This document shows positions 1-64,000 of a stretch of 64,000 bases of DNA, in pieces (the stretch's first letter is position 1; each line of letters begins with the position of its first letter). The position numbers and the translations under genes are program-made. This DNA is from Phycisphaerales bacterium (GTDB lineage Bacteria > Planctomycetota > UBA1135 > UBA2386), in assembly GCA_020247305.1 (NCBI GenBank), contig JADCJE010000097.1, positions 1 through 64,000 of the forward strand. The letters run 5' to 3'. The notes under the pieces are model-generated. The model was given only the letters and a program-made list of their open reading frames with translations, had not been told where the DNA came from and did not search any database.

Positions 1-2
1 CC

Positions 3-2153
3 GCGCGCTCCCGCTTCAGTCCCCTGCACGTCGCCGCCTTGGCGACGTTCCTCGTGCCGCTGGCGATCCTGGCGGCGCTCGGGTGGAGCGAACTGCGCCA
101 GAGCGGCGCTGCCGCCGAGGCCGCGCTGACCCGCGAAGGCGAGCAGTTCCTGCTGCGCGCGCGGCAGGCGACCGAGCAGCGGCTGGAGCAGTTGATCCCG
201 GCGGCCTTCGAGTCGACGCGCGCGCACCTGGAGACCGAGGGGCCGGTGCGCACCGCGCTGCGGCTGTCCGAGCAGGAGGACTTCGCGGCCCTGCGCAGCA
301 TCGTGCTGCTCGACGAGCAGGGCGGCGTCGTCTGGCCGCCGCTGCCGCTGACCAGCGTCTACCTGCCGCTCGCGCGCGAGCCGCAGCGCCAGAGCGAAGC
401 GCCCGTCGCCGATCTCGTCGCCATCGACCTGCTGCTGCAACTGGGCCGGACCGACGACGCGATCCGCGGCCTGCAGCAGCTGGTGCGGCGCCTGGAGATC
501 GCCAACCCGCCCGGCCCTGACCGCCGCCCCGGGCTCGTCGACACCGAGGCCAACGCGCGCTTCCGGCTGGCGACCGCGCTGCGCAAGTCCGGGCGCCCGG
601 TCGAGGCGCGCGGGCAGCTCGAACTCGTGCGGCAGACGGTGGCCGAGCTCAACCCGCGCTTCAATGCCGGCGCCTCGGCCCTGGGCCTGCTGGCCGAGAC
701 GACGCTCGCCGAGCTCGGCGAGCCGGCCGACCGCCTGCGTCTGCTGCGCGCGCTGACCGAGAACCAGCGCGAGGTGTTCGCCGACGGCCTGACCACGGCG
801 CTTGCGCGACGGCTGGCGGCGACGTTCGCCGGCGACGACCCGGACCGCGCCGAGGTCGATCGGTTGCTGCGCGAGGAAGAACGTCGCGCCGGCATCAGCA
901 GCTTCGCGACCGCCTACGAACAGGTCGTCAAGCCGTTCGTGGTGCTGCGCCGCCTGCGGCACGCGCTGCAGGGCGAGACGCCGTTCGCCGAGGCGACCGA
1001 GAACGAACGTCTGATCGTGACCATCGGCGGCGACTGCGCGCTGGTCTGCATCCGGCCGGCGACGCCAGCCGAGGCCAGCCGCTGGCGCTGCACCAGCGTG
1101 GCGCTGCACTTCGACCTGCGCGAACTGCTCGGTCCGACGTGGGCGCCGTTCCGCGCCGGCGGCGGCACGTTCGTGCTGGCGGTGCACGACCCCGACGACC
1201 TGCCGATCCTGCCGCCGCCGGCCGCCGACCCGACCGGCTTCGCCGTGCCGACGCAGACGACCAACGACCTCGAGCTGTCGGCCTACCCCGCGGACCCGAC
1301 GGCCCTGCGCGCGGCCGCCGACGCCAGCGCGACGACGCGCACGCTGCTGATCGTCGCGCTCTTCCTCGCCGCGCTCGGCGGCGCGCTGTGGTCGTGGCGG
1401 TCGGTGACGCGCGAGGCCGAGCTCGCGGCGCTGAAGATCGACCTCGTGTCGCGCGTGTCGCACGAACTCAAGACGCCGCTCGCGCTGGTGCGCATGTACG
1501 GCGAGACCCTGAGCCTCGGCCGCGTCCGCGACGAGGCGCAGGCGGCCGAGTTCGGCGGCATCATCGCGCGCGAGTCCGAACGGCTGACACAGCTGATCCA
1601 GCGCATCCTCGACTTCTCGCGCCAGCAGGCCGGCACGCTGACGTACGCGGCGACGACGTTCGACCTCGGCCAGCGGCTGCGGCGCGTCGTCGAGGACTAC
1701 AGCGCCCACCTCGCCGCCCGCGGCGTCTTCGTCGTCGACGATCTGCCGTCGGACCTGCGCGTGCACTGCGACCAGAGCGCGCTGGAGAGCGCGATCGTCA
1801 ACCTGCTGGAGAACGCCGCCAAGTACGGCCGCGACGGCGAGAGCGAGCACGAGATCGAACTGGCGCTCACGGCGACCGATGGCATGGCCGTCGTCGAAGT
1901 GCGCGACCACGGCCGCGGCATCCCGCCCGGCGAGCACGAGCGCATCTTCGACGGCTTCTACCGCGCCACCAACGCCGGCGAGGCCCGCGGCGCCGGCCTC
2001 GGCCTCAACCTCGTCCGGCACTTCGCGCGCGCCCACGGCGGCGACATCACCGCGCTGCCGCGCGACGGCGGTGGTACGGTGATGCGGTTGCTGTTGCCGC
2101 TGGCCCCCGACACGACGACCATGGCGGCAGCCGACGCCCCCCACGACTCCTGA
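3..2153 (+). CDS. Sensor histidine kinase with large extracytoplasmic domain (5' partial)
   Basis: Membrane sensor kinase that should autophosphorylate on His and pass the phosphate to the response regulator that follows directly. The reading frame is open to the window edge (codons before the TTG at 39 read RSRFSPLHVAA), so the true start is probably upstream. A first membrane segment lies at about residues 1-18 counted from 39. About 410 extracytoplasmic residues follow, with TPR-like helical stretches, then a second membrane segment near 434-453. The kinase core is canonical: H-box VSHELKTPL near 474, N-box NLLENAAKYG near 588, DHGRGIP near 625 and GAGLGLNL near 651. The extracytoplasmic part matches no sensor family I recognise, so the signal is unknown. 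The stop lies one base before the next ATG, which implies co-translation. Confidence 0.93.
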   Translation, partial: ARSRFSPLHVAALATFLVPLAILAALGWSELRQSGAAAEAALTREGEQFLLRARQATEQRLEQLIPAAFESTRAHLETEGPVRTALRLSEQEDFAALRSIVLLDEQGGVVWPPLPLTSVYLPLAREPQRQSEAPVADLVAIDLLLQLGRTDDAIRGLQQLVRRLEIANPPGPDRRPGLVDTEANARFRLATALRKSGRPVEARGQLELVRQTVAELNPRFNAGASALGLLAETTLAELGEPADRLRLLRALTENQREVFADGLTTALARRLAATFAGDDPDRAEVDRLLREEERRAGISSFATAYEQVVKPFVVLRRLRHALQGETPFAEATENERLIVTIGGDCALVCIRPATPAEASRWRCTSVALHFDLRELLGPTWAPFRAGGGTFVLAVHDPDDLPILPPPAADPTGFAVPTQTTNDLELSAYPADPTALRAAADASATTRTLLIVALFLAALGGALWSWRSVTREAELAALKIDLVSRVSHELKTPLALVRMYGETLSLGRVRDEAQAAEFGGIIARESERLTQLIQRILDFSRQQAGTLTYAATTFDLGQRLRRVVEDYSAHLAARGVFVVDDLPSDLRVHCDQSALESAIVNLLENAAKYGRDGESEHEIELALTATDGMAVVEVRDHGRGIPPGEHERIFDGFYRATNAGEARGAGLGLNLVRHFARAHGGDITALPRDGGGTVMRLLLPLAPDTTTMAAADAPHDS

Positions 2154-2154
2154 C

Positions 2155-2892
2155 ATGAGCAACCTCGCCGAGACCTGTATCCTCGTCATCGAAGACGAAC
2201 CGGATCTGCGCGCCGGCCTGCAGCACAACCTGGAGCTGGAGGGCTTCAAGGTGCTGACCGCCGCCGACGGTCGCGAAGGCCTGCGCAAGGCCAAGGATGG
2301 CCAGGCGTCCCTCGTGCTGCTCGACCTTATGCTGCCCGGCATGTCCGGCATCGAGGTGCTGCGCAACCTGCGCGAGATCGGCCGCGAGATCCCGATCATC
2401 ATCGTCTCGGCCAAGGGCCAGGACCGCGACAAGGTGCAGGGCCTGGAGCTCGGCGCCGACGACTACCTGACCAAGCCGTTCGGACTCAGCGAACTGCTGG
2501 CGCGCATCCGCGCGGTGCTGCGCCGCACCCAGGTCGGCGCCAAGGCCGGCGTCGGCGAGAAGTCCTCGGTCGGCGGCGTGATGCGCTTCCCCGACCTCGT
2601 CGTCGACTGGCGGCGCTTCACCATCGTGCGCGACGGGACCGAGCAGCAGCTGTCGCGCTACGAGGCCGAGATCCTGCGCATGCTGATCGAGCGGCGCGGC
2701 GAGGTCGTCAGCCGCCAGGACCTGCTGCGCAAGGTCTGGGGCTACGTGCACCTGCCGACCACGCGCACGGTCGACAACCACATCGCGCGCCTGCGCAAGA
2801 AGCTGGAGCACGACGTCGACAAGCCGATCCACGTCGTCACCGTGCACGGCCTCGGCTACCGCTTCGAGTCGCCGCTGCTGGAGGAGTCGTGA
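2155..2892 (+). CDS. OmpR/PhoB-family response regulator
   Basis: DNA-binding response regulator, 245 residues, the usual length for the family. The N-terminal receiver has the acidic pair near residue 14, phosphoacceptor Asp57 (LLDLMLPG) and Lys107 (YLTKPF). The C-terminal winged helix covers about residues 145-240 and contains the family pattern RTVDNHIARLRKKL. ATG at 2155 follows the kinase stop by one base, so this is the cognate partner of that kinase. Its own stop overlaps the GTG of the next gene (GTGA), so the secreted protein downstream may belong to the same transcript. The target genes cannot be told from the sequence. Confidence 0.96.
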   Translation: MSNLAETCILVIEDEPDLRAGLQHNLELEGFKVLTAADGREGLRKAKDGQASLVLLDLMLPGMSGIEVLRNLREIGREIPIIIVSAKGQDRDKVQGLELGADDYLTKPFGLSELLARIRAVLRRTQVGAKAGVGEKSSVGGVMRFPDLVVDWRRFTIVRDGTEQQLSRYEAEILRMLIERRGEVVSRQDLLRKVWGYVHLPTTRTVDNHIARLRKKLEHDVDKPIHVVTVHGLGYRFESPLLEES

Positions 2893-3737
2893 CGCGCGGC
2901 CGCGCCAGCGCCGCCGGCCTCGCGCTGGCGCTCGCCGGCGCGCTCGCCGCGCAGAACGGCGCCGGCGCGCCCACCGACGTGGCGACGCGGCTGCACGAAG
3001 CGTGGCTGCGCGAGGTGCTCGACCTCGACACCGCGGGCGCGGTCGGCGACTACGAGGCGATCGCCGCCGACCGCAGCGGGCGCATCGAACGCTGGATCGC
3101 CGTGGCGCGGCTGGCCGAACTGCAGCGCCTGGGCCTGCCGGTCGCCAACCCGGGCGCCGCCGCGGAAGCCCCGGCGGCGGTGCGCACAGCGCTCGCCCTG
3201 GTGACGCCGCTGCCGATCGCCGAACTGCTGCGGCAGGCGCAGACCAATCCGGCCGACCCGACGCGCGTGCCGGACCTGCGGCCGGCGACGCTGGCGACGA
3301 TGACCTGGGTGCGCAACCAGTCCGGACCGAGCCAGAGCGAGCGCCAGCGCCAGCGCGCGGCGAGCGGACGGCCGCGGGCGCCGCAGAATCGCAACGACGC
3401 CGACCGCATCGACCGGGTGCACGCGTCCGACGTCGTGCTGCGCGAGTTGGAGGGCAAGACCGAACAGGCCGCCGGCCTGCGCGAGCTGTACTTCCCCGAC
3501 TGGAAGCCGCCGGCGGTCGCCGACGCGGCCCCCGCTGCCCTGGCGCGCGCCAAGGTGGCGGTCGACGCGTGGCTGCAGGAAGCCGACCTCGGCCAGCAAC
3601 AGCAAGCGCTGCTCGGCCGCCTGCGCGCCGAACTCGACCAACGCACGGTCGCCGATCCGGCGGCGGCGTTGGCGTGGCTCGTGCGTTTGCCGGTCTACGC
3701 CGACCGCCTGCTGGCCGCGCCCGTCGCGCCGAAGTAG
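2889..3737 (+). CDS. Exported protein of unknown function, coupled to the two-component system
   Basis: I do not recognise a family. The 282-residue product starts at a GTG that overlaps the regulator stop (GTGA), which indicates translational coupling. The N-terminus is a signal peptide (Arg, then an Ala/Leu core) ending ALAAQNG, so the mature protein probably begins at or near Gln. The rest is mostly helical and rich in Ala, Arg and Gln, with no Cys-based or catalytic motif visible; a basic Arg/Gln/Ser stretch (SQSERQRQRAAS) sits near residues 148-160. From context it could be an exported accessory of the sensor, for example presenting or modulating the stimulus. That is inference from coupling only. 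Confidence 0.75.
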   Translation: MTRGRASAAGLALALAGALAAQNGAGAPTDVATRLHEAWLREVLDLDTAGAVGDYEAIAADRSGRIERWIAVARLAELQRLGLPVANPGAAAEAPAAVRTALALVTPLPIAELLRQAQTNPADPTRVPDLRPATLATMTWVRNQSGPSQSERQRQRAASGRPRAPQNRNDADRIDRVHASDVVLRELEGKTEQAAGLRELYFPDWKPPAVADAAPAALARAKVAVDAWLQEADLGQQQQALLGRLRAELDQRTVADPAAALAWLVRLPVYADRLLAAPVAPK

Positions 3738-3865
3738 CGCGCTGGGACGCCGCCGCGGCGGCGGGTCGGCGCGCTGCCATGGCGGCAGGCGGGCGCGGTG
3801 GCGGTTCGTTGCCATGCACGCGCCACCGCGGCGGCCCGCGTGAGGTAGGATCCCGCCGGATTCCC

Positions 3866-4501
3866 ATGCGCCGCGCCCTGCAACCCCTGATCGTGCTGTG
3901 CGCCGCCGCCGCAGCGATGGCGCAGACTGCGCCGCCGCCGGCAAGCGGCAAGCCGGCGGCGCCGCGGCAGCCGGAACAGCAGTCAGTGCGGGGTGACTGC
4001 AGCGAAGCCAAGAGCCGCAGCCTGTTCAGCGGCTGCGACGCCGACGCCGACGACCGCCTCGACGTGTTCGAAGCCGGCGAGGCGATCGAGATGGTGCGCG
4101 GCATCCGCGACGTCGACGGCTTCGCCCGCTTCGACGCCGACCGCGACGGCTTCGTCAGCTGGCCGGAATTCGACCGCATGCTGCGCACGACGCTCGACGC
4201 CGGCGCGACGTTCCGGGTGAAGCTCGCGCGCCCCGCCGCGCCGCAGCTGCCCGAGATCAAGCCCGCCGCCGCGCCGCAGGCGCTGCTGCGCGAGCACGAT
4301 GCCAATCGCGACGGCGCCCTGGACGCTGCGGAACTCGGCGCCGCCCTGCGCCGCGTCGACGCACAGTTGGCGACCTGGGCCGCCGAACTGCTGCGCGCCC
4401 ACGACGTCGACCGCGACGGCAAGCTGCAAGCGGCCGAGGTGGCCAAGCTGCCGGTGGCGCTGCCGCCTGCGGCGACCGCCGCCGCGCGCACGGGCAGCTG
4501 A
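3866..4501 (+). CDS. Exported EF-hand calcium-binding protein (four EF loops)
   Basis: Predicted secreted calcium-binding protein of 211 residues. The ORF track extends it upstream, but ATG 3866 is the sensible start because it opens a signal peptide (MRRALQPLIVLCAAAAAMA) followed by Gln. Four EF-hand loops are visible at about residues 58-69 (DADADDRLDVFE), 90-101 (DADRDGFVSWPE), 145-156 (DANRDGALDAAE) and 180-191 (DVDRDGKLQAAE). Loops two to four have the expected acidic ligands and central Gly. Loop one has Asp in place of the Gly and may bind weakly. A Pro-rich linker separates the two pairs. A TAGGAT hexamer lies about 15 bases before the start, but no convincing -35 accompanies it. Confidence 0.85.
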   Translation: MRRALQPLIVLCAAAAAMAQTAPPPASGKPAAPRQPEQQSVRGDCSEAKSRSLFSGCDADADDRLDVFEAGEAIEMVRGIRDVDGFARFDADRDGFVSWPEFDRMLRTTLDAGATFRVKLARPAAPQLPEIKPAAAPQALLREHDANRDGALDAAELGAALRRVDAQLATWAAELLRAHDVDRDGKLQAAEVAKLPVALPPAATAAARTGS

Positions 4502-4525
4502 CGGCGGCGGGTCGCCGGCGGGCAG

Positions 4526-5902
4526 TCAGACCTTGGCGGCAGTTGGCGGCGGCCCAGCCGGCGTGCCGCCGGTTGCAGCGGCGGCGCGCGCCGGTTCCCA
4601 GGCGCGGCCGGTGATCAAGCGCGCGCCGCGCGAGAAGGCGAAGTACTGCCACGCCCAGTTGAGCATCACCACGATGCGATTGCGGAAGCCGATCAGGTAG
4701 GCGATGTGGACGAGCCACCACACCCACCACGCGAAGAAGCCGGTGAAGGACAGGCCGGCGATCTCGCCGACGCCCTTGGCGCGGCCGATCGTCGCGAGGG
4801 AGCCTTTGTCGACGTAGCGGAATGGCCTCGTCGGCCGCCCGCGCGCGCAGGCGGCGATGTTGCGCGCCGCGCAGCGGCCGCTCTGGATCGCCGCCGGCGC
4901 CACGCCGGGGACCGGCTTGCCGCGGGCCTCGATGTGCATCAGGTCGCCGACGACGAAGACCTCGGGGTGGCCGGGAATGCTCAGGTCCGGTTCGACGAGG
5001 ACGCGGCCGGCGCGATCGAGCGGCGCGCCGAGCGCCTTGCCGAGCGGCGAGGCGGCGACGCCGGCCGCCCACAGCACGGTGCGCGCGGCGAGGTGCTCTT
5101 CGCCGAGCCAGACGCCGTCGTGGTCGATGCGGGTCACGCGCGCAGACGTGCGCACCTCGACGCCCAGCCGTTCGAGCTGCCGCCGCGCGCTGGCCGACAG
5201 CTTCGGCGCGAACGGCGGCAGCACGCGGTCGGCGGCCTCGACCAGGACGACGCGGAGCGTGCGCGGGTCGAAGTTGCGGAAGTCGCGGGCGACGGTGAGG
5301 CGGCCGATCTCGGACAGCGCGCCGGCGAGCTCGACGCCGGTCGGGCCGGCGCCGACGACGACGAAGGTCAGCATCGCCGGCAACTGCGCCCGATCGGTCG
5401 CGCGCTCGGCCGCCTCGAAGGCCGACAGCACGCGCCGGCGGATCTCCAGCGCGTCCTCGACGGTCTTGAGGCCCGGCGCCCAGCGTTCCCAGCCGTCGTT
5501 GCCGAAGTAGCTGTGCGTCGCGCCGGTCGCGAGGATCAGGTAGTCGTAGTCGAGGGAGCCCTGATCGAGCACGAGGCGGCGCTTGGCGACGTCGACGCCG
5601 TCGACGCGCGCCAGGATCGTGCGCGTGTTGTGCTGGTGCCGGACGACGGCGCGGATCGGATAGGCGATGTCGCCGGGGTTCAGCGCCGCGGTCGCGACCT
5701 GGTACAGCAGCGGCTGGAACAGGTGGTGGTTGCGGCGGTCGACGATGGTGACGCGCACGCGCTCCTTGCGCAGGGCGCGGGCGGCGGTGAGGCCGGCGAA
5801 GCCGCCGCCGACGATGACGACGTGCGGGGCGGGGGTCACGGACGGGGTGGGCTGCGGATCCAAGGGGCGAAGAGCATAGGACTCGCTCGGCGCTGCCACC
5901 AA
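4526..5902 (-). CDS. ndh: Type II NADH dehydrogenase-like FAD oxidoreductase
   Basis: Membrane-associated flavoprotein that should oxidise NAD(P)H and reduce quinone without pumping protons. The 458 residues carry the FAD Rossmann motif VGGGFAGL near residue 31, a second nucleotide motif VVGAGPTGVELAG near 177 for NADH, and an FAD-contacting FVVGDL segment near 320. The C-terminus holds a very hydrophobic Trp-rich amphipathic segment (AWWVWWLVHIAYLIGF) and a second short one, as in NDH-2 enzymes that attach to the membrane by their C-terminus. It is convergent with the EF-hand gene. The exact start is uncertain because about 25 residues precede the first strand. Confidence 0.88.
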   Translation of the reverse strand: MVAAPSESYALRPLDPQPTPSVTPAPHVVIVGGGFAGLTAARALRKERVRVTIVDRRNHHLFQPLLYQVATAALNPGDIAYPIRAVVRHQHNTRTILARVDGVDVAKRRLVLDQGSLDYDYLILATGATHSYFGNDGWERWAPGLKTVEDALEIRRRVLSAFEAAERATDRAQLPAMLTFVVVGAGPTGVELAGALSEIGRLTVARDFRNFDPRTLRVVLVEAADRVLPPFAPKLSASARRQLERLGVEVRTSARVTRIDHDGVWLGEEHLAARTVLWAAGVAASPLGKALGAPLDRAGRVLVEPDLSIPGHPEVFVVGDLMHIEARGKPVPGVAPAAIQSGRCAARNIAACARGRPTRPFRYVDKGSLATIGRAKGVGEIAGLSFTGFFAWWVWWLVHIAYLIGFRNRIVVMLNWAWQYFAFSRGARLITGRAWEPARAAAATGGTPAGPPPTAAKV

Positions 5903-5940
5903 GGTGGCGCGCGCCGCGGGTCCGCCGTACGTACTCGGCC

Positions 5941-7563
5941 ATGGGCCATTCTGCCTCAGCCGTCGCCGGATCCCGTCGCGCCGTCGTCGCGGTGTTCGTC
6001 TCCACCGTCGCCTTGGCGCAGACGGACGCGCCGGCGCCGACGCCGGCCGCCGCGTCGCCGCGCACGACGCCCGAGCGCACGGCCTACGCCGAGACCTCGC
6101 GCATCGCGGACGTCGAACGCTTCCTGGCGGCCTGCCTGACGCTGCCGTACGGCGACCGGCTGACGCTCGCCGACGCCGGCGCGAGCCATGAAGGCCGGCC
6201 GCTGCGGCTCGTCAAGGTGCGGCGCGACAGCGCGACGAAGCCACTGCGCGCGCTCGTCCTCGGCAACATCCACGCCGGCGAAGTCGAGGGCAAGGAAGCC
6301 CTGCAGCAGCTGGCGCGCGAGTTCGCGCTCGGCGCGCACGACGACGTGCTGCAGCACGTCGAGCTGTGGCTGCTGCCGGTCTACAACGTCGACGGCAACG
6401 AAGCGGTCGCGGTCGGCAACCGCCCCGGCCAGAACGGCCCGGACGCCACGGGCCAGCGCGCCAACGCGCAAGGGCTCGACCTCAACCGCGACTTCGTCAA
6501 GGCCGACGCGCCGGAGACGCGCGCGCTGCTGCAGACGCTGGCGGGGTTCGACCCGCACCTGTTCGTCGACCTGCACACGACGAACGGCAGCTACCACGGC
6601 TACCACCTGACCTACGCGCCGTCGCTGTCGCCGAACGTCGATCCCGGCATCGCGCGGTTGTCGCGCGCGCTGCTCGACGACGCGCAGGCGGCGATGCAGC
6701 GCGACCACGGCTTCGCGACCTTCGACTACGGCAACTTCGAGACGCGCGACTGGGACGGCAGCGGCGCGGCGGCGTCGGATCCGAAGGTGCGCGGCTGGTG
6801 GACGTACGACCACCGCGCGCGCTATTGCGTCAACGGCTTCGCGTTGCGCAACCGCGTTGCAATCCTCAGCGAGGCGTACAGCAACCTCGACTTCACCGGC
6901 CGCATCGCCGCGACGCGGGCGTTCGTGCTGTGCCTGCTGCAGGGGCTGGTCGCGCGCAAGGACGCAGCACTGGCCACGGCGGCGGCGGCCGACGCAGCGA
7001 TGACGGCGGCCTCGCCGGTGGACTTCGGCTTCGACGTCGGGTTCGCCGCGCCCGAGCGCCTGCCGGTGCTGGTCGGCGCGGTCGACACGATCGCAGCAAC
7101 GGACGGCAAGCCGATGCGGCACGTGCGCAAGGGCGACGGCGTGGCGGAGGAGATGCCGGTCGTGCGCGCGTTCACCGCACGCCAGCGCCGCGCGCTGCCG
7201 CAGGCATGGGCGCTGCCGGAACCGCCGCCGGCAGTCGTCGAGCGGCTGCGGTGGCACGGCGTGGCGTGCAAGGTGCTGGAGGCGGACGTCGAGGCGACGT
7301 GCGAGCGCTTCGCCGTGGCACAGAAGAAGAAGCCGAAGCGCCCGTACCAGGGCCACCAGGAACTGGTGCTGGTCGGGTCGTGGGAAGCGCCGGCGCCGCG
7401 GACGCTGCCGAAGGGCACGCTGTGGATCGACGCGCGGCAGCGTTTCGGCCGCGTCGCAGCGGCGCTGCTCGAACCGGAGAGCGATGACTCGCTGTCGACG
7501 TGGAACTTCCTCGAAGGCCTGACCGGCGAGCACTACCCGGTCCTGCGGGTGCCCGCGCGCTGA
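5941..7563 (+). CDS. Exported M14-family zinc carboxypeptidase
   Basis: Predicted exported zinc metallopeptidase of 540 residues. The signal peptide ends VALAQTD, placing Gln at +1. The M14 zinc site is visible: HAGEVEGKE near residue 110 supplies His and Glu, and DLHTT near 210 supplies the third ligand. LNRDF near 181 matches the substrate-carboxylate-binding Asn-Arg of the family. About 250 C-terminal residues lie beyond the typical catalytic fold and include a Lys-rich stretch (AQKKKPKRPYQ), which is common in long bacterial M14 proteins. The gene is divergent from the NDH-2 gene and convergent with the ABC permease. The substrate is unknown. Confidence 0.88.
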   Translation: MGHSASAVAGSRRAVVAVFVSTVALAQTDAPAPTPAAASPRTTPERTAYAETSRIADVERFLAACLTLPYGDRLTLADAGASHEGRPLRLVKVRRDSATKPLRALVLGNIHAGEVEGKEALQQLAREFALGAHDDVLQHVELWLLPVYNVDGNEAVAVGNRPGQNGPDATGQRANAQGLDLNRDFVKADAPETRALLQTLAGFDPHLFVDLHTTNGSYHGYHLTYAPSLSPNVDPGIARLSRALLDDAQAAMQRDHGFATFDYGNFETRDWDGSGAAASDPKVRGWWTYDHRARYCVNGFALRNRVAILSEAYSNLDFTGRIAATRAFVLCLLQGLVARKDAALATAAAADAAMTAASPVDFGFDVGFAAPERLPVLVGAVDTIAATDGKPMRHVRKGDGVAEEMPVVRAFTARQRRALPQAWALPEPPPAVVERLRWHGVACKVLEADVEATCERFAVAQKKKPKRPYQGHQELVLVGSWEAPAPRTLPKGTLWIDARQRFGRVAAALLEPESDDSLSTWNFLEGLTGEHYPVLRVPAR

Positions 7564-7572
7564 CGCCGGCGG

Positions 7573-8598
7573 CTACTGCCAGCGGAACCAGCGCAGCGCC
7601 AGCGCCAGGCAGACGGCGGCGAAGGCGCACAGGCCGGCGATCGTCGGCGCGGCGTCGAGCAGGCCCTGCGGCTCCAGCATGACGTCGCGCAGGGCGCGGT
7701 TGACGTGGGTCAGCGGCAGCAAGTCGGCGAACCAGCGCAGCGCGCCGGTGAACCGCGACGTGTCGAACCACGTGCCGCACAGCAGCCACATCGGCAGCTG
7801 CACGAGGTTCATCAGGCCGCCGACGCCTTCGAGCGTGCGCGCCCGGCTGGCGACCAGCACGCCGAGGCCGGCGAAGGCGAGGCCGCCCGCCGCCACCAGC
7901 AGCAGACCCGCGAGCAGGCTGCCGCGGAACGGCACGTCCCACAGCAGCGCGCCGAAGCCGACCAACGCCGCCGATTCGGGCACCACCAGCAGGCACCGGC
8001 CGAGCAGGTAGCCGAACAGGAACTCGCTGCGGCGCATCGGCGTGACCGCGAGCCGCCGCAGCAGCTTGCCGACGCGCATCTGCACGAGATTGAAGCCGAT
8101 GCCCCACATGCCCGCCCCCAGCAGGTTGAGGCCGATCAGGCCGGGGATCAGGAAGTCGATGTAGCGCGAGCCCGGACGGTCCTCGACCTCGCGACGCAGC
8201 GGCGCGATGGCGGGCGCCGCAGGCTCGGCGCGCAGCGCGCGCTCGACGAGCAGAACGGCGCTCTCGGCGTCGGGACGCGTCGGGTCGGCGCGCAGCACGA
8301 GGCCGCCGTCCTGCCGCCGCAGCGAGGCGGCGACGCGGCCGCGCGCCAACGCCCGGTCGGCGGCGTCGGCCGCGAGCGGCTCGACGAGCAGCCGCGGCTC
8401 CGCGGCGAGGAGCGCAGCCGCGTCGGCGTCGGCGACGACGGCGATCGGCACCTGCGGCGGCGGCCCGGGCTGGAAGGCGAGGCCCAGCGCCAGCGCCATC
8501 ACCAGCGGGAATCCGTACGTCCAGAACAACGCGTCCGGGCTGCGCCAGAACTCGCGGAACGTGCTCCGGGCCACGGCGACGACGACGCGCAGCCTCAC
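7573..8598 (-). CDS. ABC-2 type transporter permease
   Basis: Membrane subunit of an ABC-2 exporter, 341 residues. The start is GTG 8598, which overlaps the ATPase stop (GTGA); the longer ORF in the track is a read-through of the ATPase gene in another frame. One membrane segment near the N-terminus (YGFPLVMALALGLAF) is followed by a large extracytoplasmic region of about 130 residues, then five hydrophobic segments with the family pattern YIDFLIPGLIGLNLLG, ending in a basic tail. This layout matches linearmycin/daunorubicin-type exporters. With the ATPase next door it forms a complete half-transporter pair; the cargo is unknown. Confidence 0.92.
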   Translation of the reverse strand: MRLRVVVAVARSTFREFWRSPDALFWTYGFPLVMALALGLAFQPGPPPQVPIAVVADADAAALLAAEPRLLVEPLAADAADRALARGRVAASLRRQDGGLVLRADPTRPDAESAVLLVERALRAEPAAPAIAPLRREVEDRPGSRYIDFLIPGLIGLNLLGAGMWGIGFNLVQMRVGKLLRRLAVTPMRRSEFLFGYLLGRCLLVVPESAALVGFGALLWDVPFRGSLLAGLLLVAAGGLAFAGLGVLVASRARTLEGVGGLMNLVQLPMWLLCGTWFDTSRFTGALRWFADLLPLTHVNRALRDVMLEPQGLLDAAPTIAGLCAFAAVCLALALRWFRWQ

Positions 8599-9563
8599 GG
8601 CGTCGTCTCCTCGCGCAGCGTGCGGCCGGTGAGCCGCACGAACACGTCTTCGAGCGTCGCGTGGCGCGTCGCGAGGCCTTGCACGCCGACGCCGCGCTCG
8701 CGCAGCAGCGCCAACAGCGCCGCGAGCGCGGTGTGCACCGAACGCACGGTGAGCACGATGCGCGCCGGCCGCAGCTCGTGGGCGGCGACATCGGGCAGCG
8801 CGGCGAGGTCGGCCGTGCCGACGGCGCTGGTGTCGGTGCACTCGACGTCGACGAAGTGCTCGGCTCCCAGCGAGCGGATCAGCTCCGCCGGCGAACCGAT
8901 CGCCAGGACCCGGCCGCGGTCGACGATGGCGACGCGGTCGCACAGCTGCTGCGCCTCGTCCATCCCGTGCGTCGTCAGCAGGATCGTGCCGCCGCGGGCG
9001 CGGAAGCCGCGCACGACCTCCCACAGCTGCCGGCGCGACAGCGGATCGAGGCCGGTCGTCGGCTCGTCGAGGAACAGCAGGTCAGGGCGGCCGAGCAGCG
9101 CCGTCGCGACGGCGAGCCGCTGGCGCTGGCCGCCGCTCAACTGCGACTGGCGGTCGTCGGCCTTCTCGCGCAGGCCGACGAGGTCGAGCGCGGCGTCGAC
9201 GTCGGCGCCGCCGTCGTAGAACGACGCGAACAGGGCCAGCGTCTCGCGCACCGTGGCCTTCTCCTGGAAATGCGTCTCCTGCAGGCAGACGCCCAGGCGC
9301 GCGCGCAGCGCGTCGTCCTCGCCCTGACCCCAGCGGCGGCCAAGGATGCGCACATCGCCGGCGTCGGGCTGCGTCAGGCCCTCGCAGACCTCGACGGTCG
9401 TGGTCTTGCCCGCACCGTTGGGGCCGAGCAGGCCGAACACCTCGCCGCGGCGGACGACGAGGTCGAGGCCGTCGACGGCGACGGTCTCCTTGCGGCCGCG
9501 GCGGTAGACCTTGCGCAGGCCGGCGATCGCGATCGCCGGTTCGGCGGCCGGTGCGGCGGTCAT
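8595..9563 (-). CDS. ABC transporter ATP-binding protein
   Basis: Cytoplasmic ATPase energising the permease encoded just downstream. It has 322 residues from ATG 9563, whose first bases overlap the aldolase/SDR stop (ATGA). Walker A GPNGAGKTT is at about residues 47-55, signature LSGGQRQR at 142-149, Walker B LLFLDEP at 162-168 and the H-loop His in LTTHGMDE near 197. About 90 C-terminal residues form the extension usual for ABC-2 drug/antibiotic exporter ATPases. The three coupled genes aldolase/SDR, ATPase and permease look like one transcript. Confidence 0.95.
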   Translation of the reverse strand: MTAAPAAEPAIAIAGLRKVYRRGRKETVAVDGLDLVVRRGEVFGLLGPNGAGKTTTVEVCEGLTQPDAGDVRILGRRWGQGEDDALRARLGVCLQETHFQEKATVRETLALFASFYDGGADVDAALDLVGLREKADDRQSQLSGGQRQRLAVATALLGRPDLLFLDEPTTGLDPLSRRQLWEVVRGFRARGGTILLTTHGMDEAQQLCDRVAIVDRGRVLAIGSPAELIRSLGAEHFVDVECTDTSAVGTADLAALPDVAAHELRPARIVLTVRSVHTALAALLALLRERGVGVQGLATRHATLEDVFVRLTGRTLREETTP

Positions 9564-11659
9564 CGGGGGAACGCCTCGGGCAGGCCGCCATCGACCGGCA
9601 ACACGGCGCCGGTCGTCGGCGTGCGGCCGCTGGCGAAGAACACGACGGCCTCGCCGACGTGCCGCGGCAGCACCGGGACCTTGAGCAGCGAGCGCTCGCG
9701 GTAGAACGCCTTCAGGCCCTCGGCGTCGAGGCCGCGGGCGCGCATGCGGTCGGGACCGACTTCCTGCCACAGTTGGCTCGGCTGCGCCTCGTCGCCGAAC
9801 ACCGCGTCGGCGTTGACGGCGTTGACGGTGACGCCGAGCGGCGCGAACTCCAGCGCGGCGATGCGCGCCAGCTGCAGCGCGGCGGCCTTGCTCGCCGAGT
9901 ACGCGCCGAAGCCCGCGCCGGGCGCGAACACGTTCTTGCTCGCCTGCACGACGACGCTGCCGCCCGTGCGCTGTGCGGCGAACACCGCCGCCGCCGCCTG
10001 CAGCACCAGCATCGTGCCGGTGGCGTTCACCTCCAGCACCTTGGCAAAACGCGCCGGATCCATGTCGGCGAGCTTGCTGACGTGCGCGATGCCGGCGTTG
10101 GGCACCACGATGTCGACGCCGCCGAACACGCGGCAGCACGCGGCGAACAGGGCCGCGACGGCCGTCGGGTCCGTGACGTCGGCCGTCGCCGCGGCGAGGC
10201 TGCCGGCGGGCGCGGCGGCGCGCGCGACCGCCGCATCGAGCCGCTCGCCGTCGCGGTCGGTGGCGAACACGCAGGCGCCGGCGGCGAGCAGGGCCTCGAC
10301 GATGCCGCCGCCGATCGCGCCGGCGGCGCCGGTGACGAGCGCGACCTGCCCCTGCAGCGGCAGCGGCTTCTGGGCGCCGAGCTTGGCGAGTTCGAGGGGC
10401 CAATACTCCATCTCGGCGAGTTCGGCGTCGCCGAGCGGTTGGTAACGCCCGAGCGCGTGCGCGGCAGCCTTCACCGCAAAACTGCGGACCGCGATGTCGG
10501 CGGCGATGCGCGCCTGCTTGTGCTGGTCGTGGCAGGCGACGACGCCGAGCCCCTCGACCACCGCCACCACCGGCGTCGGCGTCAGCGGTTCCTTGGCGAA
10601 GCGGGTCGCGTGCGCGGCGTGGTAGCTGCGATAGCGCGCGACGTAGGCCGCGACCGCGGTGCGGACCGCGGCTCCGTCGCTCGCCTGCGCGCGCGTCAGG
10701 AACAGGCTCGGGCCCTTGGTGCGCAGCACGTGGTCGGGCGTCACCGGGTTGGTCGCGCACAGCGCCGCCGCGTCGGGGTGCGCCGCGAACGCCGCCATCG
10801 CGTCGTCGATGCGCGCGTCGGCCACGACGCGCCGGAAGCCGGCGCCGCACGGCCCGCTCGTCGTCGTCGCCAGCGCGCCGCGCAGGACCGGCAGGCAGGC
10901 CGCCGCGAACGCCGCGCGCTCCCCCGCCGGCAGGGGCTTCGGCTCGCCGCGCAGCATCGCCGGCACGTCGCCGATGCGCTGCCGCAGGAAGCGCTCGGCG
11001 CGGTCGACGAGCGCGATCGTGCGTTCGTAGCTCTCGCGCGCCGACGCGCCGAAGGTGAACAGGCCGTGCTGGCGCAGCACGATGCCCTGGCAACCGGGCG
11101 CGCGCTCGAACGCGGCGGCGACCGCCTTGGCGAGCGGGAAGCCCGGCATGATCCACGGCAGCGACACGACGTCGACGCCGAAGCACGCGGCGACCAGCGC
11201 TTCGCCGTCGGGCTGGTCGGTCAGCGCCAGGATGGCGTCGGCGTGCGTGTGGTCGACGAATGCGTGCGGCAAGAACGCGTGCAGCAGCGTCTCGACCGAC
11301 GGATTGGGCGCCTTGCTGTCGAGCAGCGCGCCGCGCACGGCGTCGACCATCGCCTGGTCCGCGAGCGCGTCGAGGGCGCGCAGTTCGCGCAGCGGCTGCA
11401 GCCGGACCGCCGGCAAGCCCGCCGGCTCGACGGCGGCGAGGTCGCTGCCGCTGCCCTTCACGCACAGCACGTCGATCGCGCGGCCGAGCAGGTCGCGCGC
11501 GGACGTCTTCACCGACGTGTTGCCGCCGCCGTGCAGCACGAGCGCCGGATCGGCGCCGAGCAGGCGCGACGTGTAGACGCGCAGCGCCACGGCCTCGCCG
11601 TGGGCGCGGAAGCGGTCGCAGTAGGCCTTCGCCTCGTCCTCGTTCCAACGGCTCTGCAT
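9560..11659 (-). CDS. Bifunctional class II aldolase / short-chain dehydrogenase
   Basis: Two-domain cytoplasmic enzyme of 699 residues. Residues 1 to about 420 are a class II (zinc) aldolase domain with HGGGNTS near 43 and the metal-binding pattern DHTHADA near 136-142. Residues about 437-699 are an SDR domain with TGAAGAIGG near 443-451 and the catalytic pair YSASK near 590. This is the RhaD/RhaE-like fusion that in some bacteria cleaves rhamnulose-1-phosphate and oxidises the lactaldehyde formed; other sugar phosphates are possible. No rhamnose isomerase, kinase or regulator lies nearby, so the substrate is open. ATG 11659 is chosen because the conserved N-terminus begins there. It is coupled to the ABC exporter genes by an ATGA overlap. 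Confidence 0.88.
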   Translation of the reverse strand: MQSRWNEDEAKAYCDRFRAHGEAVALRVYTSRLLGADPALVLHGGGNTSVKTSARDLLGRAIDVLCVKGSGSDLAAVEPAGLPAVRLQPLRELRALDALADQAMVDAVRGALLDSKAPNPSVETLLHAFLPHAFVDHTHADAILALTDQPDGEALVAACFGVDVVSLPWIMPGFPLAKAVAAAFERAPGCQGIVLRQHGLFTFGASARESYERTIALVDRAERFLRQRIGDVPAMLRGEPKPLPAGERAAFAAACLPVLRGALATTTSGPCGAGFRRVVADARIDDAMAAFAAHPDAAALCATNPVTPDHVLRTKGPSLFLTRAQASDGAAVRTAVAAYVARYRSYHAAHATRFAKEPLTPTPVVAVVEGLGVVACHDQHKQARIAADIAVRSFAVKAAAHALGRYQPLGDAELAEMEYWPLELAKLGAQKPLPLQGQVALVTGAAGAIGGGIVEALLAAGACVFATDRDGERLDAAVARAAAPAGSLAAATADVTDPTAVAALFAACCRVFGGVDIVVPNAGIAHVSKLADMDPARFAKVLEVNATGTMLVLQAAAAVFAAQRTGGSVVVQASKNVFAPGAGFGAYSASKAAALQLARIAALEFAPLGVTVNAVNADAVFGDEAQPSQLWQEVGPDRMRARGLDAEGLKAFYRERSLLKVPVLPRHVGEAVVFFASGRTPTTGAVLPVDGGLPEAFPR

Positions 11660-11709
11660 GCCGCGACGGTACGCCGCGGCGCGCCAGCGCGCACGCGCGG
11701 CGGCGAGCG

Positions 11710-12684
11710 TCAACGGGCGCGGCCGGCGCCGCGGGCGCGCAACCACGCCAGCAGTGCCACCATGTCGGCCGGCAGCGGCGCCTCCAGGCGCAGTCGTTCG
11801 CGCGTCGACGGGTGCGTGAACGCCAGCGCGCGCGCGTGCAGCGCCTGCCGCGGCATCGGCGGCGCGCCCGGCGGCAGCGCGTCGTGCTGGCGCTTCTGCG
11901 AGCGGTACACGCGATCGCCGACCAACGAGTGGCCGATCGCGGTCATGTGCACGCGGATCTGGTGCGTGCGGCCGGTCTTGGGCAGGCAGCGCACGTAGGC
12001 GAAGTCGCCGAAGCGCTCGATCACCTCGTAGTACGTCGACGACTCGCGGCCGCCCTCCTCCACCGTCGTCATGCGGTCGGGATGGCGCGGGTCGGTCGCG
12101 ATCGCCTTCTCGATCCAATCGCTCTGGAAGCGCGGCTCGCCGAAGACGATGCAGCGGTACTCCTTCTCGACGAGCCGTTCCTTCCACTGCATGCGCAGGT
12201 CGGCCATCGCAACCTCGGTCTTGGCCACCACCATGACGCCGGTCGTGTCGCGGTCGAGGCGGTGCACGATGCCGGGCCGGTCGACGTCGGGCGGCGACGG
12301 GAGTTCGCCAAAGCGCGTGCGCGCCCAACTGGCGACGGTGTGCGCGACGACGCGCGGATCCTCCGGCGGATGCGCCGCTAGCCCGGCGGGCTTGTCGATC
12401 ACGCACAGGTCGGCGTCGTCGTAGAGGATCGGCACCTCGGGCAGCGGCAGGTCGGGCGCGAGCGGGTCGCGCAGCGCGTCGACCAGCACGGCGAAGTCGA
12501 CGACGTCGCCGGCGAGCAGCGTGGTGGCGGGCTTGGCGCGGCGGCCGGACACGAACACCATGCCGGCGTCGAGCAGCCGGCGGGCGGCAGCGCGCGCGCC
12601 GACCTCGGGCTGGGCGGCGAGGAAGGCGTCGAGCCGCCGCCCTTGGTCCGCAGCCGTGGCCACGCGCATGAAGTTCGACGCCAT
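11710..12684 (-). CDS. rluD: RluA/RluD-family ribosomal pseudouridine synthase
   Basis: RNA-modifying enzyme isomerising uridine to pseudouridine, most likely in 23S rRNA. It has 324 residues, typical of the RluD branch. An S4-like RNA-binding region covers about residues 15-70, then the catalytic motif HRLDRDTTG at 141-149 with catalytic Asp144, and the later conserved KTGRTHQIRVH near 232. The gene symbol is by family, since RluC, RluD and RluA cannot be separated by eye. About 50 bases separate it from the aldolase start on the same strand, so cotranscription is possible. Confidence 0.9.
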   Translation of the reverse strand: MASNFMRVATAADQGRRLDAFLAAQPEVGARAAARRLLDAGMVFVSGRRAKPATTLLAGDVVDFAVLVDALRDPLAPDLPLPEVPILYDDADLCVIDKPAGLAAHPPEDPRVVAHTVASWARTRFGELPSPPDVDRPGIVHRLDRDTTGVMVVAKTEVAMADLRMQWKERLVEKEYRCIVFGEPRFQSDWIEKAIATDPRHPDRMTTVEEGGRESSTYYEVIERFGDFAYVRCLPKTGRTHQIRVHMTAIGHSLVGDRVYRSQKRQHDALPPGAPPMPRQALHARALAFTHPSTRERLRLEAPLPADMVALLAWLRARGAGRAR

Positions 12685-12897
12685 GCGCTGTCCTTAGCCG
12701 CGACCGGGCAGCAGCGGAAGGTTGCGCTGCCCGGTGTCGGTGAGCCATGGCGCGCTTGCCGATGGGGAAGGTTGTCCACATTTCAACGGAAGCACGTTGC
12801 AGGCTCGCGCTGCGGCGGGCACCTTCCCCTCTCAGCGATACGCCCCTTGGCAACGAGGGGATGGCACGGGAGGCGGCGGCGGCGCCGCAGACATGCA

Positions 12898-13968
12898 ATG
12901 ACCACCACCGACGGCCTGGATTCGTCCCTCGAAAGCGTGCCCGCGCGGCTGCCGGCGCGCCCGCCGCAGACGCAGACCAGCGTGCGCGTGCTGCTGGTCG
13001 ACGACGAGGCGGACGTGCTGCTCGGCCTGCGCCGCATCCTCGAAGCGGCCGGCTACCGCGTGACCTGCGCCACCTCGCTCGCCGAGGCAGCAGGCACGAT
13101 GCGCCGCGAGCGCTTCCAGCTGGTGCTCACCGACCTCTACCTCGGCACCACCGAACTCGGCGTGCAGATCGCCGAGGTCGCCCGGGAATGCCGCCCGAGC
13201 CCGCCGGTCGTCGTGCTGACCGGGCGCCCGACGTTTGGCGGCGCGCAGGAAGCGCTGCGCCGCAACGTCGCCGACATCGTGGTCAAGCCCGTGGATCCGC
13301 AGGCGCTGCTGGCCACCTGCCGGCGCGTGGTCCACGACACCGAACTGGCCCGCCGCAACCTGGAGTTGGAGTCGGCCAACCGCGTACTGACCACCGTGCT
13401 GCCACGCACGATCGAGATCAAGGACCCGACGACCAGCGGCCACGCCGCGCGCGTGATCGGCTACACCGACACGCTGGCGCGCCGCTGCGGCGTCAGCGAA
13501 GAGGACCGCGCCTCGCTGCGCCTCGCGGCACTGCTCCATGACATCGGCAAGATCGGCATTCCCGACCAGATCCTGCAGAAGCCCGGCGCGCTGACGCCGG
13601 ACGAGTTCGACGTCATCAAGCGCCACCCGGCGATGGGGTACGAGGTCCTGGCGGGGCTCGATGGCCACGAAGACGTGCGCACGTGGGTCTACCAGCACCA
13701 CGAGCGCTGGGACGGCAAGGGTTACCCCAACGGGCTCGGCGGCGAGGAGGTGGCCCTGCCGGGCCGCATCCTGATCCTGGCCGAGGTCTACGACGCACTG
13801 GCCGAGGAACGCAGCTACAAGCCGGCTTGGCCGGTCGCGAAGATCGTCGCGTTGTTCCGCGAGCAGGCCGGCAAACACTTCGACCCCGAGCTGGCGAGCC
13901 TCGTCGCCGACGGGCTGGAGCGGTCGGGCAAGCGGTTCTTCGCACCGCAAGCGGACCAGCTGTTCTGA
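12898..13968 (+). CDS. HD-GYP domain response regulator (cyclic-di-GMP phosphodiesterase candidate)
   Basis: Response regulator with an HD-GYP output, 356 residues from ATG 12898. The receiver covers about residues 28-145, with Asp79 (VLTDLYLG) as phosphoacceptor and VVKPVD near 139 giving the conserved Lys. The HD-GYP domain follows: LLHDIGKIGIP near 212-222 and HHERWDGKGYPNGL near 267-280. The key residues of active phosphodiesterases are present, so it probably degrades cyclic di-GMP to pGpG or GMP when phosphorylated. No kinase sits next to it, so its partner is encoded elsewhere. The ORF track start at 12643 is upstream noise. Confidence 0.93.
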   Translation: MTTTDGLDSSLESVPARLPARPPQTQTSVRVLLVDDEADVLLGLRRILEAAGYRVTCATSLAEAAGTMRRERFQLVLTDLYLGTTELGVQIAEVARECRPSPPVVVLTGRPTFGGAQEALRRNVADIVVKPVDPQALLATCRRVVHDTELARRNLELESANRVLTTVLPRTIEIKDPTTSGHAARVIGYTDTLARRCGVSEEDRASLRLAALLHDIGKIGIPDQILQKPGALTPDEFDVIKRHPAMGYEVLAGLDGHEDVRTWVYQHHERWDGKGYPNGLGGEEVALPGRILILAEVYDALAEERSYKPAWPVAKIVALFREQAGKHFDPELASLVADGLERSGKRFFAPQADQLF

Positions 13969-14031
13969 GCCGGATCGCGCCGCGCCGAAGCGACGAGGGG
14001 GTTGGCAGCAGCGACCCGGTTGCGACAATCG

Positions 14032-14060
14032 TTGGTGGCCCAACCGGGCTTCGCTAGGAT
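14032..14060 (+). promoter_or_regulatory. Candidate sigma-70 promoter for the FGE-like gene
   Basis: TTGGTG, 17 bases, then TAGGAT, about 75 bases before the start of the downstream gene. The -10 matches four of six consensus bases and the -35 three of six. A TAGGAT hexamer also precedes the EF-hand gene and the LysM gene. Confidence 0.35.
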
Positions 14061-14134
14061 CCCTCCTCCCCTCTGATGCGCCGGCCGCCTCCCTCTCTCC
14101 TGGCGCGCCGTGCGGTCGCGACCATTGCCGCCCG

Positions 14135-16153
14135 ATGACCCCCGCCTCGCTGCGAGCGTCGACTCTCGTCCTCCTGACCTTCACCGCGACCTGCGTCGCC
14201 CAGGCAGCCGCCAACAAGTCGGCCGCCAGCGCTGCGCCGGCCTCGGCTTCTCCGGGCGCGGCCAAGGCGGACGCGCTCGACACCGACGGCTTGCCGTCGT
14301 TCCTGCTGCCGGTGCCCGGCGGCACCGTCGAGATGGGCCTGGACGCCGCCGCGTTCGTGCAGGCCGCCTGCCAGGCCGCCCTGCCGAACAAGCCCGAGAA
14401 CGCGCTCAAGATCGCGCCGGCGCAGGTGTCCAACGCGCTGCGCCGCTCGTCCTCGGTGCTCGGCCGGCGCAAGGTGGACGTGCCGGCGTTCCTGCTCGGC
14501 CGCTCGCCGGTGACCAACGCCCAGTACGAAGCCTTCGTCGCCATGCGGCGCAAGGACGGCGGCAAGTTCCACGTCCCCTTCCACTGGTGGCGCTTCGGGC
14601 GCAGCGACGACTACAACCAGAAGCTCGACGAGATCAACAAGCTGTTCCCGAAGGACTCCGAGGGCCCGCTGAACTACTGGGATCGCTTCGGCGGCGAGCT
14701 GCCGGGCGCGCTGAAGGACAACAAGGGCAACTCGATCGGCGACCAGCCGGTGACGTTCGTCAGCTACCGGGCCGCCAACGAGTTCGCGGCGTGGCTCGGC
14801 ATGCGCCTGCCGAGCGAAGCGGAGTGGACGCGCGCGGCGCGCGGCGCCGGCAAGTCGACGTGGCCGCTGGCGAAGGCCGAGGATCCCGCGTCGGACCGCT
14901 TCACGGAGCAGCTGATGAAGGACCTGCGCATGTTCACGTCGACCGACAAGGCCAACAAGGCCTGCGGCGCCGTGCCTGCGGCCGCCGGCCCCTTCGGCCA
15001 CACCGACATGTTCGGTCAGGTCTGGCAACTGGTCAGCGACCAGGGCTTCCGCCCGATCAACGGCCGCGAGGCCTTCGAGGTCGAGTGGAAGAACCTGATG
15101 AAGGACAAGGCCGGTGAGTTGGTGAAGGCGCCGCCGGCGTGGCGCGACGAGTTCGTCATCGCCAAGGGCGGCAGCTTCCTGTCGAGCCAGGAGCCGATCC
15201 AGCTGCTCGTCGACGCGCGCGCGCCGATGCAGACGATCGACGTCCTGGAGAGCTGCGGCTTCCGCCTCGCCAAGAGCATGAAGCCCGGCTTCGACGCACT
15301 GTTCTCGTCGCTGCGCGGCACCTTCCACAAGGGACCGTTCGCGATCGACCAGGCGATCGACCTCGCCAGCCAGGTCGGCGGCGAGCGCTACGAACTCGAC
15401 GCCGGCGGCTTCGTCACGTCGTACGCCACGCTGTCGTTCGCGCCGGTCAACTGGCTCGCCAAGGAGAAGAACGCGGAACTCGGCAAGCTGCTCGACCAGA
15501 GCATGGCCTCGCCGCTGCTCATCGGCGCGCTGATGTCGACGCAGCCGATGCTCTCGCCCGCTGCGCCCGCCGGCCTGTACTCGGTGCTCTACCGCAAGTC
15601 GGGACTGCCCAAGGAACTCGTCGAGGCGGTCAAGATCGGCCACAAGGAGCTCGTCGTCGCCAAGGCCAAGGCGGACAAGGCCGGCAAGGACGACAAGGCC
15701 AAGGCCGAGGAGTCCGACGAGGACAAACCGAAGGACGACGAGAAGAAGCAGGACAAGAAGAAGCCCTGGCGCGAGGTCGTCAGCCGCTTCGGCATCACCG
15801 ACGAGGAGATCCTCGGCAAGGACGCCGCCGACGGGCAGCTGAAGACCTTGCGCATCGACGGCTGCGCCGTGCCGACCACCGAGGACTGCTTCCTGCTGCA
15901 CGGCAACGACGGCAAGGTCGTCGCCGCGTGGTCGGTGCCGAACGCCAAGCCGGCCTTCGCTGCGCAGGCCGTGAACGGCATGACGGTCACGGCGGCCGAC
16001 AAGGGCAAGTTCGCGGCCCGCATCCGCGCCGGCGTCCCCGTGGCGCTCGGCGTCGCCAAGAAGTTCGCCGACGTCCAGCTCGCCGTCGTGCTCGACTTCG
16101 AGGCGCCGACCGAGGCCAAGCCGTGGCGCCTGCCGGCCCCGGCCGACCGCTGA
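14135..16153 (+). CDS. Exported formylglycine-generating-enzyme (SUMF1)-like protein with extra C-terminal region
   Basis: Exported protein of 672 residues with a signal peptide ending TCVAQAAA. Residues about 55-390 follow the FGE-sulfatase (SUMF1) fold: GGTVEMG near 66, PVTNAQYEAFV near 127, RLPSEAEWTRAARG near 225, VWQLVSDQG near 295 and IAKGGSFL near 345. The paired active-site Cys of true formylglycine-generating enzymes is not evident, so this is more likely a structural or ligand-binding member. The final 280 residues include a Lys/Asp/Glu-rich linker (DKAGKDDKAKAEESDEDKPK) followed by a region I do not recognise. It lies 37 bases upstream of the RmlC-like gene. Confidence 0.82.
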   Translation: MTPASLRASTLVLLTFTATCVAQAAANKSAASAAPASASPGAAKADALDTDGLPSFLLPVPGGTVEMGLDAAAFVQAACQAALPNKPENALKIAPAQVSNALRRSSSVLGRRKVDVPAFLLGRSPVTNAQYEAFVAMRRKDGGKFHVPFHWWRFGRSDDYNQKLDEINKLFPKDSEGPLNYWDRFGGELPGALKDNKGNSIGDQPVTFVSYRAANEFAAWLGMRLPSEAEWTRAARGAGKSTWPLAKAEDPASDRFTEQLMKDLRMFTSTDKANKACGAVPAAAGPFGHTDMFGQVWQLVSDQGFRPINGREAFEVEWKNLMKDKAGELVKAPPAWRDEFVIAKGGSFLSSQEPIQLLVDARAPMQTIDVLESCGFRLAKSMKPGFDALFSSLRGTFHKGPFAIDQAIDLASQVGGERYELDAGGFVTSYATLSFAPVNWLAKEKNAELGKLLDQSMASPLLIGALMSTQPMLSPAAPAGLYSVLYRKSGLPKELVEAVKIGHKELVVAKAKADKAGKDDKAKAEESDEDKPKDDEKKQDKKKPWREVVSRFGITDEEILGKDAADGQLKTLRIDGCAVPTTEDCFLLHGNDGKVVAAWSVPNAKPAFAAQAVNGMTVTAADKGKFAARIRAGVPVALGVAKKFADVQLAVVLDFEAPTEAKPWRLPAPADR

Positions 16154-16190
16154 TCCCCCGCCGCCGCCCCTTCCTGGAGCCAGCACGCAA

Positions 16191-16757
16191 GTGACCGCCG
16201 ACCGCCATCCCGAAGCCAAGGTGAAGATCACCGCCGCCGCCAAGGCGGCGTTCACGGTCCAGGACTACTCCGGCCGGCGACCGATCGACGGCGTGCAGAT
16301 CGTCGAACTCAAGCGCTTCAACGACGACGGCGGCTCGATCACCGAGCTCGGCCGCCTGACCGCCGGCCTGCACGCGCAGCTGCCGGGCTTCGAGTGCCGG
16401 CAGCTCAACTACTCCGAGATGGAGCCCGGCGCGATCAAGGCCTACCACATGCACCACCGTCAGACCGACGTGTGGTACGTGCCGCCGTGCGACAAGCTGC
16501 TGCTGGTCCTGCACGACTGCCGCGACGGCTCGCCGACCGTCGGCGCGACGATGCGCTTCGTGCTCGGCGACGGCAAGGACAGGCTGGTGCGCATTCCCCC
16601 GGGCGTGGCGCACGGCGCCCGCAACATCGGTCCGCAGCGCGGCCGGATCATCTACCTCGTCGACGTGCAGTTCTCGCCGGACGCGAAGGAGTGCGACGAG
16701 GGCCGGCTGCCCTGGGACCACCTCGGCGCCGACGTCTGGGAGATCGTGCGCGGCTGA
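16191..16757 (+). CDS. RmlC-like cupin (dTDP-4-dehydrorhamnose 3,5-epimerase-related)
   Basis: Small cytoplasmic cupin of 188 residues starting at GTG 16191. The pattern AYHMHHRQTDVWYV near residue 84, DGSPTVGATMRFVL near 107 and IPPGVAHGARN near 131 follow the order seen in dTDP-4-dehydrorhamnose 3,5-epimerases, including the His region and the IPpGxAHG turn. The other rml genes are not in this window. Together with the RhaD/E-like fusion at 9.6-11.7 kb it hints at deoxysugar chemistry, but that link is inference. It could also be a sugar isomerase of related type. Confidence 0.78.
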   Translation: MTADRHPEAKVKITAAAKAAFTVQDYSGRRPIDGVQIVELKRFNDDGGSITELGRLTAGLHAQLPGFECRQLNYSEMEPGAIKAYHMHHRQTDVWYVPPCDKLLLVLHDCRDGSPTVGATMRFVLGDGKDRLVRIPPGVAHGARNIGPQRGRIIYLVDVQFSPDAKECDEGRLPWDHLGADVWEIVRG

Positions 16758-16782
16758 CGCGGCGCGCCGCGGCCGCCGGCGG

Positions 16783-18246
16783 TCAGAGGATCGGCGACAA
16801 CAGCCCGCAGGCCGCGTCGAGCAGGCGTGGCACGACGCCAGTCGGCAGGTCCTCCGGCCCGATGCGGCGGGATCCCGTGCGGCGCCGCTCGATCGTCGCG
16901 ATGACGTCGTCCGCGAGTTCAGGCGCGTCGAGCACGACGACGGCGATCTCGAAGTTGAGGTTGGCGCTGCGCAGGTCCATGTTGGCGCTGCCGATCGCGA
17001 CGACGCGCGCGTCCACCACCATCACCTTGGCGTGGTTGTAGTCGTCGATCGACTCGTGGACCTCGATGCCGGACGCCAGCAGGCGGGCGTAGAAACTGCG
17101 CTGCGCGTGGTGCAGCACCCACGCCTCCGAACGCGCGCCGTTGGTGAAGATGCGCACGCGCACGCCGCGCGTCGCAGCCAATTGCAGCGCGAAGAGCAGC
17201 TGCGGCGGCGGCACGAGGTACGGCGAACTGAGGTCGATCGACGACTTGGCCTCGCCGATCGCCTGCACGACCGCGAACCACAGGCCGGAGAACTCGCGGT
17301 CCGGGCCGGAGCAGACGACGCCGACGCGGCGCGTCCCGGCCGCCGGCACGGCCGGAAACACGTCCTCGAGGACCTCCTCGGTGGCGGTGCACCAGTCCTC
17401 GACGAAGACCTCCTGCAGGCGTTCGACCACGGGGCCGCGCACCTGCACCATCGCGTCGAGCCATTGGCGCTGTTCGCCGAAACGATCGGTCAGGTACTCG
17501 TCGGCGACGTTGCGACCGCCGACGAAGCCCGTGTGGCCGTCGCAGACCAGCAGCTTGCGGTGGTTGCGCAGGTTGATCGTGAACGGGCGGCGCTTCCAAA
17601 GGATCGGCAGGAACGCCTCCACGCGGCCGCCGGCGGCGCGCAGGGCCTGCAGGTGGCTGGCGCCGAGGCCGAAGCTGCCGAACGAATCGTAGACGAGGCG
17701 GACAGCCACGCCGCGCCGGGCAGCGCGTTCGAGCACGGCGAGGAAGCGCAGGCCGGTCGCGTCCGGGCGCAGGATGTAGACGACGCAGTGCACATGGCTG
17801 CGGGCGGCGTCGATCGCCGCCTCCGCCGCGACGAAGAACTGCCCGCCGTCGGGCAGCCAGGTGACGTGGTTGCCGTCGACCAGGCCAGCGCCGTCGTCGG
17901 CCGCCAGCAGCGCCGCAAGATCGCCACGTCCTTGGCCGGGCCGGCCACGCCCGGATCGCGACCGCGCACCGCGCAGCTTCGCGCGGCGCACGCGCACGCG
18001 CCGGAGCCGGCGCAGCTGCAGGCGCCGCGGGAACAGGTAGTAGAGCAGCAGCCCGAGCCACGGCGCGGCGAGGATGACCGCGATCCACAGCACCGTGCTC
18101 GCCGGCGAACCGCCGCGCACGAGCACGCGATAGACGAACAGGATCGCCAGCAGTTCGCCGACGACCGTGATGGCGACGAGCAGGGCGCTCCACTCGCCCG
18201 ACTGCGCCAGCGGCGCGTGCAGCAGCGTCGAGGCGACCGCCGGCAT
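16783..18246 (-). CDS. cls: Cardiolipin synthase (phospholipase D superfamily)
   Basis: Membrane enzyme condensing phosphatidyl groups into cardiolipin; 487 residues, the family norm. Two N-terminal membrane segments (about residues 19-42 and 50-72) are followed by an unusually basic stretch of about 40 residues. Two HKD motifs are intact: HRKLLVCDG at 229-237 followed by GFVGGRN, and HAKVMVVD at 405-412 followed by GSANMD. The ATG overlaps the stop of the preceding lipoprotein gene (ATGA), so the two are coupled. Confidence 0.93.
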   Translation of the reverse strand: MPAVASTLLHAPLAQSGEWSALLVAITVVGELLAILFVYRVLVRGGSPASTVLWIAVILAAPWLGLLLYYLFPRRLQLRRLRRVRVRRAKLRGARSRSGRGRPGQGRGDLAALLAADDGAGLVDGNHVTWLPDGGQFFVAAEAAIDAARSHVHCVVYILRPDATGLRFLAVLERAARRGVAVRLVYDSFGSFGLGASHLQALRAAGGRVEAFLPILWKRRPFTINLRNHRKLLVCDGHTGFVGGRNVADEYLTDRFGEQRQWLDAMVQVRGPVVERLQEVFVEDWCTATEEVLEDVFPAVPAAGTRRVGVVCSGPDREFSGLWFAVVQAIGEAKSSIDLSSPYLVPPPQLLFALQLAATRGVRVRIFTNGARSEAWVLHHAQRSFYARLLASGIEVHESIDDYNHAKVMVVDARVVAIGSANMDLRSANLNFEIAVVVLDAPELADDVIATIERRRTGSRRIGPEDLPTGVVPRLLDAACGLLSPIL

Positions 18247-18782
18247 CAGGTGCCGGCGACGGGCATCGTGCCGGCGTTCGTCGCCAGCATCGGCATGCGG
18301 CGACGTTCGACGTCGCCCTTCTGGTTGCGCACCTCGACGGTGAACACCACGAACGTGCCGATGCCGATCTCGCGGCCGAGCGGCGAGTCGATGTAGAAGA
18401 CGCCGCGCCAGTTCGGTTCGACGGTCGTGCGCTGCATCGTGGTGTAGTTCAGCATGTCCGGGCCGCCCTGGCCCGGCGCAGCGTCGATCTGGCGCAGCAG
18501 CACCTCGCCGATCGCGTTCATCGTCACCGTGCCCTCCGGCCCCATGCGGACTTCGAGGGCTTCGCCGGAGCGGTTCTGCACCTCAACCTGGATCCGCGTC
18601 TGCGTGCGATTGAGGTCGAGCGCGAGGTCGGCGCCGTGCATGCGCGCGACCCAGGCGCCCGACGGCCCCATGGTCCAATCGTGCGCGCCGTTTGGCTCCA
18701 GCCGCAGCCACGACTTGGGCGGCGGCGTGCTGCACCCTGCCATCACCACGCCCAGAACACCAACCAGCCAGCCATGCTTCAT
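18246..18782 (-). CDS. YcfL/DUF1425-like lipoprotein
   Basis: Predicted lipoprotein of 178 residues. ATG 18782 opens a short signal peptide with lipobox VMAGC at residues 14-18; the ORF track start at 19019 would run through the repeat region and is rejected. The mature part contains LNRTQTRIQVEVQNRSG and FYIDSPLGREIGIGTFVVFTVEV, resembling the beta-sandwich of YcfL/DUF1425 proteins linked in other bacteria to penicillin-binding-protein activator lipoproteins. The stop overlaps the cardiolipin synthase start, an unusual pairing that suggests an envelope role. Confidence 0.72.
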   Translation of the reverse strand: MKHGWLVGVLGVVMAGCSTPPPKSWLRLEPNGAHDWTMGPSGAWVARMHGADLALDLNRTQTRIQVEVQNRSGEALEVRMGPEGTVTMNAIGEVLLRQIDAAPGQGGPDMLNYTTMQRTTVEPNWRGVFYIDSPLGREIGIGTFVVFTVEVRNQKGDVERRRMPMLATNAGTMPVAGT

Positions 18783-18914
18783 GGTTCGATCCTGCCTCGT
18801 TCGAATGCGCCGCGGCGGGCACCGCCGCCCAGCGCCGCCAACCATACGCCGCGCCTGCGGCGTCGCCATGGTTGCCCGCAAAGCGCCTGCGCCAACGACG
18901 ACGCGAACCGGCGC

Positions 18915-19002
18915 GCGCCCAGCGGAAACCCGGCCTGCGCGCAGCGGAAACCCGGCCCGCGCCCAGCGAAAACCCGGCCTGCGCGCAGCGAAAACGACGA
19001 CG
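18915..19002. repeat. Four tandem copies of a 22-bp unit
   Basis: Units start at 18915, 18937, 18959 and 18981 with consensus gcgcscagcgraaacccggcct; the last is degenerate at its 3' end. The array lies between the DUF1425 lipoprotein start and the tRNA terminator and does not encode a supported protein. No spacers are present, so it is not a CRISPR array. Confidence 0.85.
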
Positions 19003-19031
19003 CCCGCCGTGCTGGGCACGGCGGGCGTCGT
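18997..19031 (-). terminator. Strong hairpin, terminator of tRNA-Thr
   Basis: Perfect 15-bp inverted repeat (acgacgcccgccgtg / cacggcgggcgtcgt) with a 5-base loop, three bases beyond the tRNA CCA end. On the minus strand it is followed by cgTTTTcg, giving a short U-tract as expected for intrinsic termination. Confidence 0.85.
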
Positions 19032-19034
19032 GTG

Positions 19035-19110
19035 TGGAGCCGATGGTGGGACTCGAACCCGCGACCTATGCTTTACGAAAGCATTGCTCTACCAACTGAG
19101 CTACATCGGC
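19035..19110 (-). tRNA. tRNA-Thr (anticodon CGT)
   Basis: A 76-base cloverleaf read by eye. The acceptor stem GCCGATG pairs with CATCGGC, followed by T and an encoded CCA. The D-arm is in GTAGCTCAGTTGGTAGAGC. The anticodon stem ATGCT/AGCAT encloses the loop TTCGTAA with anticodon CGT, reading the ACG codon of threonine. The T-arm contains GGGTTCGAGTCCC. A perfect hairpin follows and a plausible promoter precedes it, so it appears to be transcribed alone. Confidence 0.96.
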
Positions 19111-19126
19111 ACAGAACGGGGCGAAC

Positions 19127-19155
19127 AGCGTAGCGATCGGCAGGCCGCCGGTCCA
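19127..19155 (-). promoter_or_regulatory. Candidate promoter of tRNA-Thr
   Basis: On the minus strand TGGACC, 17 bases, then TACGCT, ending about 16 bases before the mature tRNA 5' end. Each hexamer matches about half to two thirds of the consensus. Confidence 0.4.
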
Positions 19156-19246
19156 GAGTGAAGCCGATCGTTCGCCCGCGGCTCCCGCTGCGCCCGACGC
19201 CACCGAACGCCCCGAGCGCCACAGCGCCGCGCCGCCGGAAATGCCA

Positions 19247-19280
19247 ACCGGCCGTGGCAACGCAAGTCGCCACGGCCGGT
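19247..19280 (-). terminator. Hairpin downstream of the HEAT-protein gene
   Basis: Perfect 12-bp inverted repeat accggccgtggc / gccacggccggt with a 10-base loop, about 70 bases past the HEAT gene stop. No long U-tract follows on the minus strand, so this is a terminator-like or RNA-stabilising hairpin between the HEAT gene and the tRNA promoter. Confidence 0.6.
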
Positions 19281-19351
19281 CGTTGATGCGCCGTCCGCCT
19301 GCAGGCCGCGGCGCGGCGACGCGGGCGGACGGGCACGCCACGCTGGAAGGA

Positions 19352-21475
19352 TCAGCCTTCCGACTTCGGCGCCGTCGCGACGCGGGTGAACTTCTGCAGC
19401 AGTTCGAGCGTCGCTTCGGGCGCGAGCTTGGCCTTGCCGAGGGCCGCGCCGAGGTCGATGCGCAGACCAGCGTCGGTGGCGCCTTCGAGCGCCGTGCGCA
19501 GGGCCGCGACCGCATCGCCGCCGTTGGCGCCGCGACCGAGGATGTTGCCGATCGCCGTCGCCGCCGCGCGCTTGAGGTCGACACTGCCGCCGCCGGCGAG
19601 CGCGGCCGAAAGGGCCGGGAGGGCCGCTTCCCCACCGGCGAGGCCGATGGCCTTCGCCGCCGGGACCGACACCGCGTCCGCGCGGTCGAGCTGACCGGCG
19701 AGCGCCGCCAGGGCGCCGCCGATGTCGCTCTTACCGTTGGCCATCGCCGCGAGGCTGCTGCTCGCCATGGCCGCGTAGGCCTCGGCGCGCGCATTCGCCG
19801 GGTCGGCGACGCCTTCGAGGGCCGCCTTGGCGGCGGCTTCGAGCGCTTCGCCGGTCAGCGGCGCCTTGATGTAGGTGTAGCCGTCGCCGAGGCGCGCCTT
19901 GGCCGCCTCCTCGTCCTTGCACAGGATGGCGATCTTGCAGTTCGCCATGCGCGGGTCCTTCTTGACGTTGCCGATCACGTCCTGCGGCAGGCGATCCGGC
20001 AGGATGTCGCTGACGACGAGGAAGTCGATGTTCGGGTTGGTCAGCAGCGCCGCCATGCCGGAGACGGCATCGGCGCTGTGGCTGACGGCGAAGCCGCGCT
20101 TGCCCGCGACCGAGCTGACTGCGGCGTCGGCGTCCGCCGCCGGCGCGACGACGTGCAGCGTGTGCACGGCCTGCTCGGTGATGGCTGCAGCGAGCACCTC
20201 GACGACCGCGCCGCCCGCCGGCACGGCGACGCCGCCGGTCGCCTTGACCAGGGCTTCGGCCGCGGCGTAGCGCACGCGCTTGTCGTTGCTGCCGAGCGAC
20301 TGGACCAGCGCCGACGAAGCGGCGGAGTCGGCGTTCTCGGCGACGCCGAGCGCGCCCACCGCACCCATCGACACCGGCGCCAGCTTGCCGGCGTTGCCGG
20401 CGTCGAGCGCGCCGCGCACGGCGTCGAGACCCGACGCGAGGGCGACGGCCTTCAGGTCGGCGGCCACGGCTTCGAGCGGCTTCATCGCTTCGTCGCCGCC
20501 GGCCACGCCCTGGTCGATGAGGTTGGCCTGGGCGAGGCAGGCTGACGCGAACGTGCTGCGGGCGTCGAGGCTCGACGGCGCGATGCGCAGCGCCGCCGCG
20601 GCGCAGCCCTTGGCCAGCTCGGCCGGGTACAGCAGCGCCGGGACGTCCGCGGCCACGAGCTTGTCGTTCGCCAGCGACCAGACCACGTCGCTCCACGCGC
20701 CGGCCGCGACGTTGCCCTTGAGGTACTCGCGGGCCTGGGCGAGGTAGAGGTCGACGACGGCGCCGTTGGCGCCCTTCTTCTGCAGGAACTTGCGGGCGAT
20801 GGCGCGCACGTTGGCGCGCTCGTCGTTGCCGAGGTGCACCATCGCCGGGATGGCGCGGTCGTCACCGATCAGGTCGAGCGCCGCGGCGGCGTTCTGCACC
20901 ACCTCGTTGCTGCTGCTGCCCAGCGCCGCGATCAGCGGCAGGACCGCGTGCGAGCGGATCTGCGACAGGGCCGAGACGGCGAGGATCTGGCCGTCCTGGT
21001 CGTCCTTGTTGCCGAGCTTCTCGACGAGGGCGGGCACCGCGAACTCGCCGTGCTCCGCGACCAGCGTGTTGATCGCCGATTGACGGGCGCCGTAGTCGCT
21101 GTCCTTGGCGGTCGCCGTGGCGACCAGGCCCGCGATCGCCGCGTCGTCGCGCGAGCGCACCTTCTTCTCGACCTTGGCGCGCTCCATGATCGAGATCGCG
21201 ATCTTCTGGATCTCGCTCGGGTTGCCGTCGGCGTCCTTCTGCGTCATCAGCAGGTACCACTCGTCCTGCGAGATCGAGCGGTACATCGTGAGCGCGTCGG
21301 CGTTCGACGGATCGCCGGCGAGGATCTCGCGCAGCTTCGCGGTCGCTTCCTCCTTCTTGTTCAGGCGGAGCAGCGTGGCGGCCTCCTGCAGCGGCGAATC
21401 CTGCGCCGCAACGGCGCCACCGACGACCGCGGCGATGGCCGCCGCGAGCAGGGACTGGGAGAGGGAGCGAGCCAT
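19352..21475 (-). CDS. Exported HEAT-repeat protein with an embedded degenerate receiver domain
   Basis: Predicted exported protein of 707 residues. ATG 21475 follows an AAGGAG ribosome site at 9-base spacing and opens a signal peptide ending GGAVAAQDS. Helical TPR-like residues 26-65 are followed by HEAT/PBS-lyase repeats at about 110-245 (for example VRAIARKFL) and again at about 380-430 and 590-700. Between them, residues about 436-553 read like a CheY-type receiver: a strand HTLHVVAP, NIDFLVVSDILP, CKIAILCKD and YIKAPL with Lys537 in the receiver-Lys position. The phosphoacceptor position reads SDILP, one residue short of the usual D-x-x-x-P spacing, so phosphorylation is doubtful. Divergent from the NtrC-type regulator gene. 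Confidence 0.85.
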   Translation of the reverse strand: MARSLSQSLLAAAIAAVVGGAVAAQDSPLQEAATLLRLNKKEEATAKLREILAGDPSNADALTMYRSISQDEWYLLMTQKDADGNPSEIQKIAISIMERAKVEKKVRSRDDAAIAGLVATATAKDSDYGARQSAINTLVAEHGEFAVPALVEKLGNKDDQDGQILAVSALSQIRSHAVLPLIAALGSSSNEVVQNAAAALDLIGDDRAIPAMVHLGNDERANVRAIARKFLQKKGANGAVVDLYLAQAREYLKGNVAAGAWSDVVWSLANDKLVAADVPALLYPAELAKGCAAAALRIAPSSLDARSTFASACLAQANLIDQGVAGGDEAMKPLEAVAADLKAVALASGLDAVRGALDAGNAGKLAPVSMGAVGALGVAENADSAASSALVQSLGSNDKRVRYAAAEALVKATGGVAVPAGGAVVEVLAAAITEQAVHTLHVVAPAADADAAVSSVAGKRGFAVSHSADAVSGMAALLTNPNIDFLVVSDILPDRLPQDVIGNVKKDPRMANCKIAILCKDEEAAKARLGDGYTYIKAPLTGEALEAAAKAALEGVADPANARAEAYAAMASSSLAAMANGKSDIGGALAALAGQLDRADAVSVPAAKAIGLAGGEAALPALSAALAGGGSVDLKRAAATAIGNILGRGANGGDAVAALRTALEGATDAGLRIDLGAALGKAKLAPEATLELLQKFTRVATAPKSEG

Positions 21476-21778
21476 GAAACGGGACTCCTTGAGGGTCGGA
21501 TGCAGTGGGGTCTCTGGGAAGGCCGCGGGCGGTGCAGGGCTTCGTGCACTGGACGCAAAGCACCGCGGCCCTCCGTCCGGTGGAAGCCGGAAAGGGCCGC
21601 CGAATGCTATGTTCCGTCCGTCGAGGGTCAAGCATGCGCCGCGCCGGACAGCGCGGCCCGCCTCCCCCTCACTGCCCCGCCCCAGCTGCGCCGCGCCGCC
21701 CGCCGCCGCCGCCGCCGACCGACCGCGGCCCACCGCCACCGGCCAACCCCGCCCGCCTTGCTCCGTCCCGCCGCCGCT
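21476..21778. other. Divergent intergenic region between the HEAT and NtrC-type genes
   Basis: 303 bases without a supported gene. It holds the HEAT gene ribosome site (AAGGAG complement at 21485-21490), a GC-rich bulged hairpin at 21521-21570 that would lie in the HEAT 5' leader, and a candidate minus-strand promoter. The part nearest the NtrC-type gene is C-rich and shows no recognisable promoter or sigma-54 GG-N10-GC site. Confidence 0.7.
21604..21631 (-). promoter_or_regulatory. Candidate sigma-70 promoter of the HEAT-protein gene
   Basis: On the minus strand TTGACC (21626-21631), 16 bases, then TAGCAT (21604-21609). The -35 matches five of six consensus bases and the -10 four of six. 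It would give a leader of roughly 120 bases containing the hairpin at 21521-21570. Confidence 0.5.
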
Positions 21779-23149
21779 ATGCCGACCCACCCCGCCTTGA
21801 TCCTGCTCGTCGACGACCATCGCGCCGTGCGGGAGGAACTGTGCTTCCAGCTGGGCTACGACGGCTACCAGACGCGCGAAGCGGCCGACGGGCCGACGGC
21901 GGTCGCGATGGCCGCCGACCCGGCGGTGGACCTGATGGTGCTCGACGTCAAGCTCCCGGGACTCGACGGCCTCGACGTGCTGGCGCAGGCCAAGGCGGCG
22001 CGGCCGGACCTGCCGGTGGTGATGATCAGCGGCCACGGCGATCTCGAAACCGCCGTGCTCGCCGTCCGCCGCGGCGCCTACGACTTCCTGCAGAAGCCGT
22101 TCAGCAAGGACCGCCTGGTCCTGTCGCTGCAGAACGCGCTGGCCGCGAGCCGCCTCGCGCGCGAAAACCGCGTCCTGCGCGAAGCGCTCGCCCGCGACCA
22201 CCGCCTGCTTGGCGACAGCGCCGCAATGCAGCAGCTGCGCACGACGATCGCCAAGGTCGCCCCCACCGACGTCGCCGTGCTGATCACCGGCGAGAACGGC
22301 ACCGGCAAGGAGCTGGCGGCGCGGCAACTGCACCTGCAGGGCCGGCGCAACCAAGGCCCGTTCGTGGCGCGCAACTGCGCCGCGATCGCGCCCGAACTGG
22401 TCGAGAGCGAACTCTTCGGCCACGAGCGCGGCGCGTTCACCGGCGCAGTGACGGCGTACGCCGGCGCGTTCGAGCAGGCGCACGGCGGCACGCTGTTCCT
22501 CGACGAGGTCGGCGACATGCCGGCGGCGATGCAGGCCAAGCTGCTGCGCGCGGTGCAGGAGCGGGTCGTGCAGCGCGTCGGCGGCAGCAAGGAGGTCGCC
22601 GTCGACGTGCGCATCGTCGCCGCCACCAACCAGGATCTCGCCGCGATGGTCACCGCCAAGTCCTTCCGCGAGGACCTCTACTACCGGCTGCACGGCGTCG
22701 GCGTGCGCCTGCCGGCGTTGCGCGAACGCCCAGACGACGTGCCGCTGCTGGCCGCGCACTTCCTCGCAAGTGTGCGCGCGCGCTACGGACTGGCGCCGCA
22801 ACGATTCGCCGTCGACGCGATTGCGTGGCTCGCGACCCAGCCCTGGCCCGGCAACGTGCGGCAACTGCGCAACGTCGTCGAGGCGGCGGCGGCGCTGGCG
22901 GACGGCGACGAGGTCGGCGTCGCCGACCTCGCCGGCGCGCTGCCGACGGCGTCGCCGTCGCGCACCGGCGACGGCAGCGTCGACTGGTTCGCCTTCGACC
23001 GCATCGAGGACTTCCGCGCCGCGACCGAGAAGGAGTTCCTGCGCCGCAAGCTGCTGCAGTTCGACGGCAACATCAAGCGCACCGCCGAGCACATCGACCT
23101 GATGCGCAGCAACCTCTACAAGAAGCTGGAGCGCTACGGGCTCAAGTAG
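21779..23149 (+). CDS. NtrC-family sigma-54-dependent response regulator
   Basis: Transcription activator of 456 residues for sigma-54 promoters. The receiver has Asp56 (VLDVKLPG) and Lys106 (LQKPF). The AAA+ domain has Walker A GENGTGKE at 171-178, the sigma-54 contact loop GAFTGA at 218-223, and [10 protein letters not shown] at about 239-248. The C-terminus is a Fis-type helix-turn-helix ([20 protein letters not shown]). The ORF track begins far upstream, but ATG 21779 starts the receiver fold cleanly. There is no adjacent kinase. An intact GAFTGA indicates a true sigma-54 activator. Confidence 0.95.
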
Positions 23150-23185
23150 CCGGGCGCTGGATCCGCGCGGGTCGCCGCGGGCGCG

Positions 23186-23204
23186 GGGCGCGATCGTCGC
23201 GCCC
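23186..23204. terminator. Bidirectional hairpin between convergent genes
   Basis: GGGCGCGA, loop TCG, TCGCGCCC: a perfect 8-bp stem midway between the NtrC-type gene stop and the LysM gene stop. No U-tract on either strand. Confidence 0.45.
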
Positions 23205-23225
23205 ACGGTGCGCCGCGTGCGGCGA

Positions 23226-24128
23226 TCACTTCGCCGGCAGGACGATCTTCTGGCCGTCGCGGACGTTGTCGCCGAGGCCCGGGTTGGCCTGCTTGATCGC
23301 GGCGACCATCTTGTCGGCGTTCTTGCGGCCGTACGTCCGCTCGGCGATGCGCCACAGGGAGTCGCCGGGCTTGACCGTGTAGCTCGTGCCGCCGGCCGGC
23401 GGCGTCGCCGAGCTGCTGGCGGGCGCGCCCGTCGCGCCACCGTTGCCGTTGCTGTTGCTGTTGGCCGGCGCGACCGTGCCCGCCGGCGCGAGCGTCGGCA
23501 TGGGCACGTTGGTCACGACGGCAGCGCCCGGCGCGACCGCCGCCGCCGGCGCACCCGCGCTGGGCGCATCGGCCGTGAGGACCTTGGGCTTGCTGGCCTC
23601 GATCGCGAGCAGCAGCACCTCGTCGTCGACCCACGGCACGGCCACTTCCTGGCCGACGCGCAGCACTTCGAGTTCCTCGTTGAGCGACTTGGTCTCGGCG
23701 AGGTAGGGATCGCGCGCGCCGCACCAACGGCGGACGAGGCTGTCGAGCGAGTCGTTGGGCTTCGCACGGACCCAGCGCACGTTGCGCTCGCGGCGCGACA
23801 GTCCGAGTTGCTGCGCGACGAGGTCCGCGGCGACCATCGGCTTCGGGGCCGCGGCGGCCAGCGGCTGCGGCGCCACGTCGGTCGGCGAGGGCACGCCCGG
23901 GAACGCCGCGTCGGCGGCCTTCACACCGCCGTCCGCCGCCGGCGTGGCAGCGGGCTTGCTCGCGTCGGCGTCCTTCGCCGCGACTTCCTGGTTGAGGATG
24001 TGCGCCAGGCCTGGCGTCTGCGCCGCGCGCTTGTCGTCACCGCTCGGGCGGAACAACACCGCGACGACGAGGATCAGGCCGAGGAATCCGGAGACCGCAT
24101 ACACCAACAAACGCTCGTTCTGCTTCAT
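23226..24128 (-). CDS. Membrane-anchored LysM-domain protein
   Basis: Envelope protein of 300 residues that probably binds peptidoglycan. ATG 24128 is preceded by GGAGGG at 4-base spacing. One membrane segment at about residues 8-27 (LLVYAVSGFLGLILVVAVLF) anchors it with no obvious cleavage site. An Ala/Pro-rich linker follows, then a first LysM-like region near 90-150 (AKPNDSLDSLVRRW), a low-complexity Gly/Asn stretch (ANSNSNGNGGATG) and a canonical C-terminal LysM from about 250: YTVKPGDSLWRIAERTYG. It is convergent with the NtrC-type gene. Confidence 0.88.
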   Translation of the reverse strand: MKQNERLLVYAVSGFLGLILVVAVLFRPSGDDKRAAQTPGLAHILNQEVAAKDADASKPAATPAADGGVKAADAAFPGVPSPTDVAPQPLAAAAPKPMVAADLVAQQLGLSRRERNVRWVRAKPNDSLDSLVRRWCGARDPYLAETKSLNEELEVLRVGQEVAVPWVDDEVLLLAIEASKPKVLTADAPSAGAPAAAVAPGAAVVTNVPMPTLAPAGTVAPANSNSNGNGGATGAPASSSATPPAGGTSYTVKPGDSLWRIAERTYGRKNADKMVAAIKQANPGLGDNVRDGQKIVLPAK

Positions 24129-24246
24129 GGCACCCTCCGACGACGCGATGCACCGCGCCGCCGCGCAAGGGGCGGGACGCACGCCATGACGAGAAGCGCG
24201 CGGGACCGCCCGACGCCGTCAGGATGACCGCCCGACGACTGGGCGC

Positions 24247-24274
24247 ATCCTAGAGCGCGCCCTCGCCGCTGCAA
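24247..24274 (-). promoter_or_regulatory. Candidate promoter of the LysM gene
   Basis: On the minus strand TTGCAG, 16 bases, then TAGGAT, about 120 bases before the LysM start. Weak -35; the -10 is the same hexamer as before two other genes in the window. Confidence 0.3.
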
Positions 24275-24316
24275 CCCTGGGGCGCAACTTCGCGGCGATG
24301 GCCCGGCGCGCGCGGC

Positions 24317-25147
24317 TCACGAGCCGGCGGGCTTCGGGCGATGCTCGAGCACGGCGGTTCCCGGTTCGACGACGAGTTCGGCAGCCGGCGCGGTCTTGGG
24401 GTCGAGTTCGATGCCGTTGAGTTCGATCGCGACGCGATCGCCGCTGTGGTCGCGATAGGCGACCTCGCGCAGCAGCCCGTCGGCGGCCTGCAGCGTCAGG
24501 TCGAGGCTGCGCACGCGCGCGGCCACCGCCGGCGTGCGCGGCGCCAACTGCACCTGCACGGTTCCCGGTGGTTTGCCGTCCGCACCGGCCGGCACGTCGG
24601 CCACGCCGACGACGACGAAGTCGCGCAGCAGCGGCGCGCTGTCGCCACCGACGGCGGCGAACAGGCTGCGCGCCAGTTCCGGGCCGTCGAGGTGGAAGCG
24701 CTCGATCTGCTTCTTCTGCGGCCGGTGCACTTCGTAGACGCGCTCGGCGAGGCGGACCACCGACGGCCGCGGTTCGGCGGCGAAGAAGACGACGACCGCC
24801 GGCTCGCGCCGGAACAGGAAGCGTCCCTTGCTGACCAGCGGCTCCTTCAGCAGTTCAGTGGTGCGCCGCTGCACGTAGTCGGCGACCAGCACCTTGGCAC
24901 GCTGCGAGCGTTCGGCGTGCAGGCGCAGCAGCGCTTCGGCGCGGGCGACCTCGGCGGCCGGAGCCGGCGTCGGCTCCTGGGTCTGCGCCTGGGCCTGGGC
25001 CGCGGCCACCGGCTGGGTCGACGGCTGGGTCGACGGCTGGGTCGACGGCTGGGTCGACGGCTGGGTCGCGGACGGCTTCGGACCCTGTCCGGCGAGGCCG
25101 GCAGCGCCCGCGAGCACGAGCACCGCGACGGTGGCAGGACGCTTCAT
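24317..25147 (-). CDS. Periplasmic LolA-like lipoprotein-carrier-fold protein
   Basis: Exported protein of 276 residues. ATG 25147 overlaps the stop of the upstream flavoenzyme gene (ATGA). The signal peptide ends GLAGQGP, with Gln near +1. Residues 28-46 are TQPS repeats from a 12-bp DNA minisatellite. The mature part follows the LolA/LppX-like half-barrel: [32 protein letters not shown], and the closing pattern [21 protein letters not shown]. It may carry a lipid or polyene-type molecule across the periplasm; in aryl-polyene clusters LolA-like proteins accompany halogenase-like flavoenzymes, as here, but no polyketide genes are present. Confidence 0.8.
25011..25070. repeat. 12-bp coding minisatellite (five units) in the LolA-like gene
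   Basis: Five consecutive ggctgggtcgac-type units, the first four identical and the fifth ending in gcg, encoding repeated Thr-Gln-Pro-Ser on the minus strand. A length-variable linker is likely. Confidence 0.95.
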
Positions 25148-26505
25148 GCGCGCTCCAGCGAGGTAGGGGCCTCGGCGACGTTCGCCGGCGATTGCGCCGC
25201 CGCTCCCGACACGCGCGGCACGAGGTCGTAGCGGCGCTGCAAGCGGCCAATGGCGAAGAACACCTGCAGGCGCAGACGGTCGAGCCAACCGAGGTCGAAG
25301 CCGCCAGCGAGCACGGTCGTGACCGCGCGCGCGATGCCGAACATGCGCCGCGGCGCGAAGAAGATGTCGCGCGTCGCCGGATCGTAGAAGCCGGTCACGA
25401 AGCGGCGCACGAACCGGTAGCGCGCCTGCAGCGTGCGGTCGAAGCGCGCGCGCGCGCCGGCGCTGCCGGCGACGCCGCGGCGGACGACCGCGCCCGCCGC
25501 CGCGGCGGCCTCGATGCCCGAGCGCAGCGCCATCTGCACGCCGGTCGAGAAGATCGGGTCGAGGAACGAGCCGGCGTCGCCGGCGAGGAACCAGCGCTCG
25601 CCGCAGTAGGCGCTGGCGCGGTAGCTGAAGCCGCTCTCGACGTGGCATTCGCCGACGCGCTCGGCCGCCGCCAGCAGGCTCGCCGCGTATGGCGACGTCG
25701 CCGCGACGTCGGCGAACAACTGCGCCGGGTCGCCCTTCGTCCGGCCGCGCCACGTGTCGAGGTCGAGCACCGCGCCGACGCTCATGACGCCGTCGGGCAG
25801 CGGGATGAACCACATCCAGCCGAGGTCCGGCAGCGCGACGATGCGCGTGTCGCCGGCGCGCTCGCCCGGATCGACGGGCACGCCGCGGAAGTGCGCGTAC
25901 ACCGACGCCTTGCGCAGTTCCTCGTCGGCAATGCGCACGCCGTGGCGGCGCGCGACGAAGCCGGCGCGGCCGCTGGCGTCGACCAAGGCCTTGGCGCACA
26001 CGGTGGTCACGCCCGCCGCCGTGGCGACGTCGACCTCGACGCCGTCGACGACGTCGCGCAGCGCGATCGCGCGGCCAGCCAACCGCCGCGCGCCGCAGGC
26101 CTGCGCGTGGTCGAGCAGCAGCGCGTCGAACTGCGCGCGCGGCACCTGCAGCGCGTACGGCGGATCGACGTGCTTGGCGGTCTGGAAGTCGAAGAGCACG
26201 GTGTGCGCGCCGTCGGGCGTGCGCAACTGTGCGCCGCGCTTCTGCACGAAGCCGGCGGCGTGCAAGCGTTCGCTGACGCCGAGTTGGCGGAACACGGCGT
26301 CGCCGAGCGGCAGCAGCGACTCGCCGATGTGGAAGCGCGGGAAGGCCTCGGCTTCGACGACGACGCAGCGCAGGCCCGCGCGCGCCGCCGCCGCCGCCGC
26401 CGCGCTGCCCGCCGGGCCGGCGCCGACGACGAGCACGTCGCACGCGCACCCCGCGAGCGCGGCGGGGCGTTCGTTCGCTGGATTGTTGGTGTCGCGGTCG
26501 CTCAT
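25144..26505 (-). CDS. Flavin-dependent halogenase-like oxidoreductase
   Basis: FAD enzyme of 453 residues. Starting at ATG 26505 gives FAD motif VVGAGPAGS at 26-34, [11 protein letters not shown] at 56-66, Lys89 in GFVQKRGAQ (the position of the catalytic Lys of flavin halogenases), and WMWFIP at 230-235, matching the WxWxIP signature. [16 protein letters not shown] near 310-325 contacts FAD. Family members either halogenate phenolic/pyrrolic substrates or act as reductases, and the two motifs favour the halogenase branch without proving activity. Its stop overlaps the LolA-like start, so an outer-envelope product is plausible. Confidence 0.85.
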
Positions 26506-26621
26506 GGCAGCGAGACGAAGCGTCAGAGGGCGAGCGCCGCTCCGGCCCGCAGGATCGGCGCGGGCGCTGGAGCCGCCGCCAAGGTCCGTGGGAATGCCTG
26601 TCGCATGGTGCGCGCGGGCGG

Positions 26622-28262
26622 TCAGCCGCCGAGGTCGACGCCGGCCTGCCTGGCGAACGCCTGCGCCGCCGGGTAGCCGGCGTCGGCGTGGCGCATCACG
26701 CCGGTGCCCGGGTCGCACGTCAGCACGCGGCGGATGCGGCGAGCGGCCGCGTCGGTGCCGTCGGCGACGGTGACCTGACCGCTGTGGATCGACTTGCCCA
26801 TGCCGACGCCGCCGCCGTGGTGCAGCGACACCCACGTCGCGCCCGAAGCGACGTTGAGCATGGCGTTGAGCAGCGGCCAGTCGGCGATCGCATCGCTGCC
26901 GTCGAGCATCGCCTCGGTCTCGCGGTATGGCGAGGCGACCGAGCCGCAGTCGAGGTGGTCGCGGCCGAACACCACCGGCGCTTCGAGTTCGCCCTTGCGC
27001 ACCAGTTCGTTGACCGCGAGGCCGAAGCGCGCGCGCTCGCCATAACCGAGCCACAGGATGCGCGCCGGCAGGCCTTGGAACGCGATCTTCTGGCGCGCCT
27101 TCTCGAGCCAGGTGCGGATCGCCGGATTGTCGCCGAACATCTCCAGCGCCAGCTCGTCGGTGCGCGCGATGTCGGCCGGGTTGCCGCTGAGCGCGACCCA
27201 GCGGAACGGCCCGCGGCCCTCGCAGAACAACGGCCGGATGTACTCGGGGATGAAGCCCTTGATGCGGAAGGCCTCGGCGATGCCGTGGTCGCGCGCTTCG
27301 GTGCGGATGTTGTTGCCGTAGTCGAACGTGATCGCGCCGCGCTCCTGCAGGTCGAGCATCAGGCCGACGTGCTTGCACACGGTGCGGTAGGCCTGCTCGA
27401 GGTAGCCCTTGGGGTCGCGCTCGCGCAGCTCGCGCGCCTTCTCGACCGTCATGCCGTCGGGCACGTAGCCGACCAGCATGTCGTGCGCCGAGGTCTGGTC
27501 GGTGAGCAGGTCGGGGATCACGCCGCTGTCGCGGATCACGGTCAGCAGTTCGGTGGCGTTGCACTTCACGCCGATCGACCACGCCTGCCCCGCCGCCTTG
27601 CGCGCCAGCGCCGCCTGCAGCGCCAGCTTGGGGTCGTCGATGCGCTCGTCGAGGTACTTCGTCTCCAGGCGCTTGTCGATGCGCCAGCCCTCGACGTCGC
27701 AGGCGAGGCAGACGCCGCCCGCCATGGTCACGGCCAGCGGCTGCGCGCCGCCCATGCCGCCGAGGCCGGCGGTGACGACGAGCCGGCCCTTGAGGTCGCC
27801 GCCGAAGTGGCGCTTGCCGGCCGCGACGAAGGTCTCGTACGTGCCCTGCACGATCCCCTGCGTGCCGATGTAGATCCACGAGCCGGCCGTCATCTGGCCG
27901 TACATGATCAGGCCGAGCCTGTCGAGGCGGCGGAACTCGTCCCAGTTGGCCCAGTTGCCGACGAGGTTGCTGTTGGCGAGCAGCACGCGCGGCGCGTCCG
28001 GGTGCGTGTCGAACACGCCGACGCACTTGCCCGACTGCACCAGCATCGTCTGGTCGGGACGCAGCCGGCGCAGCGTCGCCAGGATCTTCTGCAGCGCCTC
28101 GGGGTTGCGCGCCGCCTTGCCGAGCCCGCCGTAGACGATCAGCCGCTCAGGGTCCTCGGCGACGTCGCGGTCGAGGTTGTTCTGCACCATCCGGTACGCG
28201 GCTTCGATCGTCCAATCGGCACAGTTCAGCTGCTTGCCCCGCGGGGCGCGGTACGACGTCAT
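26622..28262 (-). CDS. hutU: Urocanate hydratase (urocanase)
   Basis: Second enzyme of histidine degradation: urocanate plus water to imidazolonepropionate, using tightly bound NAD as electrophile. The 546 residues match the usual length of about 550. ATG 28262 gives the conserved N-terminus ([18 protein letters not shown]); the 47 extra residues in the ORF track are rejected. [18 protein letters not shown] is the NAD-binding region, and [13 protein letters not shown] contains the conserved active-site Cys. hutH lies about 3 kb away on the same strand with plus-strand genes between, so the hut genes do not form one operon here. hutI and hutG/hutF are not in the window. Confidence 0.97.
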
Positions 28263-28357
28263 GCGCGCGATCGTGGCGACGGGAGCGGGCAGGCGCAAGG
28301 TGGGCGGACGGCGGGGATTCCCCCGCATCCGGCTGCCGCATCCGGCGAACCCTCGGC

Positions 28358-29887
28358 ATGCCCGACGCCGTGTCCGCCCCCACGTCGCCTGCCGCGACTC
28401 CACGCCGCACCGTCGTCGTCACCGGCGCGACCGGCTACATCGGCGGACGGCTGGTGCCACGCCTGCTGGCCGCCGGCTGCCGCGTGGTCTGCCTCGTGCG
28501 CGAACCGCGCAAGCTCGACGCGCGGCCGTGGCGCCACCACCCGGCGGTCACCGTGCTCAAGGTCGACCTCACCGACCCGGGCGCGGTGGCGGCGGCGATG
28601 CGCGGCGCCGAAGCGGCCTTCTACCTCGTGCACTCGATGATCGCGCAGGGGCGCGACTACCGGCAGCAGGACCTGACGCTGGCGCGCGCCTTCGCCAAGG
28701 CCGCCGACGACGCCGGCGTCGGCCGCATCGTCTACCTCGGCGGACTAGGCGAGATGGGCAAGGACCTCAGCGAGCACCTGACCTCGCGTCGCGAGGTCGA
28801 GCACGCGCTCGCCGCGACCGGCGTGCCGGTCACCGTGTTCCGCGCCGCGATGATCATCGGATCGGGCTCGGCGTCGTTCGAGATCCTGCGCTACCTGGTC
28901 GAGCACCTGCCGGCGATGGTGACGCCGCGCTGGGTCAAGACCGAGTCGCAGCCGATCGCGGTGCGCAACGTGCTGCACTACCTCGTCGCCTGCCTCAACG
29001 CGCCAGCGACGGTCGGCGCGACGCTCGACATCGGCGGCCCCGAGGTGCTGTCGTACCGCGACCTGATGCGCGTGATGGCCGAGGCCCGCGGCCTGCGCCC
29101 GCGGATCGTCGTGCCGGTGCCGGTGCTCACGCCGCGGCTGAGCTCGCTGTGGATCCACCTGATCACGCCGGTGCCGCACACGATCGCGCGGCCGCTCGCC
29201 GAGGGACTCCGCAACCGGACCGTCTGCCGCGACGATCGCGCCGCCGCGCTCATGCCGCAGCAGTTGCTGACGATGCGCGAAGCGATCGACGCCGCGCTCG
29301 GCAAGCGCGCCGAGGACGAGGTCGAGACGGCGTGGACCGACGCCGGCGCGATGCCCGGCGACCCCGACTGGGCCGGCGGCACCACGTACGTCGACCACCG
29401 CGAGATCCAAGTCGCAGCGCCGACCACGACGACGTACGCGACCGCCGCGGCGATCGGCGGCGACACCGGCTGGTACGGCGGCAACTGGCTGTGGCGCCTG
29501 CGCGGCGCCATGGACAAGCTGATCGGCGGTCCGGGGCTGCGCCGCGGCCGCCGCGACCAGCACGACCTCGTCGTCGGCGACGCGCTCGACTTCTGGCGCG
29601 TGACCGACGTCGTGCCCGGCCGCCGCTTCGAGTTGCGCGCCGAGATGAAGCTGCCCGGCATCGCCACGCTGACGGTCACCGTCGACCCCGACGGCGCGGA
29701 CGGCGCCAAGAGCCGCCTTGGCCTGACCGCGCGCTTCCGGCCGCGCGGCCTGCTTGGCATCGCCTACTGGTACGCGGTGCTGCCGCTGCACGGCCTCGTG
29801 TTCGCCGGCATGCTGCGCGGCCTGCAGCGCGCGGCGGCGAAGGCGACGGCAGCCGCCCCGACTGCGGCGAGCACGCCGCCGGCGTAG
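28358..29887 (+). CDS. NAD-dependent epimerase/dehydratase-like protein with DUF2867 domain
   Basis: Cytoplasmic two-domain protein of 509 residues. Residues about 18-240 are an atypical SDR/NmrA-like Rossmann domain with [13 protein letters not shown] near 20-32 and [13 protein letters not shown] near 96. Residues about 330-495 match the DUF2867 arrangement, with [25 protein letters not shown] near 370 and [26 protein letters not shown] near the end. Proteins of this architecture are widespread and of unproved substrate. It is divergent from hutU with 95 bases between the starts. Confidence 0.87.
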
Positions 29888-30020
29888 ACACCCACCCATC
29901 CTGACGGCGCGCCGGCAACCCTCTGCGGCGCACCGACAAGGGCCGACGAATCCTCTCGGCCAGGGGGGAAAACGGCCTTGGCCCAAGTCGTGAACGGGCC
30001 TACTTCACGCCGGCTTTGCC

Positions 30021-30113
30021 GCGAGCATGTCCCGGTCCGGATGCTCTCGGCTGCACACCCACCCGCCGATCCTCGGCGAAGCCAGCGCTGCTTCCGTGGT
30101 CGTCGGCTTCGCC
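30021..30113. repeat. Interspersed two-hairpin element, copy C
   Basis: Contains GAGCAT...ATGCTC (30023-30028 / 30041-30046), then a 48-base core beginning ccgatcctcggcgaa and ending gcttcgcc. By my alignment the core matches copy B near the window end at 39 of 48 bases. It lies in the 292-base gap between the DUF2867 gene and the GNAT gene. Confidence 0.7.
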
Positions 30114-30179
30114 CCCGCTGCACGTCTGCGCACCGCCTCGGCGCGCGACCTGCGACGCAGACTTCCAGTCAACCCCGCC

Positions 30180-31193
30180 ATGTCGACCGAATCGCAACTT
30201 CCTGCCGAACTCGCACGCGTCCGTGCGGCTCACCAGGGGGCGATCTCGCCGCAGCGTCCAACGCCGACGGCCGCCCTGCCCGATGGCCGCACGCTGCGCC
30301 TCGACCGCTCGCGTTGGGACGGCCCTCTCGACCCCGCCGAACTGGCGTGGTGCCGCGCCAACGGCGTCGAAGTCGCCTACGACTGCGCGCAGATCGGCTG
30401 GGTCATCGCCGGCTGCCCCGACGACGAAGCGCTGGCGACGGCCGATGCGCCGCGCGACGCCATGTCGGATCCCGAGGCAGAAGCGTGGCAACTGCGCACC
30501 CGCCGCATCGCCGCGGATTCCGCCAACGCGCCCGATGCGGGGCACGACGCCATGCTGCGCGACTTCGCCGCGCGCCGCGGCGTACGCGCGGCCAGCGGCC
30601 TGCACCTCGCGCTCGCGCTCGACCGCGCCCGCCGCGCGACGGCCGCTTCCGCTCGCAACGAGCCACCGACGCCGACGGCCGCCGCATTCACCTACCGGCC
30701 ATGGGCCGCCGACGACGCGCCGACCTACCGCGCATTGCTCGACAATCCGCGCCTCTGGCAGTACCTGCCCGAACCGTTTCCGACGCCGCTGACCGAAGCG
30801 CTCGCCCGCACGCTGATCGAGGTCGGCACGATCCCCGGCCGCCAGGAGACGCACGCCGTGTTGCACGAGGGGCGGCCGGTCGGGCAGGCGCTGCTGCGCT
30901 TCGACGCACCGTTCGTCGGCGTGCGCGCCGCCGAGGTGGCGTACTGGCTCGGCGAAGCGCACTGGGGCAAGGGCTGGATGACGCGGATCCTCACCGACTT
31001 CCTGGCTCTCAGCTTCGCAGCGCATCGGCTCGACGTCGTCTACGCGTGGATCCACGACGACAACCGCGCCTCCGCCCGCGTCGCGGAACGCTGCGGCCTG
31101 GGCCCGGATCCCTTTCCGCTGGCGGCCGAACTCGCGCACTCGCTGCAGCGACCGCGCTTCCACCGTTTCGTTCGCTACCGCCGCGAGCGCTGA
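30180..31193 (+). CDS. GNAT acetyltransferase with unassigned N-terminal domain
   Basis: Protein of 337 residues from ATG 30180; the ORF track start at 30027 would translate the interspersed repeat and is rejected. The C-terminal part, about residues 165-337, is a GNAT acyl-CoA transferase of the RimJ/RimL type: YRPWAADDAPTYRALL opens it, WLGEAHWGKGWMTRIL near 267 is the acetyl-CoA binding loop, and YAWIHDDNRASARVAERCGL near 290-310 closes the fold. The first 160 residues are unrecognised; they include LPDGRTLRLDRSRWDG and a region rich in acidic and Ala residues. The substrate is unknown. Confidence 0.82.
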   Translation: MSTESQLPAELARVRAAHQGAISPQRPTPTAALPDGRTLRLDRSRWDGPLDPAELAWCRANGVEVAYDCAQIGWVIAGCPDDEALATADAPRDAMSDPEAEAWQLRTRRIAADSANAPDAGHDAMLRDFAARRGVRAASGLHLALALDRARRATAASARNEPPTPTAAAFTYRPWAADDAPTYRALLDNPRLWQYLPEPFPTPLTEALARTLIEVGTIPGRQETHAVLHEGRPVGQALLRFDAPFVGVRAAEVAYWLGEAHWGKGWMTRILTDFLALSFAAHRLDVVYAWIHDDNRASARVAERCGLGPDPFPLAAELAHSLQRPRFHRFVRYRRER

Positions 31194-31337
31194 CCAACGC
31201 CGGCCGCGCCGTCGCGACCGCAACCAGGGTCCGGCGCCGTGCGGTCAGCGTGCACGATGCCGGCGTCCACGGCAGCGCATCCGCTCCGCAGCCGACGGGC
31301 CGGCGCATGCGTCGGCCGATTCGCCAGCGCGCTCGCC

Positions 31338-32870
31338 TCACACCGCCAGCGCGCCGACCGCCTTCTCCGCCGCGCCGACGACCGTGCCGTCGCGCAGCAG
31401 CCGCTCGGCGGTGGCGAGGTCGGGCGCGAGGTAGCGGTCGCGGTCGAGGCCCTTCACCGCCTTGCGCAGCGCCTTGTACGCCGCGTGCGCGCCCTTGCCG
31501 GGGCGCAGCTTGTCGCCGAGGTCGAGCGCCTGCGCCGCGCACAGCAGTTCGATGCCGAGCACCTTGGCGGTGTTGGCGACGACCTGCTGCGCGTGGCGCG
31601 CGGCGGTCACGCCCATCGACACGTGGTCCTCGCGGTTGGCCGACGTCGGGATGGTGTCGACGCTGGAGGGATGCGCGAGCGTCTTGTTCTCGCTGCACAA
31701 CGACGCGGCGACGACCTGCGGGATCATGAAGCCGCTCTCGACGCCGGCGTCGCGCGCGAGGAACGGCGGCAGGCCGGAGATGTCGGGATTGACCATCTGC
31801 TCGATGCGGCGCTCGCTTATGTTGGCGAGCGTGCTGACCGCGATGGCAAGGAAGTCCATCGCCTGGCTGACCGGCTGGCCGTGGAAGTTGCCGCCGCTGA
31901 GCACGTCGCCGCCGGGGAACACCAGCGGATTGTCGGTGACCGAGTTGGCCTCGGTGACGACGACGTCGAGCGCGTAGCGCACGCCGTCCTTGGCCGCGCC
32001 GTGCACCTGCGGCGCGCAGCGAAGCGAGTACGCGTCCTGCACCTTCTTGCAGTCGACGTGGCTCGGCAGGATGGCGCTGCCCTGCAGCAGCGCGCGCAGG
32101 TTGGCGGCGGTCGCCAGCTGGCCCGGCTGCGGGCGGATCGCGTGGATGCGCTCCTGGAACGGCGTCGCGCTGCCGCGCAGCGCCTCGACCGTCAGCGCGC
32201 AGCAGACGTCGGCGGCTTTGGCGAGCCGCATCGCCTCAAAGACGGCGAGGCAACCGATCGCGGTCATGATCTGCGTGCCGTTGATCAGCGCGAGGCCTTC
32301 CTTTTCGCGCAGCAGCAGCGGCCGGCGACGCACCGCCGCGAGCGCCTGCGCGCCGGTGACCTTCCTGCCGTCGGCGGCGAACATCTCGCCGCGGCCGATC
32401 AGTGGCAGCGCCATGTGGCTGAGCGGCGCGAGGTCGCCGCTGGCGCCGACCGAACCCTGCTGTGGGATCACGGGCGCGAAGCCGGCGTTGAACAGCGCCA
32501 GCGCCTGCTGCAGCAGTTCGAGGCGCACGCCGGAGAAGCCGAGTGCGAGGTTGTGGATGCGCAGCGCGAACGCCAGCCGGCTGGTCGCGAGCGGCAGCGG
32601 CTCGCCGACGCCGGTCGCGTGGCTGAGCAGCAGGTTGGTCTGCAGCGTCGCCAACTGGTCGTCGGCGATGCGCACGCCGGCGAGCTTCCCGAAGCCGGTG
32701 TTGATGCCGTACATCGTGCGGCCGGTGGCGACCGCGTCCTCCACCACCTTGCGGCTCGCGCGCACGCGCTGCAGCGCAGCGGGCGCCAGCGCCGCCCTGC
32801 AGCCTGGACGGCTCAACAGGGCGAGGGTCGCGAGCGGAAGGTTCGGTTCGCCGAGTCGGATCGTGGGCAC
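31338..32870 (-). CDS. hutH: Histidine ammonia-lyase
   Basis: First step of histidine degradation: histidine to urocanate plus ammonia, via the self-made MIO cofactor. It has 510 residues from GTG 32870. The cofactor triad is Ala143-Ser144-Gly145 in GSVGASGDLAPLSH. The selectivity pair at 83-84 is Ser-His (LLLSHATG), typical of histidine lyases and unlike the His-Leu of tyrosine lyases. YGINTGFGKL near 54 and VTDNPLVFPGGDVLSGGNF later are conserved. With hutU nearby, a histidine role is well supported. It lies downstream of apaG on the same strand, 116 bases apart. Confidence 0.97.
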   Translation of the reverse strand: MPTIRLGEPNLPLATLALLSRPGCRAALAPAALQRVRASRKVVEDAVATGRTMYGINTGFGKLAGVRIADDQLATLQTNLLLSHATGVGEPLPLATSRLAFALRIHNLALGFSGVRLELLQQALALFNAGFAPVIPQQGSVGASGDLAPLSHMALPLIGRGEMFAADGRKVTGAQALAAVRRRPLLLREKEGLALINGTQIMTAIGCLAVFEAMRLAKAADVCCALTVEALRGSATPFQERIHAIRPQPGQLATAANLRALLQGSAILPSHVDCKKVQDAYSLRCAPQVHGAAKDGVRYALDVVVTEANSVTDNPLVFPGGDVLSGGNFHGQPVSQAMDFLAIAVSTLANISERRIEQMVNPDISGLPPFLARDAGVESGFMIPQVVAASLCSENKTLAHPSSVDTIPTSANREDHVSMGVTAARHAQQVVANTAKVLGIELLCAAQALDLGDKLRPGKGAHAAYKALRKAVKGLDRDRYLAPDLATAERLLRDGTVVGAAEKAVGALAV

Positions 32871-32986
32871 GGCGCGAACCTAGCTGCGTCCACGAAGGCA
32901 GGCAAGGAACGGACGCTTCGCCCGGAAGGCGCTGCTACGCCGCCGTCGCCAGGGATCCGCGCGCACGACCAGCGCGGCCGACGACT

Positions 32987-33433
32987 TCAGTTCGACGTCG
33001 ATTCGAGCGCCAGCGGCGGCGCAGTCGGCACGAGAAAGAAGCGGCCGATCGCGACCGCGAAGCGGCTGCCGTCGTCGCGCTCGAATTGGTAGCTGCCCTC
33101 CATCGTGCCCCACGTCGTCGGCAGCGGGCAGAAGCTCAGGTAGCTGTACGACTCGCCCGGCGCGAGGTGCGGGTACTCGCCGACCACGCCCTTGCCGCGC
33201 ACGTCCTCGCGCTTGCCGTCGGCGTCGACGATGATCCAGTGGCGGGTCAGCAGGCGCGCCGACCGCTCGCCGACGTTGGTCATCGTGATCTTGTAGCGGA
33301 AGACGCTCTTGGGCAGCGGCTCGCGCCCGCTTGCCAGCATCTCCGATGGGATCTGCTCGTGCGGCAGGAACTCGGCCGCCGCCTGGATGCGGATGCCGTC
33401 GGTCGTGACGTCGGAGTGCGGCGAGGTGGCCAT
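32987..33433 (-). CDS. apaG: ApaG-domain protein
   Basis: Small protein of the ApaG family (fibronectin-like fold), 148 residues from ATG 33433. Conserved family segments are clear: FRYKITMTNVGERSARLLTRHWIIVDADG near 46-74, GKGVVGEYPHLAPGESYSY near 79-98 and WGTMEGSYQF near 107-116. ApaG function is still unsettled; in Proteobacteria it affects Co2+ resistance and Mg2+ efflux. The 100-residue upstream extension in the ORF track covers an intergenic region with palindromes and is rejected. Confidence 0.94.
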   Translation of the reverse strand: MATSPHSDVTTDGIRIQAAAEFLPHEQIPSEMLASGREPLPKSVFRYKITMTNVGERSARLLTRHWIIVDADGKREDVRGKGVVGEYPHLAPGESYSYLSFCPLPTTWGTMEGSYQFERDDGSRFAVAIGRFFLVPTAPPLALESTSN

Positions 33434-33787
33434 GGCGCGAAGGGTCGGCGCGCGAGAATAGACCGACCGCAGCGCGAAGGAAGAGCCTGCCGCGGGATGT
33501 CGCGGACGCCGATCCGGCGTTAGAACGGCGCGCCCGAAGCCGACTGCGCCGGCGCGCAACTGCGGCGCGAGGGCAGTTCGAACACCGCGGCGCAAATGGG
33601 CCGAGTGCGTCGGTCGCGCGGTGGAGAGCTCCCGCGGTGCGTCGTCCCGGCGAACGGCCAAGCCGGTCGGTCCGCGGGCGAGCCGACTCAGAGCCTGAGA
33701 GGGAATCGCTCGAAGGCTCTGCGCGGCTGCGAAGGCAGCCGCCAAACACGACTCTGAGAGGCCGAATGCTGGACTCTTCTCGGCCTC
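33434..33787. other. Intergenic region between apaG and a small lipoprotein gene
   Basis: 354 bases without a supported gene. Near apaG on the minus strand, TATTCT (33455-33460) about 22 bases before the start could be a -10 element with a poor -35. At 33689-33721 cagagcc / ggctctg forms a 7-bp stem. At 33754-33791 lies the terminator of the neighbouring lipoprotein gene. GC is locally lower than in the genes. Confidence 0.6.
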
Positions 33788-33791
33788 TCAG
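33754..33791 (-). terminator. Hairpin overlapping the lipoprotein stop codon
   Basis: Perfect 12-bp stem ctgagaggccga / tcggcctctcag. The arm nearer the gene contains the TGA stop (33788-33790). Minus-strand sequence beyond is gtcgtgtttgg, a weak U-tract. Confidence 0.6.
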
Positions 33792-34147
33792 TGCGCCGAG
33801 CCGCCCTGCGCGAACTTCAGCGTCACGCCGCCGCCGGACAGGTCGAGCGCCTTGCCAGCGAGCGTGCCGGTCCACGCGTCGGCCTTGCCGTCGCCGAGCA
33901 GCTTGCACTTCACCGTGACCGCCTTGCTGTTGGCGTCGAACGTGTACGTGCCGTGCAGGTGGTCGTGGCTGCCGTCCTCGCGCGGCGGCGTGTGCACCAT
34001 CACCTTGTCGCCGGCGGTCTGGAACCCGAGTTGCAGCCCCTTCTTGCCGCCCTCGACCTGCTGGGCCCAGTTGCCCGCGAGCGGGTGGTCGTTGCCGCAG
34101 GCGGCGAGGAGGAAGAACGGCAGGACGAAGGCGTGGCGACGTTGCAT
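33788..34147 (-). CDS. Small lipoprotein of unknown function
   Basis: A 119-residue product with signal peptide and lipobox LLAAC (residues 13-17), so it is probably lipid-anchored. The mature part reads as a compact beta-rich domain (NWAQQVEGGKKGLQLGF, HGTYTFDANSKAVTVKCKLLG, WTGTLAGKALDLSGGGVTLKF), like a lipocalin-type or DUF-type small sandwich; I cannot name a family. It is the last of a likely minus-strand run (serine hydrolase, metallohydrolase, lipoprotein, this gene) and ends in a hairpin. Confidence 0.75.
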   Translation of the reverse strand: MQRRHAFVLPFFLLAACGNDHPLAGNWAQQVEGGKKGLQLGFQTAGDKVMVHTPPREDGSHDHLHGTYTFDANSKAVTVKCKLLGDGKADAWTGTLAGKALDLSGGGVTLKFAQGGSAH

Positions 34148-34213
34148 CGGTGGATTAGGGTTGGTCGCACGATCATGACGCGGCCTCGCGACCGCGCCAA
34201 GCCGGACCGCCCC

Positions 34214-34666
34214 TCAGCGCGGCGCGGCCGGCGTCCGCCGGTAGATCAGCACGACGTCGTTGCCGAACAGATCGCGCTGCAAGGCCAGCACGTCGTCGAC
34301 GCTGCGGAAGTCGCTGACCAGTTCAGGCTGGCCGGGCGCCACGGCGACGAGCCGGAGCACGTCGTTCTCACGCCGCCACGTGCCGCGCGCCGCGAGCACC
34401 GGCGTGTCGGCGACCGTCAGGTGCGACAGGAACGAACCATCGGCGAGCAGTTCGACGAAGCCCTGCCGCACGCGGTGCGCGAGCGCCCGCGACCGTTGCA
34501 GCGCCGCATCGTCGCGCTCGGCCTCGGGCCGCAGCGCGACCATCGCCGCCGCCGACGCCTCGGGGTCGAACACGTAGAAACCGGCGTCGGCGCGCGCGGC
34601 CGACGACGCGGCGCAGGCTGCGAGCAAGGAACCCAAGGCAAGGTGCATTACCCAGGTGGACCGCAT
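34214..34666 (-). CDS. Small lipoprotein of unknown function
   Basis: A 150-residue product with signal peptide and lipobox LLAAC at residues 14-18. The mature part begins with an Ala/Ser-rich tether (AASSAARADAG), then FYVFDPEASAAAMVAL and a beta-rich region GFVELLADGSFLSHL and ARGTWRRENDVLRLVAV, which looks like a small ligand-binding or structural sandwich. I do not recognise the family. It starts 27 bases after the metallohydrolase stop and is 66 bases from the next small lipoprotein. Confidence 0.72.
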   Translation of the reverse strand: MRSTWVMHLALGSLLAACAASSAARADAGFYVFDPEASAAAMVALRPEAERDDAALQRSRALAHRVRQGFVELLADGSFLSHLTVADTPVLAARGTWRRENDVLRLVAVAPGQPELVSDFRSVDDVLALQRDLFGNDVVLIYRRTPAAPR

Positions 34667-34693
34667 GCAGGCAGCATGCCCGCCCCACCCGGC

Positions 34694-35560
34694 TCAAGCT
34701 ACTTCGCCGAAGAGCCCAGGGGCGGTGTCGCTGCCGACGATGTTGCCCTTGTCGTCGCGTCCGAGCCGGCAGACGGCGACCGCCGGATCGTGCGTGAAGA
34801 ACAACCGGCCGCCGCGCGCCAGCAGATCCGCCAACAGCGCCGACTTCTCGTCGATCAGCAGCTCCGGGAAGCGGTCGTAGCCCATCGTGATCGCGCGCCG
34901 CACCCACGGCAAACCGGGGATCAGGTCGGCGCAGAACAGCAGCGGCCCGTGCGTTCCCGCCACTTCGGCGAGCATCATGCCCGGAGTGTGGCCGTCGCTG
35001 CGATGCAGGCGGAAACCGTCGCCGAGCACGGCGCTGCGGTCGCCGTCGACGAGTTCGAGCCGGCCGGTGGCGGCGAGCAGCCCCGGCAGTTCGGGCACGA
35101 AGCTGGCGCGGTCGCGCGCGTGCGGGCGCTGCGCCCGCTCGAACGCCTGCTTGCCGACGACGAAGTGCGCGTTGGGGAACGCAAGCGCCAGCGGCCGGCC
35201 CGGCGCGTGTGCCGCCAGCACGCCGCCGGCGTGGTCGAAGTGCAGGTGCGACAGCACCACGACGTCGACGTCCGCCGGCGCCACGCCGATCGCGGCCAAC
35301 TGCTCCAGCAGCACGTGGCGGTCCTCCTGCACGCCGTAGCGCGTGCGCAGATCCGGCGGAAAGAACGCGCCGATGCCGGCCTCGCACAGGATCGTGCGCG
35401 TGCCGTCGCGCACGACGAGGCAGCGGCAGGCGAGGTCGATGCGATTGTGTTCGTCGGCCGGCGACCACTGGTTCCACATCGCCTTCGGCGCGTTGCCGAA
35501 CATGGCGCCGCCGTCGAGTTTCTGGGCGTTGCCGAGGACCGACCAGAGGCGGCGCGTCAC
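34694..35560 (-). CDS. Metallo-beta-lactamase-fold hydrolase
   Basis: Binuclear-metal hydrolase of 288 residues. GTG 35560 overlaps the serine hydrolase stop (GTGA), so the two are coupled. The metal motif HLHFDHAGG is at 105-113; GHTPGMM near 194 and a Cys-Ala-Asp (LFCADLIPG) near 212 give the remaining ligands, and a late His in FFTHDP near 257 fits the fold. No signal peptide. The first 40 residues ([21 protein letters not shown]) resemble quorum-lactonase-like or generic MBL hydrolases; the substrate is unknown. Confidence 0.9.
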
Positions 35561-36642
35561 TTGCCCGCCTCCCCCGCCGCGAGCGCGGCGAGCCGTTCGG
35601 CCAACGGCGCGAGCTTGCAGCCCTCGAGGTTGCACAGCACCGCGACCGCGACCTTGTCGGCGGGACGCAGCACGAGCATCGTGCTGACGCGCGCCTGCGC
35701 GCCGCTGTGCGACGCCAGTTGCGCGCCGTCCTTGCGCGCGACCGAGAGGCCAAGGCCGTAGCCCGTGCCCGCGCCGTCCTTCGTCGTTTGTTCGGTCCAC
35801 ATGGCTGTCAGCCTCTCTTGCGGCAGCAGCCTACCGGCGAGCAGCGCCTGCGCGAAGCGCGCGAGGTCCTCGGCCGAACTGCAAAGTCCGCCGCCGGCGA
35901 TCTTGTAGCTGCTGTCCATCGGCTTGCTGTTGCGCAGGACGCCCGCCACGCGTGCGTAGCCCTGGGCGCGACCGCGGATGAGCCGCCGGCTGTCGTCGGC
36001 CTGCAGCGTCGCCGCGCCACACGGTTCGGCGATGCGCGCGCGCACCAACGCGGCGAACGGCTCGCCGGAGCGCGCCTCGAGGACCGCGCCCACGAGGTTG
36101 TAGCCGTAGGTGCTGTACAGGTACCTCGTGCCCGGCTCGTGGACGAGCGGATCGGCGGCGAAGCGCGGCAGACCGGCGCGCTGCGTCGCGAAGGCCTCGA
36201 CGCTCTCGGCCTCGCCGCGGTAGTGCCGCACGCCGCCGAGGTGGCCGAGGAGCTGGCGGGTCGTCACCGGCCAGTCCTTGCGCGGCCATTCGGCGACGAC
36301 CGTCGCCACGTCGGCGTCGAGGTCGAGCGCGCCGGCCTCCGCCAACTGCAGCGCCATCACGGCGGTCACCGGCTTGCTGATCGACGCCAGGCGATACACC
36401 GTCTGCGGCGTCGCCGGCACGTCGTTCTCGACGTCGGCGAGGCCGAACCCCCGGCGCAGGACCAGCTCGTCGCCGACGGCGACCGCGCACGACAGGCCGG
36501 GGACACCGTCGCGCCGCATCAGCGCCTCGATCGCTTCGACTGCCGCGGCGGTCCACCGCGGCTCCTGCGCACGCGCGCCGAAGGCAGCGCAGGCGACGGC
36601 GGCGACGAGGACGGCGGACGCGCGCAACGGCGAGGTCGTCAT
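35557..36642 (-). CDS. Exported beta-lactamase-family serine hydrolase
   Basis: Exported class C/esterase-type serine hydrolase of 361 residues. ATG 36642 opens a signal peptide ending GARAQEP (Gln at +1). The nucleophile motif SISK is at 87-90. The second motif position reads YSTYGYN near 176-182, with Thr where a YxN Asn is usual. [13 protein letters not shown] segment near 315 supplies the C-terminal HxG-like element. It may act on peptidoglycan peptides or esters rather than beta-lactams. It is coupled to the MBL-fold gene and divergent from the YdbS-like gene. Confidence 0.87.
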
Positions 36643-36769
36643 GGCGCTGCGAGGGTTACGCGCTGGCAGCTGCCGGGGCAAGCTCGGCGGCGATGCGAGC
36701 CGAGGGCGCCGCCGCGACCGCACGGACGCCGTCATTGCGCCGGCGCCGGCGGCCGGGGACGCTGCAGCC

Positions 36770-37270
36770 ATGGAACCGGCCCCCGCCGCGACGGCCAACG
36801 AACGCCTCCAACGCCGCGTCGTCGGCTACTGGATCCTCGGCGACCTGCTGTCGGCGGGCGTCGTCGGTGCGCTGGCGTGGTTCGTCGGTCGGCCACTGCT
36901 GGCCGAACACTGGCAGGGCTGGTCCGCCAACTGGGAACACCTGCTGCTCGGCGGCCTCGCCGGCATGCTGCTGCTGGCATGCGCGGTGCCGCCCCTGGCT
37001 TACGCGCGCTGGCGCTACGCCTACCTCGGCGACCTGCTGCTGCTGCGCTACGGCATCCTGTTCGTCGAAGAGCGCACGGTGCCGGTCAAGCGCATGCAGC
37101 ACGTCGATCTCGTGCGCGGACCGCTGGAGCGGCTGTTCGGCCTCGCCACGCTGGTGGTGTTCACGGCCGGCAACGAAGGCTCGGCCTTCCGCGTGCCGGG
37201 CCTGCGCGCCGGCGACGCCCAGGCGCTGCGCGACCGCATCCTCGAGGCCCGCGGTGACGGACGCACCTGA
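36770..37270 (+). CDS. ydbS: YdbS-like PH-domain (DUF304) membrane protein
   Basis: Membrane protein of 166 residues with two hydrophobic segments (about 20-40 and 58-78) and a bacterial PH (bPH2/DUF304) domain after them: YLGDLLLLRYGILFVEERTVPVKRMQHVDLVRGPLERLFGLATLVVFTAG. The VPVKRMQHVD pattern is diagnostic. It overlaps the YdbT-like gene by 17 bases. YdbS and YdbT are paired in many bacteria and have been linked to membrane and peptide-stress physiology, with no settled mechanism. Confidence 0.9.
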   Translation: MEPAPAATANERLQRRVVGYWILGDLLSAGVVGALAWFVGRPLLAEHWQGWSANWEHLLLGGLAGMLLLACAVPPLAYARWRYAYLGDLLLLRYGILFVEERTVPVKRMQHVDLVRGPLERLFGLATLVVFTAGNEGSAFRVPGLRAGDAQALRDRILEARGDGRT

Positions 37271-38822
37271 CGCGCCGCCGCCACCGCCGACGGCCGCGAC
37301 GCCGGCGAACGGCGCCGACCGAGCCGCGACGGCTGCGCCGGTCCTGGCGCGCGGGCACCTGCATCCCGGCATCCTGCTGTTGCGCCTGCTCGACGCGCTG
37401 CGGCAGGCGGCGTTCCCGGTCGTCGCCGGCCTCGTGCTGCAGTCGTGGTGGTTCGTCGGCTTCGGCGTGCTCGGCTTCGTGCTCTACCTCGGCTACGCCA
37501 TCGCGCGCTACGTGACGCTCGAGTACACGCTGACCGCCGACGAACTGCGCGTGCGCGAGGGCCTGCTCGAACGGCAGGAGCGGCGCATCCCGCTCGATCG
37601 CATCCAGGACCTCGGCTTCGAGTCGTCGCTGCTGCGCCGCGCGCTCGGCCTCTGCGTCGTGCTGGTCGAGACGGCCTCGGGTCGCGGCGTCGAGGCGCGG
37701 CTCGATGCGCTCGCGCGCGGCGACGCCGAGCACCTGCGCGAGGTGCTGCTGGCCGCGCGCGCCCGCGCCGAAGTCCGCGCGCCGAACGCCGCTGCGGACG
37801 ACCTCGCGCCGGCGCCGCCCGCGCCCGAGTGGATCGTGCACCAGAGCCGCGGCGCCGAACTGACCCTGCGCGGGCTCACCGACCTGCGGCTGACGGCGAT
37901 GTTCGTCACCGGCTACGCCGCCCTCGAACTGGCCGATTCACTCGGCATCGCCGTGCGCCTCGCCGGCGCGGCGCGCAGCGCGCAGGAGTGGCTCGCGCGC
38001 TTTCCGCCGTCCGTGATGGCGGCGATCCTGTTCGGCGTGCTGTTCGTCGTGATGGCGTTCGGCGTCGGCACGTCCGTGGTCGGCAACCTCGTGACCTTCC
38101 ACGGCTTCACGCTGACGCTGCGCGGCGATGTGCTGCAGCGTCGCTTCGGCCTGCTGACGACGCGGCAGAAGACGCTGCCGCGGGCACGCGTGCAGCGCGT
38201 CACCTACGAGCAGACGTGGCTGCGCCGCCTGCTCGGCTGCGGCGTGGTCAAGGCCGACTCGGCGGGCGGCAGCCGCAGCGAAGGCGAGGACACGGCCGGC
38301 GGCTGGGACGTGGTGGTGCCGTTGGCGCGCGACGCCACCGCCGCCGCGCTGCTGCCGGCCCTGCTGCCCGGGCTCGAACGCGCGCGCTTCGCGTGGCAGC
38401 GCGGCAGCGTGCGCCTCGTCGCGCGCATGGGCGTCCAGGGCGCGGCGCTGGCCGCGATCGCGACGGCGGCGCTGTGGCCGCACAACGGCCCGCTGGCGCT
38501 GTTCGCGCTGCTGCTGCTGCCGGCGTGGGCCGTGCTCGGCGTGCTGGTCTGGCGCAACCTGGGATTCGCGCTCGACGACGAGTTCCTCGCCCTGCGACAC
38601 GGCGTGCTGGGCCGCGCCACCGCGATCCTGCCGATGGCGAAGGTGCAGGCCGTCGTCGTGCGCCAGGGGCCGGTCGAACAGGCGCTCGGGCTCGCCAGCC
38701 TGACCGTGTACGTCGCCGGCGGCTCGCCGACCTGCGTGCCCGACCTGCTGCTCGCCGATGCGCGCGCGCTCGCCCGCGACATCGGGACGCGCGCCGCGGT
38801 GGCCGCCGCCGCGACCTGGTAG
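37254..38822 (+). CDS. ydbT: YdbT-like multi-PH-domain membrane protein
   Basis: Partner of the YdbS-like protein, 522 residues, starting at GTG 37254 inside the preceding gene. Three copies of the DUF304 module alternate with pairs of membrane segments: YTLTADELRVREGLLERQERRIPLDRIQDL near 90, LRGDVLQRRFGLLTTRQKTLPRARVQRV near 290 and DEFLALRHGVLGRATAILPMAKVQAV near 445. Three modules is the normal YdbT architecture. The overlap indicates coupled translation and probably a complex. The N-terminal 35 residues are a Pro/Ala-rich cytoplasmic tail. Confidence 0.92.
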   Translation: MTDAPDAPPPPPTAATPANGADRAATAAPVLARGHLHPGILLLRLLDALRQAAFPVVAGLVLQSWWFVGFGVLGFVLYLGYAIARYVTLEYTLTADELRVREGLLERQERRIPLDRIQDLGFESSLLRRALGLCVVLVETASGRGVEARLDALARGDAEHLREVLLAARARAEVRAPNAAADDLAPAPPAPEWIVHQSRGAELTLRGLTDLRLTAMFVTGYAALELADSLGIAVRLAGAARSAQEWLARFPPSVMAAILFGVLFVVMAFGVGTSVVGNLVTFHGFTLTLRGDVLQRRFGLLTTRQKTLPRARVQRVTYEQTWLRRLLGCGVVKADSAGGSRSEGEDTAGGWDVVVPLARDATAAALLPALLPGLERARFAWQRGSVRLVARMGVQGAALAAIATAALWPHNGPLALFALLLLPAWAVLGVLVWRNLGFALDDEFLALRHGVLGRATAILPMAKVQAVVVRQGPVEQALGLASLTVYVAGGSPTCVPDLLLADARALARDIGTRAAVAAAATW

Positions 38823-38964
38823 CCGGCCCGCGCGCTTTGCCGTGCGGCGGCGCGACGGTCCAGGGCCATCGCCGCGCCGACGGCTGCGCGCGCTTGGCCG
38901 GCGCGCACGCGCGATTTCGCGCGGTGGCGCAACCATCGCGCGCCGTGCGGCCCCATTGGCGCAT

Positions 38965-40494
38965 GTGCAGACTCCAACCATCACGATCGGCTGCGGGCTG
39001 GTGCAGGGCGTCGACGCGATCCCGGTGCAGGTCGAGGCCACCGCCCGCCACGCCGGCGACGGCACGCCGCGGTTGCTCGGACTCGTCGACGCGTGCGTGC
39101 GCGAGGCCTACCACCGCGTGCTGCAGGCGTTCTTCGCGCTCGACCTGCCGTCGCCGCGTGGCGTCACCACGGTCAACTTCGCCCCCGCGGCGCTGCGCAA
39201 GCACGGGTCGGGCTTCGACCTGCCGCTGGCGCTGGCGCTCGCCGGCGCCGGCGGGCTGTACCCGGCGGAACGGGCGACGCGGCTGTTCGCGTTCGGCGAG
39301 GTCAGCCTGCGCGGCGAGATCCTGCCGGCGCGCGGCGCGGTCAGCGTCGCGCTGGCGGCGGCGCAGCAGGGCGCGCGCGCGCTGTTGTGTTCGCCCGCCG
39401 ACGCGGCAGTCTGCGCGGCGGTCGACGGCCTGACCCTGTACGGCGCGGCGACGCTCGCCGACGCGATCCACTGGCTCGCCGGGCACAAGCAACTGCCCGC
39501 GCCGCCGCCGCGACCCGCTGCGCCGGCCGACGCCGTGCCGGACCTCGCCGACCTGCGTGGCCACCAGACGCCCAAGCGCGCGCTCGCCGTCGCGGCAGCC
39601 GGCGGCCACAACCTGCTGTTCGTCGGCCCGCCGGGCACCGGCAAGAGCGCGCTGCTGCGCCGCCTGCCCGGACTGCTGCCGCCGCTGGCGGCGGCCGAAC
39701 GGCTCGCCGTGCTGCAAGTGCACGCCGCCGCCGGCCTGTCGCTGCCGGACGAACGGCGACCGCTGCGCGCGCCCCACCACACCAGTTCGGCGGCCAGCGT
39801 GCTCGGCGGCGGCGCCGACGTGCGGCCCGGCGAGATCACGCTCGCGCACCACGGCGTGCTGTTCCTCGACGAACTGCCGGAGTTCCGCCGCGACGTGCTG
39901 GAGGCGCTGCGGCAACCACTCGAAGACGGCACGGTGACCGTCGGTCGCGCCCGGCAAACGGTCACCATGCCGGCGCGTTTCCTGCTGGTGGCGGCGATGA
40001 ACCCGTGCCCGTGCGGCTACCGCGGCCATCGGCAGCGCCCGTGCATCTGCACGCCGGCGGCGGTGGCGCGCTATCGCCAGCGCCTGTCCGGGCCGCTGCT
40101 CGACCGGCTCGACCTGCAGGTCGAGGTGCCAGCGCTCGCCGCCGCGGAACTGCGCGCCGCGGCGGATCCGAACGGCGGCACGGAGGCGCTGCGAACGCAG
40201 GTGCTGATCGCGCACGCGCGGCAAACGCAACGGCAGGCGGGCGCGGCGGCGTTCACGCCCAATGCCCGCCTCGCGGATCGGGCGCTGCTGCGCGCCTGCG
40301 CGGCGACCGACGCGGCGCTCGCTTGCGTCGACGACGTGCTGACGCGGCACCAGCAGTCGGCGCGCGGCCGGGTGCGCTTGCTGCGGCTGGCGCGCACGCT
40401 GGCGGACCTCGACGACCGCGATCACGTCGACGACGTGGACGTGATGGAGGCGGCGAGCCTGCGCGGCTTCGCGCGCGCGCCGGGACTCGCTTGA
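38965..40494 (+). CDS. comM: ComM/YifB-family Mg-chelatase-like AAA+ ATPase
   Basis: AAA+ helicase-type ATPase of 509 residues; the homologue in Vibrio (ComM) promotes branch migration during natural transformation. The N-terminal ChlI-like (lon-protease-fold) domain covers residues 1-170. Walker A GPPGTGKS is at 221-228, the family signature APHHTSSAASVLGGG follows near 272, and LFLDELPEFRRDVLEALRQPLEDG near 300. The Cys-rich loop NPCPCGYRGHRQRPC near 348 is also present. GTG 38965 is chosen because the conserved N-terminus begins there. Presence of ComM does not prove competence. Confidence 0.95.
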   Translation: MQTPTITIGCGLVQGVDAIPVQVEATARHAGDGTPRLLGLVDACVREAYHRVLQAFFALDLPSPRGVTTVNFAPAALRKHGSGFDLPLALALAGAGGLYPAERATRLFAFGEVSLRGEILPARGAVSVALAAAQQGARALLCSPADAAVCAAVDGLTLYGAATLADAIHWLAGHKQLPAPPPRPAAPADAVPDLADLRGHQTPKRALAVAAAGGHNLLFVGPPGTGKSALLRRLPGLLPPLAAAERLAVLQVHAAAGLSLPDERRPLRAPHHTSSAASVLGGGADVRPGEITLAHHGVLFLDELPEFRRDVLEALRQPLEDGTVTVGRARQTVTMPARFLLVAAMNPCPCGYRGHRQRPCICTPAAVARYRQRLSGPLLDRLDLQVEVPALAAAELRAAADPNGGTEALRTQVLIAHARQTQRQAGAAAFTPNARLADRALLRACAATDAALACVDDVLTRHQQSARGRVRLLRLARTLADLDDRDHVDDVDVMEAASLRGFARAPGLA

Positions 40495-40516
40495 GCGCTC
40501 GCGCGGTCGCTACTGC

Positions 40517-40536
40517 CCGATCGCCGCGGCGATCGG
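40517..40536. terminator. 20-bp perfect palindrome between convergent genes
   Basis: CCGATCGCCGCGGCGATCGG, between the comM stop and the stop of the minus-strand hypothetical gene. It can fold into an 8-bp stem with a CGCG loop and probably acts as a bidirectional terminator. No U-tract. Confidence 0.45.
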
Positions 40537-40540
40537 CCGA

Positions 40541-42076
40541 TCAGCCGTCGCCGGGGATGCGCACGTTGTCGACGGCCGGCTGCCGCGGCGCCCGGGCCGG
40601 GGCGACCTCGGTCGGAGTCGCGACGGCGCGCGCGGGCGCCGGCTTCGGAGTCGGCTTCGGCGTCGCGCCGGCGCGTTCGGCCACCGGTCCTTGCAGCTTG
40701 GGCTGCAGGGCGTGGGCGGCGAACTCGACGTTCTTGCGCGCGAAGGCGAAGTCGGCGGCGAGTTCGTCCCAGGCGCCGACCGGCGCGAGGCAGGTGCAGG
40801 CGAGGAAGCTGCCGTCGTGGGCGACGACGTCGATCTCCGCGCGCACTTCGCCCGCCGCGCTAGGGCCGGTCGCGACCAGTTGCAGCGTCGCGCGATCGCG
40901 CAGACGGCCGACGCGCTGTTCGACCACGCGGATGCCGGGATGCAGCAACCGGAAGGCGTTGGCCACGGCCGTCGCGGCGACGTCGGACGTCGCTTCCGGC
41001 GGCAGGTGGTCGAGGCGCACGAATTGGATCACCGCGCCGTGCACGGCGCAGGCCAGCGCGAGGTTGCCGGCCGGCAGGTCCGGCGTCGGCGACCACGCCG
41101 GATTGGGGATCCACACGCCAAAGGCGTTGCCCGGTTCGGCTACGACCGCGGGCGGCAAGCCGGCGGCGAACGGACGGCGGGCGCTGTCGGCGTCGGCCGC
41201 GACGGCGACGAGGGCGGGACCGGCGAGTTCACGCCGCAAGGTGCGCGCGTTGGCGTCGACCCATTCGTGGTTGCGCAGCGACGGGCCCGACTCGGCGACC
41301 TCGGTCACCTGCGCCAGCTTGCCGTCCATGGCGATCGAACGCAGACGCCGGCCGTCGTAGCTGCGCACGACCAGTTCCTCGCCGGCCGGGTCGAACAAGC
41401 GGGCGTCGGCGACGACGCTGCGGCGGGCGCGCGCCAGCGTGCGAGCCAGCAGCGGGAAGCTCTGCTCCGGACCCCACGCGAGTTCACGCTCGCGGCGGCC
41501 GGTGCGGTCGATGCGGGTGACCAGCAGGCGATCGCCACGGCACTCGGCTTCGACGATGCGCTCGTCGCCGACGCGGTCCTGCTGGCCCATGGCGTCGCCG
41601 CCGGGCAGCGACAGGCCGGCTGCCGCCGGTTCGGCGACACGCTCGCGGAAGTAGGCGCTGGTCGGCGCGCCGCCGGCGTCGGCGACGGCGAGCGAGGTGA
41701 CCTGGAAGCGCCGCACGCCGTCCTGGAACTCGTACTCCTCAGACACGGCGAAGCCGCCGTCCGGGCGATGCGCGACGGCGGCGGCGAGCCAGCCGACGGC
41801 GGTGCCGCTGGCGTCGTGCAGCACGAACCACTCGCGGCGCGGCGGCACCAGCGTCTGCGCGGCGGGCGCGACGACGACGCCGCGGCGGATCGCAGCGACC
41901 TGCGCCGACGGGAAGCCGACGCGGGCGCCGGCGTCGACTTCGATCTCGACGAAGCCGTCGATGGCGACCAGCACGCGTCCGTGCAGCACGTCGCCGTTCT
42001 TCAGTTCGACGACGTCGAGCAACGCCGGCGGCGGATCCTGGCAGCAGAGGACGAACAGCAGGCCGAGCAGGGTCAT
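40541..42076 (-). CDS. Exported protein of unknown function
   Basis: I do not recognise a family. The 511-residue product begins with a short hydrophobic signal (MTLLGLLFVLCCQDPPP) in which Gln follows a Cys pair; a lipoprotein reading (CC) is an alternative. Next comes VVELKNGDVLHGRVLVAIDGFVEIEV, a small beta-barrel-like segment common in planctomycete exported proteins. The middle looks like two related transglutaminase/substrate-binding-type beta domains; the last 70 residues are Pro/Ala/Lys-rich. It lies 49 bases downstream of the GT39-like gene and may be the end of a long operon. Confidence 0.7.
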   Translation of the reverse strand: MTLLGLLFVLCCQDPPPALLDVVELKNGDVLHGRVLVAIDGFVEIEVDAGARVGFPSAQVAAIRRGVVVAPAAQTLVPPRREWFVLHDASGTAVGWLAAAVAHRPDGGFAVSEEYEFQDGVRRFQVTSLAVADAGGAPTSAYFRERVAEPAAAGLSLPGGDAMGQQDRVGDERIVEAECRGDRLLVTRIDRTGRRERELAWGPEQSFPLLARTLARARRSVVADARLFDPAGEELVVRSYDGRRLRSIAMDGKLAQVTEVAESGPSLRNHEWVDANARTLRRELAGPALVAVAADADSARRPFAAGLPPAVVAEPGNAFGVWIPNPAWSPTPDLPAGNLALACAVHGAVIQFVRLDHLPPEATSDVAATAVANAFRLLHPGIRVVEQRVGRLRDRATLQLVATGPSAAGEVRAEIDVVAHDGSFLACTCLAPVGAWDELAADFAFARKNVEFAAHALQPKLQGPVAERAGATPKPTPKPAPARAVATPTEVAPARAPRQPAVDNVRIPGDG

Positions 42077-42125
42077 CGGGGGTGGGTTCCTCCCCGGCCC
42101 TATCGAGCCGCCCGTGCCACCGGCT

Positions 42126-43817
42126 TTACCGCGTTGTCGAAGAACCCGACGGCGCCGGGCGCAAGGCCGTCGCCAAACGGGCCACGGCCACGGCCAGCGC
42201 GAGCGCCACCGGCGCGAGCAGCGCCCAGGACGGCACGCCCGTGAGGTCGGCCCAGAAACGCCACCACAGGTGCCGGAAACGGCGGTCCTCCCAGCGCTGC
42301 GGCGGCAGGCGCTGGGCGTCGTCCTCCGGCGTCACGCCGAACACCGCCTGGACCGCGTACGGCGCGTCGCTGCGGGTCTGCCGCTCGGCTTCGTCGATCT
42401 CGAACACGCCGGTCGCCGCAGCGATGGCGTAGCGCCAGTTGGCCCGCAACGGCGTGTAGCGCGGCTGCCAGCCGGTGAGGTCCGCCGGATCCCCCGGCGT
42501 GCCGACGGCGGCGACGGCCTGGGCGCCGAGTTGCAGCACGCCGCGCACCGGCGCGACCACGCTGCTCACGGTGACGAACACGCCGCAAACGACGGTCGCC
42601 CACCACGCCTTCGGCCAGCGCCGCCACGGCTGCGCTTGCGGCAGCACGAGCGCCAGCAGCGCGACGAGGCCATGCGTCTGGTAGCGGGCCGCCCAGCACT
42701 GGCCGCCCTGCCAGCCGCGGGCCTGGGCGAAGAACAGCAGCGGGAACAGGAACAGCGCCCACGCGAGCCAGCGCAGCCGCGGCGTCGTCGCCGCGCGCAG
42801 CGCCGCCGGCAGCGCGAGCCACAGCACCGGCGAGAACCACATCGCGCCGCGGCCGGCGCCGAACAGGATCTTGGCGCTGCCGAGCCAGATCGGCTGGTCG
42901 AGCCAGTCCGCCGTCTTCGGGTAGCCGGTGTCGAACGGATCGCCAAAGCGCGCGAAGTCGACGGCCAGCAGCAGCGCAGCGGAGGGCACGACGCCGAGCG
43001 TGAACACCGCGACGAGCCCAAGGCGCCGCTGGCGGACGCAGGCGATCAGCAGTGCGAGGCCGAGGGCCACCAGCAAGGCGGCGTTCTGGTAGCGCAGCAG
43101 CACCGCGGCGCCGCCGCAGAGGCCGCCGAGCAGTGCCGTGCGCGCCGTGCCGCGGCCCTGGTCGACGACAACCACGGCCAGCAGCGCGGCGAGCAGGAAC
43201 GCCAGTCCGGGTCCGTCCGACAGTTGCTCGCGCCCGAAGGCCGACGCCTGGGTGGCGAGGAGCACGGCCAGCGCGACGCCGACCGCCGCGCGCGGCGAAC
43301 TGCCGAGCGCGCGCGCCAGCAGGAACAACAGCGCCGCGGAGCACGCCGCGAACGTCGCCGGGACCAGCAGCGCGATCAATCCCTGCGTCAGCGCCGGCGT
43401 GCCGCGCACGAACGACGGCGAGCCGGCGAGTTGGTCGCCGACGAGGCCCGGCGCGACGGCGCGGCGGAACGCTTCGTCGGCGGCGCGGGACGGCCCGGCC
43501 AGCGCCTCGCCGACGGCGACGAACGGCACGAACAGGTAGACGTGGCCGATCGGAAACCACGTGTAGGCGACGCCGTTGCCGCCGAGCTTGCCGCAGGTGC
43601 CCTGCTGGCGGATGTAGGCCGCGCCGAGCGCTTCGCCGAGCGAGTCGCCGCCCTGGTCGGCGCGCAGCAGTCCGCTGTCGCCGCGTCGCCACAGGCTGCG
43701 CGCCGCCTGCATGGTGAAGCCGGCGTCCTCGGTCTCGAAGTTGCCGTGCGCGACGGCAGCGAACAGCAGGAACACGGCGAGACACAGCCGCCGCAGCAGG
43801 CGCGCGTCCCCGGTCAC
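42126..43817 (-). CDS. GT39-like polytopic membrane protein (glycosyltransferase-C fold candidate)
   Basis: Integral membrane protein of 563 residues, about 11 hydrophobic segments, with the first loop carrying an acidic pair (GNFETEDAGFTMQAA), the position of the catalytic Asp in GT-C mannosyl/arabinosyl transferases. RYQNAALLVALGLALLI and DFARFGDPFDTGYP resemble the family of long prokaryotic dolichyl/polyprenyl-phosphate sugar transferases. The C-terminal 130 residues are soluble, then a last membrane segment. GTG 43817 overlaps the transporter stop (GTGA). Donor and acceptor are unknown. Confidence 0.75.
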   Translation of the reverse strand: MTGDARLLRRLCLAVFLLFAAVAHGNFETEDAGFTMQAARSLWRRGDSGLLRADQGGDSLGEALGAAYIRQQGTCGKLGGNGVAYTWFPIGHVYLFVPFVAVGEALAGPSRAADEAFRRAVAPGLVGDQLAGSPSFVRGTPALTQGLIALLVPATFAACSAALLFLLARALGSSPRAAVGVALAVLLATQASAFGREQLSDGPGLAFLLAALLAVVVVDQGRGTARTALLGGLCGGAAVLLRYQNAALLVALGLALLIACVRQRRLGLVAVFTLGVVPSAALLLAVDFARFGDPFDTGYPKTADWLDQPIWLGSAKILFGAGRGAMWFSPVLWLALPAALRAATTPRLRWLAWALFLFPLLFFAQARGWQGGQCWAARYQTHGLVALLALVLPQAQPWRRWPKAWWATVVCGVFVTVSSVVAPVRGVLQLGAQAVAAVGTPGDPADLTGWQPRYTPLRANWRYAIAAATGVFEIDEAERQTRSDAPYAVQAVFGVTPEDDAQRLPPQRWEDRRFRHLWWRFWADLTGVPSWALLAPVALALAVAVARLATALRPAPSGSSTTR

Positions 43818-45394
43818 CGCGGGCCTCCCGGCGCGGCGAGCTGGCCGGGGTCGACGCCGAGCAGCGGCAAGGCCCAGAACCACAGCACCGGCAGCAGCAG
43901 CAGCGCGGCCAGCAGGTCGATGCAGATCCCGGCGCGGGCCATCTGGCCGAACGTGATCAGGCGGGAACTGAACACGATCGTGTTCGGCGGCGTCGCGATC
44001 GGCAGCATGAAGCCGCACGACGCCGCGATCACCGCCGGCAGCATCAGCACCAGCGGATCGAGCCCGGCGGCGCGCGCGCCATCGCGCAGGATCGGCATCA
44101 GCAGCGAGGCGACGGCGACGTTGCTGGCGACTTCGGACAGCAGCGTGATCGCCAGCACGAGCACGAGCAGCAGCACGGCGGGATGCACGCTGCCGACCAA
44201 GGGCCGCAGGGCCTCGCCGATCGCCGCCGACAGGCCCGTCGGACCGAAGGCGTCGGCCATGGCGACGCCGGCGCCGAGCAGCAGCAGCAGGTCGAACGGC
44301 ATCTTGCGCGCCGTCTCCCAGTCGGTGAGCCGGCGGCCGTCGGGGGTCCCCGCCGGCACGAGGAAGGCGAGGATCGCCACCAGCACGGCCACGCTGCCGT
44401 CGGCGATGAAGCTGTCGCGCCGGCCGGCGGGCACGAGGTACGACGCCCAACCACGGATCGCCTCGCCAGCGCCGATTTGCACGTCGCCGCGCGTGATCCA
44501 AAGCAGCACGGCGAGGCCGAACAGGGCCGCGGTGCGCTTCTCGGCGCGCGTCCACGGGCCGAGTTCGCTCGCCTCGCGCAGGAGTTCGTCCTGGCCGCGC
44601 AGGCGCGCGCCCGGGAGCGGCAACGCGAAGCGCGTCAGGCAGAAGCTCGCGACGACGGCGAGGACCAGCGCGTACGGCAGGAAGGCGAGCACCCAGCCGA
44701 GGAACGACACCTGCCGCGCGCCGGCCGCGACCAGCGGTTCGTAGGCGCCGAAGAAGATCGCGTTCGGCGCCGTGCCGATCGGCGAGCCCATGCCGCCGAT
44801 CGACGCGCCGTAGGCGATGGCGCACATGATGCCGGCGCCGAAGTTGGCGAGGGCGCGCGGCGGCAGTTCACCGAGCGCAGCCATGCGCTGCACGAGCACG
44901 CTGCCGATCGGCAACAGCAGCAGCGCCACCGAGGTGTTGTTGATCCAGGTCGAGATGACCGTGGCGGCGAGGAAGAAGCCGAGCACGAGCCGGCGCGGTT
45001 GCGCGCCCAGACGCGCGACGACGCCGAGCGCGAGCCGCCGATGCAGCCCGCAGCGTTCGACCGCCTGCGCCAGCACGAAGCCGCCGCCGAACAGCCACAG
45101 GATCGGGTCGCCGTAGCCGCGGGTCGTGTCGCCGGTCGAGGCGATGCCCAGCAACGGATACAGCGCCAACGGCACCAGGGCGGCCGCGGCGATCGGCATG
45201 GCCATCAGCAGCCAGCACGTCGTGGTCAGGCCGGTGACGAACAGGGCCCGGCAAGCGACCCCGACGTCGGTCCCCGGAGCGAACGGCAGCAACCTGCCCG
45301 CCCACCAGCACGCGATGCCCACGGCGACGGCTGCGGCGATGCGGCGCGGGAACACCTCGCGCGGGACCCGCGCGGCGCCGTCCAGACCGCTCAC
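43814..45394 (-). CDS. SLC13/DASS-family sodium-coupled anion transporter
   Basis: Membrane transporter of 526 residues for dicarboxylates or sulfate. GTG 45394 overlaps the cutA stop (GTGA). The two sodium/substrate loops are intact: STWINNTSVALLLLP near 150 and the related SEVASNVAVASLLMP near 425, each followed by a conserved segment (GGMGSPIGTAPNAIFFG near 198; GFMLPIATPPNTIVFSS near 465). These SNT/NNT-containing repeats are diagnostic of the DASS fold. Substrate choice between succinate-type and sulfate-type cannot be decided by eye. Confidence 0.93.
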   Translation of the reverse strand: MSGLDGAARVPREVFPRRIAAAVAVGIACWWAGRLLPFAPGTDVGVACRALFVTGLTTTCWLLMAMPIAAAALVPLALYPLLGIASTGDTTRGYGDPILWLFGGGFVLAQAVERCGLHRRLALGVVARLGAQPRRLVLGFFLAATVISTWINNTSVALLLLPIGSVLVQRMAALGELPPRALANFGAGIMCAIAYGASIGGMGSPIGTAPNAIFFGAYEPLVAAGARQVSFLGWVLAFLPYALVLAVVASFCLTRFALPLPGARLRGQDELLREASELGPWTRAEKRTAALFGLAVLLWITRGDVQIGAGEAIRGWASYLVPAGRRDSFIADGSVAVLVAILAFLVPAGTPDGRRLTDWETARKMPFDLLLLLGAGVAMADAFGPTGLSAAIGEALRPLVGSVHPAVLLLVLVLAITLLSEVASNVAVASLLMPILRDGARAAGLDPLVLMLPAVIAASCGFMLPIATPPNTIVFSSRLITFGQMARAGICIDLLAALLLLPVLWFWALPLLGVDPGQLAAPGGPR

Positions 45395-45744
45395 GGAGCG
45401 GCCTCCCCGGTGACCGCGGCGCCGAGCCACCGCAGGTATGCCGGCAAGCCGTCGGCGACGGTGAGTTCGAGCACTTCGGGCACTTCGTAGGGGTGCAGCG
45501 CGACGAGGCGCTGGCGCAGGGCCTCGGTGCGCGCGCGGGTGGTCTTGGCCACGAGCAGCAGTTCCTCGGCCGCGTCGACGCGGCCCTGCCATTGGAAGTA
45601 CGAGCGCACACCGGGCAGCACGTTGACGCAGGCGCAGAGGCGTTCCGCGACGACGGCCTGCGCGAGGTCGTGCGCCCCGAGGCTGCCGGCGCGCCCGGCG
45701 GCAGCGGGCGCCGTGCACAGGACGACGACCGCGTCGGCGGTCAC
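45391..45744 (-). CDS. cutA: CutA divalent-cation tolerance protein
   Basis: Small trimeric cytoplasmic protein of 117 residues, standard length. GTG 45744 overlaps the phosphoesterase stop (GTGA). Conserved features are LAQAVVAERLCACVNVLPGVRSYFQWQG near 27-54, EELLLVAKTTRARTEAL near 59-75 and LHPYEVPEVLELTVADGLPAYLRWL near 83-107. CutA binds Cu2+ in vitro, but its cellular role is unresolved. Being in the middle of a tight gene series with a transporter, it could be co-regulated, though no metal-responsive site is visible. Confidence 0.95.
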   Translation of the reverse strand: MTADAVVVLCTAPAAAGRAGSLGAHDLAQAVVAERLCACVNVLPGVRSYFQWQGRVDAAEELLLVAKTTRARTEALRQRLVALHPYEVPEVLELTVADGLPAYLRWLGAAVTGEAAP

Positions 45745-46490
45745 CGGCCGCGCCCCAGACGGCTGGCCAGCAGCGGGTCGAGGCCGACCGCCAGGATCTT
45801 GGCCTGCGTGCGCTGGAAGTCGTAGGCCACGCGGTGGATCTCGACGCGCCCGTCGTTGACGACCGCGAACGAGGCGCGCGTGTCGCCGTCGCGCGGCTGA
45901 CCGACGCTGCCGACGTTGACGATGCACGGCCCGTCCAGATCGAACGAGCGCAGTTCGTCGCTGGCGTAGGTGAAGCGGTGGTCGACGCCGTGCACGCCCG
46001 GCCAATGCGTGTGGCCGACGAAGCACGGCCGGTCGAGCAACGCGAAGATCTGGCGCATCTTCTCGGGCTCCTGGAAGCCGTCGCTCTTCAGCACGTACTC
46101 CATCACGGGGTCGCGTGGCGAACCGTGCACGAACAGGTAGCCGTGGTCCGCCATTCGCTCGGGCAGGCCGCGCAGGAACTCCCACGCGCGCCGGCGCCCG
46201 GGCCGCAGCAGCGACGGCTTGAGGCGGGCGCGCGCGTAGCGCAGCGCCTGCTGCGCCAGCAGGTTGAAGTCGTCGAGCTCGTGGAACAGGCCCCAGTCGT
46301 GGTTGCCGCGGATCGTCCACTTGCACCGCGCCATCACCAGCCGCGTCACCGGCAGCGGATCCGGGCCGTAGCCGACCACGTCGCCCAGGCACACGACCTC
46401 GGGCACGCCGAGCTGGTCGATGCGCGCGAAGACCGCCTCGACGGCTTCGAGGTTGGCGTGCAGGTCGGAGACGACGGCGAACGCGGTCAT
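45741..46490 (-). CDS. Calcineurin-like metallophosphoesterase (YfcE/MJ0936-like)
   Basis: Binuclear metallophosphoesterase of 249 residues from ATG 46490, which overlaps the nrnA stop (ATGA). Metal motifs in order are SDLHANLEA (8-16), GDVVGYGPDP (near 38), GNHDWG (near 61), HGSPRD (near 122) and GHTHWPG (near 158). GYGPDP is typical of the diadenosine tetraphosphatase/phosphodiesterase-like subfamily. With NrnA next door a nucleotide-turnover role is plausible (inference). Confidence 0.93.
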   Translation of the reverse strand: MTAFAVVSDLHANLEAVEAVFARIDQLGVPEVVCLGDVVGYGPDPLPVTRLVMARCKWTIRGNHDWGLFHELDDFNLLAQQALRYARARLKPSLLRPGRRRAWEFLRGLPERMADHGYLFVHGSPRDPVMEYVLKSDGFQEPEKMRQIFALLDRPCFVGHTHWPGVHGVDHRFTYASDELRSFDLDGPCIVNVGSVGQPRDGDTRASFAVVNDGRVEIHRVAYDFQRTQAKILAVGLDPLLASRLGRGR

Positions 46491-47479
46491 CGCGCCCTTG
46501 TCGGCAGCGCCGCGACGGCCTGCTGCACCGCCGCCTCGATCGCCGCCTCGGCCGCGGCGAGCGGCATCTTCATCGTCGCGCCGGCCGCCTTCTTGTGGCC
46601 GCCGCCGCCGAACGCCGCGACGATCGCCTGCACGTCGACGTCGCCACGGGCTCGCAGCGAGCACTTCACGGCGCCGTCGAAGCGCTCCTTGAGCAGCGCC
46701 ACGACCTCGACGCCTTCGATCGAGCGCAGCGGGTCGAGCACGGCGTCGGTGTCGAAGTCGGCGCGGCCGGCGCGCTCCATCAGCGCCTTGTCGAGGCTGG
46801 CGATCGCCAGCTTGCCGTCCAAGCGCAGTCGGTGCCGGCCAAGCATGTCGGCCAGCAGGGCGGCGCTGTCGGGGTGGTTGCGCCGGTACATCGCGTCGTA
46901 GATGCGGCTGCCGTCGACGCCGCTGGCGACGAGTTCGCCGGCCATGGCGAAGACCTCGGCGTCGGCGTTGCTGTAGCGGAACCAACCGGTGTCGGCGACG
47001 AGCGACAGGAAGACGCCTTCCGCCGCGGCGGCGCCGAGCGGAACGCCGAGTTCGCGGTAGAGGCGGCGCACGAGCGCGCCGGTCGCGGCGGCCTTGGCGT
47101 CGACGTAGCAGACCGTGCCGTCGCCCTGTTCGCTGCCGACGTGGTGGTCGATGACTGCGATCGTCGGCCGCTGCTGCGCGAGCCGCTGACCGAGCACGCC
47201 GACGCGGGACAGCTGGCAGCAGTCGAGCAGCACCACCACGTCGAAGCCCGGCAGCTGTTCCTCGGCCCGCGCGTGCTGGAACGGCGTGTGGCGCAGCAGG
47301 AAGTCGAACGACTTGCCGACCGGGTCGGGATTGACGATCGCGACCTCCTGGCCGAGGGCCCGCAGCAGGTGGTAAAGGGCCGTTTGCGCGCCGAGGCAAT
47401 CGCCGTCGGGATTCTCATGGCCGGTGAGGAGGAACCGCTGCTTGCGCCGCAGGAAGTCGAGGAACGTGGCCACGGGCAC
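46487..47479 (-). CDS. nrnA: DHH/DHHA1 nanoRNase and pAp phosphatase
   Basis: Cytoplasmic Mn-dependent phosphoesterase of 330 residues; homologues degrade nanoRNAs (2-5 nt) and dephosphorylate pAp. Metal motif GHENPDGDCLGA at 20-31, DCCQLSRVG near 90, the DHH motif VIDHHVGSE near 112 and the DHHA1 closing GGGHKKAAGATM near 293. GTG 47479 is the likely start. The following metallophosphoesterase overlaps by ATGA; 31 bases separate it from the upstream amidohydrolase. Confidence 0.92.
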   Translation of the reverse strand: MPVATFLDFLRRKQRFLLTGHENPDGDCLGAQTALYHLLRALGQEVAIVNPDPVGKSFDFLLRHTPFQHARAEEQLPGFDVVVLLDCCQLSRVGVLGQRLAQQRPTIAVIDHHVGSEQGDGTVCYVDAKAAATGALVRRLYRELGVPLGAAAAEGVFLSLVADTGWFRYSNADAEVFAMAGELVASGVDGSRIYDAMYRRNHPDSAALLADMLGRHRLRLDGKLAIASLDKALMERAGRADFDTDAVLDPLRSIEGVEVVALLKERFDGAVKCSLRARGDVDVQAIVAAFGGGGHKKAAGATMKMPLAAAEAAIEAAVQQAVAALPTRAR

Positions 47480-47510
47480 CCAGGGACTCTATGCGCGCCG
47501 TGCGCGGGCC

Positions 47511-48701
47511 TCAATCTCCCGGCGCATTCGCGACCCGTCGACCGCCGCAGACGACCGCCAGCGTCGGGAGTTCGCCGTGCACGAACGCCGCCAGCGTCGC
47601 CTCGGGCGTCGCCAGCGCGGGCACGACCAGCAAGTCCGCGCGACCGCCCGGCCGCAGGCGACCGGCGCCACGCAGTCCGAGGCTGACAGCGCCGTGCGTC
47701 GTCGCCATCGCGAGCAGTTCGGACGGCGCGAGACCCGGCCACATGCGCGCCGCGCGCGCGAGTTCGGCGCGCATCGACAGGCCGTCGTTGCTGGCCGCCG
47801 AATCGGTGCCCAGCGCCACGGGGATGCCCGCCGCGAGCCAGCGCACGACCGGCGGCGGCGTGCGCCGGAAGTACGCGATCGTGCCGGGGCAGACGGCGAT
47901 CGACGCGCCGCTCGCCGCGATGCGCGCCGTGTCACCGCGCTCGAGTTCCTGGCAATGGACCAGCTGCGTGCCGGCGCGCAGCGCGCCGACGCGCCCGAGC
48001 CAGCGCACCGCGCCGATGCCTGGCGGCCGGAAGCCGGCCGGCAGACGCCCCAAGCGCTGCAGCAGGTCGCGAAACGGGCCCCTACCGGTGCGCAGGAACT
48101 CCTGCTCCTCCGGCAGTTCGGCACAGTGCACGGCGAGGTGGCGCGACTTGGCGGCGGCGGCCGCGAAGAGCGCCGCCGAGACCGAGTACGGCGCATGCGG
48201 CGACAACCCTGGCAGCATCTTGCCCTGTCCGGCGCGCCAGCGCTCGCGCACCAGCGTGCGCGCCTCGCGGGTTCCGAGGTGGAAGCCGGTGAGTTCGCGA
48301 TAGCTGCGCGATCGTGCGCGCGCGCGCGCGAGTTCGGCCGCCGCCCGGCCGGTGGCGTCGATGTCGCCGACCGCCGTGGCGCCGCCGGCGAGCAGGTCGG
48401 TGATCGCCCGGCGCAGTTGCGCGCGTTCGTCTGCCGGGGTCGCAGCACTGCGCGCCGCCATCACGGCGCCGACCCAGGCCAGGAAGTCGCGTTCGGGGCG
48501 CGGCAGCGGCGCAATCTGCAGGTGCGCGTGCGCGTTGACCAGCGCCGGCAGGACGGCAACCGCGTCGACGGGCTCGGTGCGGGCCAGCGCGACGAGGCGA
48601 CCGTCGGCGCGCCATGCGACGGTGCGGTCGCGCAACCATGCGCCGGGAGCCAGCGCGACGAAGCGGGCGGCAATGCCGCCGCCCGCGGCGGCACGGCTCA
48701 C
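47511..48701 (-). CDS. Amidohydrolase (ATZ/TRZ-type deaminase)
   Basis: Metal-dependent hydrolase of 396 residues. GTG 48701 overlaps the stop of the Gly-rich lipoprotein gene (GTGA). Motifs follow the amidohydrolase superfamily: NAHAHLQ near 60, GLSPHAPYSVS near 158, HCAEL near 189, HCQELER near 237, CPGTIAYF near 257 and LGTDSAASNDGL near 285. The last two motifs fit cytosine/aminofutalosine deaminase-like subgroups rather than HutI or HutF. Substrate unknown. Coupling to an exported Gly-rich lipoprotein is unexpected. Confidence 0.86.
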   Translation of the reverse strand: MSRAAAGGGIAARFVALAPGAWLRDRTVAWRADGRLVALARTEPVDAVAVLPALVNAHAHLQIAPLPRPERDFLAWVGAVMAARSAATPADERAQLRRAITDLLAGGATAVGDIDATGRAAAELARARARSRSYRELTGFHLGTREARTLVRERWRAGQGKMLPGLSPHAPYSVSAALFAAAAAKSRHLAVHCAELPEEQEFLRTGRGPFRDLLQRLGRLPAGFRPPGIGAVRWLGRVGALRAGTQLVHCQELERGDTARIAASGASIAVCPGTIAYFRRTPPPVVRWLAAGIPVALGTDSAASNDGLSMRAELARAARMWPGLAPSELLAMATTHGAVSLGLRGAGRLRPGGRADLLVVPALATPEATLAAFVHGELPTLAVVCGGRRVANAPGD

Positions 48702-51445
48702 GTCCGGGCGCGGACGCGGAGCGCCTTGACCACGAGGTCCGGGAACGTCGTGCGGTCGTAGCGCAGTTCGAAGCGGAAGCCGGTCACCGAGTCCTGCTGG
48801 ATGCCCGGACCCGCGCCGGTGCCGACGCCCTCGCGCCACGGCTTGATCGTGCCGGATATCGGCGTGATGCCGTCCTGGGCGATGCGCGCGCCCTGGAAGC
48901 GGATCGAGACGCCATCCAGCGCGAGGTTGTTGGCCTTGCTCGTGCCGACAGCGCCCGTGTCCGTGAAGGTCACGGTCGGCAGCGGACCGGCGTCGTCCGG
49001 ATCGACGTCGAGCTCGTAGCGCAGCCACGTCGGCGGGAACAGGCGCCCCGTCGAGTACCAGCGCGACACGTCGCCCGAGAGCAGGTCGCGGTCGGTCAGC
49101 GTGCCGGCGTTCGCGCCGGCGTTGTAGGACGGCACGGTCCCGACCGGGCCGTTGAAGGTCACCGAACCGCCGGCTTCCAACCGGTAGAAGCCGGACGAAC
49201 CAGCGCCACCCTGGGCCTGCACATTGAGCTGCGTCGGGGCCAGCGCGGTCACGATGCTGCCGACGCGCGAACCGGTCGACCCGCTCATGTCGAGCAGGCC
49301 GCGCACGGTCACGTCGCGCGCCGACTGCAGCAGTACCGAACCGCCGGAACCGCCGCCGCCAGGCGACGAGATGCCCCAATCGATGTCCTGCGCCGCCGAA
49401 ACGGTCGACAGGTTGTCGCCGGTGATCAGCACGCCGCGCCCGCCGCGGGCAAGCACCTGCCCGGTCGAGTCCAGCACCACCGTGCCGCCGGCGCGGAAGG
49501 CGATCGCGCCGCCGCCGCCGGTGCCGCCATGGCCGGCGATGTAGTCGTCCGCGAACACCGTGGCGACGCCGAACGTGTGGCTGCCGCCGCCACCGCCGCC
49601 CGAACCGCCCACCACGAAGTGGTCGAGCGACTGGTAGTTCGACGGCGGCGACACCGGCGGGTACGGGAACAAGCTGAACTGCAGACCGGCAACGGCGAGG
49701 GCGCCGTTGTTCGGTTGCGTGATGGCCGGCGCTGGAATCGACGGCGTCGACGGCTGACCGCCGGCGAGCCGGAAGCCACCACCGCTGCCACCGGGCGAGA
49801 ACTCGTCGTGGAACGTGAGGGTGGTGCCGGTGATGAACGGGGCCGCCGCAGCGGCCGCCGTGCCACCAACCGGCCGCTCGGCGGCGCCGCGGCCGCCGGT
49901 GTTGGCGACGTTGCCGAGGTAGGCATGGGTCGCGACGACGCGGACGTCCTGGCCGTTCTGGCCGCGGTTGAGCGCTCCAGCCGGCGTCGCGCCGGCAGGG
50001 CATTCGTTGCCGCCAGCACCGCCCGACCCGCCGCCGCAGCCACCCGCACCACCGGCCTGGCCGGGAACGATGACGGCGGTGCCGACGCCACCGCGCGAAT
50101 CGAACGACGAGATGCGCTGGCCGGCGAGCGGACCGGTCGTCGGGACCGTTGCCGGCATGTCCGCCGCATTGAGGTCGATCGTGCCGCGGATGTCGACGCG
50201 GCCGCGCACCGAGATGCGCGGCGGCGTCGCGCCGCGGAAGCGCAGCGTCTGGCCCTCCGCCAGCACGAAGTCGGTGAAGAAGAAGCGGCCGTCGGTGACG
50301 GCGAACGACACGCCATCGGGCGTGTTCGACGCCGGAATGACGATGCCGCCCGCCTGATCGAGGTTCCACTCGAAGACGCCGCCCCCGAGCGGCGTGCCGA
50401 AGTTGGCGTTGAAGGAACCGTGGCGGCCATCGCCGCCGATCAGGCCGGCGCGCGCGCCGTTGCTCCACGTGCCACCGGAGACCAGCGGATCCTGGCGGGC
50501 GTCGTTGGCGAACGACTCGTCGAGGTCGAGGTCGACCGAGACGGCCGCACGGGTGATCAAGTCGAACTCCGCCGGCGTCGCCGGGCGGCCGGCGAGGTCG
50601 CGCAGGTCCGCCGCGACGATCACGCTGATGCAGGAGTTGCCCGGCAGTTCGATCGACGGCCGGAAGGTCACGACGGTCACGTCGGCCTCGCCGACGCGCT
50701 GCGTCGACAGGACCGGCAGGCCTTCGAGCGCCAGGCCCTCGGCGTCGCGGTCGCAGGCGCCGCTGAGCAGCGTGCCACGCACGAGCACGCGGATCGGGGA
50801 CGTGGCGCCGAGCGGCAACTGCAGCGGCGTGGTGTCGATCAGCTCGGAGAAGCGCAGCACGATCGTCGGCTCCAGTTCAACGCCGGTCGCGATTGTCGGC
50901 GACAGGAGCTCGACGGTGGGCGGCTGCTGGTTCTCGTCGAGGATGCCGAGCGTAGCGCGGATCGTGCAGTTGAACTCCTGCTGCAGCGTGTCACCGGACA
51001 GGTTGCGCACGCCGAACGCCGCACTGGCGCCGCCGGCGATCGAGATGATGTAGCTCTCGTCGCGGGCGAAGCCGAAGGTGGTGACGCCATTGGCCGTCGA
51101 CACCCGGGGAGCGAACGTGACTTCGCTGCCGACGACGAGCAGGTCGCCATCCGGCTGGACGCCGGTCGCGGTCCGGATCGAGATGCTGGCGCCGTTGATC
51201 GAGGCGGGATCGACCGCATCGGAGAACTTGAAGCGCAGGCGCTCGTTCTCGGCGATCTCCGTCACCGCGCAGCCTGACTGCGAGCAGCCGAGGTTGCAGC
51301 TGATGATGCAGAAGGGCGCGCCATCGAGGCAGCGGATCCGCAGGTCGTTGGTCGACGTCGACCCGCCGCCCGAGCAGCTCGGCAGCAGCGCGAGGGCTGT
51401 GACGAACGAGCCCGTGAGCAGGAAGGAAGCTGGGACGTTGCGCAT
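48698..51445 (-). CDS. Large Gly-rich surface lipoprotein, paralog 1
   Basis: Predicted lipoprotein of 915 residues with lipobox LLPSC at residues 20-24. A Cys cluster SCNLGCSQSGC follows near 49-59. Two Ig-like (Big_5/SbsA-type) domains occupy about 60-300 (for example LRFKFSDAVDPASINGASISIRTA). A beta-helix-like segment starts near 390 with VTDGRFFFTDF and RGRVDIRGTIDLN, followed by Gly-rich runs (GGAGGCGGGSGGAGGN, GGSGGGGGGSHTFG) alternating with NGQDVRVVATHAY and GGRG motifs, then a C-terminal domain ending in GFRFELRYDRT. Architecture and motifs match the gene upstream, so these are paralogs. An adhesin or surface-layer role is inference. Confidence 0.85.
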   Translation of the reverse strand: MRNVPASFLLTGSFVTALALLPSCSGGGSTSTNDLRIRCLDGAPFCIISCNLGCSQSGCAVTEIAENERLRFKFSDAVDPASINGASISIRTATGVQPDGDLLVVGSEVTFAPRVSTANGVTTFGFARDESYIISIAGGASAAFGVRNLSGDTLQQEFNCTIRATLGILDENQQPPTVELLSPTIATGVELEPTIVLRFSELIDTTPLQLPLGATSPIRVLVRGTLLSGACDRDAEGLALEGLPVLSTQRVGEADVTVVTFRPSIELPGNSCISVIVAADLRDLAGRPATPAEFDLITRAAVSVDLDLDESFANDARQDPLVSGGTWSNGARAGLIGGDGRHGSFNANFGTPLGGGVFEWNLDQAGGIVIPASNTPDGVSFAVTDGRFFFTDFVLAEGQTLRFRGATPPRISVRGRVDIRGTIDLNAADMPATVPTTGPLAGQRISSFDSRGGVGTAVIVPGQAGGAGGCGGGSGGAGGNECPAGATPAGALNRGQNGQDVRVVATHAYLGNVANTGGRGAAERPVGGTAAAAAAPFITGTTLTFHDEFSPGGSGGGFRLAGGQPSTPSIPAPAITQPNNGALAVAGLQFSLFPYPPVSPPSNYQSLDHFVVGGSGGGGGGSHTFGVATVFADDYIAGHGGTGGGGAIAFRAGGTVVLDSTGQVLARGGRGVLITGDNLSTVSAAQDIDWGISSPGGGGSGGSVLLQSARDVTVRGLLDMSGSTGSRVGSIVTALAPTQLNVQAQGGAGSSGFYRLEAGGSVTFNGPVGTVPSYNAGANAGTLTDRDLLSGDVSRWYSTGRLFPPTWLRYELDVDPDDAGPLPTVTFTDTGAVGTSKANNLALDGVSIRFQGARIAQDGITPISGTIKPWREGVGTGAGPGIQQDSVTGFRFELRYDRTTFPDLVVKALRVRART

Positions 51446-51464
51446 GGGTAGGGCTGGGGCGGAA

Positions 51465-54434
51465 TCAGTAGCGGAAGACGACGCGGACCTCGTCGACGGT
51501 GATCACGGCGCCGAGCGCGTGGTCGGCGATCAGCCGGAAGCGGAAGCCGTTGAGCGAGTCGGCGTCGATGCCGGTCACGCTCAGGTTGCTGCGGACCGCC
51601 TGCCGCCAGACGCCGACCTGTTCGACGACGCCCGTCGAGACATTCAGTTGCGCGGCCTGGAACAGGGCGCGGACCGGCTGGCCTTCCTCGGCGCGCAGCG
51701 GCGACACGGCCGTATCGTCGCTGAGGACGAACGGCGTGCCATCGACGGCGCCGCGGATCTCGTAGCGCACGAACTCGGGTCCGAAGATCTGCTGCGTCGA
51801 GTAGTACTTCGACTGGCAGAGGATCAATGCGTCGCGCTCGGTCAGCGCGGCGACGTTGTCGGCGGACGCCGCCGGCAACATGCCCGACAGCGCTGCCAGC
51901 GCGGGCGTCGTCGGCGCTTCCAGGCGCACGAAACCTGCTGCACCGTTGCCGCCTTGGATCTGCACCGATGCGCCCGCCGGATACGCCGGCGTGCTGTTGC
52001 CGCGCTGGAACAGGCCGCCCGTGCCGCCGCGGACGTCGATCAGGCCGCCGGACGTCTGGAAGGCGTTGCCCGCCTGCAGCACGACCGAACCGCCCGAGCC
52101 GCCGCCGGCGACGCAGGCTTGTTGGGTCGACGTCGTGCCGGTCGAGTTCGCCGCCGCGCCGCCGTTCGCCAGCACCTTGGCCGCAGGCGCGACGGAGAGC
52201 GAGCGCCCCGCGCGCAGCGAGATGGCGCCACCGCCACCACCACCGCCGCAACCGGCGATGAAGCGGTCGAGCGTGACGACAAGCGACAGGCAGGGATGGC
52301 TACCGCCACCGCCGCCGCCGGAACCGCCGACGAGGAAGTGCAGCGACGACGGCTGCGAACCAGGCGTCGTCGGGACCGGGAACAGCTGGACGGCCGTGCC
52401 GCCGGCAGCGCTCGGCCCCATCGCATAGGTCAACGGCGGAGTGGGGACGCCGACGATGCGGAACGTGGAGCCGGCCGTCGGGGTTGTTGCCCACGCCGTG
52501 TCGACAGTGAACGTCGCGTTGTTCGTGCCGCCATTGCTGACCACCGTCCGGATCTGCCCGATGCCGGGGCCGGAGAGCACTTCCAGGGTGCGACCGGCGT
52601 ACCGGCTCGGGAACCAGGGCCAGGCGGCGTTGCCGACGCCGGCGGCCGACGGCGTCACCGTCGTCGCCGTGGCACTCGCGACCACGAGGCCGGCGAGACC
52701 GGGTTCGAGGTGGTTGTTCGTGACCACCGTGCCGGCCTGACCCGCGGCGAGGTACCCGCCGCCACCACCGCCGGCGGAAGCCATCGGCGTGTACACGACG
52801 CCGGTCAGCGAGGCGTAGTAGATCGCCGAGTTGAGGCCCGACGCGGGGTAGCAGGTCGAGCCACGGCCGCCGCTGTTGAGCACGCTCGTCGCGTAGGCGT
52901 GACCGGCCTGCACGCGCGCGTCCTGGCCGTTGACGCCGTTGTTGGCGGCGGTGGCGCCGGTCGTGGTCGCCTGGGCCTGCGAGACCTTGTCACCACCCTT
53001 GCCGCCCGAGCCACCGCCGGCGCCGCCCGTAGCGCCCGGTGAGCCGGTCGTCTGCACGGTCGTCGGCAACGTCGTCGACGCATTGGCGCCGGCGACATCG
53101 ATGTGGCCGAGCACGTCGAGGCGACCGGCGACGGTCAGCTGCGGCGGCCGCGCCCCGACGAACCGGATGCGGGCATCGCTCGGCACGACCATCGTCGTGA
53201 AGAAGAACCGGCCATCCGTCACCGCGATCGGGCTTCCAGTGGTCGTGTTGCTGCCCGGGATGACCGTGGTGTCGGTGTTGAACGTGTAGACGCGTTTGCC
53301 TTCGACCGTGGTCAGCGTGTCCGTGCACAGCGACAGGCTGAACGGGCCGTGGCGACCGTCGCCACCGATCGCCAGGAACGTCGCGTTGCCACCGCTCCAG
53401 ACCGCCGCCGACTGGTCGGCGTCGAGTTGGTCCTCGTTGTTGAACGGCTCGACGACGGATTCTTCGACCTGCGGCACCACCGCCGTACGGAAGGAGAGGG
53501 TCTGCGGCTGCGCCGGCCGGCCCGACAGGTCCGCGACGCCGTCGGTGATGTTGGCCTCGATGCAGACGTTGCCCGGCAGCGCCTGTGTCGGCCGGAACGA
53601 CAGAACGGAAATGCCGCGGGTGGCGTCGAAGTCGAGCACCTGCGTGCCCGAAAGCGTTTGCGGCGGCGAGTTGGGATTGCACTCGAACACGCCGGATCCC
53701 GGCGCGACCTCGCGGTTGCGCCGGATGCTGAACGTGACCGGGCTCTGCGTGCCGCCGAGGAACGGCGTGGCGTCGATGAGCTCGTTGAACTCGATGACGA
53801 TGTCGGTGCTGAGCGGCGCCGACCCGATCTGGGCCGGCGATGGCACGACGAGTTCGCCACGCGGGGCGACGCCGTTGAGGTCGATGATGCCGAGCGAGGA
53901 GCGCAGCGTGCAGGAGAGGGTCTTGTCGAACGCGCGGCCCGACGTGCTGCGCACGACCGAGGTCTGCTCGGTCCCGCCCAGGATCGTCATCGTGTACGTC
54001 TCGCCGGACGTGAAGCCGAAGAACGTCTGTCCGCCAGAGATCGACAGCGACGGCAGGAATCGGACGGTGCGCCCTTCGACGACGAACTCGCCGACTGGTT
54101 GGCTGCCCGAGGCCGTGCGGAACCGGATCGACGACGACGTCACGGTCGCCGGATCAATCGCCTCGCTGAAGTTCAGGATGACGATCTGGTTCTGGGCGAT
54201 GTCCGATTGCGCGCAGCCGGTGGTGCTGCAACCGAGGTTGCAGCTCTCCAGGCAGATGACGGTGGCACCCGCGACGCCGCAATCGACGCCCGCGCTGCCC
54301 GTCGTCGTGCCGCCGCCCGAGCAGGCCGCAAGGCCGATCCCGGCCAGTAGGAGGACGCTGCCATGCCAGCGCCGACGGACGCCGGCTCCTCCGACGCCAA
54401 CAGGCGCGCCGCGGAGCGAACTGCATACGGACAT
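51465..54434 (-). CDS. Large Gly-rich surface lipoprotein, paralog 2
   Basis: Predicted lipoprotein of 989 residues with a longer N-terminus (from ATG 54434) and lipobox GLAAC at about 34-38. The same order of parts as paralog 1: Cys cluster SCNLGCSTTGC near 62, Ig-like domains (VILNFSEAIDPATVTSSSIRFRTA), VTDGRFFFTTM, AGRLDVLGHIDVAG, Gly-rich GGAGGGSGGKGGD and GGSGGGGGGSHPC, NGQDARVQAGHAY, and a terminal beta-rich domain (GFRFRLIADH). It is longer because of inserted sequence around ATATTVTPSAAG. Gap to paralog 1 is 19 bases. No promoter is clear in the 380 bases upstream. Confidence 0.85.
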   Translation of the reverse strand: MSVCSSLRGAPVGVGGAGVRRRWHGSVLLLAGIGLAACSGGGTTTGSAGVDCGVAGATVICLESCNLGCSTTGCAQSDIAQNQIVILNFSEAIDPATVTSSSIRFRTASGSQPVGEFVVEGRTVRFLPSLSISGGQTFFGFTSGETYTMTILGGTEQTSVVRSTSGRAFDKTLSCTLRSSLGIIDLNGVAPRGELVVPSPAQIGSAPLSTDIVIEFNELIDATPFLGGTQSPVTFSIRRNREVAPGSGVFECNPNSPPQTLSGTQVLDFDATRGISVLSFRPTQALPGNVCIEANITDGVADLSGRPAQPQTLSFRTAVVPQVEESVVEPFNNEDQLDADQSAAVWSGGNATFLAIGGDGRHGPFSLSLCTDTLTTVEGKRVYTFNTDTTVIPGSNTTTGSPIAVTDGRFFFTTMVVPSDARIRFVGARPPQLTVAGRLDVLGHIDVAGANASTTLPTTVQTTGSPGATGGAGGGSGGKGGDKVSQAQATTTGATAANNGVNGQDARVQAGHAYATSVLNSGGRGSTCYPASGLNSAIYYASLTGVVYTPMASAGGGGGGYLAAGQAGTVVTNNHLEPGLAGLVVASATATTVTPSAAGVGNAAWPWFPSRYAGRTLEVLSGPGIGQIRTVVSNGGTNNATFTVDTAWATTPTAGSTFRIVGVPTPPLTYAMGPSAAGGTAVQLFPVPTTPGSQPSSLHFLVGGSGGGGGGSHPCLSLVVTLDRFIAGCGGGGGGGAISLRAGRSLSVAPAAKVLANGGAAANSTGTTSTQQACVAGGGSGGSVVLQAGNAFQTSGGLIDVRGGTGGLFQRGNSTPAYPAGASVQIQGGNGAAGFVRLEAPTTPALAALSGMLPAASADNVAALTERDALILCQSKYYSTQQIFGPEFVRYEIRGAVDGTPFVLSDDTAVSPLRAEEGQPVRALFQAAQLNVSTGVVEQVGVWRQAVRSNLSVTGIDADSLNGFRFRLIADHALGAVITVDEVRVVFRY

Positions 54435-54814
54435 GAGGGCCTCGATGCGGGAGTTTCGGGACGTAAGCCCAGCCGGAACGCGAGGGTAGGCGGACCGGAC
54501 GGGCTCGAGGGACGCAGAAGATGCGAAGGAAAGCATAAGCACCGTGGGGCCGCAAGGATGGCGTCGCCGCAACGCATGCCAGGGCGCGGAGCAGGCCGGC
54601 GACCGCGGAACGCACCAACTTCCATGCCGGCGACGCCCCGCCGCCACCACCCGGCCCCCGACTCGCCGCCCTGGCGACGGTGCGGGTGGACGGCCTGCCA
54701 CCACCCGGGGCCCCGGCCAGGTGTGGCCACGTCGGGGACGAGCCAAACTGCACGCCATTCGTTCGCTTCCGAACACGCCGTGACGGCCGAGCCGCGCGGC
54801 ACTAGCCTCGTGCC
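54435..54814. other. Divergent intergenic region upstream of the Gly-rich lipoprotein genes
   Basis: 380 bases without a supported gene. A minus-strand TATGCT lies near 54535 but with no -35 at proper spacing. On the plus strand GGCAC-tagcctc-GTGCC (54798-54814) is a 5-bp hairpin directly abutting the ATG of the next gene; TAGCCT inside it could be the -10 of a near-leaderless transcript. Nothing else stands out. Confidence 0.6.
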
Positions 54815-55900
54815 ATGTCCGCGCCTGCCGCTCCACCTGCCGCCGGCCCCCGCCGCGCCGCCGGCCTGCTCGTCACGGTCCTCGCCCTGTGTCTCGCCGT
54901 CGGCGGTGGCGCCGGCTACCAGTTGACGGCCCTGACGCGCACGATCGACGAACTGCGCCGCGACGCCGCCACCGACCGCGCCAGCCTGCAGGAGATCCTC
55001 GGCGAGGTGACCCGCCTGCGGATCGAACAGAGCGCCGGCAGCAAGGGGCCGCAGGCGCTGCTGGAGAAGCTGCGCACCTACGCGCCACTGCTGACCAGCG
55101 CGCGGGTCGCCGAGCCCGACTACCGCAGCGCACAGAAGGAGATGGACGCCATCCTGCGCGCCTTCACCGCAATCGGTCCAGATGCGATGCCGCCGGTGCA
55201 AGATCGCGTCACCGCGCTCGACCCGGCGAAGGACTTCGACGAGCTCAAGCAGTTGCTGCGGGCGACCATCGCGATCGACCGGACGAAGGGCCTCGCGCTG
55301 TACCGCGAGGTGCTGCTCGGCCAGCGACTGCCGTCGCCGCGGCTGCGCTGGTTCGTCGCCAGCGAATTGACCGACATCGACCGGCCGCTGGCGCGCGACC
55401 TGCTGCGCCGCGTCCTGCTCACCGAGTCGAGTCGCGGATTCAATCCGGACTACGCAGCGGCGTTCGAGGGCGCCGTCGTGCCGGATCGCGCGGCGTTGTC
55501 GGCATCGGGCTTCCACAACTACGTGCTGGCCTACGCCCGCACCGACGATGCGCGCACCGACGAGACCTTGCTGATGGTGCTCGGCCGCAGCGAGCACGAC
55601 CGCATGACGGTCCAGGAGTGCATCAAGACGCTGGGCGGCCGTCGCTGCGTCGCCGCGGCGCCGATCATCGAGGGCTTCGTGCGCAAGCCGCCCGGCGGCC
55701 AGGAGGATCCCATCTTCCTCAACCACTGCTACGAAGCGCTCGTCGCCATCCGCGGCGCCGACGCCCGCGCCTTCCTCGAAGCGGAATTGGCGCGCAACCA
55801 GCAGGACCTCGTGGCGAACCGCATCCAGGCGCTGCTGGGCCGCATCGCCGCGGGCAACGCCGCGCCCAATGTGCCTGCCGCCGGCGGCGCGCCGAAGTGA
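54815..55900 (+). CDS. Membrane-anchored coiled-coil and helical-repeat protein
   Basis: I do not recognise a family. The 361-residue product has one membrane segment at about 14-37 (GLLVTVLALCLAVGGGAGY) with no clear cleavage site, then a coiled coil at about 38-70 (LTRTIDELRRDAATDRASLQEILGEVTRL), then alpha-helical repeats to about 345 (for example PRLRWFVASELTDIDRPLARDLLRRVLL) that look HEAT-like. The C-terminus is a short Ala/Pro tail. It probably sits in the periplasm as a scaffold. It is convergent with the DUF4863 gene. Confidence 0.72.
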   Translation: MSAPAAPPAAGPRRAAGLLVTVLALCLAVGGGAGYQLTALTRTIDELRRDAATDRASLQEILGEVTRLRIEQSAGSKGPQALLEKLRTYAPLLTSARVAEPDYRSAQKEMDAILRAFTAIGPDAMPPVQDRVTALDPAKDFDELKQLLRATIAIDRTKGLALYREVLLGQRLPSPRLRWFVASELTDIDRPLARDLLRRVLLTESSRGFNPDYAAAFEGAVVPDRAALSASGFHNYVLAYARTDDARTDETLLMVLGRSEHDRMTVQECIKTLGGRRCVAAAPIIEGFVRKPPGGQEDPIFLNHCYEALVAIRGADARAFLEAELARNQQDLVANRIQALLGRIAAGNAAPNVPAAGGAPK

Positions 55901-55924
55901 CGGAACCCTGAGTCACGGCGCCGC

Positions 55925-55969
55925 GCGGCCGATCGCCGAGCGGCCGATCGCCGCGCCGCCGACCGCCGC
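55925..55969. repeat. Three tandem 15-bp units between convergent genes
   Basis: gcggccgatcgccga, gcggccgatcgccgc and gccgccgaccgccgc in a row. The gatcgc core can pair with its neighbours, so the array could act as a transcription barrier. It lies in the 106 bases between the coiled-coil gene and the DUF4863 gene. Confidence 0.75.
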
Positions 55970-56006
55970 GGGCCCAGCGCCTGCCGGGCGCAGTCGCAGC
56001 CGGCGG

Positions 56007-56477
56007 TCAGTCCGCCAGGAACTCGATGGCGCCGGCGGGGAGGAAGTACAGGATCAGCATCTCGCCACCGCGCACGGTCGGCACGTGCACCGAGCCCTTG
56101 CCGTAGACGACCCAGCCGGTGGGCTTGCCGTCGAAGCGCGGCTCGCCCTTGGTCGCCATGCAGAGGTCGAGTTCGCCGTTGGGGTGGCGGTGGCGCGGGC
56201 CGGGCACGTCCATCAACACGGCGTCGACCGAGAACCCGAGCAGTTCCTTGGCGACGCGGCCGAAGCGGATGCCGTTCGCCGCCTTCGGCAACAGCCACTC
56301 CGAAGCAATGTTGGCGACCGCGGCGGCGCGCAGCGCAGCGACCGCGGCGCCCGCGAACGGCGCCGCGCGCTCGGCCTGCGCGCTCGCGTCGGCGGCGTCG
56401 ACGTCGACCGCGCGCAGGGCCTCGGCGACCGGCCGCAACAGGTCGGTGAACTGCTCCTTCGTCATCGTCTGCGTCAT
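56007..56477 (-). CDS. DUF4863-family cupin-like protein
   Basis: Small protein of 156 residues resembling DUF4863, a family whose studied member is 4-hydroxylaminobenzoate lyase of nitroarene degraders. The family pattern is visible: GIRFGRVAKELLGFSVDAVLMD near 67-89, GPRHRHPNGELDL near 91-103 with two candidate metal His, GWVVYGKGSVHVPTVRGG near 117-134 and LPAGAIEFL at the end. The N-terminal helical half is divergent. The actual substrate cannot be inferred from mogA upstream. The gene starts 16 bases after the mogA stop. Confidence 0.65.
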   Translation of the reverse strand: MTQTMTKEQFTDLLRPVAEALRAVDVDAADASAQAERAAPFAGAAVAALRAAAVANIASEWLLPKAANGIRFGRVAKELLGFSVDAVLMDVPGPRHRHPNGELDLCMATKGEPRFDGKPTGWVVYGKGSVHVPTVRGGEMLILYFLPAGAIEFLAD

Positions 56478-56493
56478 GGCGCTCTGCTTCGTG

Positions 56494-57027
56494 TCACTTG
56501 CCCTTGGGGCGGAAGACCTGAACGACGGCCGGATTGCCTTCGAGGCGCGGGCCGCCGATCAGGTCGATGCAGTATGGGATCGCGGGGAACACCGCGTCGA
56601 GGCAGACGCGGATCGACGCCGGCTTGCCCGGCAGCGTCACGACCAGCGAACTGCCGAGGATCGCCGCGGTCTGGCGGGACAGGATCGCCGTCGGCACGCC
56701 GGCGCGCAGCGACGCCGCGCGCATCTGCTCGCCGAAGCCCGGCAGTTCCTTGCTGCAGACCTCGCGGATCACCTCGGGCGTGACGTCGCGCGGCGCGGGC
56801 CCCGTACCGCCGGTCGTGCAGATCAGACAGCAGCCCGCGGCAGCGAGTTCGCGCAGGGCGGCGGCAATGCGCGGCGGCTCGTCCGGCACGACGTGCGTGT
56901 GGTAGTCGCACGGCGTGGCGAGGTAGTCGCGCAGCGCCGCCTCGATCGCCGGCCCCGACTCGTCAGCGTAGACGCCGAGGCTGGCGCGATCGCTGATGGT
57001 GACGATGCCGATGCGCGGGCGCTCCAT
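56494..57027 (-). CDS. mogA: Molybdopterin adenylyltransferase MogA
   Basis: Activates molybdopterin with AMP before molybdenum insertion; 177 residues, normal length. ATG 57027 begins the conserved fold (RIGIVTISDRASLGVYADESGPAI). The MPT-binding signature TTGGTGPAPRDVTPE lies at 71-85, and LPGKPASIRVCLDAV near 134 is the second conserved patch. No other molybdenum-cofactor genes are in the window. It starts 8 bases after the stop of the Arg/His-rich protein gene, so the three genes on this strand likely form an operon. Confidence 0.94.
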   Translation of the reverse strand: MERPRIGIVTISDRASLGVYADESGPAIEAALRDYLATPCDYHTHVVPDEPPRIAAALRELAAAGCCLICTTGGTGPAPRDVTPEVIREVCSKELPGFGEQMRAASLRAGVPTAILSRQTAAILGSSLVVTLPGKPASIRVCLDAVFPAIPYCIDLIGGPRLEGNPAVVQVFRPKGK

Positions 57028-57035
57028 CGCCGGCC

Positions 57036-58688
57036 TCAGTCCGCGCCGCCCGCCGGCAGCGGACCGTCCTCGGTCGGCTTGCCCTCGCCCGACGCGACGA
57101 GGCGCTTGATGTGCAGCCGGAACTCGCCGCGCTCCTCGGGCTCGGCGTTGCGCCAACGGCCGGTGTGCAAGCGCCGCTCGATGGCGTGGCCCTGCATCAT
57201 CACCGACGTCACGTGCTTGCCCTGCGGCGTGAACACGTGCACGCGGCCCTTGCCGCCGAGCACGACGACCGTGCTCTGGTCGAGGTCCCACAGGATCGCG
57301 TCGTCGCTCGCTTCGGCGGCGTCCGGGTAGGCGCGCGAGGTCGGCCGCTGGCCTTCTTCGCTGCGCTCGAGACCGTGCTGCGTGCGCCGTCCGGCGTTGC
57401 GCGTGCGGCCCTGCAGCTGCCGCGCGAGGTCCTGCAGCAGCGGCAGCACGAACGCCTCCTCGTCGACCTCGCCGCCCTGCTGCTGGCCCTGCAGGCGCAT
57501 GGCCTCGGCGTCGAGCTGGCGCTGGAAGCGGCTCAGGATCTGCATCAGGCCCGGGTCGGCGAGATCCATCGGGTCGACCGCCCCCACCGCGTGCAGGCGC
57601 AGGCGCGCGCGGCCTTCGAGCGTCGTGCCGCGCAGCAACTGGAAGCTGAAGGCGCAGCGGCCGGCGGCGTCGAGGGTGCGGAACAGGCCGGCGTCGACCT
57701 GGCCGAGGATCTTGAACACCGGCGAGTTGCCGCCGAACTCGGCGAGTTGCTGCGTGCGCAGCACGCGGCCCATCGTGACGCGCGTCAGCACGATGTCCTC
57801 GCCGGCGAGCAGACGGTCGATGTTTGGATCCTTGCGCTCGATCGCCATCGTCACGAAGTCGGCGAACTGCGGCTTGCCGGTCGACGAGTAGCCCTCGAAC
57901 ACCTGCCGCGGCTCCGCCGGGCGGCAGCCGTCGGCGTGCGAACTGCCGGCGAAGTAGCTGTAGACGGCGCCGGGGCGCAGCGCCTTCTCGTGTTCGCGCA
58001 CCTCGCGCACGCGCTTGCTGATCTGTTCGACCGCGGTGCCGGCAGCGTGGCGCACGTCGTTGCCGCCATCGAGCGGGATGCGCAGGTTGAGTTCGAGGTA
58101 ACGCGGCATCGCCAGCGGATCGACGCCTTCGATGTGCAGCAGCGTGTGCGCCATCTCGGCCAGCGCCTGCACGGCTTGCAACGCGGCGTGTTGCGAATCG
58201 CCGCGCGTGCGGCCGTGGCCTTGGCCGCGCGGATCGCGCCGACCGTGGCGATCGTGCCGATCGTGCCGGTCGTTGCGGTCGTGGCGTTCCTGCCGGCCAT
58301 GGCGCTCCTGCCGCTCGTGCCGGACCTGGCCCTTGCCGCCGTTCGCCGCGCGGTCGTGGCGCGGCGGCCGCGGTGCGGCCGGTTCGCCGGCGGTCGCCGG
58401 GTCACTCGCCGCATCGCCGCCGACCGGCGCCGTGCCGTCGCCCGCCGGTGCGCCTGACGCATCCCCACCGGGGCGCTCTCCGCGGCGGCGGCGGCGACGG
58501 CGACGGCGGCGGCGCTCGCCTTCACCCGCGACCGCGCCGTCGGCGCCGGTCGCAACCTCGCCGTCCCCCGCCGACGACGGCCCCGAAGATGATGGTGCCG
58601 AGTCGGCAGCGGCGACGTCGCCACCCGCGGGCGCAGCTGCGGGCGCGGGGTCGATCGGAGGAAGGCCGGCGTTGTCGGACTCGTTCAC
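57036..58688 (-). CDS. Arg/His-rich low-complexity protein with unassigned C-terminal domain
   Basis: No known family recognised. The 550-residue product (GTG 58688; the longer track ORF is rejected) has an Ala/Pro/Asp-rich start, eleven consecutive Arg near residue 60, then a run of Arg-His dipeptides at about 122-155 (RHERQERHGRQERHDR and similar) from 12-bp-like DNA repeats, giving a strongly basic disordered region. Residues about 165-520 are compositionally normal and look like one or two globular domains (HTLLHIEGVDPLAMPRYLEL, QVFEGYSSTGKPQFADFVTM, LRLHAVGAVDPMDLADPGLM). Nucleic-acid binding is plausible but inferred. First gene of a likely operon with mogA. Confidence 0.75.
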   Translation of the reverse strand: MNESDNAGLPPIDPAPAAAPAGGDVAAADSAPSSSGPSSAGDGEVATGADGAVAGEGERRRRRRRRRRRGERPGGDASGAPAGDGTAPVGGDAASDPATAGEPAAPRPPRHDRAANGGKGQVRHERQERHGRQERHDRNDRHDRHDRHGRRDPRGQGHGRTRGDSQHAALQAVQALAEMAHTLLHIEGVDPLAMPRYLELNLRIPLDGGNDVRHAAGTAVEQISKRVREVREHEKALRPGAVYSYFAGSSHADGCRPAEPRQVFEGYSSTGKPQFADFVTMAIERKDPNIDRLLAGEDIVLTRVTMGRVLRTQQLAEFGGNSPVFKILGQVDAGLFRTLDAAGRCAFSFQLLRGTTLEGRARLRLHAVGAVDPMDLADPGLMQILSRFQRQLDAEAMRLQGQQQGGEVDEEAFVLPLLQDLARQLQGRTRNAGRRTQHGLERSEEGQRPTSRAYPDAAEASDDAILWDLDQSTVVVLGGKGRVHVFTPQGKHVTSVMMQGHAIERRLHTGRWRNAEPEERGEFRLHIKRLVASGEGKPTEDGPLPAGGAD

Positions 58689-58782
58689 GGGGCGGCCACG
58701 ATGCGCCCTGCGCACGACGCCGACAAGGCCGCAGCGCGCATTTCCCTTCGCCGCGGCGGGCTGCTTCAATCCGCGTTCGTTC

Positions 58783-60140
<1,358 letters not shown>

Positions 60141-60144
<4 letters not shown>

Positions 60145-60995
60145 GCATGAACTTCGCCCGCGAGCAGTCGCTGCTGCGCCAGAAGCTGCAGGCCAAGGCC
60201 TCTGCCGAGCGCGCCGCGGCCCGCAGCGCGCCCTTCGCCGGCGCGGTGACGTTCCTCGGCGCCGACGACGGCGACGTCGCGAGCGCCGCCGAAGCAGTCG
60301 CCGCGGCCTGGCCGCAGATGGGCCGCGCCCAGATGACGGCATTCGTGCGCACGCTGTGGAGCAGCAAGGTGCACGAGTTGCGCGACGTCGGCAGCCGACT
60401 GCTGGCGATGCGCGCAGCGTTGCTCGAACCGGCCGACTTGCCGCTGCTGGAGACCTTCCTGGCCGGCGGCGCCGAGCCGGCGGTGCTCGATCGGCTCGCC
60501 CGCGACGTGCTGGGCGCGATGGCGATCCGGGCCAAGAAGGTCTGGAAGGACCTGCGCAAGCTGGCGGCCGCCGACGACGCCGCGCGGCGGCGACTCGCCG
60601 TCGTCGCGACGGAGCGGCCTCTGGCCGCCGACGCCGAGGCCTTTCCGCGCTTCGCCGAGCTGGCGGAACCGCTGTTGGCGCACGCCGACGCCGCGCTGCT
60701 CGCGGCGATCGACGGCGCCCTGACGGCGGCGGCGGCCATGCACCGCGACGCGGTGCATGCGTTCGCCGCGCGCCACGGCCGCGCCATCGCGGCGCCAGCT
60801 GCCGCACCGGCCCCGACCGCGGCGGCGGCCAAACCGACGCCGATCCCGCGCAAGGCCGCGCCGGCGGCCCGGCCGCCGCGCAAGGCCGCGCCGGCCGCGC
60901 CGAAGACCAAGGCCGGCAAGCCGGAAGCCAAGAGCGCCCCAAAGCCGCGCACCGGCAAGGCGCGCGCGACCAAGGCTGGCACGAAGCCGCGCTGA
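60141..60995 (+). CDS. AlkD-like helical-repeat protein with histone-H1-like tail
   Basis: 284 residues from ATG 60141, coupled to the beta-synthase gene by ATGA. The first 205 residues form an all-helical repeat with QMTAFVRTLWSSKVHELRDVGSRLLA near 60, a pattern like DNA alkylation repair (AlkD) proteins that cut or flip alkylated bases. The expected AlkD WD-type aromatic/Asp pair is not obvious, so catalysis is uncertain. The last 60 residues are Lys/Ala/Pro-rich (KAAPAARPPRKAAPAAP and KSAPKPRTGKARATKAG), like the DNA-binding tail of bacterial histone-H1-like proteins. A DNA-bound repair or packaging role is inference. Confidence 0.7.
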
Positions 60996-61012
60996 AGGCG
61001 CGCACCAGCGCC

Positions 61013-61792
61013 GTGCCGATCTTCGACACCCACTGCCACCTCGGCCTCGACGGCGCCGTCGCGCCCGCCGCGGAGCACGCGCGCGCCGTCGCCGCCGACG
61101 TCGATGCGCTGCTGGTGGTCGGCATCGACGCGGCGACCAGCGCCGCGGCGCGCGCGCTCGCGCACCTGCCGGGAGTGCGCTGGAGCGCGGGGCTGCATCC
61201 CAACGACGCCGCCCGCTTCGCCGCCGAGTGGCCGGCGATCGCGGCGCTGGCGCGCGACCCGTCGTGCGCCGCGATCGGCGAGACCGGCATGGACTGCTTC
61301 CGCGACCGCACGCCGCTCGCGCAACAGGAGCACAGCCTGCGGGCGCACCTGGCGCTGGCGCGCGAACTTGACCTGCCGGTGGTCTTCCACTGCCGCGACG
61401 CCTTCGCGCCGATGTTCGCGGCGCTGCGCAGCGAACCGCCGGTGCGCGGCGTCATGCACTGCTTCTCGGGCGGCGTCGACGAGGCCAGGCAGGCGCTCGA
61501 CCTCGGGCTCCACCTGTCGTTCGCCGGCCCGCTGACGTACCCGAAGAACCACGCGCTGCGCGCGGCGGCGGCGTTCGCGCCCGCCGACCGCATCCTGGTC
61601 GAGACCGACGCGCCGTTCCTGCCACCCCAGCGCCGGCGCGGCCAACGCAACGAACCGGCCTACATCGTCGAGACGCTGACGGCGCTCGCCGTCGCGCGCG
61701 GCGTCGACTTCGCCGCTGCAGCGGCCGCGACGTACGCCAACGCCCGCGCCCTGTTCGATCGGCGCAGCACGACCGCGGCGCCAGCCGGTTAG
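61013..61792 (+). CDS. tatD: TatD-family metal-dependent hydrolase/DNase
   Basis: TIM-barrel hydrolase of 259 residues from GTG 61013. Metal-binding residues are in order: DTHCHL at 5-10, GETGMDCFRDR near 93, VFHCRDA near 123, MHCFSG near 148 and ETDAPFLPPQRRRGQRNEP near 197. The last is the family signature around the metal Asp. TatD proteins are 3'-5' DNA/RNA exonucleases. A CTG alternative start (60992) would overlap the previous stop; GTG is preferred. It is convergent with the TMTC-like gene. Confidence 0.93.
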   Translation: MPIFDTHCHLGLDGAVAPAAEHARAVAADVDALLVVGIDAATSAAARALAHLPGVRWSAGLHPNDAARFAAEWPAIAALARDPSCAAIGETGMDCFRDRTPLAQQEHSLRAHLALARELDLPVVFHCRDAFAPMFAALRSEPPVRGVMHCFSGGVDEARQALDLGLHLSFAGPLTYPKNHALRAAAAFAPADRILVETDAPFLPPQRRRGQRNEPAYIVETLTALAVARGVDFAAAAAATYANARALFDRRSTTAAPAG

Positions 61793-61869
61793 GAACCGGC
61801 GTCGGTAGAGCCCACGCCGCCCGACGCGCACGGCAGTTGCCGGTCGTTCTGCTGCCGCCCCTCCGTTGG

Positions 61870-61965
61870 CTCTGCTCGGTGGTCTGTGTGTTCTCTGTGG
61901 CCGTCCAACTTCTGCTGCCGCAGAAGAAAGGAACCACAGCGAGCACAGAGGACACAGAGGGCAGA
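61870..61965. repeat. CACAGAG-type imperfect inverted repeat
   Basis: The left arm contains tctgtgtgttctctgtgg; the right arm contains ccacagcgagcacagaggacacagag, its near reverse complement. In the centre cttctgc-tgcc-gcagaag (61909-61926) is a perfect 7-bp hairpin. Such CACAGAG-rich palindromic segments recur between genes in various bacteria; origin unclear. Confidence 0.7.
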
Positions 61966-62023
61966 CACCAAGAGCACGGCAGCAAGCAGCACCCAGTAGT
62001 CGCGGTGCAGCGGCTTGCAGTCC

Positions 62024-62109
62024 GCGAGCCCAAGCGCGCCGGCGCGTCCGGACGCTCGCCGCCGAGCCATGGCGAAGCCGCCGACTCGCCTGCGGTCAGT
62101 GGCTCCGCC
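62024..62109. repeat. Interspersed two-hairpin element, copy A
   Basis: GCGAGC (62024-62029) / GCTCGC (62054-62059) form the first hairpin, then a 48-base core (62062-62109). By my alignment the core matches copy B at 36 of 48 bases and shares the same layout as copy C at 30 kb. Confidence 0.65.
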
Positions 62110-62165
62110 CCGACCGCGCATCCGCGCGCCGCCCGGCACGCGTCTTCGCGCCCGGGGACTCGCGA

Positions 62166-62213
62166 CCGATCCTCGGCGAATCCACCGATTCGCCAGCGGT
62201 CGTCCGCTTCGCC
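62166..62213. repeat. Interspersed two-hairpin element, copy B (core)
   Basis: 48-base core starting ccgatcctcggcgaatcc. Inside, GGCGAATC-cacc-GATTCGCC is a perfect 8-bp hairpin. Confidence 0.7.
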
Positions 62214-62264
62214 ACGGACGTGAATCCACGCGCCGGATCGGCGCGCGTTCCGTGGCGCAGGCTC

Positions 62265-64000
62265 CTAGCGCGGCGGCGCGGCGAGCGACTGCAGGGCCTG
62301 CATGACGGCGAGGTCGCCGGGCGCGTGCTGCTGGGCCACCAGCAGTTCGCGGCGGGCTTCCGCCCCGCGACCGAGGTGCTGCAGCAACGCCGCGCGCTCG
62401 ATGCGCAAGTCGACCGGCGCAAGGCCGCGCGCAACGCTGGTGTCGAGGTGCGCCAGCGCGCCCGGCGCATCGCCGAGGCCGCGTCGTGCAGCGGCCGCGA
62501 GACGGAACACGTAGGCCTTTGGTGGCGCGATCGCGAGGCAGGACAGCGCCGCGGTCTCGGCCGCCGCGAAGGCAGCAACGTCCCCGCGCACGCGCCCCTG
62601 CTGCAGCAGCGCCTGCGCCTGCTGCGTCCGGACCCACGGATCGTCGTGGCGCAAGGCGCGCAAGGCAGCGGCAGCCGCGACGGCCCGCTCGGGTTGCGCG
62701 CTGCCGTCGGGCAGCGCCAGCAGGGCGGCGACGAGATCGGACAGCGGCGGCGCGTACGACGGATAGAGCGTGTTCGCCTTGGCGAGCGCATCGACGGCGC
62801 CAGCCACATCGCCAGCGCGCAAGCTGCTCGTGCCGAAGCCCCACCACGCGCGGAACGAGTCCTGCCGCACGGCGAGTTCCTGCTGCCAGATCAGCCGTTC
62901 GTCGCGGTACTGCAGCGAACGCATGGTCGAACGGCCGATGCCGGCGACGACGAGCACGGCGACGACCGACCAGCCGACCCGCTGCGGCAACCGCGACGAC
63001 CAGGCCGGCAGCGTGCGCGGCAAGGCGGCCAGGGCGACGAGTCCGACTCCGACCAGCGGGCCGTACAACCGGTGCTCGGCCAGCGGCATGTTGAGCGGTA
63101 TCAGCACCCAAGGCAGCGCGACCGCCCAGGCGAAGGCGGCACCGAGCCGCCGCAGCCGCGCAGTCGGGCCGGGCCAGACGGCAGCGACGGTCGCCGCGGC
63201 CATCGCCGCCCAACCAGCGAAAACGGCGGGTTCTACGAGGGACGTGCGGTAGACGACCTGCGGGTCGAACGACAGCCGCCAAGGCCAGATGGTCTGCAGC
63301 AGGCACCCGGGCAGCAGCGTGCCCATGGTGGCGAGTTGCACCAGCAACGTCCGGCCGCCGCCGGTCAGCGGATCACCGCCGGGCCGGTCGAGCAGTTGGA
63401 CCGTGGCCTCCCCGAGCACCGACCTTCGGACCAGCAGGTAGCCGACGACGACGAGCGCCATCGGCACGGCGCGCGCCACCGACGGCAGCAAGCGTCGGCG
63501 CCAGCTGCCGTGGCCGGCCAGCACGCCCTGCAGCGCGCACAGCGCCGGCACGACCACGCCGGTCTCCTTGGCGCCGCAGGCGATGACGACGCCGACACAC
63601 GACGTGCCGATGCCGACGACGGCGTGCGCGCCCCGTGACCACGCCAGATGACCGTGCAGCGCGACCAGCGCGCCGACCATCGCCAGCAGTTCGCTGCGCG
63701 CGGAGACGAGGTTGACCGCCTCGGACGCGAGCGGATGCACGGCGAAGAGGCCGGCGAACACGGCGCTGGCGACGAGGCGGCGCGACAGCCGCCACGCCCA
63801 CAGGAACCAGAGCACGGCGACGGTCGCGTGCAGCAGCACGTTGCCCGCCTTCAGGCTCCACGCTCCGGGATCGAGGGCCAGGTTGAGCGCGAAGCTGGTC
63901 AGCAACGCCGGCCGGTACATCGCGCCCGTGCCGGAACTGAACAACGTCGGATCGGTCCAGAACGCGCCGAGGTTGCCGAGGTCGCGCAGCGCGGCATTGC
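62265..64000 (-). CDS. TMTC-like membrane protein with C-terminal TPR region (5' partial)
   Basis: Polytopic membrane protein, at least 577 residues in the window and open beyond its edge (upstream codons read NAALRDLGNLGAFWTDPTL). The segment SGTGAMYRPALLTSFALNLAL followed by NVLLHATVAVLWFLWA matches the TMTC O-mannosyltransferase-like family, as does the loop LVQLATMGTLLPGCLLQTIWPWRLSFDP (DUF1736-like). About 8 membrane segments are followed, from about residue 360, by a soluble helical TPR region (RAWWGFGTSSLRAGDVAGAVDALAKANTLYP). It may glycosylate exported proteins; this is by family only. Confidence 0.85.
   Translation of the reverse strand, partial: NAALRDLGNLGAFWTDPTLFSSGTGAMYRPALLTSFALNLALDPGAWSLKAGNVLLHATVAVLWFLWAWRLSRRLVASAVFAGLFAVHPLASEAVNLVSARSELLAMVGALVALHGHLAWSRGAHAVVGIGTSCVGVVIACGAKETGVVVPALCALQGVLAGHGSWRRRLLPSVARAVPMALVVVGYLLVRRSVLGEATVQLLDRPGGDPLTGGGRTLLVQLATMGTLLPGCLLQTIWPWRLSFDPQVVYRTSLVEPAVFAGWAAMAAATVAAVWPGPTARLRRLGAAFAWAVALPWVLIPLNMPLAEHRLYGPLVGVGLVALAALPRTLPAWSSRLPQRVGWSVVAVLVVAGIGRSTMRSLQYRDERLIWQQELAVRQDSFRAWWGFGTSSLRAGDVAGAVDALAKANTLYPSYAPPLSDLVAALLALPDGSAQPERAVAAAAALRALRHDDPWVRTQQAQALLQQGRVRGDVAAFAAAETAALSCLAIAPPKAYVFRLAAAARRGLGDAPGALAHLDTSVARGLAPVDLRIERAALLQHLGRGAEARRELLVAQQHAPGDLAVMQALQSLAAPPR

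Follow-up and report, generated by a model that had tools for sequence, protein, structure and literature searches.

Few bacterial signalling domains are as common as the receiver, which is presumed to operate in the cytoplasm, alongside kinases and ATP. The locus described here raises the question of what such a domain may do in a protein that begins with a signal peptide. The window, that is, the whole stretch of DNA that was analysed, comprises positions 1 to 64,000 of the forward strand of the Phycisphaerales bacterium contig JADCJE010000097.1 (GCA_020247305.1). A first-pass annotation had read part of one of its HEAT-repeat proteins as a degenerate CheY-like domain, probably used for protein binding outside the cytoplasm. 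Our analysis leads to a related answer: we regard it as probable that this 707-aa protein is an exported pseudo-receiver embedded in a HEAT/TPR alpha-solenoid, acting as an envelope scaffold or binding protein. The gene starts with the ATG at 21475 and ends with the stop codon at 19352–19354 on the minus strand, and AAGGAG lies 9 nt 5′ of the ATG. Its parts and its divergent neighbor are as follows.

19355–21475, minus strand: gene for the 707-aa HEAT–pseudo-receiver–HEAT protein, predicted to be exported (open reading frame and start; HEAT_2, 7.9e-12; orthologs)
21485–21490, minus strand: ribosome binding site AAGGAG (sequence; conserved in the protein family)
21404–21475, minus strand: predicted signal peptide, residues 1–24, MARSLSQSLLAAAIAAVVGGAVAA followed by Q (n-, h- and c-regions read directly; conserved in orthologs)
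21245–21394, minus strand: N-terminal TPR-like helices, residues 28–77 (AF2 secondary structure; TPR_2 match in ortholog L046)
20180–21214, minus strand: N-terminal HEAT/ARM helical array, residues 88–432 (Pfam HEAT_2, Arm and HEAT; AF2; invariant columns)
19817–20164, minus strand: predicted receiver-fold (pseudo-receiver) domain, residues 438–553 (profile, AF2, hhalign, Foldseek)
19388–19801, minus strand: C-terminal HEAT repeats, residues 559–696 (AF2)
21779–23149, plus strand: divergently encoded response regulator of the NtrC type, whose receiver is intact (PF00072, 8.8e-27; Sigma54_activat, 1.5e-69; synteny)

Pfam found the HEAT repeats (PF13646) in four stretches of the protein, and the order signal peptide, HEAT/TPR, receiver, HEAT is common to the orthologs. 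The N-terminal helical array also holds a short beta hairpin at about residues 264–277 (window 20645–20686), whose W266 is invariant in 52 of the 52 aligned orthologs. A tRNA-like sequence lies just 3′ of the gene (window 19037–19112, minus strand).

The domain had been placed at residues 436–553 of the reading frame that starts at 21475, and these residues do correspond to 20170–19817 of the minus strand; the CheY-like order of its motifs, HVVAP (441), FLVVSDILP (485), AILCKD (516) and YIKAPL (535), was likewise found as described. The single window sequence is only suggestive of a receiver, and weak evidence by itself: Pfam and NCBIfam searches with the window protein alone gave no significant receiver match, the domain is not among the 50 receiver matches detected by Pfam in the window's genome, and phmmer against the PDB gave borderline matches (E 0.27–0.9; FrzS 0.27, CheY 0.4). 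With a profile of the 52 ortholog domains, CheY and further receivers were matched over the entire profile (positions 1–117) at E ~1e-11. PF00072 was matched individually by 30 of the 52 members (best, 5.2e-10), and hhalign aligned the domain with the receiver of the window's NtrC-type regulator over 111 columns (E 9.6e-6).

The AF2 model of the full-length protein (52 sequences, pLDDT 90.4, pTM 0.79) places a receiver at 438–553 between helical arrays, with the elements b1 438–443, a1 446–457, b2 462–467, a2 470–479, b3 485–489, a3 497–506, b4 514–519, a4 522–529, b5 534–537 and a5 542–553. The model of the domain alone has the identical (beta-alpha)5 order (pLDDT 86); the fold by which the first-pass annotation proposed to judge its own reading is thus present in the models. 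In a Foldseek search of the PDB, the domain model retrieved almost only receivers (CheY, RpaA, PhoB, FrzS and Spo0A; TM 0.65–0.83; E about 1e-5 to 1e-4), while the full-length model retrieved solenoids only, which is uninformative for this domain. Several distant orthologs retain the signature VLVIDDxxxTRN at beta1, which speaks for an origin from a genuine receiver. Another Rossmann-like fold that merely resembles a receiver, such as a B12-binding, ATP synthase F subunit or flavodoxin-like fold, could account for the weak ATP-synt_F and OKR_DC_1_N matches of a few members and for the missing Pfam match of the window domain. We consider it exceedingly improbable, because PF00072 is the only family matched by most members, and both the retained signature and the structure matches point to receivers. 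That residues 438–553 form a receiver fold is therefore well supported by the profile comparisons and the predicted structures.

The next question is whether this domain could still be phosphorylated. The active-site positions were assigned by alignment with CheY and with the window's NtrC receiver.

20009–20011, minus strand: Ser489, at the position of the CheY phosphoacceptor D57 (alignment with CheY and the NtrC receiver)
20141–20146, minus strand: Ala444-Pro445, at the position of the CheY metal ligands D12-D13 (alignment)
19919–19921, minus strand: Cys519, at the position of CheY T87 (alignment)
19862–19864, minus strand: Ala538, at the position of CheY K109, with K537 one residue earlier (alignment)
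20024–20026, minus strand: Asp484, a structural Asp at the start of beta3 and not the phosphoacceptor (invariant in 52 of 52 aligned orthologs)

The degeneracy of this active site is well supported. The phosphoacceptor, which had been described as shifted or lost, is lost: N, R, S, A or Q occupies its position in nearly all relatives, and the replacements group by lineage on the tree. None of the 91 scored ortholog receivers has all five catalytic residues (DD, D, T/S, K), and 83 of them keep two or fewer; D484 is the sole invariant column of the domain among the 52 orthologs. In the window protein, A-P, S, C and A stand at the catalytic positions, which sets it apart from functional phospho-receivers; receiver homology combined with the loss of the phosphoacceptor and other key residues is what defines a pseudo-receiver (PsR) or aspartate-less receiver (ALR) domain.

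It could be supposed that the domain is still a phosphorylation switch, working through a shifted Asp490 together with Lys537 or phosphorylated on Ser489. The first-pass annotation had named these residues; Asp490 and Lys537 are indeed present, but the true active-site positions are S489 and A538, each one residue away. D490 and K537 occur together in the window protein and in L010, and D or E is found at 490 in 43 of 91 orthologs. Lys537 itself is not conserved, being replaced by Q, T, V, A and others in relatives, and the metal-binding pair is Ala-Pro; moreover, neither ATP nor a histidine kinase domain would be expected outside the cytoplasm. We thus judge such a switch to be highly improbable. 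D57 is kept in five of the 91 orthologs (L046, L105, L119, L120 and L124), each of which lacks other catalytic residues; with these five, and with a few members that have several catalytic residues, phosphorylation is conceivable in some lineages. L119 and L120, which belong to one family, keep Asp57, Lys109 and one acidic residue, and the signal peptide is still present in them. Judged from their residues, these two would be the best candidates for residual phosphorylation.

The dN/dS of the receiver was below 1 in every close pair tested (for example, dN 0.122 and dS 0.39 with L010) and was comparable to that of the flanking HEAT regions, which indicates that the domain is maintained by purifying selection. 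The solenoid could be the functional part of the protein, with the receiver merely a spacer.

The architecture is not a local oddity. Orthologs, nearly all in single copy, were found in 58 of 61 near relatives and in 144 of the 151 genomes of the class (52 of the 53 good-quality ones). Some match was obtained in 237 of 294 Planctomycetota genomes, the weakest of these probably being HEAT-only. The contig scan, which used exact peptide patterns, retrieves close relatives only; the wider comparison was made within Planctomycetota, where 92 ortholog proteins from ~30 families were read. The pseudo-receiver architecture, with its predicted export, is thus phylum-wide.

Export is predicted from the N-termini, which were judged by a heuristic test (positively charged n-region, hydrophobic core, signal peptidase site) and not by SignalP. 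In the window protein the h-region is short and AVAA followed by Q forms a typical signal peptidase I site; 86 of the 92 orthologs passed the test, the remaining six being near misses. Some N-termini are long, A-x-A is present in 63 of the 92, and four relatives have lipobox-like motifs, which would imply an anchored protein. These features are what would be expected if the protein had an uncleaved signal anchor or, in some lineages, were a lipoprotein, so that the module would be located at the periplasmic face of the membrane instead of being free. The signal peptidase I-type N-terminus of the window protein makes this unlikely, and the receiver ends up outside the cytoplasm under either topology.

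The choice of ortholog starts was biased to hydrophobic starts, and two controls were therefore made. One concerns upstream stops: 10 orthologs have an in-frame stop 5–27 codons before the start, and no codon between the two could serve as another start; in 4 further orthologs the stop lies 48–95 codons upstream, also with no alternative start between. The other is a test in which any Met could serve as the start: it was passed by 0 of 20 NtrC, 1 of 19 AnmK and 3 of 9 PyrG proteins, and by 33 of 41 members of the 707-aa protein family. The signal peptide claimed in the first-pass annotation is thus conserved in orthologs, and the misannotation considered there found no support in the 14 orthologs without an alternative upstream start.

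The gene neighborhoods bear both on the location of the protein and on its possible role. The divergent arrangement with the NtrC-type regulator, already noticed in the first-pass annotation, recurs at the majority of the loci sampled from the same order, and a LysM protein often lies beyond the NtrC gene in these loci.

23226–24182, minus strand: LysM-domain protein, a recurrent neighbor beyond the NtrC gene (Pfam LysM, 6e-8; synteny)
21604–21631, minus strand: conserved candidate for a sigma70-like promoter, TTGACC-N16-TAGCAT, lying 156 nt upstream of the ATG (upstream alignment of 20 same-family members)

In the divergent intergenic region (21476–21778), a block (CTTGACGG...GGAACATAGCATTCG...CCCTTTCC...AGACCCC) is conserved in 20 same-family members, and a 150-nt leader is partly conserved. 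No conserved sigma-54 (−24/−12) site was found upstream of the gene for the 707-aa protein in 20 relatives.

Outside the window's family, the gene is often linked to genes of peptidoglycan recycling, namely AnmK, NagZ and MurQ. Such linkage was seen in 17 of 41 neighborhoods: in many of the other families, and likewise in the majority of the genomes of the window's order that carry AnmK, the gene follows AnmK or AnmK-NagZ on the same strand, and MurQ-AnmK-NagZ sometimes precedes it, again on the same strand, the identities of the neighbors having been checked. The adjoining loci include L079, L125, L132, L138, L131, L130, L071, L077, L081 and L126; in L131, a sodium/solute symporter-like ORF lies between NagZ and the ortholog. 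When the listed positions were compared by eye, 33 genomes from 12 families had AnmK on the same strand and no more than ~5 kb upstream; a rough estimate puts the chance of such proximity, for a single gene in a genome of 5 Mb, on the order of 0.1%. The intergenic gaps to AnmK or NagZ are mostly 110–350 nt, which, together with the gene's own promoter candidate, counts against assuming co-transcription. Most sampled genomes of the order have AnmK, but none was detected in the window's genome (G000) or in G006 and G008 of the same family; the link to peptidoglycan is therefore indirect there and rests on the other families.

A rival reading is that the N-terminus is misannotated and the protein cytoplasmic, its receiver being an ordinary pseudo-receiver that cooperates with the NtrC system next door. 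The conserved divergent gene would fit this, receivers are normally cytoplasmic, and so are AnmK, NagZ and MurQ in model bacteria. Nevertheless, the ATG, the ribosome binding site and the signal peptide are conserved across the phylum, alternative upstream starts are missing in the above 14 orthologs, and the cytoplasmic controls mostly fail the signal-peptide test. We consider the cytoplasmic location quite improbable.

The reading that we prefer, an exported pseudo-receiver within a solenoid, can be formulated as follows. A cleavable Sec-type signal peptide would direct the protein out of the cytoplasm, where it would fold as a long HEAT/TPR alpha-solenoid with the CheY-like receiver seated between two HEAT stretches. 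The receiver would keep its fold, and no aspartyl phosphotransfer is expected from it, since it has lost the phosphoacceptor, the acidic metal-binding pair, the Thr/Ser and the Lys alike, and none of the relatives sampled has the full set of five. Most likely, it would serve an envelope scaffold as a rigid module, either structural or protein-binding, its state being set by partner binding or solenoid geometry rather than by phosphorylation. We thus infer, as did the first-pass annotation, a protein-binding module outside the cytoplasm. The gene neighborhoods suggest that the scaffold may serve peptidoglycan turnover, a role in the cell wall being possible. The receiver was presumably recruited from a cytoplasmic response regulator and lost phosphotransfer after export. 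A fuller scenario is offered only tentatively: the receiver may have been exported early in Planctomycetota, lost phosphotransfer, and come to form the core of a periplasmic scaffold that is conserved and takes part in the turnover or sensing of peptidoglycan.

If this reading is correct, a signalling fold has acquired a new use outside the cytoplasm and been retained throughout a phylum, and an exported receiver without catalytic residues shows the fold in use as a plain interaction module. It would also provide pseudo-receiver research with a naturally occurring example where phosphorylation is most improbable. The family of the 707-aa protein also becomes a conserved candidate in studies of the planctomycete cell wall, which is poorly understood.

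Several known systems can be compared with this protein. HEAT proteins of the CpcE/NblB type (PF13646) share the HEAT repeats, which in the 707-aa protein stand on both sides of the receiver; this group comprises phycobilin lyases and related proteins of the cytoplasm, which are not known to carry either a receiver or a signal peptide. The NtrC-type regulator next door (21779–23149) has a homologous receiver, but with an intact DDDSK active site and in a cytoplasmic transcription factor. FrzS of Myxococcus xanthus is a cytoplasmic motility protein with an N-terminal receiver that is also degenerate, and it is not known to have a HEAT array or a signal peptide; its receiver (PDB 2gkg, 2i6f) is among the best single-sequence and structure matches. 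No paper on a periplasmic or exported receiver was found among the open-licence PMC papers, which is weak evidence of novelty. Pseudo-receivers as a kind are already known; the predicted location, the host architecture and the phylum-wide fixation are unreported in the open-licence PMC literature searched. ALR and PsR domains have the receiver fold without the active-site residues and are thought to work independently of aspartyl phosphorylation, in many cases via protein–protein interaction (PMC4395418, PMC12632262); the 2025 pseudo-receiver review in this literature mentions neither 'periplasm' nor 'cytoplasm'. The domain of the 707-aa protein resembles them in its receiver homology, its fold and the loss of the active-site residues. 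It differs in that Pfam misses it in the window protein, and in its setting: the described PsRs are treated as belonging to response regulators and kinases, while here the domain lies in a HEAT solenoid that is predicted to be exported.

Follow-up and report, generated by a model that had tools for sequence, protein, structure and literature searches.

Tandem glycine-rich lipoproteins with a conserved cysteine cluster: candidates for a basic part of the planctomycete envelope

Several described protein groups resemble parts of the lipoproteins reported here. Big_5 domains (PF13205) occur as generic spacers, and arrays of Ig-like domains build S-layer proteins such as SbsC and the S-layer protein of Deinococcus radiodurans (PMC10120038). 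Glycine-rich PPII/PGII bundles are known from snow flea antifreeze protein, phage S16 gp38, the glycine-rich domain of ALK/LTK and PE_PGRS proteins (PMC13243192). Further groups to be considered are the collagen-like and PA14-bearing proteins of giant viruses and the N-terminal domain of myxobacterial AgmC (NF047640). The outer-surface proteins of planctomycetes themselves are poorly known, and a literature search found no papers on the lipoprotein family described below.

In this study, we analysed two adjacent genes, A and B, in a window of 64,000 nucleotides of planctomycete DNA (Table 1). We propose, with about even confidence for and against, that an old, constitutive envelope lipoprotein of this planctomycete lineage, serving as a surface stalk or coat unit, is present here in two specialised copies, A and B. 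Nearly every genome of the class has the family at one locus; its predicted disulfide pattern can be tested, and its core, although unsolved, is predicted with confidence. All this makes the family a tangible candidate for a basic surface component.

Table 1. Features of the A/B locus, in window coordinates
Feature	Position	Strand	Evidence
Calcineurin-like phosphoesterase; conserved neighbour	45741..46490	-	Profile match; synteny
NrnA-like DHH/DHHA1 phosphoesterase; conserved neighbour	46487..47479	-	Profile match; synteny
Amidohydrolase, GTG start; conserved neighbour	47511..48701	-	Pfam Amidohydro_1 E 1.1e-31; synteny
Gene B, 915-aa lipoprotein, downstream member	48698..51445	-	ATG 51445, stop 48698
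C-terminal beta-sandwich of B, limits approximate	48701..49081	-	Core-model strands 481-606; sub-threshold jelly-roll matches
Gly-rich core and C-terminal sandwich of B	48701..50521	-	AlphaFold model; 64% identical to core on G000:C180
Two Ig-like domains of B (C160, C231, C272)	50522..51268	-	Pfam Big_5 E 1.3e-9, 2 stretches; PDB Ig-like fold matches
Predicted Cys-stapled head of B (C39, C46, C50, C54, C59)	51269..51331	-	Sequence, Cys conservation
Signal peptide of B with LPSC lipobox; lipid Cys (C24) follows at 51374-51376	51377..51445	-	Sequence
Gene A, 989-aa lipoprotein, upstream member	51465..54434	-	ATG 54434, stop 51465; A-position relatives in families f1 and f6
Gly-rich core and C-terminal sandwich of A (transferable module)	51468..53453	-	Sequence searches
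Insert within A core, similar to a section of a phage-like protein from G000:C33	52413..52679	-	38% identity, E 3.8e-6
Two Ig-like domains of A (C175, C252, C291)	53454..54212	-	Pfam Big_5 E 1.9e-11, 2 stretches; Cys conservation
Predicted Cys-stapled head of A (C52, C61, C65, C69, C74)	54213..54281	-	Conservation of 96% or more across 72 proteins; joint losses
Signal peptide of A with LAAC lipobox; lipid Cys (C38) follows at 54321-54323	54324..54434	-	Sequence
Divergent neighbour with HEAT-like repeats and a single membrane segment at its N-terminus	54815..55900	+	PF13646 E 3.3e-5, just under cut-off; divergent at 26/57 loci

A tandem lipoprotein pair at a conserved locus

Genes A and B lie in tandem on the minus strand with 19 bases between the open reading frames. 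BLASTP aligned the two proteins over their whole length, in an N-terminal part (E 5e-88, 39% identity) and a C-terminal part (E 2e-22, 38% identity). Judged by these alignments, the similarity is far above what chance or composition gives. With a lipobox in each protein, this confirms the original prediction of tandem paralogous Gly-rich lipoproteins. The motifs SCNLGCSxxGC, VTDGRFFF, GGSGGGGGGSH and NGQDxRVxAxHAY were likewise found in both proteins in identical order. A further motif proposed as shared, GRLDVxGxIDxxG, is present in A (GRLDVLGHIDVAG) but not in B, which reads GRVDIRGTIDLNA. SCNLGC had been placed directly after the lipid anchor; in fact it lies 26-27 residues downstream of the lipid Cys. 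The reported overlap of the amidohydrolase with a paralog is real, but it extends over just 4 bases (GTGA, 48698-48701) at the stop of B. The frame open at 47511-50468 gives the impression of a larger overlap; upstream of 48701 it is no more than a second frame that stays open in the GC-rich DNA.

Both proteins carry a signal peptide and a lipobox (by inspection) with an invariant Cys, the features of a signal peptidase II substrate. The lipid Cys is aligned in 92% of 72 relatives, and nearly all relatives have the lipobox Cys. A and B would thus be exported and lipidated at C38 and C24, respectively. An outer-membrane lipoprotein could also face the periplasm.

Among 154 genomes from the class, 148 have a relative, and the core is present in all 33 other genomes examined from the same family, mainly as the same tandem pair. 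A tandem pair is also carried by G050, a genome of family f8 in two contigs. A and B show every mark of this class-wide family, namely lipobox, CxLGC...C head, two Ig-like domains, Gly-rich core and amidohydrolase/NrnA locus. The same amidohydrolase-NrnA block adjoins the lipoprotein at 48 of the 57 loci examined, including one from a different class. Searches of plasmids and, by sequence, of viral contigs revealed no relative. By these comparisons, inheritance of the lipoprotein is near-universal and vertical at a fixed locus. For an accessory adhesin of patchy distribution, such near-universal presence, vertical descent and constancy of neighbours would be less expected than for a core component of the envelope.

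A and B fall into separate clades which mirror each other inside f1 and inside f6. A single duplication before the f1/f6 split without later exchange was rejected, since a single A clade failed the AU test (p 3.8e-6), which leaves parallel duplication or gene conversion as explanations. Duplication and divergence suggest that the pair may act together, for example by hetero-assembly. That the third copy in this genome (G000:C180) is a recent copy of its B was considered and is not supported; it clusters with the counterpart copies of other genomes beside the B clade (support 87, not strong).

Among the neighbours, the amidohydrolase, NrnA and CutA are cytosolic and provide no functional tie to a surface coat. 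The divergent membrane/HEAT protein is also a conserved neighbour. This and the constitutive conservation would agree with an unexposed periplasmic lipoprotein that structurally joins the outer membrane to a further layer of the envelope, as would the lipobox, which by itself fits either side of the membrane. Such a role appears unlikely to us: the tandem Ig-like domains, the Gly-rich core and the swapping of modules with secreted proteins of the kelch type are all traits that typify exposed proteins. From the lipobox, the Ig-like spacers and the architecture we infer that A and B are probably surface exposed.

The cysteine-rich head and the Ig-like domains

The conserved cluster is bigger than the SCNLGC motif. 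Across 72 proteins it comprises eight near-invariant Cys: the head holds five, a sixth sits where Ig-like domain 1 ends, and Ig-like domain 2 has the remaining two. Their losses are informative (A numbering throughout). C52 and C61 are jointly lost in two proteins, and both are missing from the f2/f5/f8 relatives examined, which keep C65, C69, C74 and C175; the out-of-class relative G169 lacks all of these. C74 and C175 are jointly lost in one protein (L067 B) that retains C65 and C69. Against this pattern, C252 is lost singly in two sister proteins with C291 retained. From the pairwise losses we predict four disulfides; conservation and paired loss point to the pairs C52-C61, C65-C69, C74-C175 and C252-C291. 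The earlier suggestion that the cluster may form disulfides thereby gains indirect support. The first three bonds would staple a membrane-proximal head of about 25 residues, with C74-C175 tying it to Ig-like domain 1, and C252-C291 would staple Ig-like domain 2.

A metal or Fe-S centre held by the head Cys would make A and B metal- or redox-responsive envelope lipoproteins instead. The block-wise presence or absence of C65, C69, C74 and C175 at class level also fits a four-ligand site, and searches for DsbA, Thioredoxin_4 and VKOR detected no such disulfide-forming enzyme in the genome carrying A and B (G000). Disulfides are nevertheless favoured, since Cys loss is pairwise and not all-or-none: L067 B lacks C74 and C175 and retains C65 and C69, and C52/C61 vary as a pair. 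The lipoprotein is moreover exported. We regard a metal-binding head as very improbable.

The disulfide-stapled head would be followed by the two Ig-like domains. Big_5 scores of 39.1 and 45 bits in the pair lie above the gathering score of 23.6 and place both proteins in this family. In a PDB fold search the full model gave Ig-like partial matches only, the N-terminal part of SbsC included, with low TM-scores throughout. The two domains may act as a rigid spacer.

The glycine-rich core and the C-terminal sandwich

The core sequence consists of dense GGX runs separating short ordered segments. Its AlphaFold model in B is confident (pLDDT 89.9, pTM 0.89) and displays recurring triplets of short strands resembling solenoid rungs, with Gly-rich coil between them and a beta-sandwich at the end. 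The strand triplets lend partial support to the beta-helix-like core originally predicted, but a right-handed parallel beta-helix has no Pfam match here, and the top PDB hit, to a phage tailspike, falls short of significance (E 0.039, prob 0.14). No PDB fold match to the B core model was significant. Sequence searches of the PDB yielded nothing with the full profile and only scFv linkers and chance matches with the core profile. Pfam, NCBIfam and PHROGs gave only Big_5, in the N-terminal half, and one phage family at E 0.01. The family is uncharacterised, as had been proposed: no family model except Big_5 fits, and the core has no solved homologue. A known adhesin or autotransporter family covering the same regions was looked for and not found; Pfam and NCBIfam hold no match to a type V autotransporter beta-barrel or profile, and the modelled C-terminus is a short beta-sandwich.

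The core was also found on kelch-type and other secreted N-termini; by sequence it is a module transferred several times to different N-termini. Binding modules often show such mobility. Large variable inserts in the core loops and sub-threshold C-terminal matches to jelly-roll lectin, CBM4-2 and Eph ligand-binding domains would likewise suit a dedicated adhesin pair, in which sandwich and core attach to one specific glycan or to a surface such as that of algal particles or other cells, and the ligands of A and B differ. We find this doubtful, as niche adhesins are not usually inherited vertically at one fixed locus by nearly all members of a lineage, and every lectin or CBM match was below significance (E 0.25 or worse for the sandwich).

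In the stalk or coat unit that we prefer, the core would fold into solenoid-like rungs parted by glycine-rich segments, as the high-confidence prediction suggests. The sandwich would cap it and might, tentatively, be the likeliest contact site for glycans, neighbour cells or the partner lipoprotein. It is possible, if short of an even chance, that the core has a fold of which no example has been solved, built of solenoid rungs and packed polyglycine-II segments in alternation, that planctomycetes employ it as an exchangeable surface module on a disulfide-stapled lipoprotein forming a near-universal structural part of the envelope in this lineage, and that giant viruses carry structurally similar proteins. 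No family model for Gly-rich solenoid-like proteins fits here, and the A/B core would be a structural target for this group.

Comparison with known systems

Two relatives of A and B match the AgmC N-terminal domain weakly in Gly-rich sequence; membership was rejected, with 16.9 bits at best against a cut-off of 275. With Big_5 proteins, A and B share two stretches over the Pfam cut-off in each N-terminal half, whereas the Cys head and the 600-aa core lie outside Big_5. Like Ig-array S-layer proteins, they bear Ig-like domains on an exported envelope protein. Unlike these, they have a lipid anchor, two Ig-like domains only and a Gly-rich core, and are known from sequence and models, not as a lattice. 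GGX runs are shared with the PPII/PGII bundle proteins; the core has no Pfam match, no PDB sequence match beyond scFv linkers and chance, and no significant PDB fold match. The nearest predicted folds to the core, despite 14-18% identity and a query TM-score of just 0.24-0.28, are those of Gly-rich, collagen-like or PA14-bearing giant-virus proteins from a Bathycoccus virus (A0A7S6NY19), Pandoravirus dulcis (S4VX73) and Orpheovirus (A0A2I2L380), at E 2e-9 to 1e-3.

Tandem lipoproteins at a conserved locus

As originally predicted, the upstream (A) and downstream (B) lipoproteins are tandem paralogues, and sequence comparison aligns them over their full length (39% identity, E 5e-88). On the minus strand of the window their genes are separated by 19 bases, and the end of B overlaps the start of an amidohydrolase gene by four bases (GTGA). 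Both proteins comprise a lipobox, a Cys cluster, two Ig-like domains, a Gly-rich core of approximately 480 residues and a C-terminal beta-sandwich, and the Ig-like domains give the only Pfam match (Big_5). The motifs listed in the original prediction are found in both proteins, except GRLDVxGxIDxxG, which fits A only. A of the source genome additionally carries an insert of about 90 residues with 38% identity to part of a kelch-like protein that looks phage-derived; none of the further A and B proteins inspected showed this insert pattern.

Coordinates of the lipoprotein genes and associated features
Feature	Location	Strand	Remark
A, lipoprotein, 989 aa	window 51465-54434	-	tandem with B
B, lipoprotein, 915 aa	window 48698-51445	-	tandem with A
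Insert in A	window 52413-52679		
Kelch-like protein part similar to insert	G000:C33:10144-10395 (L007)		source genome, another contig
Divergent gene; product with HEAT-like repeats and a single membrane segment at the N-terminus	window 54815-55900		upstream of A and B in f1 and in some f6 genomes
PnbB-like gene	window 56007-56477		
Homologous lipoprotein of G169	L119:6743-9439		adjoins amidohydrolase; every head Cys replaced (SFNLGRSQ)

In the family of the source genome (f1) the gene order is divergent HEAT-like gene, A, B, amidohydrolase, NrnA-like DHH protein, metallophosphoesterase, CutA and SLC13 transporter. Family f6 has the same order, but there the transporter, and at times further genes, are absent or went undetected. 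The same amidohydrolase/NrnA block adjoins a single lipoprotein or a pair of them in f2, f5 and f8, and in three f8 genomes (L102, L103, L105) the amidohydrolase lies between the two copies, which here are not in tandem. Amidohydrolase or NrnA is encoded nearby on the same strand at 48 of 57 loci; the remaining nine comprise six at a contig edge, two core-only clusters and one real exception (L080). Genome G169, which belongs to another class, retains lipoprotein and amidohydrolase, with NrnA 5.6 kb further. The lipoprotein is thus conserved across the class at one locus, and its linkage to amidohydrolase/NrnA is old. A small gene matching PnbB, 4-hydroxylaminobenzoate lyase (PF16155, E 6e-28), is a conserved neighbour among close relatives.

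A profile built from three cores detected the core in all 33 other f1 genomes searched, mostly as a tandem pair on a single strand. With a full-length profile, relatives were found in 148 of the 154 genomes of the class that were searched. In a phylum-wide sample of 392 genomes, class members included, matches beyond the class were weak and partial, covering Ig-like or Gly-rich parts only, with G169 as the sole exception (E 2.8e-61). Named relatives are Planctomycetota MAGs, and the plasmid and viral collections searched contained none. The findings are explained most simply by a constitutive lipoprotein of the envelope that would serve as a stalk or coat. A and B are probably lipidated, exposed at the surface and jointly acting; a function as adhesin is possible, as is a periplasmic role.

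Conserved cysteines

Apart from the lipid Cys, eight Cys (C52, C61, C65, C69, C74, C175, C252 and C291, A numbering) are at least 96% conserved among 72 proteins, and their losses are paired. The f2, f5 and f8 relatives examined always keep C65, C69, C74 and C175 and lack the other four, and G169 has none of the eight. Within f1, C52 and C61 are jointly lost in two proteins and C74 and C175 in one, while C252 was lost alone once (two sister proteins). Joint presence and loss predicts the disulfides C52-C61, C74-C175, C252-C291 and, by exclusion, C65-C69. Since counts are small and C252 was once lost alone, this pairing is proposed tentatively; the head Cys could instead form a metal-binding site. 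The source genome has no match to DsbA, Thioredoxin_4 or VKOR; in its genus, Thioredoxin_4 has no match and VKOR matches G007 only. Despite these negative results, source genome and genus encode exported proteins with conserved paired Cys.

Duplication and exchange of the core

In trees of 72 and of 91 proteins, A and B form separate, parallel clades within f1 (G015 apart) and within f6, and the f6 A and B proteins group together before either joins f1. A single A clade spanning both families was rejected (p 3.8e-6). Either parallel duplication took place at the same position, or gene conversion homogenised the copies. Additional duplications in f8 show that the locus duplicates repeatedly.

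Searching the source genome (4.93 Mb, 93% complete; window on contig C217) with A revealed a third core copy on C180 and, on C201, a distantly related lipoprotein with Big_5 and Gly-rich parts. In the secreted C180 protein, a kelch-like N-terminus replaces Cys head and Ig-like domains. Its core shares 64% identity with the B core, as compared to 42% between the A and B cores. Copies with foreign N-termini are scattered over several places of the core tree, some near A and others near B; therefore, the core has been exchanged between proteins as a module more than once. Outside the conserved locus, the 10 Mb f1 genome G021 harbours clusters of three (L082) and two (L083) tandem core proteins that lack the Cys head.

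Predicted structure of the core

AlphaFold modelled B (28 sequences) with pLDDT 84.6 and pTM 0.69, and comparison to the PDB retrieved the Ig-like domains only, at low TM-scores. The core alone (33 sequences) gave a confident model (pLDDT 89.9, pTM 0.89), in which triplets of short strands recur with Gly-rich coil in between and a beta-sandwich at the end. This predicted fold has no solved match: no PDB chain reached E 0.001, the top match being a tailspike (E 0.039), and the similarity of the sandwich to jelly-roll domains of the lectin, CBM or Eph ligand-binding type stayed below significance. Among predicted viral structures there were five matches at E 0.001 or better, with giant-virus PA14-bearing or collagen-like proteins on top. 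Gly-rich PPII bundles are known in the snow flea antifreeze protein, phage S16 gp38 and ALK/LTK (PMC13243192), and by analogy the Gly-rich segments of the core may plausibly form such bundles.
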